Source: a virus
Virus record (IMG/VR): IMGVR_UViG_3300042467_002292
Coordinates: 1-23,652 of that record
DNA length: 23,652 nucleotides
Strand: one strand, 5' to 3'
Part shown: positions 1-23,652 of the stretch, piece by piece
Position numbering within the stretch: the stretch's first letter is position 1
How the letters are laid out: every line of letters begins with the position of its first letter
Made by a program: the position numbers and the translations under genes
Notes under the pieces: model-generated
Databases searched by the model: none
Told to the model about the DNA's origin: nothing
What the model saw: the letters and a program-made list of their open reading frames with translations, nothing else

Positions 1-114
1 TAAAACATCTTGGCAGATGTCTTATTAACCGGAAGCTAGTTAAACTGTCTGCCCTGTTCGGTTACGGGGTCTGCCAACGGAGAAGTCCGAGACAGTTTAA
101 CTAGCTTTTTTTTT
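1..114 (+). promoter_or_regulatory. Structured leader RNA with terminator and alternative fold, upstream of the replication gene
   Basis: A perfect 18-bp inverted repeat (33-50 with 90-107) is followed directly by nine T residues (106-114), the layout of an intrinsic terminator. It encloses two small hairpins: 52-56/65-69, and CGGA/TCCG at 78-81/86-89. A separate hairpin, ACATCT/AGATGT, lies at 5-20. A second, nested set of pairings is also possible: TTGGCAGA (10-17) with TCTGCCAA (70-77), enclosing TAACCG (26-31) with CGGTTA (59-64). The second set should compete with the terminator stem, because 26-31 cannot reach the loop at the far end of an 18-bp helix. This two-state layout is that of an attenuator or riboswitch-like leader for the gene starting at 125. 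The 5' end may lie outside the window. The pairings are seen in the sequence; the switching is inferred. Confidence 0.7.
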
Positions 115-124
115 GGGAGTTTGT

Positions 125-955
125 ATGAATCATCAATTTGATGTTAATGACGCTATTAGATACGGCGTAGATGAAGCTATAATTTTGAGCAACATTAGGT
201 TTTGGATTGCAAAAAACAAAGCAAATAATAAACATTGTTATGATGGTCGGTATTGGACTTATAACAGCGCGAGAGCTTTTGCAGAATTATTTCCGTACTG
301 GAATGAACAAAAAATACAAAAGATGCTTAAAAAGCTAGAAAACAATGGTGTTATTTTGGCAACATCTGAATACAACGAGACAGCTTACGACAGAACAAAA
401 TGGTATTCAATAGTCAACGAATCGACAAATCAAAATGAATCAACAGACTCATCAAAAATGATGAATGAAAAAATCAAAAATGATGATTCTACTGTAACAG
501 ATATAAACACAGATATAAACACAGATAGTGTGTGTGACGAAAAATCGCGAGAAAGCAAAGAGAAAAACACACACACACAAACAAAATTCGTTCTTCATAG
601 CGAATATGAATTAAAGCTTGATAACGAAAAGCTCGCACATGCAGCAAGACTATCCGGTTTCGATTTGAACAAAATTGATGAAGAAAAATTAAATAGAGCA
701 ATTTCTGCTTACGTTGAGAAAAATTCGGGAAAAATATTCAATGATGAGATTTCGATGTTAAGAGGGTTTGTCTCTCGCTATCTCACTGTTGCAAACAGCG
801 AAAGAAAAAAAACGTTTGAAACTGCTCACGAAAAACTAAAAAGAGAAAATGACGAAGTGCTTCGACAATTTAACGAGCAGAGAGAGAAAGAAAGAGCATA
901 TGAAGCTAAAGATATAACAGACTCATTTAAACAGCCAGCATTTGAAATTCTTTGA
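125..955 (+). CDS. Phage replication initiator (lambda O-like, helix-turn-helix)
   Basis: 276 residues. I chose the ATG at 125 because GGGAG at 115-119 is a good ribosome binding site; an upstream TTG at 113 would include that site in the coding region. The first ~95 residues look like the winged-helix domain of phage replisome organisers: a YGVDEAI...NIRFW opening, then W-x-x-NS...AF..LFPYW and a KIQKMLKKLENNGVI recognition-type segment. A Ser/Thr/Asn-rich linker (about 100-140) is followed by a charged C-terminal half. By analogy with lambda O it would bind an origin and recruit the helicase loader, and the next gene fits that loader role. The repeated AGATATAAACAC units in the linker (about 500-525) could be an internal origin iteron, but there are only two copies. 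Initiator role is inferred from fold resemblance and gene order. Confidence 0.6.
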   Translation: MNHQFDVNDAIRYGVDEAIILSNIRFWIAKNKANNKHCYDGRYWTYNSARAFAELFPYWNEQKIQKMLKKLENNGVILATSEYNETAYDRTKWYSIVNESTNQNESTDSSKMMNEKIKNDDSTVTDINTDINTDSVCDEKSRESKEKNTHTQTKFVLHSEYELKLDNEKLAHAARLSGFDLNKIDEEKLNRAISAYVEKNSGKIFNDEISMLRGFVSRYLTVANSERKKTFETAHEKLKRENDEVLRQFNEQREKERAYEAKDITDSFKQPAFEIL

Positions 956-964
956 GGTGGTAAT

Positions 965-1549
965 GTGATTAATTACAACGAATACATAAAGTTCATTAGC
1001 GAGATGTTTGATGATTATGGAAAAAAGCTCACAGGGCTAGCAACCAAAGAATGGGTTGATGTTGGAGAAAAGTATGGTTTTGAGAATGTGTGCAAAATAA
1101 TTTTATCTTTGCGTGCCTCGCCGGACGCGACTGGCTTCATCATTAGAGTTTCAGAGATTGAGAAAGCTTTGGTCGGAACAAAGAAAGATAGAGCCAGTCT
1201 AGCGTGGGCGAAATTAATGAGCATAATAGACAAGTGTAGCGCTCGTAGATTCGTGTTCGATGACCCGATTATTCACGCAGTTGTTGAATCGATGGGAGGA
1301 ATGGATGCTGTGTGTACTTGGACTTTAGATGCATTGTCGTTCAAAGAAACTGAATTTTGCAAACATTACGAGATGTTTGAGAAATCGCCGGCAGCTTTGC
1401 AGAATATCCCTAGTTTTTTAGCTGCATCAGGAAACATCATTTCTCCATTTTTTCCGGTCGGTGATGAGGAATTATGTAAACTTGTCTACAAAAAACAACA
1501 TAAACTTTTGATTGGAGGTAGCGATGGCAAACGAATTGGAGATAAATAA
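965..1549 (+). CDS. Putative replication protein / helicase loader (DUF6475-like)
   Basis: 194 residues from a GTG start at 965, preceded by GAGGTGG (954-960). It follows the O-like gene by 9 bases, the position of lambda P, which loads DnaB onto the origin. The protein has an N-terminal helical part with LTGLATKEWVDVGEKYGF, and a middle segment (about 95-125) with VFDDPIIHAVVESMGGMDAVC and then a KETEFCKHYEMF motif. I recall this FDDPaIH...GG pattern from phage proteins of the DUF6475 type, which sit beside replication initiators. No Walker motif is seen, so it is not a DnaC-type ATPase. Loader function is inferred from context; family assignment is from memory. Confidence 0.5.
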   Translation: MINYNEYIKFISEMFDDYGKKLTGLATKEWVDVGEKYGFENVCKIILSLRASPDATGFIIRVSEIEKALVGTKKDRASLAWAKLMSIIDKCSARRFVFDDPIIHAVVESMGGMDAVCTWTLDALSFKETEFCKHYEMFEKSPAALQNIPSFLAASGNIISPFFPVGDEELCKLVYKKQHKLLIGGSDGKRIGDK

Positions 1550-1691
1550 AACGACGCTTTATCAAGAAATTTTGCAAAAAAGAAAAATTCAAGGTAAGTG
1601 TGTGAGTGATGCTTGCATGTCTGTTGCTTACATGTTTTTTTTGTCTAAAGAACAAAGGAAAAACAAAAATGAAAAACAATCAAATAATTGA
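1524..1691 (+). CDS. Small hypothetical protein, 55 aa
   Basis: ATG at 1524 with a strong ribosome binding site (TTGGAGGT, 1512-1519) overlaps the end of the preceding gene by 26 bases in another frame. The product is short and basic (many Lys, Asn, Gln), with a central CVSDACMSVAYMFFLSKEQ stretch that could be an amphipathic or weakly hydrophobic helix. The start signal and the overlap support real translation. I do not recognise the family. Confidence 0.5.
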   Translation: MANELEINKTTLYQEILQKRKIQGKCVSDACMSVAYMFFLSKEQRKNKNEKQSNN

Positions 1692-1851
1692 TATTCTTAA
1701 TGAGATTAAACAACTTGTGAGTTGGCACATGGATGTTGACGCTGACGAATAAGACGAATCGCCAACAGATATGCACGCGCACATCAACGGGTTGGTCAAT
1801 AAAAAATGTAATGAAATAATTGCTGAAATATTGAACAATTTAGACAAATAA
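1669..1851 (+). pseudogene. Small gene interrupted by an in-frame TAA
   Basis: A frame opening with ATG 1669 (MKNNQIIDILNEIKQL...) reaches TAA at 1750-1752 after 27 codons. The same frame then continues without another stop for 32 codons to TAA 1849-1851, ending in KKCNEIIAEILNNLDK. Both halves are rich in Asn, Ile, Leu and Asp and look like one helical protein of about 60 residues with one nonsense codon. An AGGA lies upstream at about 1656 with loose spacing. It could also be a genuine 27-residue peptide followed by chance open frame. Confidence 0.35.
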
Positions 1852-1906
1852 GAAATATTTTTCTAAAAACAGGGATAAAAAAGAAATAAAAATACATAAA
1901 AAATAG

Positions 1907-1958
1907 TTGACAAATAAAACTAAACGTGTAAAATTACACATATTGATTCATTGAATCA
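1907..1958 (+). promoter_or_regulatory. Sigma70-type promoter with two palindromic operator candidates
   Basis: TTGACA (1907-1912), a 16-base spacer, then TAAAAT (1929-1934). The -10 box lies inside a perfect palindrome, GTGTAA-AA-TTACAC (1926-1939). A second perfect palindrome, TGATTCA-T-TGAATCA (1944-1958), covers the expected start point. It would drive the gene at 1988. The pair of palindromes suggests repression by a dimeric regulator. Confidence 0.65.
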
Positions 1959-1987
1959 GTTTTTAAATATTTTTTTAGTAGATAAAG

Positions 1988-2365
1988 ATGTTTTACACAA
2001 ATTTAAAACTTGACTTTTGGGTCTGTACACCCCCAAATATTATTAATGCAGGGTGGTACAAAATAAATAAATTTTTTTATTGGAACGTTTTTTATTCACC
2101 GAATGGGAGCGGTTCAAAATATTTTGAGATGCGAAAAACACATTCCCATGAAGTTGTTAAAGTGGTCAGAGAATCTGATCACTGGGGTAAATGCGGTAGC
2201 TGTCGCTTTTATTTAAGAGTCTCAAAAAAAACGAAGCTATCGGAGGATCAAGCGAAGTTTTTTGATGAAGTAAAAGAGCTTTGGAACGCTCGACACTATA
2301 ACGGTTTTAGATCAGATGGGCATTGCCCATCTCCGCTTAGAATTGCTGGGGTTGCTTATATTTAA
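1988..2365 (+). CDS. Hypothetical protein, 125 aa, Cys-containing
   Basis: ATG 1988 follows the promoter at 1907 by about 50 bases, so this is probably the first gene of a transcript. The product is aromatic-rich at its N-terminus (FYTNLKLDFWV, FYWNVFYSP) and has a CGSC pair near residue 72-75, a conserved-looking HWGKCGSCRFYLR segment and a further Cys near the end (DGHCPSPL), which could form a metal site. No strong Shine-Dalgarno precedes the ATG (only AGATAAAG). It has no family I recognise. The strong, operator-bearing promoter suggests a tightly controlled early gene. Confidence 0.55.
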   Translation: MFYTNLKLDFWVCTPPNIINAGWYKINKFFYWNVFYSPNGSGSKYFEMRKTHSHEVVKVVRESDHWGKCGSCRFYLRVSKKTKLSEDQAKFFDEVKELWNARHYNGFRSDGHCPSPLRIAGVAYI

Positions 2366-2394
2366 ATTTAGATAATGACTTAGTGTTTTAGGAT

Positions 2395-2534
2395 CACAGG
2401 AGAAAAACGGCGAAAAACCCCATTTTTGGAAAAGTAGCTGCCTTAAAAAAAACCTAAAAAAGTGCCCTGTGTTGTGGGTGCGCCAAATAAAAAAAAGAAT
2501 GGTGTAGGCTCTGGTAGCTAATGTTGCCAGAGCC
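2395..2534 (+). promoter_or_regulatory. Structured intergenic RNA
   Basis: The gap 2366-2562 contains an 8-bp perfect hairpin GGCTCTGG/CCAGAGCC (2507-2514/2527-2534). Its loop begins TAGCTA (2515-2520), complementary to TAGCTG (2435-2440) with one wobble. That upstream strand itself lies in the loop closed by CACAGG/CCTGTG (2395-2400/2466-2471), giving a possible kissing interaction. It may be a leader of the gene at 2563 or a small RNA. There is no terminator-like T-run. Confidence 0.45.
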
Positions 2535-2562
2535 GGTATCTAATATATCGAAAGGAAAGTAA

Positions 2563-2742
2563 ATGGAAAAAATAACCGAAATAGGAGATATAGGCAACCA
2601 TATCGGTGGGTTGAGTGTGAAGAAGGAGGATGGAAAATTTTATTGGAGCATTGAAACTAGGTTTGGCGACGCTTGGAGAGAGATACCAGAGTATCTTTAT
2701 CAAACATTGATTAAATACGAAAACGAAAGGAAGAGAAAATGA
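2563..2742 (+). CDS. Small hypothetical protein, 59 aa
   Basis: ATG 2563 is preceded by AAAGGAAAG (2551-2559), a good ribosome binding site. The product starts MEKITEIGDIGNHIGGLSV, has an aromatic centre (FYWSIE) and a basic end (YENERKRK). Its stop overlaps the next start as ATGA (2739-2742), which suggests coupled translation. No known domain is seen. Confidence 0.6.
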   Translation: MEKITEIGDIGNHIGGLSVKKEDGKFYWSIETRFGDAWREIPEYLYQTLIKYENERKRK

Positions 2743-2960
2743 ACAAACGATACGCACTCAATCCGACTTGGCTTGAGTGGAAAACCGCATTTAACGATGC
2801 AGCAAAAGAAAAAAACTGGATCGGCGACAAAGAAGCGTTGGCGATTGTTAAAGAAAAAACAGGACTAACGACGGCTGGTGCGCACAATCTTATTAAGCGA
2901 GCGAAGGAAGGACGGGCGAGCATGAATAAATTTAATCAAGTTTTTGGAGATGTTGAGTGA
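2739..2960 (+). CDS. Hypothetical protein, 73 aa
   Basis: The start overlaps the previous stop (ATGA), with GGAAGAGAA upstream as ribosome binding site. The product is Lys/Ala-rich and helical in character. A WLEWKTAFNDAAKEKNW opening and an ALAIVKEKTGLTTAGAHNLIKRAKEGRAS segment resemble a small helix-turn-helix (TGLTTAGAHNLIKRA), so DNA binding is possible. This is a guess from residue pattern, not a family match. It ends in TGA overlapping the GTG of the next gene. Confidence 0.55.
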   Translation: MNKRYALNPTWLEWKTAFNDAAKEKNWIGDKEALAIVKEKTGLTTAGAHNLIKRAKEGRASMNKFNQVFGDVE

Positions 2961-3244
2961 AACAAAATAGCCCTTGGTACATGTTGTATATTCAACACAA
3001 AATAGGTGATATTGAAACGATTGAAAAAGAGAGAAAAAAAGAAATTATAAAAAAAAGAATGGAAAATAGACCAAAAAGGTACGCAAACCAAAAAGAATAC
3101 AATGAGTTAAAAAAAGAAGCTTTATCGCTTAGAGAGAAATTCAAAACAATGACTCAAGTTAGAGATGAAATGATAAAAACAAGAGGTGCTGCACCATGCT
3201 TAGATTGGTTTTACAGAATTAAAATAAAACAAAACAAAAAATAA
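2957..3244 (+). CDS. Hypothetical basic helical protein, 95 aa
   Basis: GTG start at 2957 overlaps the upstream stop by 4 bases; GGAGATGT (2946-2953) serves as ribosome binding site. After a PWYMLYIQHKIGD opening, nearly the whole length is Lys/Glu/Arg-rich and predicted helical, possibly a coiled coil (about 18-75). It ends with an aromatic-basic tail. Last gene of the 2563-3244 coupled trio. Function unknown. Confidence 0.55.
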   Translation: MKQNSPWYMLYIQHKIGDIETIEKERKKEIIKKRMENRPKRYANQKEYNELKKEALSLREKFKTMTQVRDEMIKTRGAAPCLDWFYRIKIKQNKK

Positions 3245-3251
3245 ATAATGT

Positions 3252-3288
3252 TTGACATATTTTATTTATTTCAATATAATATATATTG
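3252..3288 (+). promoter_or_regulatory. Consensus sigma70 promoter with palindrome over the -10 box
   Basis: TTGACA (3252-3257), 17-base spacer, TATAAT (3275-3280): both hexamers match consensus exactly. A perfect palindrome, CAATATA-ATA-TATATTG (3272-3288), covers the -10. AATAATGT just upstream (3244-3251) matches an arm of the operator candidate at 5065-5083. It drives 3409 through a structured leader of about 120 bases. Confidence 0.75.
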
Positions 3289-3305
3289 CTTTAACATTAA
3301 TTCAA

Positions 3306-3404
3306 AGCTTAGCTTGATGTGTTCGCATTATTAGAGGTCTTGCGAGCACAACCCAAAAAGTAAGGCCAAAATAGCTAGGCTGGCCAAGATTTTAGATTGG
3401 AGGT
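3306..3404 (+). promoter_or_regulatory. Structured 5' leader of the gene at 3409
   Basis: AGCTTAGCT (3306-3314) pairs with AGCTAGGCT (3373-3381) over 9 positions with one G-U. It encloses a 10-bp stem, TGTGTTCGCA/TGCGAGCACA (3318-3327/3341-3350, one G-U), with a 13-base loop. GGCCA/TGGCC (3364-3368/3381-3385) is an alternative that competes at 3381. CCAA (3384-3387) can pair with TTGG (3397-3400) next to the GGAGG ribosome binding site (3399-3403), so the fold could affect translation. No known riboswitch class recognised. Confidence 0.5.
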
Positions 3405-3408
3405 AAAT

Positions 3409-3861
3409 ATGAATATTTCAAACTTGAGAGTGACGCCAGAACAAGTTAAGTTGTGGGTTAAGACAGGTGGTGAGTGGCCGGACAAGTTTACGACTCACCC
3501 GAATTACGATAAATTCGGTTGGGATATAGTATACGATTCTGCTGGTGATTGCTGGTGCATAGAGCTAGGAAGAGCAAATAATAACGACAAAGTTATTGAT
3601 GTCGTTAGGGCTGACAGCAAAATTTATCGAAAAATTTTTGAAATTCCAACAGTCTTTGCTCACGCTCTAGAATGTATGCAGAAAGCAAAGGTGGTGTTTG
3701 CTCAAGGTTGGTTATGTATCTGGAGATTTAATGAGGGGAAATGCCAGACACTTGAAGACAAATGGCAAGATATGCCTCACCTCCCTTTAACTTTTGATTG
3801 GGAGTTCTATCTACGCCCAGACATTGACTGGGAAACAGGAAAGAGAATAGAGGTTAAATGA
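3409..3861 (+). CDS. Hypothetical protein, 150 aa
   Basis: I chose ATG 3409 because TGGAGGT (3398-3404) sits at ideal distance; an upstream in-frame TTG at 3397 lies inside that site. The protein is Trp-rich and soluble, with GWDIVYDSAGDCWCIEL near residues 38-54, a VFAHALECMQKAKVVFAQGWLCIW segment in the middle and an acidic-aromatic end (FDWEFYLRPDIDWETGKR). No transmembrane segment or known motif is seen. It follows a consensus promoter and structured leader, so it is probably regulated at two levels. Its stop overlaps the next ATG by one base. Confidence 0.6.
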   Translation: MNISNLRVTPEQVKLWVKTGGEWPDKFTTHPNYDKFGWDIVYDSAGDCWCIELGRANNNDKVIDVVRADSKIYRKIFEIPTVFAHALECMQKAKVVFAQGWLCIWRFNEGKCQTLEDKWQDMPHLPLTFDWEFYLRPDIDWETGKRIEVK

Positions 3862-4028
3862 TGGATAAAAAAAAATGCGAGATAATCGAAAAAACAAGCA
3901 CACAATCAAGCGCAACAGTTGTGATTCTGTGCGAATCAATACCTCCGGCTCCCCCGCCTCCTTATGTTTTTATTGTTATTTTATTATTTTTTTTTGTTTT
4001 TATTCCGTTGTTGGCTTATAAATGTTGA
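3861..4028 (+). CDS. Small membrane protein with proline-rich hinge, 55 aa
   Basis: ATG 3861 overlaps the preceding TGA by one base; GAGG at 3850-3853 is the ribosome binding site. The product has a charged/polar N-terminal part (MDKKKCEIIEKTSTQ), a short proline run (PPAPPPP, about 28-34) and a C-terminal hydrophobic segment (VFIVILLFFFVFIPLLAY, about 36-53), one membrane helix. That is a tail-anchored arrangement. It could be a superinfection-exclusion or lysis-accessory peptide, but nothing proves it. The frame is short yet its start is coupled and its composition is clearly protein-like. Confidence 0.5.
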   Translation: MDKKKCEIIEKTSTQSSATVVILCESIPPAPPPPYVFIVILLFFFVFIPLLAYKC

Positions 4029-4117
4029 TTAATCGATAAGGATGATAGTTTTTTTAGACTGGCGGTTTTTTGGCTTTTCTTGTTGGTCGCTTTGATAAAT
4101 TATAACGGGAGTCTGAA

Positions 4118-4228
4118 ATGACAGAGAAAAAGATAGAAATATGGGTTGATCGTAATACAGGAGAGACAATACAAGAGATTAAAGATTTTTGCGACGATAT
4201 TTTGAGGGAATTTAAATGGCCGAAATGA
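4118..4228 (+). CDS. Small hypothetical protein, 36 aa
   Basis: ATG 4118 is preceded by CGGGAGT (4106-4112). The product MTEKKIEIWVDRNTGETI... is acidic and ends KWPK. It overlaps the start of the next gene (4216) by 13 bases, and the gene order suggests co-expression. No family is recognised. Confidence 0.4.
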   Translation: MTEKKIEIWVDRNTGETIQEIKDFCDDILREFKWPK

Positions 4229-4581
4229 AAGACCTATTGGGCAAGACTCTGAATAGACTGGAAGTTGATAGCGATGAGCTTGTTTTTTATACAACAGAAG
4301 GCAAAATATACAAGCTGTATCACGAGCAAGTTTGCGATGAATGTGTATACATCGAAAGCGTGCTGGGAGACTTGGACGATTTGGGTGGATCACCGATTAT
4401 TTTCGCTGAGGAAAGCACTAACCGAGAGCATCCAGAAGGCTACACGGCGAGTGAGCACAAAGAATCGTTCACTTGGACATTTTACGGGTTTGCCACGCTA
4501 AAAGGCTCCGTTGAGGTGCGCTGGCTAGGTGAGTCCAACGGATGCTACAGCGAGAGGGTGGATTTCACAGAGATTTGTTGA
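4216..4581 (+). CDS. DUF7448-like phage protein, 121 aa
   Basis: ATG 4216 with GAGGG (4204-4208) upstream. The sequence follows a pattern I recall from a widespread phage family (DUF7448). It opens with LLGKTLNRLEVDSDELVFYTTEGKIYKLYH. Next come a Cys pair in the region VCDECVYIESVLGDLDDLGGSPI and an end with FTWTFYGFATLKGSVEVRWLGESNG then YSERVDF. The length suits the family. Molecular role is unknown; these genes occur in accessory/early regions of phages. Family name is from memory, but the pattern fit is strong. Confidence 0.6.
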   Translation: MAEMKDLLGKTLNRLEVDSDELVFYTTEGKIYKLYHEQVCDECVYIESVLGDLDDLGGSPIIFAEESTNREHPEGYTASEHKESFTWTFYGFATLKGSVEVRWLGESNGCYSERVDFTEIC

Positions 4582-4624
4582 TTCTTATCTTTTAACAAAA
4601 TTGTTTATAAAATGTTTTTTTCAT

Positions 4625-5065
4625 ATGGTAATTATAGGCATTGACCCAGGCGAACAAACGGGGATAGCGATATTTAGAAACTTAAAATTAGCGTCTCTCG
4701 ACACAATCAAGCCAGAAGAAATTCAGGATTGGCTAACAGTGTTTCACGAGCGCGAGAAAATCGAGAGAGTAATCTATGAGGACAACAGATTGACTAGATT
4801 CATTTTTTCTGCGGCGAAGCACAACGATAAATCACCAGCATATGGGCGGAAAATTGCTAGAAACGTAGGCCAAAATGGAGCATGGGGGAAGGTGATTGAT
4901 TACACATGCGGAAAACTCGGCATTATATCTCACGGGATAAGTCCAAAGGGTAAGGGCGAGAAAATAAGTGCAGAAAAGCTATTCGAATTAACCGGATATG
5001 CCGAAAGTTCGAATCAACACAAAAGAGATGCGGCAATGGTTGTATTAAGATCAATAAGGTATTGA
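4625..5065 (+). CDS. RuvC-like Holliday junction resolvase (RNase H fold)
   Basis: 146 residues from ATG 4625. The frame extends upstream, but the protein fold begins at VIIGIDPG. Acidic catalytic residues fit a RuvC-type site: Asp7 in IGIDPGEQTG, Glu52 in VIYED, and His132/Asp135 in QHKRDAA. The central KGKGEKISAEKLF and NVGQNGAWGKVIDYTCGKLGI segments resemble the DNA-binding part of phage RuvC-like nucleases. It would resolve recombination and replication junctions before packaging, the role of RusA/Rap in lambdoid phages, and fits with NinB downstream. No Shine-Dalgarno is seen; a TATAAA at 4606-4611 could start a nearly leaderless transcript. Confidence 0.75.
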   Translation: MVIIGIDPGEQTGIAIFRNLKLASLDTIKPEEIQDWLTVFHEREKIERVIYEDNRLTRFIFSAAKHNDKSPAYGRKIARNVGQNGAWGKVIDYTCGKLGIISHGISPKGKGEKISAEKLFELTGYAESSNQHKRDAAMVVLRSIRY

Positions 5066-5089
5066 CATTATTTTTAATAATGTTATAAT
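5062..5089 (+). promoter_or_regulatory. Consensus promoter with 19-bp operator between -35 and -10
   Basis: TTGACA (5062-5067), 16-base spacer, TATAAT (5084-5089). A perfect palindrome, ACATTATT-TTT-AATAATGT (5065-5083), fills the spacer and overlaps the -35. The next gene (5122) encodes a winged-helix-type DNA-binding protein, so autoregulation is likely. Confidence 0.75.
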
Positions 5090-5121
5090 ATATTTTATAC
5101 TTAAAATTTTAAGGAATTAAA

Positions 5122-5409
5122 ATGCAAATAGTTAAAATGGTGCAAACGGATGAGCTTGTGAATATCGCCGAAGTGGCGAAAATGCTAGAGAAATCTGGGT
5201 TTAAGATGCGACAAAATACAATCAACATTCTAGTTGTTGGTGGTGTTTTACCGCAGCCTCAATTCTTTCAAAATCTTGATAAAAGGAAAAGATTTTTCAG
5301 GCGAGAGCACATTGAAAAAATAATTTCTTTTTTCGAGAAAGAAAATTCTAGCAAAGCAGAGATGCTGGCTAAAGATTTTGTTAAAAGCTTAAAAGAAGCT
5401 CAAAGCTAG
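5122..5409 (+). CDS. Winged-helix (MerR/AlpA-like) DNA-binding protein, 95 aa
   Basis: ATG 5122 with AAGGA (5111-5115) upstream. After a short lead, VNIAEVAKMLEKSGFKMRQNTINILVVGGVLPQPQFF looks like a helix-turn-helix followed by the wing of MerR/excisionase-type domains. An aromatic KRFFRREHIEKIISFF helix comes next, then a Lys-rich tail. The size is right for a phage regulator or excisionase. It sits 33 bases behind a promoter with a perfect 19-bp palindrome, so it probably binds there and represses itself. Target beyond that is unknown. The segment TTTTAAGGAATTAAA before the start (5107-5121) recurs at 6998-7012 before another small gene. Confidence 0.55.
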   Translation: MQIVKMVQTDELVNIAEVAKMLEKSGFKMRQNTINILVVGGVLPQPQFFQNLDKRKRFFRREHIEKIISFFEKENSSKAEMLAKDFVKSLKEAQS

Positions 5410-5418
5410 GGGGTTAGA

Positions 5419-5964
5419 ATGAAAGTAAAAAACATATATAAGAGAGAAGTTGTCTCGCCGATTGATATTTACGATATATTGAATGCTTATGGGGTGCAAT
5501 CTCACGCTGTAGGAGATGCGATTAAGAAGTTGTTAGTTGCTGGGCAAAGAGGCGCAAAATCTTATTCTCAAGATATAATCGAAGCTAGAGCTTCTATTGA
5601 TCGAGAGATTGAGGATATTGAAGCTTTAAACAAAGAGTCTACTGATGAGATAAAAGACGTGCGAAGTCTTCCGGATGATGCTGGGTTTGTTGATTATTCC
5701 GGCGTTAAAAGTCTTAAGTTTTTGTTTGTGCTTAATAAACACAAAGAAAAAAACGAAAGTGTGTTAAGGTGGGTCTTTGAGGCCAAAAAAATAGCACAAA
5801 AATTAAATGCTAATCAAAAAAAATATTTAAGCAAAAAAATAATTTCTAAAATCATAGAAGCGAAATTAAACGAAATTGGTGTTGTTGGAGTTTCAGGCAA
5901 GCCGATTAAGGCGGCAACGATAATGAGGGAATTTCTTTATTATTATGATGTTAAAAAGGCTTAA
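5419..5964 (+). CDS. Phage protein with conserved 'DIYDILNAYGV' N-terminal domain, 181 aa
   Basis: ATG 5419 with GGGGG (5409-5413) upstream. Residues about 14-70 follow a pattern common in phage proteins next to replication/recombination genes: PIDIYDILNAYGV, HAVGDAIKKLL, AGQRGAKSYSQDI, and a helical ...ASIDREIEDIE end. I know this only as a conserved phage segment without a function. The C-terminal 100 residues are Lys-rich, with a helical core (LRWVFEAKKIAQKL), and do not belong to the usual short version, so the protein looks extended. It is co-transcribed with the regulator upstream (9-base gap) and the dUTPase downstream (2-base gap). Confidence 0.55.
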   Translation: MKVKNIYKREVVSPIDIYDILNAYGVQSHAVGDAIKKLLVAGQRGAKSYSQDIIEARASIDREIEDIEALNKESTDEIKDVRSLPDDAGFVDYSGVKSLKFLFVLNKHKEKNESVLRWVFEAKKIAQKLNANQKKYLSKKIISKIIEAKLNEIGVVGVSGKPIKAATIMREFLYYYDVKKA

Positions 5965-5966
5965 AA

Positions 5967-6434
5967 ATGCTTACAATTAATTTTGTTAAAATAAATAAAA
6001 ACGCGCGTGTGCCAACAAGAGCAACACCGCTATCAGTTGGTTTTGATTTGTATGCGTGCATTGATGAAGGCGGCGGGACAAAATTTATTGATGTCGGTGA
6101 GACAGTCAAAATAGGTACTGGGATAGCGCTTGGATCGATGACTGATGGGGATAACATAGAGACACAGTATGGCGGGTTCGTGTTTGCAAGAAGCGGGCTT
6201 GCGACATCAAAAGGGTTAGCGCCTGCAAACAAAGTTGGTGTTATTGACGTGGACTATCGCGGGGAAATAATCGTTGCGATCAAAAATCATTCAAAATATT
6301 CACAAGTTATTAGCCATTGCGACAGAATCGCGCAGTTGGTGTTTATGCCGGTCATTACGCCACTATTTTTAGAGGTTGGTGCTATTAATGATACAGATAG
6401 AGGAAATGGTGGCTTTGGAAGCACTGGAAAATAA
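5967..6434 (+). CDS. dut: dUTPase (deoxyuridine 5'-triphosphate nucleotidohydrolase)
   Basis: 155 residues, the normal length for trimeric dUTPases. All five motifs are visible: motif 1 PLSVGFDLYA (about 21-30, Asp27), motif 2 FARSGLA (73-79), motif 3 KVGVIDVDYRGEI (89-101, with the catalytic Asp and the Tyr of the uracil pocket), motif 4 DRIAQLVFMP (119-128) and the C-terminal motif 5 RGNGGFGSTGK (145-155). It converts dUTP to dUMP and pyrophosphate, keeping uracil out of phage DNA and supplying dTMP synthesis. The region between motifs 1 and 3 (IALGSMTDGDNIETQYGG) is somewhat longer than in E. coli Dut. Start ATG 5967 lies 2 bases after the upstream stop. Confidence 0.95.
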   Translation: MLTINFVKINKNARVPTRATPLSVGFDLYACIDEGGGTKFIDVGETVKIGTGIALGSMTDGDNIETQYGGFVFARSGLATSKGLAPANKVGVIDVDYRGEIIVAIKNHSKYSQVISHCDRIAQLVFMPVITPLFLEVGAINDTDRGNGGFGSTGK

Positions 6435-6458
6435 ACATACCATAGCGCGATGATGTGG

Positions 6459-6556
6459 CACTCGTTTTTTTTTAAAAATTGAGGACGAGTGGTATACAAA
6501 AAGTTGCGGCTACAGGCGACTTGTCAATCATTGCACTGTAGCATTTATTTTTTTTA
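6459..6556 (+). ncRNA. Structured intergenic RNA with H-type pseudoknot and T-run
   Basis: CACTCGT (6459-6465) pairs perfectly with ACGAGTG (6485-6491) around an A/T-rich loop. Downstream, GTTGC/GCGAC (6503-6507/6516-6520, one G-U) forms a hairpin. Its 8-base loop contains GCTACAG (6509-6515), which pairs perfectly with CTGTAGC (6536-6542). The result is a classic H-type pseudoknot with loops of 1, 0 and 15 bases. Eight T residues follow (6549-6556). It may be a terminator for the dut transcript, a leader of ninB, or a free small RNA. The structure is seen; the role is inferred. Confidence 0.5.
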
Positions 6557-6592
6557 TATCTCAATAGCTAGATAAAAAAATCAGAGAACATT

Positions 6593-7003
6593 ATGGAAAA
6601 GATAAAACTTCTTTGCCAAAACAAAGATCAAACAAAAGCTGTTTTTAGGCAAATTTATGATATTGTCATAAATGAGGTTGTAAATGGTAATCACGTTGTT
6701 TTAGAAGCGAAGCCAAAAACACGATCATTAGAACAAAATGCGAGACTGTGGGCGATGCTATCAGACATTAGCGAGCAGGTTGTTTGGCATGGTAGAAAAC
6801 TGACGGCAGACGAATGGAAACATGTTTTCAGTGCAGCACTAAAAAAACAAGACGTTGTGCCAAGCATCGATGGGGGTTTTGTTGTTCTTGGACAATCAAC
6901 ATCAAAAATGACAGTGAAAGAAATGTGTGATATGCAGGAGTTGATGACGGCGTTTGCAGCAGAACGAAACGTTAAATTTAGATATAATTTTGATAATTTT
7001 TAA
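6593..7003 (+). CDS. ninB: NinB recombination protein
   Basis: 136 residues, close to the ~146 of lambda NinB (Orf). Characteristic segments include AKPKTRSLEQNARLWAMLSDISEQVVWHGRKLTADEWKHVF in the middle (the SLEQNA-x-LWA and W-K core), then a strand with STSKMTVKEMCDMQELMTAFAAERNV. NinB/Orf binds single-stranded DNA and can replace RecFOR functions in Red-type recombination, which fits the RuvC-like resolvase upstream. The start ATG 6593 has only a weak AGAGA ribosome binding site and follows the structured gap 6435-6592. Confidence 0.85.
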   Translation: MEKIKLLCQNKDQTKAVFRQIYDIVINEVVNGNHVVLEAKPKTRSLEQNARLWAMLSDISEQVVWHGRKLTADEWKHVFSAALKKQDVVPSIDGGFVVLGQSTSKMTVKEMCDMQELMTAFAAERNVKFRYNFDNF

Positions 7004-7014
7004 GGAATTAAACT

Positions 7015-7140
7015 GTGATAAAAATAACACTTAAAGTAATTAACGAAACAGAAACAAAGAGAAAGTATAAAATATTATATGACGGGAAAGAGGACACATT
7101 TGTGTTGTTGAAAGGCGACAAATGCAAAAAAACAAAATAA
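7015..7140 (+). CDS. Small hypothetical protein, 41 aa
   Basis: GTG 7015 with AAGGA (7003-7007) placed well; the 15-base stretch before it (6998-7012) is identical to that before the regulator at 5122. The product MIKITLKVINETETKRKYKILYDG... ends in a Lys/Thr-rich tail and looks like a small beta-rich basic protein. It follows ninB by 11 bases and is the last early gene before the long non-coding stretch. Family unknown. Confidence 0.5.
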   Translation: MIKITLKVINETETKRKYKILYDGKEDTFVLLKGDKCKKTK

Positions 7141-7449
7141 ATCTTATGATGTGGCTACGCTTGTTATTAGAAACGTGTTAAACTAAAAAAGTTTTTTCGC
7201 CTATATGTCGGTGCGTCGTTCGGTAGGTGGTTTTGATATAAAAACAAGCATTGTGTGTTCTTCATATACATTGCGTCTGGTGAGAAGAGCGAGACATAGC
7301 CAGAGCGGTTGGGTGAATCAAGATTGCCGCGTTGCATAGTTGTTAATGTTTTAGTCAAAGTGCTATTAGATAAATCTATCTGAGATATAAAACAGACAAA
7401 TTAAGAATCTTGAGTGCGATAGCGACGGACAGGCTCCGAAGGTATAATT

Positions 7450-7493
7450 AAGCATGACCGAATGTGTGATATTCACGCATATAGGTTGTGCTT
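7450..7493 (+). promoter_or_regulatory. Long 18-bp hairpin
   Basis: AAGCATGACC (7450-7459) pairs with GGTTGTGCTT (7484-7493, G-U pairs included), then a small GA/ATA internal loop, then ATGTGTGA/TCACGCAT (7462-7469/7473-7480, one G-U) around a TAT loop. The G-U pairs show that the structure would act as RNA rather than as a DNA palindrome. Confidence 0.65.
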
Positions 7494-7509
7494 TGCTCTG
7501 AACCCACCA

Positions 7510-7547
7510 AAGGTATATTTGATATATACTTTATTTTCTTTTTTTTT
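7510..7547 (+). terminator. Intrinsic terminator
   Basis: A 9-bp stem AAGGTATAT/ATATACTTT (7510-7518/7524-7532, one G-U) with a TTGAT loop is followed by TTTT, C and nine T residues (7539-7547). It would end transcription of the early region or of the non-coding RNA just before the gene at 7570. The stem is AT-rich, so efficiency is uncertain. Confidence 0.6.
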
Positions 7548-7569
7548 AGTTTATTAAAATTGGTGAATT

Positions 7570-8208
7570 GTGATTAATGTTATTGCTGATGTTAGACAAG
7601 CATCATTTTATTTGATGAGAATTTCAAAAGCTTTGAAAGATAAAGCAACAGTGCGTGCATTAAATGACACACTCAGACAAGCTAGATCAGAAGCAATAAG
7701 AGAGATTAAGCGAGAGGGCTATAACTTACCAACAGCCACAATCAGACAAAAGTTAAAAGAAGATAAAGCAAAAAAAAACAAAAAAACAGCAATTCTTTCT
7801 GCAATTGACAAACCTGTAAACATAATAAAATATGGAGCGAAACAAAAAGGATTTGGTGGCATATTTAGAGATGATGCTGGCAAATTAAGATGGAAAGGAA
7901 AAGGCCAAGGCATAAGTGTTAAAATAAAAACGCAACGCAAAACAATCAAAAGCGGCTTTATCGCAAACAACAAAGCTTACATAAGAGAGTCAAGGACAAG
8001 CGCAAACACTGGGCTGTTTGTTCCAAATAAAGGCGATTACAATTACAAAGGAGGCTTCTCAATTAAAGCAGAAAGAATAAAACAATTGACAGGACCGGGG
8101 GTAGATGCAATGTTTAATAACGAAGCGATCAAAAAAGCTATGGAAAAGAAAACAATAGAAGCGTTTCCAAAAAGACTGGAGTTTCACTTAATTAAATTAA
8201 TTAAATAA
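7570..8208 (+). CDS. Minor tail protein Z-like (lambda gpZ family)
   Basis: 212 residues from GTG 7570; lambda gpZ has 192. The protein is strongly basic, with the family layout: an N-terminal helix pair with VRALNDTLRQARSEAIREIKREGYNLPTATIRQKL, a basic segment KAKKNKKTAIL, beta-rich middle blocks (KPVNIIKYGAKQKGFGG, GISVKIKTQRKTIKSGFIANNK) and a C-terminal helix. In lambda, gpZ acts at the end of tail assembly and is needed for DNA ejection and positioning. Here the gene lies upstream of the terminase genes instead of among the tail genes, an unusual place. Assignment is by resemblance to the PF06763 pattern. Confidence 0.6.
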   Translation: MINVIADVRQASFYLMRISKALKDKATVRALNDTLRQARSEAIREIKREGYNLPTATIRQKLKEDKAKKNKKTAILSAIDKPVNIIKYGAKQKGFGGIFRDDAGKLRWKGKGQGISVKIKTQRKTIKSGFIANNKAYIRESRTSANTGLFVPNKGDYNYKGGFSIKAERIKQLTGPGVDAMFNNEAIKKAMEKKTIEAFPKRLEFHLIKLIK

Positions 8209-8241
8209 ACAATAAAACAAAAAGGATTTTTAAAAAAATAT

Positions 8242-8289
8242 ATGTTAAACTACGCATATTAATCGCGCAAAATATCGCTAGTTTTTAGC
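8242..8289 (+). promoter_or_regulatory. Candidate late regulatory site before the terminase genes
   Basis: ATGTTAAACTACGCATATTAAT (positions 8242-8263) matches the operator/-10 region at 1926-1947 in 17 of 22 positions, and its first 11 bases match 7175-7185 in 10 of 11. A small hairpin GCTA/TAGC (8277-8280/8286-8289) follows. No clear -35 is present, so if this is a promoter it may need an activator. Confidence 0.35.
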
Positions 8290-8335
8290 TTTATTGAAAA
8301 GATATGATGTATTTTATTTAAAAAGGTTGTTTTTT

Positions 8336-8704
8336 GTGGACGATTTATCGTTAAATCCAAAAGAAAAATTAATAATTGAACAAACAAAACACTGGGCATT
8401 AAAAGTTAAAATGCTTGCTGGTGAGCTTGTTGATGCTAATGAGCTTTCCTCATCTCTTGGTGCTGTAATAACCTCTTTTCGTTCTAGGATGCAGCACGCG
8501 CCGAAAAAAATAGCGCTTGCATTAAAAAACAAATACAAGGATATTGACTTGATTGAGGCTGAATCAATTGTTGAGGGATATATTTATGACGCACTTGAAG
8601 AACTTGCAAGACTCAACCCTGAACTCCAAAATGCTCGCAAACGGGCGATTGCTAAAGCAGCTGATAAATCTAGTGAGGCCGAGGATCAAGCAGAACCCGA
8701 TTGA
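8336..8704 (+). CDS. Terminase small subunit (Nu1-like)
   Basis: 122 residues. I chose GTG 8336 (AAAGG about 10 bases upstream) over a TTG at 8294 that has no ribosome binding site. A helical segment EKLIIEQTKHWALKVKMLAGELVDANELSSSLGAVITSFRSRMQHAPKKIALALKN has the usual pattern of Nu1-type small terminase C-terminal parts: E-x-x-x-x..A..K...G-E-L-V-x-x-x-E, then R-S-R-M..-P-x-K-x-A. The N-terminal winged helix of Nu1 is absent, so this is the short form. The small subunit recognises the packaging site and recruits the large subunit. It overlaps the large subunit gene by 119 bases. Confidence 0.75.
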   Translation: MDDLSLNPKEKLIIEQTKHWALKVKMLAGELVDANELSSSLGAVITSFRSRMQHAPKKIALALKNKYKDIDLIEAESIVEGYIYDALEELARLNPELQNARKRAIAKAADKSSEAEDQAEPD

Positions 8705-10607
8705 ATGGGTAGAGAAGAACAGAAAGCTATCTGAACACAATAGCGCATCACCGGGCAGCTTTAGGTTTGATTCTGTTCCTTGGGCTAGAGATTGGATTAG
8801 CTGCATGACGGACAAAAAAGTTAGAAAAATAGTTGTGAAAAAGTCGGCGCAGGTGGGTTGGACTGAGGTTGTATTAAGCATGATCGGGTGGATTATGACT
8901 AACGATCCATCTTCAATCGGTATCATGTTTGCGACAGAGGACAGCGCGAAAGAATTTGAAAAAGAAAAGTGGTTTCCTTTCGTAAAGAGCAACCCGATAA
9001 TTCAAAAAATAATGCCTGCGTGGGATAAAAAAAAGGATAAGGAAAACCAGTGGTATAACAAAAGCTACCTTGGCGGCTCTGTTCGTTTTGTTTGGTCTAC
9101 AAGCGCGTCAAAACTAAAAAGCCACTCAATTAAATATATTTTCGTCGAGGAGCCAGATGATTGTTTGGCGAATGTACAGCATCAAGGTGATGCCGTTAGG
9201 GTATGGGAACAAAGAAACAAAACATTTGATGACGGCAAAACCATTTTTGGTGGAACGCCAACAAACGAATTATCAAGAATGGAGCGCGAGTTTCTAGAGG
9301 GCGACAGGAGAGAATGGCACGTACCATGCTACGATTGTGGGCAATATCACCAGCTAAGCTGGGAAAATGTCAAGTGGCATAATAACGCCCCGATTAAACA
9401 CGATGTTTATGGCTTTGCTGATTTAGATAGTGTCTTTTATTCTTGTCCTTTTTGTGGTTCTGTCTGGGATGACCACCAAAAAATACAAAACGTCAAAAAA
9501 GGGAAACACGTGGCAACGTCGCCATTTAATGGAATAGCTAGTTTTTACATTAATGAATTAAACGCAACATTTGGTGAATCTTCGCTCAAAACGCTTCTAA
9601 AAAAGTCATTAGAGGCGAAGTACGAAATTGCTAAAGGCAATGACAATATGATGCGGTCGTTTAATAACAACACGCTTGGCATTCCGTTCTTAACAAGCAC
9701 AGAAAGCGCAAAAGCTGATGTTGTTGCGCAACAAGTGCTGTATTACAACGAAATGACTGTGCCCATGGGGGGGTTATACTTATGCGCAGGGGTTGACGTT
9801 CAACATGATCGTCTTGCTGTTGTGATAAGAGCTTGGGGCAGAGGAGAGAAAAGCTGGCTTGTGTTTTTCGGTGAAATTTATGGCGACACGGACAACATTG
9901 AATCTGGTGCTTGGGTTGATTTGTTGGCGCTTCTTTCACAAGAGTTTTTGCACGAAAGTGGAAAAAAAATAAAAATAAGTAGATGCTCTATTGATGCTGG
10001 CGATGGAAGAAGGACTGATGTTGTTGTTCAATTTTGTCATAAGCACAAAACAAAAATCTATCTGCCGGCTAAAGGATCGTCTCACGACGGCGGCGATAAA
10101 GAGATATTTTCAAACCCGAAAAGAGCAGGCCACGAAGTGCTTAGTGGCGTGAAAAGAAAATCTGTAGCAAAAGCACAAATCTATATTGTCGGGACTGTTA
10201 GAGCGAAAAATATAATTCTAGGCGATTCAACAACAATTGGTAGAATCAACCCACAATCACCAGCCGCGATGTATTGTTATGCAGGTGTTAGAGCCGACTA
10301 TTTTCAACAAGTTTGTGAGTCTGAATACAGAATTTTGGATGTGTCGAAAAGAAAATACAAGTACATTCATAAAGGGACGACCAGAAACGAGGCTTTAGAT
10401 TGCGAAGTTTTAGCGCTACATGCCGCAATTGGTGGCGGTTTACATACATCAATGCTTAATAAATGGGCAATTCTTGAAAAAGAATACGAAGCAACTGGAG
10501 AAATAAAAGAACAAGAAATAGAAAAGCCAATAAGAAAAAAAACAGAGCCGACAAAAAAACTAAGTTTTGATGAAAAAAAAGCCATGCTGCAACGAAAAAA
10601 AGCTTGA
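8586..10607 (+). CDS. Terminase large subunit (GpA family)
   Basis: 673 residues from ATG 8586, which has GAGGG (8573-8577) at 8-base spacing; ATG 8631 is an alternative. Motor ATPase: a Walker-A-like segment KKSAQVGWTE (about 85-94) and a Walker-B-like IKYIFVEEPDD (about 182-192). Two Cys pairs (CYDCG and CPFCG, about residues 240-300) make the zinc-ribbon typical of GpA. The C-terminal nuclease has CAGVDVQHDRLAV and SIDAGDGRRTDVV with the acidic residues that bind metal. It cuts concatemers at cos or pac and pumps DNA into the prohead. The Lys-rich end is the likely portal contact. Length is near lambda gpA (641). Confidence 0.95.
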   Translation: MTHLKNLQDSTLNSKMLANGRLLKQLINLVRPRIKQNPIEWVEKNRKLSEHNSASPGSFRFDSVPWARDWISCMTDKKVRKIVVKKSAQVGWTEVVLSMIGWIMTNDPSSIGIMFATEDSAKEFEKEKWFPFVKSNPIIQKIMPAWDKKKDKENQWYNKSYLGGSVRFVWSTSASKLKSHSIKYIFVEEPDDCLANVQHQGDAVRVWEQRNKTFDDGKTIFGGTPTNELSRMEREFLEGDRREWHVPCYDCGQYHQLSWENVKWHNNAPIKHDVYGFADLDSVFYSCPFCGSVWDDHQKIQNVKKGKHVATSPFNGIASFYINELNATFGESSLKTLLKKSLEAKYEIAKGNDNMMRSFNNNTLGIPFLTSTESAKADVVAQQVLYYNEMTVPMGGLYLCAGVDVQHDRLAVVIRAWGRGEKSWLVFFGEIYGDTDNIESGAWVDLLALLSQEFLHESGKKIKISRCSIDAGDGRRTDVVVQFCHKHKTKIYLPAKGSSHDGGDKEIFSNPKRAGHEVLSGVKRKSVAKAQIYIVGTVRAKNIILGDSTTIGRINPQSPAAMYCYAGVRADYFQQVCESEYRILDVSKRKYKYIHKGTTRNEALDCEVLALHAAIGGGLHTSMLNKWAILEKEYEATGEIKEQEIEKPIRKKTEPTKKLSFDEKKAMLQRKKA

Positions 10608-10632
10608 CTTCTAATTAAAAATAGTGTAAAAA
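10604..10632 (+). promoter_or_regulatory. Possible internal promoter before gpW
   Basis: TTGACT (10604-10609), 17-base spacer, TAAAAA (10627-10632), in the 55-base gap between the terminase and gpW genes, the widest break in the head operon. It could boost head gene expression. The gap is AT-rich, so a chance match is possible. Confidence 0.4.
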
Positions 10633-10662
10633 CGATTAAATTAAACAAAGCTACGTTAACAA

Positions 10663-10869
10663 ATGACATATCTTGAACAATTAATTGCAGCGAGAGAGGC
10701 AATAATTAAAGGTGAGCAAGTTGCTGAGGTTCAATACGCAGGGCGAAGAACCAAATACAACCACGCCTCATTGTCTGATTTGAACAATGAGATAGAAAAA
10801 CAGCAAAAAGCGCAAAAAACATACACGCGACCAAAATCTTTTAAAAGTGTCTTCCAATCGCTTGGGTAA
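10663..10869 (+). CDS. Head-tail joining protein gpW
   Basis: 68 residues, exactly the size of lambda gpW. Sequence features match: opening TYLEQLIAAREAIIKGEQVAEVQYAGRRTKYNHASLSDLNNEIEKQ, i.e. helix, beta hairpin (VAEVQYAGRRTKY), S-x-S/D-L helix, then a basic tail. gpW binds below the portal after packaging, stabilises DNA in the head and makes the site for FII. It sits between terminase and portal as in lambda. No good ribosome binding site is seen upstream of ATG 10663. Confidence 0.9.
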   Translation: MTYLEQLIAAREAIIKGEQVAEVQYAGRRTKYNHASLSDLNNEIEKQQKAQKTYTRPKSFKSVFQSLG

Positions 10870-10872
10870 AAA

Positions 10873-12483
10873 ATGAATAAAAAACGAGCAGCAGCAGGCA
10901 AAAAAAATAAATCACTGATTAACGCGAAGGCTTTGGCACAAAGCGGAAACACTGTTGTTAGATCATTCAACATGATTAATCAGAATATACCTCATTCGGA
11001 TTCAATTGTCGCCGACTTAAAGCCAGCGGTTGATCCTGTGGCTTTAGATAAGGCGATACACTCGCCAATCATAAGAAGTGGGATACAGGTATCCCAAAAT
11101 AGAGTGGTTGGGTCTAAATTCAGGTTGCAGTTAACTCCCATTGTTTCTTTTTTTAATGAAGAAGAAAAAAAAGAAATTTTGGCTTGGGCGTCAAAAGTTG
11201 AACGCATGTTTGACATGTACGCAAACTCGCCGGAAAAATACATAGATGCGGAGAGAAAACTTTCTTTCACAGAAATTCTAAGACAGACAGTTAGCCAAGA
11301 CTTGATTTTTGGTGAGCATTTTTTAATGCGCACAGAAAGAAAAAATTTAAAAATGGGTGTTGGTTTTTGCGTGCAAGGGATTGATCCTTGGCGCGTCAAA
11401 ACGCCGGTCGGTATAAGTGAAAGCTTTAACTTTAGGTTTGGCGTAATCAAAGATGAGCTAGGAGCGGCAAAAGCTTATTGTGTATACAACTCACTGCCGG
11501 AATTAATTGGTGCTTATTACGAACCTGAGAATTGGCGAATAATCAATAGAGAATCAACAATATTGATTAATGGCCGCGAGATTGACTTATTTAATATTTT
11601 GCATGGGTTTAATCAATTCAGACCTTCGCAAACACGAGGATATAGCGATATATCGACGATACTACCGTTAATTAAACAGCTTGATACGGCAAGAGGGTAC
11701 GCCCTTCAAAGTATGAATTTGGCGCTAAAGTACGCATTTTTTCTTGAGGCTGATCCTCAAACAGATTTAATGCGTGATGTTTTTCAGGCGAATTTAGAGC
11801 ACGGAGAAACAAGAAAAGACGATTATGGAGAGTCTCTTGTTGACTTGCAGGACTGGAATAAACTGTATTACGATCAATTTAAAACGAAATTTGATAGTGT
11901 TGATATTCCGCAACTGACACCGGGCGAGAAAATAAACGTACTGTCCCCGCATCAGAACGCGTTAAATGCGCACGGAATGATTCAAGATAACGTTTTTATT
12001 TTGGCGAAAATATTCGGACTATCTCAAGAATCGTTAACCGGCGATTTCAGGAATTCAAACTATTCAAGCGCTAGATTGAGTGAGGCTCTAACGTGGGAGG
12101 GGATCAAAGCAAAGCGCGAGGCTTCTGTTAATGTAGATGCAACCACTATTTTTAAAGGTTGGGCTGACGAAATGATGTTAAGGGGTCTATTGCCCTTGCT
12201 ACCAACAAGAGTTAACTATTGGGAAAAAAGAGACATTCTGCTAAACTGTGACTGGATTGGTGCGGGGAAAATAATAATTGATGAAAATAAATATGCATCT
12301 TCGGTTAAAACTATGTTAGAATGCAATGTAACTACGCTTAGAGACGTGCTTAATGAGCAAGGAAAAGATTTGGACGAAGTTTTAGAGCAACTCGCTTTTG
12401 AGGAATTGCGAAAAAGCGAGTTAGGGATTAAAGATGAGAATGGTCAAACAACAAACCAATTTTTTGATGTGGTAGGTGCATAA
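10873..12483 (+). CDS. Portal protein (lambda gpB family)
   Basis: 536 residues, as in lambda gpB (533). The dodecameric portal ring is the packaging channel and head-tail connector. Visible family features include an N-terminal basic segment, HSPIIRSGIQVSQNRVVGSKFRLQL, then DLIFGEHFLMRTER, GIDPWRVKTP, and HGFNQFRPSQTRGYSDISTILPLIKQLDTARGY (about 240-275). The LTPGEKINVLSP and the conserved NYSSARLSEALTWEGIK segment (396-412) lie towards the C-terminus. ATG 10873 follows gpW by 3 bases. The DNA for residues 397-412 is nearly identical to a piece of the tail assembly chaperone gene at 18908-18957. Confidence 0.95.
   Translation: MNKKRAAAGKKNKSLINAKALAQSGNTVVRSFNMINQNIPHSDSIVADLKPAVDPVALDKAIHSPIIRSGIQVSQNRVVGSKFRLQLTPIVSFFNEEEKKEILAWASKVERMFDMYANSPEKYIDAERKLSFTEILRQTVSQDLIFGEHFLMRTERKNLKMGVGFCVQGIDPWRVKTPVGISESFNFRFGVIKDELGAAKAYCVYNSLPELIGAYYEPENWRIINRESTILINGREIDLFNILHGFNQFRPSQTRGYSDISTILPLIKQLDTARGYALQSMNLALKYAFFLEADPQTDLMRDVFQANLEHGETRKDDYGESLVDLQDWNKLYYDQFKTKFDSVDIPQLTPGEKINVLSPHQNALNAHGMIQDNVFILAKIFGLSQESLTGDFRNSNYSSARLSEALTWEGIKAKREASVNVDATTIFKGWADEMMLRGLLPLLPTRVNYWEKRDILLNCDWIGAGKIIIDENKYASSVKTMLECNVTTLRDVLNEQGKDLDEVLEQLAFEELRKSELGIKDENGQTTNQFFDVVGA
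12060..12109 (+). repeat. 50-bp duplication, portal copy
   Basis: Identical in 49 of 50 positions to 18908-18957 (single difference G12080 against A18928), in the same orientation and reading frame. It encodes portal residues YSSARL(S)EALTWEGIK, a conserved part of the portal family, so this copy is most likely the original. Confidence 0.95.
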
Positions 12484-13709
12484 TGAATCAGTTTATGCTA
12501 TTGATGCAAGGTGTTGATGCTAGGACACTAGAGCGGTGCGAAAAAAAATCAAAAATGGTGATGAATTCGTTTGCTGCCAACGCCGATGTTTTTGTTAGCA
12601 TCTCTGGCGAATATGGGTACGTAGTAAAAAAAGGCATTGCAGTAATACCAATTCATGGCGCATTATATAACGAAGGCTATGGGTTTGGCGATTCTTATAG
12701 CGAGATCGTATCAATGATCGATCACGCGAACCAAAATATGTCTGTACAGAAAATAGTTTTAGATATAAATTCCCCCGGTGGCCAAGTTTTAGGGTTGCCA
12801 GCGGCTGTTGATGCTGTTGCAAAATCAAAAAAAACTGTCTACTCTTTAGCCACTGGCTTGATGGCTTCGGCTGCTTATGCAATCGGCTCACAAGCCAAAA
12901 AAATAGCTTCTTTAAGGCAAGTTGAGGCATCAATTGGATCAATTGGCGTTATTATGACGCATTTTGATTTTTCAAAAATGTACGAATCGGCTGGGATTGG
13001 TGTTGAAGTTATAAAGAATGGAGAGAAAAAAGACGCTGGGTCTAGCTATCGTCCATTAAGCGATAGCGAAAGATCGGACTTCAAGGCTGAGATTGATTAT
13101 ATTGGAGATTGGTTTATCGATACCGTTTACCAGAAGCGGCCAACCACAAAACAAAAAATTGTAGATATGCAGGCAGGCGTGTATAATACGCAGGATGCCG
13201 TAAAAAACAAACTTATTGACCAAGAGGTTGATAATTTTGATGATGCGTTGTTGTTTTTTAATGGCGACGCTGGTATAAACGCCTCGAAAGGCATTATTAT
13301 AGGAGCAAAAATGGAGATGATATCTCAAGAACAGGCTCAAAGCATGGTGGCTGAGGCTAAAGCCAGTGTCGCTGCTGAGTTTGAGAAACAAAAAACGGAT
13401 GCCGTTCTGGCAGCAAAAGACGAATCTAAAAAAGAGGCAATGATTGAACTTGCTTCGTTTTTAGCGTCTGATGAATGCGCAGGAAAAACACAAGCTGCTT
13501 TAGCGATGATCAAAGACGGTTTAAGTTTGATCGCTGCAAAAACGGCGTTACAATATGTCAAAGCGGAAGTTGCCCAAAATAGCCAAACGGTAGCTCAGGT
13601 TATTTCTGGGGCGACGGCGGAGCCATTAAAATCAGTTGAAAAGCCAGAACTAAAGCCTGAAAACACAACTGATGCTGCAATGAAAAAACTAATCGTGGGG
13701 GCAAAATGA
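12483..13709 (+). CDS. Prohead protease, S49 (ClpP-class, lambda gpC-like)
   Basis: 408 residues; ATG 12483 overlaps the portal stop by one base (TAATG). Protease part: IHGALYNEG (57-65), DINSPGGQVLGL (94-105) forming the oxyanion region, nucleophile Ser129 in GLMASAAYAIGS, VEASIGSIGVI (147-157) and the likely general base Lys183 in NGEKKDAGSSY, a Ser-Lys dyad as in SppA/gpC. The C-terminal ~130 residues are Ala/Glu/Lys/Gln-rich and helical, typical of the scaffold domain fused to lambda gpC. The protease matures the prohead by cleaving scaffold and portal N-termini. A second start inside the gene (13311) probably makes the scaffold alone. Confidence 0.92.
   Translation: MNQFMLLMQGVDARTLERCEKKSKMVMNSFAANADVFVSISGEYGYVVKKGIAVIPIHGALYNEGYGFGDSYSEIVSMIDHANQNMSVQKIVLDINSPGGQVLGLPAAVDAVAKSKKTVYSLATGLMASAAYAIGSQAKKIASLRQVEASIGSIGVIMTHFDFSKMYESAGIGVEVIKNGEKKDAGSSYRPLSDSERSDFKAEIDYIGDWFIDTVYQKRPTTKQKIVDMQAGVYNTQDAVKNKLIDQEVDNFDDALLFFNGDAGINASKGIIIGAKMEMISQEQAQSMVAEAKASVAAEFEKQKTDAVLAAKDESKKEAMIELASFLASDECAGKTQAALAMIKDGLSLIAAKTALQYVKAEVAQNSQTVAQVISGATAEPLKSVEKPELKPENTTDAAMKKLIVGAK
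13311..13709 (+). CDS. Nested scaffold protein (Nu3-like, in-frame internal start)
   Basis: Codon 277 of the protease gene is an ATG (13311) with AGGAG (13301-13305) and a 5-base spacer, a start signal better than that of most genes here. Translation would give a 132-residue protein starting MEMISQEQAQSMVAEAKASVAAEFEKQ, a helical Ala/Glu/Lys-rich scaffold. Lambda makes Nu3 in exactly this way from within C, to guide coat assembly before being degraded. The signal is seen; function is by analogy. Confidence 0.7.
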   Translation: MEMISQEQAQSMVAEAKASVAAEFEKQKTDAVLAAKDESKKEAMIELASFLASDECAGKTQAALAMIKDGLSLIAAKTALQYVKAEVAQNSQTVAQVISGATAEPLKSVEKPELKPENTTDAAMKKLIVGAK

Positions 13710-14077
13710 CATTTACGATAAACCAAACAATTGAAACTGTTGTATTTCACACGGGTGAATACACTACAAATAGCGTTGTACCAACAACCGCAACTGCTTA
13801 TGCAAAAGGCGATTTGGTTAAAATAAACGCAACAACTAATGTATGTACATTAGCAACAAGTGCTGATGATTTTGATGGCATTGTGATCAAAGATCACTCG
13901 TCCGCTGATTCGACATTATTAGTTGCAAACAGCGCTAAAATGCAAGTTGCCATTGACGGTATGTTTAACGTTGCTGAATTAAAATTAAGCGGAGTTAAGC
14001 TAAACGCAGCAAACCAAGTTAAAGCTATGGCTAAAGCAAATAATGGCGGTAAATTCGTATTACAGGAGGTTGTATAA
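13706..14077 (+). CDS. Head decoration protein (gpD-like)
   Basis: 123 residues (lambda gpD 110). The N-terminal EYTTNSVVPTTATAYAKGDLVKIN and following strands match the gpD family. Further on come TSADDFDGIVIKDHSSAD and a C-terminal MFNVAELKLSGVKLN. The trimeric protein locks on the expanded capsid and stabilises it against DNA pressure. The start overlaps the protease stop by 4 bases (GGGG upstream as ribosome binding site), and its stop overlaps the coat gene start by one base. Order C-D-E is as in lambda. Confidence 0.85.
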   Translation: MTFTINQTIETVVFHTGEYTTNSVVPTTATAYAKGDLVKINATTNVCTLATSADDFDGIVIKDHSSADSTLLVANSAKMQVAIDGMFNVAELKLSGVKLNAANQVKAMAKANNGGKFVLQEVV

Positions 14078-15195
14078 TGTCAACAATCACGTTAAATGGG
14101 GTACAAATCCCAAATTTAAGCCAAGTTATCATTCACAGTGCTTATAATAAAGCTAACGGCGAAATAAAACAGTCGTTGATAGATAATTGGCTATTGAACG
14201 CAGAAATGAGAGAAGCGTCAAAATTCATTAATCTAATGAAGGGCACAAGCTATATTGGAGACGCGCCTTATGTAGACGCGGTTAATACCCCACCCCCGTT
14301 TGCAAATCAAACAAGCGCAACAGTGAAAAGCGTTGAGATGCCTTATTTTCAATTTTCTCAACAAATTTTCGCGCATGATATTTTAACCAAAGCGCAACAA
14401 ATTGTTATGTCTAGCGGCGTTATGAGTAATGAATTAACGTACGCTCAAGCTTATGCTATTTGCGTGAACGATTCGCTACGAATTAATGTAATTGCGCATA
14501 ACAACCGCAAACGGAAAATGCTATCAGAAGTATTCACGACCGGCAAGTTGGTTATCGCTGGCACAGACCATGCGAAGCATAGAACTATCGATTTTGAGCG
14601 TGATGCGACGGCGACTTTTGCCCCATCGACGACATGGGATAACTCATCGGCAAATATCGTTGCTGACATTAAATCGATGATTGATATTTATCGCGGATTA
14701 AATGATAGATCACCACAAGCAATGCTTGTCAGGGCTGATGTTTACTCAGCGATGATCTCAAATGCTGGGTTCAAAGCTGAGTTTATTACGCCACACGCCG
14801 GAATTTCTGTGCAGAACATGCCTGCTTCATTAGTTAATGATGATTTATTTGGCAATTTGGCTATGCAGTTGCGAGGTGCGACTGGTGGCTCTTTGCTTGA
14901 TATTTGGGTTTACGATGCAAACTACATAGACAAAACAGGCGCTAAGCAATACATGTTGCCCAACGGCGGCGTTTATATGACTGAATATCCATCAGAATCA
15001 AGCTCTTATGTAGCCAGATTTAGCCCGATTGAAAACTTTAACGCGTTCAATTATTCTGCAGCTGAGGCGTTCACTCAAGTGTTGCCAAAAGACGACGGAA
15101 AAATGGTAGAGGTGTTATCGCAACAAGGTTTCTTAATTGTGCCTAACAACGTTAATTCCGTTGTTGGTGGCGCTAACTTTTTAGGGAGCATTTGA
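14077..15195 (+). CDS. Major capsid protein (gpE-like, HK97 fold)
   Basis: 372 residues (lambda gpE 341). ATG 14077 has a strong ribosome binding site, AGGAGG (14065-14070). Family signs: a helical N-arm, VEMPYFQFSQQIFAHDI after about residue 90, NDSLRINVIAHNNRKRKMLSEVFTTGKL (about 130-157), then DIKSMIDIYRGLNDRSPQAMLVRADVYSAMISN, and C-terminal PNGGVYMTEYPSESSSYVARFSP. It forms the icosahedral shell. No decoration or cleavage domain is fused. It is the best ribosome binding site in the operon, as expected for the most abundant head protein. Confidence 0.92.
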   Translation: MSTITLNGVQIPNLSQVIIHSAYNKANGEIKQSLIDNWLLNAEMREASKFINLMKGTSYIGDAPYVDAVNTPPPFANQTSATVKSVEMPYFQFSQQIFAHDILTKAQQIVMSSGVMSNELTYAQAYAICVNDSLRINVIAHNNRKRKMLSEVFTTGKLVIAGTDHAKHRTIDFERDATATFAPSTTWDNSSANIVADIKSMIDIYRGLNDRSPQAMLVRADVYSAMISNAGFKAEFITPHAGISVQNMPASLVNDDLFGNLAMQLRGATGGSLLDIWVYDANYIDKTGAKQYMLPNGGVYMTEYPSESSSYVARFSPIENFNAFNYSAAEAFTQVLPKDDGKMVEVLSQQGFLIVPNNVNSVVGGANFLGSI

Positions 15196-15359
15196 TGAAA
15201 GTTAAATTAGCAGTTTCGACTAACATAGCAGGGAAGCTATACAAAGCTGGCGATGAGGTCGAGATAAAAGATGATCAACTTGCTGATTTTCAAACCAGAG
15301 GAATTGTTGTTGTTGAAAAAAAACAACAAGAATCAAAGAAAGATGAGAAAGCGAAATAA
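15195..15359 (+). CDS. Small DUF7210-like head-region protein, 54 aa
   Basis: ATG 15195 overlaps the capsid stop by one base. The pattern KVKLAVSTNIAGKLYKAGDEVEIKDDQLADFQTRGIVVV is a compact beta domain with K-x-Y-K-A-G-D-E-V-x-I, which I recall from small phage proteins following the coat gene (DUF7210-type). The tail is Lys/Glu/Gln-rich. It occupies the position of lambda FI. Its role in head completion is inferred from position only. The gene at 16669 encodes a similar fold. Confidence 0.5.
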   Translation: MKVKLAVSTNIAGKLYKAGDEVEIKDDQLADFQTRGIVVVEKKQQESKKDEKAK

Positions 15360-15718
15360 TGAGTAATGGTATTGGCTATTTGATTACTTCAGATATTGTT
15401 GTAAAGCAGGGAGACGATAGAAAGTCGGCCGATGGGTTGGCTTTCAGTTTCTCTAATCAATCATGGAGTTATTCAATAGCGTCAATACAAGTTATTATCT
15501 ATCGAGGTAGTGGATTAGATTACACAACTTCGATAGATAAGGCTGGAAGCTACAATGCTGGGACAAAAACGGTTTCTTTTGAGCTTACTGCAATAGAAAC
15601 GAAAACATTAAGCATAGGTATATCTGCTTACAGTTTTAGCGTTATAGCGACTTTATTAAGCGGATCGAAAATTACGCTTGCATCCGGCAATGTTAATGTT
15701 GTTGCGGGGATATTGTGA
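15359..15718 (+). CDS. Beta-rich structural protein between capsid and FII-like gene, 119 aa
   Basis: ATG 15359 overlaps the previous stop. The protein is nearly all beta in character (IQVIIYRGSGL, KTVSFELTAIETKTL, AYSFSVIATLLSGSKITLASGNVNV) and rich in Ser/Gly/Thr. It resembles the Ig-like N-terminal domain of BppU/baseplate upper proteins or a capsid accessory domain. I cannot assign a family. Position suggests a head decoration or connector role. Its end overlaps the next GTG by 4 bases. Confidence 0.5.
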   Translation: MSNGIGYLITSDIVVKQGDDRKSADGLAFSFSNQSWSYSIASIQVIIYRGSGLDYTTSIDKAGSYNAGTKTVSFELTAIETKTLSIGISAYSFSVIATLLSGSKITLASGNVNVVAGIL

Positions 15719-16071
15719 GTTTTTTTGATCAATTAATCAGCAAAATGGGCAAAGAATGTAATAAGCATTTAGGGGCTGAGGCGTTTATATACGAAACGGC
15801 GGATAAAAAAATCAAAAAAAACATAGAGGCGATATACGAGCGTACCAATGTAGAGGTATCCGATGCGGTAGGTTCTGTTGATTCAGTGTCGCCGGTTTTA
15901 GATGTCTTGATTGAAGCACTTGGCTTTAAACCAAAAATCGGAGATTTGATCACAAGGGTTAAGTCAAACGAACAGTTTGTTGTTGATGATATTGATGATA
16001 GCGGAGTTCTTTCTTACGTTATAAAGCTTAGAAAATATGAAAGTAGGTATGCAAACGGCAGTGCTAACTAG
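15715..16071 (+). CDS. Head-tail joining protein (lambda FII / Gifsy-2-like)
   Basis: 118 residues (lambda gpFII 117) from GTG 15715, overlapping the previous stop. A helical start FFDQLISKMGKECNKHLGAEAFIYE and the beta part with LIEALGFKPKIGDLITRVKSNEQFVVDDIDDSGVLSYVIKLRK fit the FII/Phage_attach fold: G-D-x-I/L followed by an F-V-V-D-D-I-x-x-D-x-x-G loop. FII-type proteins sit on the head and take the tail end. Gene order just before the tail terminator agrees. Confidence 0.7.
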   Translation: MSFFDQLISKMGKECNKHLGAEAFIYETADKKIKKNIEAIYERTNVEVSDAVGSVDSVSPVLDVLIEALGFKPKIGDLITRVKSNEQFVVDDIDDSGVLSYVIKLRKYESRYANGSAN

Positions 16072-16531
16072 ACAAATTTTAAAAAAGTCTTTTGCCGCTT
16101 TAGATAGCGAGCTGCCTTATTTTGATAATTCTCCTGATAAAATAGATAGTTCTGTAGCTTTGAGCGTCTCTTTGTTTGACAATAATGCAAGAGCAAAAGG
16201 GATTCAAAATAAATCGATAGAGTTTGAGCATTTTTATGACTTAGAATGCCGAGTTCGATCCAACGATGATGGAACAGGATATTCTAATTGCATTGATGAT
16301 TTGTATTATTTGGTTGAGTTATGTTTAAATGCAATAGTACAAATTAATGGTTTTAACCCAGACGCTACTGTTTCTGATGCGACAATTGATTTTTCGTTTG
16401 ACAGAGAAGCGGAATTTGTTTACTTTTTGGCAAAAGTTTCTTTTTCTGTTTCGTATTCTGTTGAATATGGATATTTTGAGCCTGAAACATGTGCAATTTA
16501 CAAGCCACAAATTCAAGTTGATGGAGCATAA
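16037..16531 (+). CDS. Tail terminator-like protein, 164 aa
   Basis: ATG 16037 lies inside the preceding gene (35-base overlap); ATG 16049 is an alternative start. After a helix with TRQILKKSFAAL come beta segments VALSVSLFDN, FEHFYDLECRVRSN, a helical DDLYYLVELCLNAI, and a C-terminal FVYFLAKVSFSVSYSVEY, an arrangement that resembles lambda gpU/Mu gp37-type tail terminators. It would cap the tail tube and bind the head connector. Position at the head-tail boundary supports this; sequence evidence alone is weak. Confidence 0.5.
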   Translation: MKVGMQTAVLTRQILKKSFAALDSELPYFDNSPDKIDSSVALSVSLFDNNARAKGIQNKSIEFEHFYDLECRVRSNDDGTGYSNCIDDLYYLVELCLNAIVQINGFNPDATVSDATIDFSFDREAEFVYFLAKVSFSVSYSVEYGYFEPETCAIYKPQIQVDGA

Positions 16532-16532
16532 A

Positions 16533-16688
16533 ATGACACAATGCAGAACATGTAGACAGATAAGACAAGCGGCAAATTCAATTTTTGAAAAAGTTGGATT
16601 GACGCGCTTTAAATTTTCTGTTGGCGAAAAACCAAAAGATTTAACATTCACGAACGAAAAGGTGAAAAATGGAACCAAAAAAGATTAA
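16533..16688 (+). CDS. Small CxxC protein, 51 aa
   Basis: ATG 16533 with ATGGAGCA (16521-16528) upstream as ribosome binding site, 1 base after the previous stop. The product starts MTQCRTCRQIRQAANSIFEKVG, with one CxxC pair, and ends basic. Similar small CxxC peptides sit at the head-tail junction of many phages but I have no function for them. It overlaps the next gene by 20 bases. Confidence 0.45.
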   Translation: MTQCRTCRQIRQAANSIFEKVGLTRFKFSVGEKPKDLTFTNEKVKNGTKKD

Positions 16689-16860
16689 AATCAAAGCTTT
16701 AAAATCATTTATTGATCAAAGCGGTAAAAAAATTGACGCAAAAACTGAATTTTATGTTTCTTTCGTCAATCCTTACTTATCGTCAAAAATTATGGTTGGC
16801 GATGTAGTTGTCGTCGATGACAGCAAAGTATCCAAATCAAAGGAGGGAAAAAATGACTGA
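16669..16860 (+). CDS. DUF2635-like small protein (Mu gp38 position)
   Basis: 63 residues from ATG 16669. KKIKIKALKSFIDQSGKKIDAKTEFYVSFVNPYLSSKIMVGDVVVVD matches the layout of DUF2635 (short strand, V/Y-x-x-x-x-P..., then GDV-x-V-x-D), found directly before the sheath gene in Mu-like tails. It ends in a Lys/Ser-rich tail. The stop overlaps the sheath start by 8 bases. Role is unknown even in Mu. Confidence 0.55.
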   Translation: MEPKKIKIKALKSFIDQSGKKIDAKTEFYVSFVNPYLSSKIMVGDVVVVDDSKVSKSKEGKND

Positions 16861-18376
16861 TTTTTTGGGTCAAACAAAAAGACCGGGGGTTTACGGGCAG
16901 ATTGATTTTAGTCAAGCCAGATCAACAACCGGCGCTCGTGAATATTTTGCATGCATAATGGGGCAAAAATTATCAACAGGCACGGCTTTGGCGAATATGC
17001 CGTATCAAGTTTTAAATGAAAACGAGGTTAAAACTCTGTTTGGCGCAGGTTCGGTTATTCACCAAATTTGGCTTTCATTTGTTGGTCAAGCTGGCGATAC
17101 CTTTCCTGTAGAGATCGTCGCACAGGCCGACCCTGTTGGCTCTAAAGCCAAATTCACAGTTGATTACACTGCCTCATATTCCGTCGCTAGCGCTAAAGCT
17201 GGGGTTGAATCGCTGTTTATTCTTGGTGCACAGTATGATGTTGCTGTTGCTGTTGGCGATACAGCAACAGACGTTGCTAGCGCTATGGATGACGCGATAA
17301 ACGATAACCAAGACGCTATTTACGTTGCGACATCAGCATCAGGCGTTCTGTCAATTGAATTTAAGCACGTTGGGGTTGTCGGCAATGATTTGCTTGGCGG
17401 CATCTATCATCATGATAGAGGTTTAATAACAAGTCCTAGCGGAGCAAGACCAACAATAGCGCAAACCGTTGTTGGGTCAGGCAGTCCAAGCGTTTCAGAC
17501 GCGTTAGCGGCCGTGGCTAATAAGGCGTACACGCATATCTATACTCACTATATTAACGAAGCGAATTTAGAGCTTTTCAATCTTGATGCAACAGAAAGGT
17601 GGGAAGCGTTTGGCTCACAATATGATTATCACGTGTTCGTCGCAACAAGAGGAAGCGCTACAGATTTAATAAATTGGATTGGGTCGCCGCTTGATAGTGA
17701 TAGAGTAATCAACTCTAAACACATCAATATCATCGCTTTGCCTGATTCTTATACAATAGCTGGAGTTTTATTGCCAAACTTGACTCAAGCAAGTTGGGTT
17801 GTTGGTGCGGCAGCAATGGGCGAAGCTATGAACAGAGCATCAAAATCAAGGGCGACAGCAAATGTTAAAGGCATTTTGTTGTGCACAGGAGACTTGAATT
17901 TAGATTACACGAATGCTGAAAAAGAGCAGCTAATCGCAAACGGGTTAGGCTATGTAGTTAACGCGTCTGGTGATATAAAAATAGGCAAACTGATCACAAC
18001 ACAAGTTGCTGAGTTTGGAGTATTGACAGACAAATACAGGAACTACGAAACAATTGCAGGTGCATCATTTGTGAGATGGTTTTTTGTTCAGTTTATAAAA
18101 CAAAGACATCCGCAATCTAATTTTAGCGGGACTGAATCAAGAGCGGCTCAAGAGGCTGTAGATGTTTTAACGCCACACAAACTAAATGCGTTGTTCATGG
18201 AAGGGGCTTTAATTTTGCAAAATCAGCTTGTGATTGAGGATATGCAGGCATTTAAGCAAAGCTTAAAATCTGCTGGTAGTACAATCAATTGCGACAGAAC
18301 AAACACTGATTTTGTTGCAACCCTAGTTAAACTCGCAGATCAAATCAGCTTCAACGCTGGTATTCGTTTGTGTTAA
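16853..18376 (+). CDS. Contractile tail sheath protein (Mu gpL-like)
   Basis: 507 residues, near Mu gpL (495). ATG 16853 has AGGAGG (16841-16846) at 6 bases; the frame extends further upstream but that part is not needed. Family signs: RPGVYGQIDFSQA at the start, then ...HIYTHYINEANLELFNLDATERWEAFGSQYDYHVFVATRGSATDLINW (about 225-275), SKHINIIALPDS, WVVGAAAMGEA, YVVNASGDIKIGKLITT and C-terminal FVQFIKQRHPQSNFSG. The sheath wraps the tube and contracts at infection, proving that the virion is a myophage. Confidence 0.93.
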   Translation: MTDFLGQTKRPGVYGQIDFSQARSTTGAREYFACIMGQKLSTGTALANMPYQVLNENEVKTLFGAGSVIHQIWLSFVGQAGDTFPVEIVAQADPVGSKAKFTVDYTASYSVASAKAGVESLFILGAQYDVAVAVGDTATDVASAMDDAINDNQDAIYVATSASGVLSIEFKHVGVVGNDLLGGIYHHDRGLITSPSGARPTIAQTVVGSGSPSVSDALAAVANKAYTHIYTHYINEANLELFNLDATERWEAFGSQYDYHVFVATRGSATDLINWIGSPLDSDRVINSKHINIIALPDSYTIAGVLLPNLTQASWVVGAAAMGEAMNRASKSRATANVKGILLCTGDLNLDYTNAEKEQLIANGLGYVVNASGDIKIGKLITTQVAEFGVLTDKYRNYETIAGASFVRWFFVQFIKQRHPQSNFSGTESRAAQEAVDVLTPHKLNALFMEGALILQNQLVIEDMQAFKQSLKSAGSTINCDRTNTDFVATLVKLADQISFNAGIRLC

Positions 18377-18388
18377 TTGGAGATAATT

Positions 18389-18757
18389 ATGGCAGGAAAA
18401 GTTTTAGTAAGCACAGTATCAATTTTTGGCAAAAATTATTCTCCAATTGATGGGATGGTTGGTATTACACCTGGTGGAATTATTAAAGAATCGGCAGGTA
18501 TACAATCGGATGGAAAAAATATCAAAGCGGAAAAGCTAAAAGCTACAGAGCTGTCAATTAAGATTGGTTATGATTCAACTCAAGATTACAATTCAGAGTT
18601 TTTGCTTGGCGTGGAGGGGGTTGTTCAACTTCTGTATAGAGATGGTCAAATCAAAACAATAACGGGATGCGCGATTAGTAATGTTGATGATGCGGATGAT
18701 GGTGTATTGACATTAACAATGACTTGTGATGCATTTATTGATAATTTGACCGCTTAA
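18389..18757 (+). CDS. Tail tube protein (Mu gpM-like)
   Basis: 122 residues (Mu gpM 118). ATG 18389 with TTGGAGAT (18377-18384). MAGKVLVSTVSIFGKNYSPIDGMVGITPGGIIKESAGIQSDGKNIKAEKLKATELSIKIGYDS and the C-terminal QIKTITGCAISNVDDADDGVLTLTMTCDA fit the PF10618 tube family, including the late G-C/A-x-x-x-x-x-x-x-DGV-x-L turn. It forms the inner channel for DNA. It follows the sheath by 12 bases. Confidence 0.88.
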   Translation: MAGKVLVSTVSIFGKNYSPIDGMVGITPGGIIKESAGIQSDGKNIKAEKLKATELSIKIGYDSTQDYNSEFLLGVEGVVQLLYRDGQIKTITGCAISNVDDADDGVLTLTMTCDAFIDNLTA

Positions 18758-18797
18758 TTTTTTTGCAGAAAGCTAGTTTTTTTTAAACGAAAAGCGG

Positions 18798-18855
18798 TTT
18801 TAGCCTCCGCCTGCTTTTTTGCACAAATAAAAGGCTAAAAAACATAAAAAGGCTA
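18798..18855 (+). promoter_or_regulatory. Hairpin and alternative pairing at the chaperone start
   Basis: TTTTAGCCT (18798-18806) pairs perfectly with AGGCTAAAA (18832-18840). A second AGGCTA (18850-18855), which includes the AGG just before ATG 18858, can pair with the same TAGCCT strand. The two pairings exclude each other, so the first hairpin could free the start site and the second could block it. TAGCCTCCGCC (18801-18811) recurs at 19569-19579. A shorter GCGG/CCGC hairpin (18794-18797/18807-18810) overlaps. Confidence 0.45.
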
Positions 18856-18857
18856 TT

Positions 18858-19571
18858 ATGAAAAAGACTGAAAGAAAAGCGACCAACCAGAAAGGGTCTA
18901 TTTTAAGCTATTCAAGCGCTAGATTGAATGAGGCTCTAACGTGGGAGGGGATCAAAGAAAAAAGCAAAACTCCAACTGAAAAAACGACCAACCAAAACGA
19001 TCCACAATCAAAAAAAAATACACTGTCAATGCAATTGGATGAGCCGCTGAGGATTTGCGATAATGGCGGCAATACACTGCAAGAAATAAAAGTGTTAAAT
19101 TTTAAGCAAAACTTGACTGTGAAAGACATTATTCACGCAAACCAATTCTTTAATCTTGGTTTGGCGAGCGGCGCAATAAAAGATGTCGATCAAAACATGT
19201 TTCTTTTTAACTATTTTCAGTCATGCATACCTCTTCTTGATTTAACTTTGGGGGCGGATCAAAAAATCACTGGGACTGAGGAGGTTTTATTTAGCGATTT
19301 AGTTTATTTTGCGGGTGAAATTGCGCCAGAAATAATCAAGCAGAATTTTAAAACATCAAGTATTAAAGAGGCAGAAAAAATTGTGTCAAAATTTAGACCG
19401 ATTGCATCAGTAATGCGAGACATTAAAAAAAGCTCTGATGACTTTGTTGGGATTGGAGCAGAAATTCTTGAAAAATGCTTAGTGGTTGACTTAGATAAAA
19501 TAAAACCTGATGTTTTTTTAGCATGTTGCTATAAGCTTGTTGAGGTTTGTAGAGTAAAAAAGACACAATAG
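18858..19571 (+). CDS. Tail assembly chaperone, short (unshifted) form
   Basis: 237 residues. The part from about residue 58 (MQLDEPLRICDNGGNTLQEIKVLNF...) is a helical chaperone of gpE/Mu gp41-like type: an NFKQNLTVKDIIHANQF segment, then helices, including DLVYFAGEIAPEIIK near the middle. The first 57 residues are extra: Lys/Thr/Asn-rich, containing YSSARLNEALTWEGIK (18-33) copied from the portal gene. ATG 19029 would skip that part but has no ribosome binding site. Between tube and tape measure genes, such chaperones coat the tape measure before the tube forms. A -1 frameshift near the end makes a longer form. Confidence 0.8.
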   Translation: MKKTERKATNQKGSILSYSSARLNEALTWEGIKEKSKTPTEKTTNQNDPQSKKNTLSMQLDEPLRICDNGGNTLQEIKVLNFKQNLTVKDIIHANQFFNLGLASGAIKDVDQNMFLFNYFQSCIPLLDLTLGADQKITGTEEVLFSDLVYFAGEIAPEIIKQNFKTSSIKEAEKIVSKFRPIASVMRDIKKSSDDFVGIGAEILEKCLVVDLDKIKPDVFLACCYKLVEVCRVKKTQ

Positions 19572-19711
19572 CCTCCGCCGTTGGCTTCTTGATGGTTGAG
19601 GCTGGGGTACAGCCGAGTGAGTTATTAAGAATGACAAATGAGGAGCTTTTGTTTTTTTACAACTCGGCTGTGAAATATTTGAAATTGAAAGCAAAAAGCA
19701 ATGGCAAATGA
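18858..19711 (+). CDS. Tail assembly chaperone, long -1 frameshift form (GpE-like C-terminus)
   Basis: Reading shifts by -1 at A-AAA-AAG (19556-19562): join of 18858-19562 and 19562-19711, giving 284 residues. The 49 added residues, ending ...AGVQPSELLRMTNEELLFFYNSAVKYLKLKAK..., have the P-S-E-L-x-x-M-x-x-x-E-L signature of phage P2 GpE-like proteins, which are made in the same way. The frame has no start signal of its own and runs 11 bases into the tape measure gene, so frameshifting is the natural way to express it. In known phages a small share of long form binds the tape measure. Confidence 0.8.
18880..18994 (+). repeat. Direct repeats flanking the portal-derived insert
   Basis: CGACCAACCA occurs at 18880-18889 and 18985-18994, each preceded by a related ACTGAAA... 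context, so the protein reads TERKATNQ and then TEKTTNQ. The portal-like segment lies between them. Confidence 0.7.
18908..18957 (+). repeat. 50-bp duplication, chaperone copy
   Basis: 49 of 50 identical to portal gene positions 12060-12109, in frame. It codes for residues 18-33 of the chaperone. Beyond both ends similarity falls quickly, though neighbouring codons differ mostly by single bases (for example GCA AAG CGC against GAA AAA AGC), so the original copy may have been a little longer. Confidence 0.95.
19542..19602 (+). promoter_or_regulatory. Programmed -1 ribosomal frameshift site
   Basis: Slippery heptamer A-AAA-AAG (19556-19562), in the right phase (codons GTA AAA AAG), with the 0-frame stop TAG 7 bases on. 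GAGGT (19542-19546) lies 10 bases upstream and can act as the stimulating internal Shine-Dalgarno. GCCTC (19571-19575) pairs with GAGGC (19598-19602), 8 bases after the heptamer; GGCTG/CAGCC (19600-19604/19610-19614) is an alternative hairpin. Confidence 0.85.
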
Positions 19712-21407
19712 AAGAAAAGTACCATTTATAATCACGGCTGATGACCAAGCCAGCAAAAAGTTTGATGGGTTAAAGTCTAAGGTTGGCGGCCTTGACGGTG
19801 CATTTGGCAAGCTTTCTAATTCTTTATTAAGTAAATTTTCCCCACAAATGCAAGGTGCTTTGTTTGGACTTGGTGGAGCAATAGGAAACTTAAAACAAAA
19901 AATGTCAAATATCCCTGTTTTTCAGGGAGCGGTAATTGGCGCGGGCTTGGCCATGACAGCAAAAGGATTGGTGGATAATGCTGTCGCAACAACAGATCAG
20001 CTCGGACGATTAAACGATTTGAATCAAATGTACGGCATATCAACAGATTTGTTGCAATCGTATTCAGTTGTTGCCAAAGCAAGCGGAACAGACATAGAGG
20101 CCGTAGCGAAAAGTTACGGGAAGTTAAAAGAAAATCTACTTGCAGCGCAGCAAGGTGATCAAGCAAAAATTCTTGAATTTAGGGCGGTTGGAATTACTGC
20201 CGATGACCTAAAAAAACCGTCTGAGGATGTGATGGCTAAAATAGCCACCGTGTTTAAAGAATCAACAAAAGACATGGACGATGAGCTAAAAAGCACATTT
20301 GCAAAGCAAATTTTTGGCAAGGCAGGCGCGGACATCATCCCATTTTTAAATGAGGGTGGCGCTAAATTTAAGGAAACAACAGAATTGCTGAGAAAGCAAA
20401 ACAGGTTGTTTTCGGGTGAACAAATAAAGCAGGCCGATGAGGTTGGTGATAGATGGGCAGACTCTGTTGATAAAATAGGCAATTTAAAACAAAAAATCGG
20501 TATAGCGATGTTGCCCATGTTAACATCAATGAGTGATGCGATAGATAAGGCATTTGACTCAAAGCAGAACCCAGAGTTAGTTAAAACTTTTGAGCAATTA
20601 GGAAAATCAATCGGTGAGAGCGCACCAAAAATAATAGAAGCTTTACCACAAATCATAGAAGGACTTGCAAAGCTGATAGAAAAGCTTGTAGAGATTGGTG
20701 ATTTTGTTGGTTGGGATAATCTTGTTTTGGGTAGTGCTATTTTGTTTGCCGCGCCATTTGCGGCATCAATGCTAGACATAGGGGTTGCGATTTTCGGCGT
20801 TGTAAGAAAATTAGGTGTATTGATCGCAACCAACGCAGTTGTTGCCGCTTCTAACGCTGGCTTGACAATATCGTTTTATTCTGTTAGTTATGCTGCCGGT
20901 GCAGCATGGGCGGCCATAACTGGCCCTATAGGCCTTGTTATTGCAGCAATCGCATTAGTTGGAACTGGGATTTATTTAATCTGGAAAAACTGGGATACGG
21001 TCAAAGAGTATATTGATATAGTCTGGACGGCGATTAAAATGTTTGCGGCTGACGCGTGGGAGAGCTTGAAAAATATAGGAAAAGGTATTGTAGAGTTTCT
21101 TTTGTCTCCATTTAACAACTTGATAGATGTTATTAACTTGGCTATAGAGGGTTTTAATTCAATAAGCGGCACAGAAATAAAATTAATCCCAAAAATTGAA
21201 CCTTTTGCTAATGAATCAGGCTTGCCGATGCAAACAATATCAGATTCTAGTCTTGGTGGGGCGGTCTCTGCCGCTCAAACACAAAAAATAGAATCAAAAG
21301 TTGGCGGAGAGTTAAAAATATCAATTGACAACCCAGCCGCGAGGGTAGACAATATTAGTACAACGCCAAACTTTGGCTTAAAAGTTAATACTGGGGCTGT
21401 TTTATGA
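19701..21407 (+). CDS. Tail tape measure protein
   Basis: 568 residues from ATG 19701, inside the end of the long chaperone form. N-terminal half is helical with the usual FIITADDQASKKFDGLKSKVGGLDGAFGKL start. The repeated pattern YGISTDLLQSYSVVAKASGTDIEAVAKSYGKLKENL and FAKQIFGKAGADIIPFLNEGG (about 105-220) matches the phage tail tape measure family. Hydrophobic segments lie at about 341-368 and 374-428 (...GPIGLVIAAIALVGTGIYLIW). At about 0.15 nm per residue the tail would be near 85 nm. The protein sets tail length and leaves the tail with the DNA. Confidence 0.9.
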   Translation: MANERKVPFIITADDQASKKFDGLKSKVGGLDGAFGKLSNSLLSKFSPQMQGALFGLGGAIGNLKQKMSNIPVFQGAVIGAGLAMTAKGLVDNAVATTDQLGRLNDLNQMYGISTDLLQSYSVVAKASGTDIEAVAKSYGKLKENLLAAQQGDQAKILEFRAVGITADDLKKPSEDVMAKIATVFKESTKDMDDELKSTFAKQIFGKAGADIIPFLNEGGAKFKETTELLRKQNRLFSGEQIKQADEVGDRWADSVDKIGNLKQKIGIAMLPMLTSMSDAIDKAFDSKQNPELVKTFEQLGKSIGESAPKIIEALPQIIEGLAKLIEKLVEIGDFVGWDNLVLGSAILFAAPFAASMLDIGVAIFGVVRKLGVLIATNAVVAASNAGLTISFYSVSYAAGAAWAAITGPIGLVIAAIALVGTGIYLIWKNWDTVKEYIDIVWTAIKMFAADAWESLKNIGKGIVEFLLSPFNNLIDVINLAIEGFNSISGTEIKLIPKIEPFANESGLPMQTISDSSLGGAVSAAQTQKIESKVGGELKISIDNPAARVDNISTTPNFGLKVNTGAVL

Positions 21408-22666
21408 CGTGGCGAGATAATTTATTAGAGGCCAAGCTTGATGGTTTTCCCATCAAGATAGGGGCTGTTGATTTTCAAGAGGGAAACAATGTTGTTGTGC
21501 ATGAGTTTCCTTATCGAAATAAAGTTGTTGTTGATAATTTAGGCAATAAGGCAAAAACTTTATCAATCACAGTTTATTTTGATTCTAATGAAAGCAATGG
21601 GTTTAATTATTTGGCAGAAGCAAATAATTTTCGTGCAATTCTTCATGATAATGACGAAGACAAAGAGCTTGTTCACCCAACAGACGGCATCATTTATGGC
21701 AAAATAAGCGATGTTTCGCAAACAATTGACACATCGCAACAGGGTGGTTTGTCGATCATACAGTTCACTTTTCATGTAAACGGTGGTATCGACTATGATG
21801 TTGTATCTATTGACACAGGCGATCTGGTTAATGATGCGGTAGGTGATGCGTATGATTCAATAGAGAATGATTTTGTAGAAAATTTCGATACAGAAAATTA
21901 TCAAGATTTTGTGTTAAACGATGCCGTAAAATTGATAAGCAAAGCTAGAGAGACAATCAGAACGGCGAATAAATATGCATCAATAGCAGCTCAAATTGCT
22001 GATGGTAATTTAAACACTTTACTTGGTAGCGGTGAACTTGGGCAGGCGCTAGGAATAACACAAGCACAATCGTTAGCCAGCTCTTTTGTTTCGCTTGTTA
22101 AAGAAGCGCAACAAGTTGATGATTTATTAAAATTTGATGTGATTTTAAACGGCAAAAAAACAAAAGCAAGAAAGCAGCAAGATTTAAATTCTTTGTCAAT
22201 TCAAAGCCTTGTTCAAACTGCTTCAATTGTGAGATATGCTCACTTAGAGTCTGATTTTAACGGTGATTTGAGGTATGATGCTGGGTCTACCATCACGATG
22301 GGGACGCCAAAATTATTAACGATAGCAGAAGCGAATTATAGAATTTATAAAGTCTTTAATTTGCTTGATAGCGAAATAGAGAGACTGTCAAACTCAGGCC
22401 AATTTGACGACACTCAGGCTGCATTGCAAACCTTAAAATCAGTAGTTATTCAAAGAATGAAAGCGTTAAGCGAAAACAGCTTGAGAACTTTTTACACAAA
22501 TTGTTGCGACGGGACACACGTAAATGGAATTATGCCAAGCGCTGTCATTGCTTATAGATTTTATGAAAATTTATCTGATGACGCTATCATAGCAAGAAAT
22601 AACATAGAAAATCCATGCCTTGTGCCTAAAAATGCGCTGTTGGAGCTTGTTGATTATGACAATTAA
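21404..22666 (+). CDS. Mu gpN-like tail/DNA circularisation protein
   Basis: 420 residues, start overlapping the tape measure stop by 4 bases. The N-terminal ~120 residues match the DNA_circ_N pattern (PF07157): WRDNLLEAKLDGFPIKIGAVDFQEGNNVVVHEFPYRNKVVVDNLGNKAKTLSITVYF, then ELVHPTDGIIYGKISDVSQ. The rest is helical. The family name comes from Mu protein N, which was first linked to DNA circularisation but is now known as a baseplate/tail-tip component under the tube. The place between tape measure and gpP is as in Mu. Confidence 0.88.
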   Translation: MTWRDNLLEAKLDGFPIKIGAVDFQEGNNVVVHEFPYRNKVVVDNLGNKAKTLSITVYFDSNESNGFNYLAEANNFRAILHDNDEDKELVHPTDGIIYGKISDVSQTIDTSQQGGLSIIQFTFHVNGGIDYDVVSIDTGDLVNDAVGDAYDSIENDFVENFDTENYQDFVLNDAVKLISKARETIRTANKYASIAAQIADGNLNTLLGSGELGQALGITQAQSLASSFVSLVKEAQQVDDLLKFDVILNGKKTKARKQQDLNSLSIQSLVQTASIVRYAHLESDFNGDLRYDAGSTITMGTPKLLTIAEANYRIYKVFNLLDSEIERLSNSGQFDDTQAALQTLKSVVIQRMKALSENSLRTFYTNCCDGTHVNGIMPSAVIAYRFYENLSDDAIIARNNIENPCLVPKNALLELVDYDN

Positions 22667-23652
22667 AGTCAAGTTAAAAATTAACGGTTTGGTGTTTGAA
22701 GGTTGGCAAAACATTAAAATAACTCGTGATGTTACTCAGCTTTGTTCTTCGTTTTCTCTATCTGTAGTTGATAGATGGTTTGGGCAAACTGATCAATTCC
22801 CACTCACGGTAGGGATGTCGTGCGAGGTGATTCTTGATAATGATGTTGTTATCTCTGGGTACTTGGACGGTTTAGCCAGAAACATATCATCAAATCAAAT
22901 ATCTATAGAAGTTTCAGGCAGAAGCAAGGCTGGTGATTTAGTTGATTGTAGTGTAGAGACAGTAGAGTTTAACACACAAGATTTTGTAAAAATTATTGAA
23001 CGAATAGCCTCCCCATTTGGAATAAAAATAATCAATCAGACGAAAGTAAAGCCAGTCAAGCTACCGAAAAAATCATTTAAAAGTGGCGATACCTGCGTTA
23101 GCGCCATTTCTAAGCTTGCAAAAATGCATGGTGTGATGATTATAAGTGACGGCGGAGGCAATTTAATAATAACTCAAAGCGGCCTTGGTGGTAAAGCATT
23201 TGATTCTTTAGTGATGGGGAAAAACATCAAAGAGGCGTCGATAAATGATGATTACACTCAAGTATTTTCAAAAATAACGGTAAAATCACAAACAAATTCA
23301 ACCGGAGGGGTTGGAAAATTTGAATCTTTATCCGCCGCAAATTTATCTGTGACGCCAAAAGGAACTGCGCAAAAGTCAGCATCAGCATCAGTTGTAAATG
23401 GTCTTAATAGATACAGACCGCTTATTATTATTGCAGACGAGCAAAGTAACGCTAAACAATGTCAAGAAAGAGCAGAGTTTGAGGTTGGGTCAAGAGAAGC
23501 GAAAGCAAGAAAAATGACAGTAAAGGTTGTTGGTTGGAGACAAACAAATGGTAGGTTATGGGAGATTAACACATTAGTTAACGTAGATATTCCTCAATTT
23601 AATGTGAAAAGCGAACTTCTTATAGCAAAGATAGATTTTGAGCTTGGCAAAA
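22656..23652 (+). CDS. Mu gpP-like baseplate hub protein (3' end outside window)
   Basis: ATG 22656 (GGAG at 22642-22645) overlaps the gpN-like gene by 11 bases and the frame is open to the window end (332 codons seen). Segments MTIKVKLKINGLVFEGWQNIKITRD, SFSLSVVDRW, DVVISGYLDG and the characteristic VSGRSKAGDLVDCS (about 98-111) are those of Mu gp44/P and other gpD-type hub proteins. Also VVGWRQTNGRLWEINTLVNVDIP near the end. It forms the trimeric hub between the tube and the spike. Truncated only by the window border. Confidence 0.88.
   Translation, partial: MTIKVKLKINGLVFEGWQNIKITRDVTQLCSSFSLSVVDRWFGQTDQFPLTVGMSCEVILDNDVVISGYLDGLARNISSNQISIEVSGRSKAGDLVDCSVETVEFNTQDFVKIIERIASPFGIKIINQTKVKPVKLPKKSFKSGDTCVSAISKLAKMHGVMIISDGGGNLIITQSGLGGKAFDSLVMGKNIKEASINDDYTQVFSKITVKSQTNSTGGVGKFESLSAANLSVTPKGTAQKSASASVVNGLNRYRPLIIIADEQSNAKQCQERAEFEVGSREAKARKMTVKVVGWRQTNGRLWEINTLVNVDIPQFNVKSELLIAKIDFELGK

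Follow-up and report, generated by a model that had tools for sequence, protein, structure and literature searches.

Near-identical portal-gene DNA in the leader of a probable tail assembly chaperone gene of an uncultured phage: probably a recent templated copy

How does a piece of a portal gene come to lie, in frame and almost unaltered, near the beginning of a gene that most likely encodes a tail assembly chaperone (TAC)? The question is raised by one contig of an uncultured phage, from which alone the case is known, namely an IMG/VR virus record of 23,652 bases that was analyzed over its whole length (henceforth, the window). Profile matches in the window were obtained to a GpA-type terminase, a lambda-family portal, an S49 protease, and capsid E, as well as to a Mu-like sheath, a tape measure, and a DNA circularisation protein. 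The portal gene (ORF 10873–12483, + strand) is matched by PF05136 and, in the PDB, by lambda portal B. The recipient ORF (18858–19571, + strand; a zero-frame product of 237 aa) is adjoined upstream by a probable tail tube gene (18377–18757, + strand), which has no profile match and is assigned only by its position after the sheath, and downstream by the tape measure gene (19701–21407, + strand), which falls in PHROG tape measure families. Searches with peptide patterns in viral contigs, with tblastn in phages, and with terminase, portal, and peptide queries returned either no close relative or distant ones only, the best of which share at most 45% identity in the terminase and at most 36% in the portal; nothing close was found with the sheath among 369 genomes of one class, or with the portal among 399 genomes of one order. 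A resolvase candidate, a dUTPase, and a NinB/Orf-like recombination protein are clustered upstream of the head genes (window 4529–7003); the window encodes recombination functions, and none is tied to the portal-copy event.

The match reported in the initial annotation was reproduced in full: positions 18908–18957 and portal positions 12060–12109 agree in 49 of 50 bases, on the same strand and in the same codon phase of both ORFs. The two copies are offset by 6848 nt; a single G-to-A difference divides the match into identical stretches of 20 and 29 nt, and the match extends to 60 nt (18902–18961) if four mismatches are allowed. By comparison, when sequences were simulated 60 times from an order-3 Markov model of the window, the longest exact repeat was 14–20 nt; when the window was tiled in 394 segments of 50 nt, the two copies scored 40 and 46, and the next best score was 18. 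The match is far above chance level, and a search of the window against its own record recovered the same pair with no third copy. A hazard of a 6.8-kb deletion follows from such a direct repeat, albeit as a putative one only.

The direction of copying is indicated by the protein sequences. The segment inside the portal gene (12060–12109, + strand) encodes YSSARLSEALTWEGIK and coincides with the Y-S-x-A-R...W motif that is invariant in lambda-family portals, while the copy within the chaperone leader (18908–18957, + strand) encodes YSSARLNEALTWEGIK. The peptide, YSSARL(S/N)EALTWEGIK, falls on the conserved NYSSAR motif when aligned with these portals, lambda portal B included, and five aligned portals all share its Y, S, A, R, and W. 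Because the peptide lies at a conserved portal motif and the relatives' chaperones are without it, the portal is, by this comparison, the donor. The two peptides differ in one residue only, the portal having S where the chaperone has N; the underlying base difference is non-synonymous, and since other portals carry S or G at this place, the change probably arose in the chaperone copy.

The recipient is most likely a TAC on account of its position, its slippery site, and its frameshift extension. As in phiNP and in L175 (IMG/VR contig 3300042541_001972, the nearest syntenic relative found), it lies between the probable tube gene, itself assigned by position, and the tape measure gene. A canonical slippery sequence, the heptamer A AAA AAG (19556–19562, + strand), stands in the zero-frame register and is a candidate -1 frameshift site; it is followed after 6 nt by a predicted stem-loop (19569–19604, + strand), whose z-score is only -0.9 against shuffles, and by a predicted -1 frame extension of 49 codons and a stop (19562–19711, + strand) that overlaps the start of the tape measure gene. 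This extension resembles L175 positions 14310–14375 (E = 0.002; shared GVQPSE...MT). The recipient protein itself had no match in Pfam, in PHROGs, or, by tblastn, in phage records; it gave no hit to the Phage_TAC_7 (PF10109) profile at E up to 5, and an hhalign comparison of its main domain with PF10109, using seven members, returned a probability of 0.14 %, so that membership of PF10109 is not claimed for a main domain without profile similarity. No significant BLASTP match to the L175 chaperone was obtained either (E = 0.28). A single-sequence AlphaFold model of the chaperone reached a pLDDT of 40, and about 30 at the peptide; it was uninformative and was set aside.

The copy is housed in an N-terminal leader of 57 codons rich in K, T, N, and Q (18858–19029, + strand), which reads MKKTERKATNQKGSILS, YSSARLNEALTWEGIK, and EKSKTPTEKTTNQNDPQSKKNTLS in order and is not seen in the chaperones of relatives. 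Within it, the copy is set in an A-rich, low-complexity linker between two imperfect direct repeats, the left one ACTGAAAGAAAAGCGACCAACCAGAA (18867–18892, + strand) and the right one ACTGAAAAAACGACCAACCAAAA (18975–18997, + strand), for which the local alignment score was matched by 1 of 2000 shuffles. The repeats stand in the same frame, as their spacing is 108 nt. Over about 26 nt they show one mismatch and gaps that add up to 3 nt, and being more diverged than the copy (1 in 50), they may be older than it. At the junctions, four of six bases are alike to the left of the copy (TTCAAA/TTTAAG), and the right side gives no clear match. Three further candidates were rejected: a possible second scrap in the leader at 18876–18893, which agrees in 17 of 18 bases with upstream non-coding positions 4076–4093 on the opposite strand, is probably due to chance, about 3% of 50-nt tiles equalling it; an 11-base word, TAGCCTCCGCC, at 18801 and 19569 is of a length expected by chance; and a diversity-generating retroelement was dismissed, the single mismatch giving no adenine-specific pattern.

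Whether the leader is translated bears on how the copy is read. The ATG at 18858 is preceded by a Shine-Dalgarno-like AAAGG and the ATG at 19030 by no similar sequence; this difference, together with the frame kept by both the copy and the flanking repeats, favours translation from 18858. A start at 19030, which would leave the copy in an untranslated 5' leader, agrees with the chaperones of relatives, whose starts are near the position equivalent to residue 58 or later, and with an open leader frame that could arise by chance in 12–25% of cases and is weak evidence alone, but the Shine-Dalgarno-like sequence and the maintained frame speak against it, and it is considered unlikely.

Among the relatives compared, the leader is peculiar to this contig. 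It is missing from the TACs of nine relatives, and in eight of these a PF10109 chaperone occupies the same place, with the domain beginning within the first 3–24 residues and with at most about 23 residues ahead of it (in this comparison, the reading of L013 began 11 codons ahead of its ATG). The window and L175 share the portal, protease, capsid, sheath, chaperone with a -1 extension, tape measure, and hub in the same order, with proteins 26–36% identical; the L175 chaperone, in contrast, is 157 aa long with neither a leader nor a portal peptide, and its likely slippery site is CCCAAAG rather than A AAA AAG. On two points raised by the initial annotation, an ORF motif scan of 165 related loci found the portal peptide in no other chaperone, and the chaperones of relatives begin close to the place that would be equivalent to residue 58 or a later one. 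The leader DNA is contained in none of the phage and plasmid records searched, and, within the sensitivity of the searches, viral contigs did not yield the portal peptide.

A single contig, with a leader that has no independent record in the collections searched, invites the suspicion that faulty metagenome assembly or a chimeric library molecule produced the second copy. However, the copy is an island of 50 nt within one continuous ORF, and an assembly error is the less likely because the frame is intact on both sides; moreover, a misjoin would normally run on into portal sequence and not return, and the copy differs by one base from its source and sits between in-frame repeats. An artefact is accordingly regarded as quite improbable.

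The identity of the two copies could alternatively reflect function. The initial annotation had proposed that the chaperone now imitates a portal surface, and such a peptide might let the chaperone engage a partner of the portal and so link the assembly of head and tail; indeed, conservation within the portal motif is highest in the copied residues, all but one of which are intact. Yet no more than the beginning of a single portal segment is present, away from the portal oligomer and amid low-complexity sequence, the peptide is absent from the chaperones of all relatives, and the single change is non-synonymous, which makes this reading hardly credible. An elaborated form, in which the chaperone or its frameshifted product would bind the portal partner and tie tail-tube initiation to head completion while gene conversion keeps the identity, is held to be just as remote. 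It is also highly improbable that the 50 bases act as DNA or RNA in both places, for example as a binding site or through antisense pairing, with selection or gene conversion maintaining their likeness: the DNA identity is high and the leader RNA could fold, but that fold is no better than shuffles (z -0.6), the portal segment is accounted for by its protein motif, and the window holds no third copy. Mimicry, a function at the DNA level, and an artefact are each less likely than a templated copy.

The observation of portal DNA in the chaperone gene is confirmed as real, and its cause is likely ordinary. About 50 portal bases were probably copied once and recently by templated illegitimate recombination into the tolerant chaperone N-terminus of a phage with a Mu-like tail. 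A replication fork would have taken up the portal gene as its template and then returned; alternatively, a short portal-derived single strand may have annealed during replication. In the former route, the fork would leave the leader, copy about 50 nt of the portal, and re-enter upstream of its exit point, thereby duplicating about 25 nt, so that the flanking direct repeats would be made in the same event as the copy; the in-frame repeats on either side fit such a copy-out-and-return with duplication. The product would be a 57-residue leader rich in K, T, N, and Q that carries a 16-residue portal peptide. Since neither the main domain nor the -1 frameshift, which would append the C-terminal extension, is disrupted, the leader would be tolerated and nearly neutral. 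The copy may have been inserted or may have replaced earlier sequence, the searches having yielded no close relative. Of the proposals of the initial annotation, that of recently copied portal DNA is supported, with 49/50 identity in a leader without counterpart in the TACs of relatives, and that of an accident of recombination with a tolerated extension as its outcome is the best reading. If real, this would be a fresh case of short templated copying between virion genes of one phage; such copying may supply new peptide segments and would become invisible after the copies diverge, and the chaperone N-terminus, which varies in length among relatives, would be a permissive place for such scraps.

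Repeats were also surveyed in the 165 related loci (2.79 Mb), mostly of distant phages, a sample that is small and does not provide a rate. No near-exact long-range repeat was recognised there as one coding gene copied into another; the repeats encountered included tRNA-end sequences resembling attachment sites, terminator-like or other intergenic elements, a 530-bp repeat, and a few short unclassified ones. The 530-base direct repeat (529/530), in the Duodenibacillus prophage locus L103, occupies 20398–20927 and 21289–21818 near the locus end, in the region expected to hold the tape measure gene. Perfect direct repeats of 45–48 bases, about 11 kb apart and resembling tRNA 3' ends, occur in L155 (8260/19413), L157 (7069/18107), and L159 (7968/18892) and are likely prophage attachment sites. 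In L120, a Rhodocyclaceae prophage, a 45-base element that contains an inverted repeat, and is near-identical at both sites, precedes two different genes (12336–12380 and 20483–20527) and is possibly regulatory.

With respect to known systems, the gene position and the -1 extension before the tape measure gene are those of TACs of the Mu gp41/P2 E type (PF10109), whereas the protein in the window is more than twice as long and is without profile similarity to them. As for the event itself, Harms et al. 2016 (PNAS 113:15066) reportedly described the substitution of short intragenomic DNA segments by double illegitimate recombination in Acinetobacter baylyi. Unlike that case, the copy described here belongs to a phage, lies in frame in a structural gene between imperfect direct repeats, and is known from sequence alone; like those patches and like template-switch insertions, it has no long homology at the target, spans tens of bases, and has its donor in the same genome.
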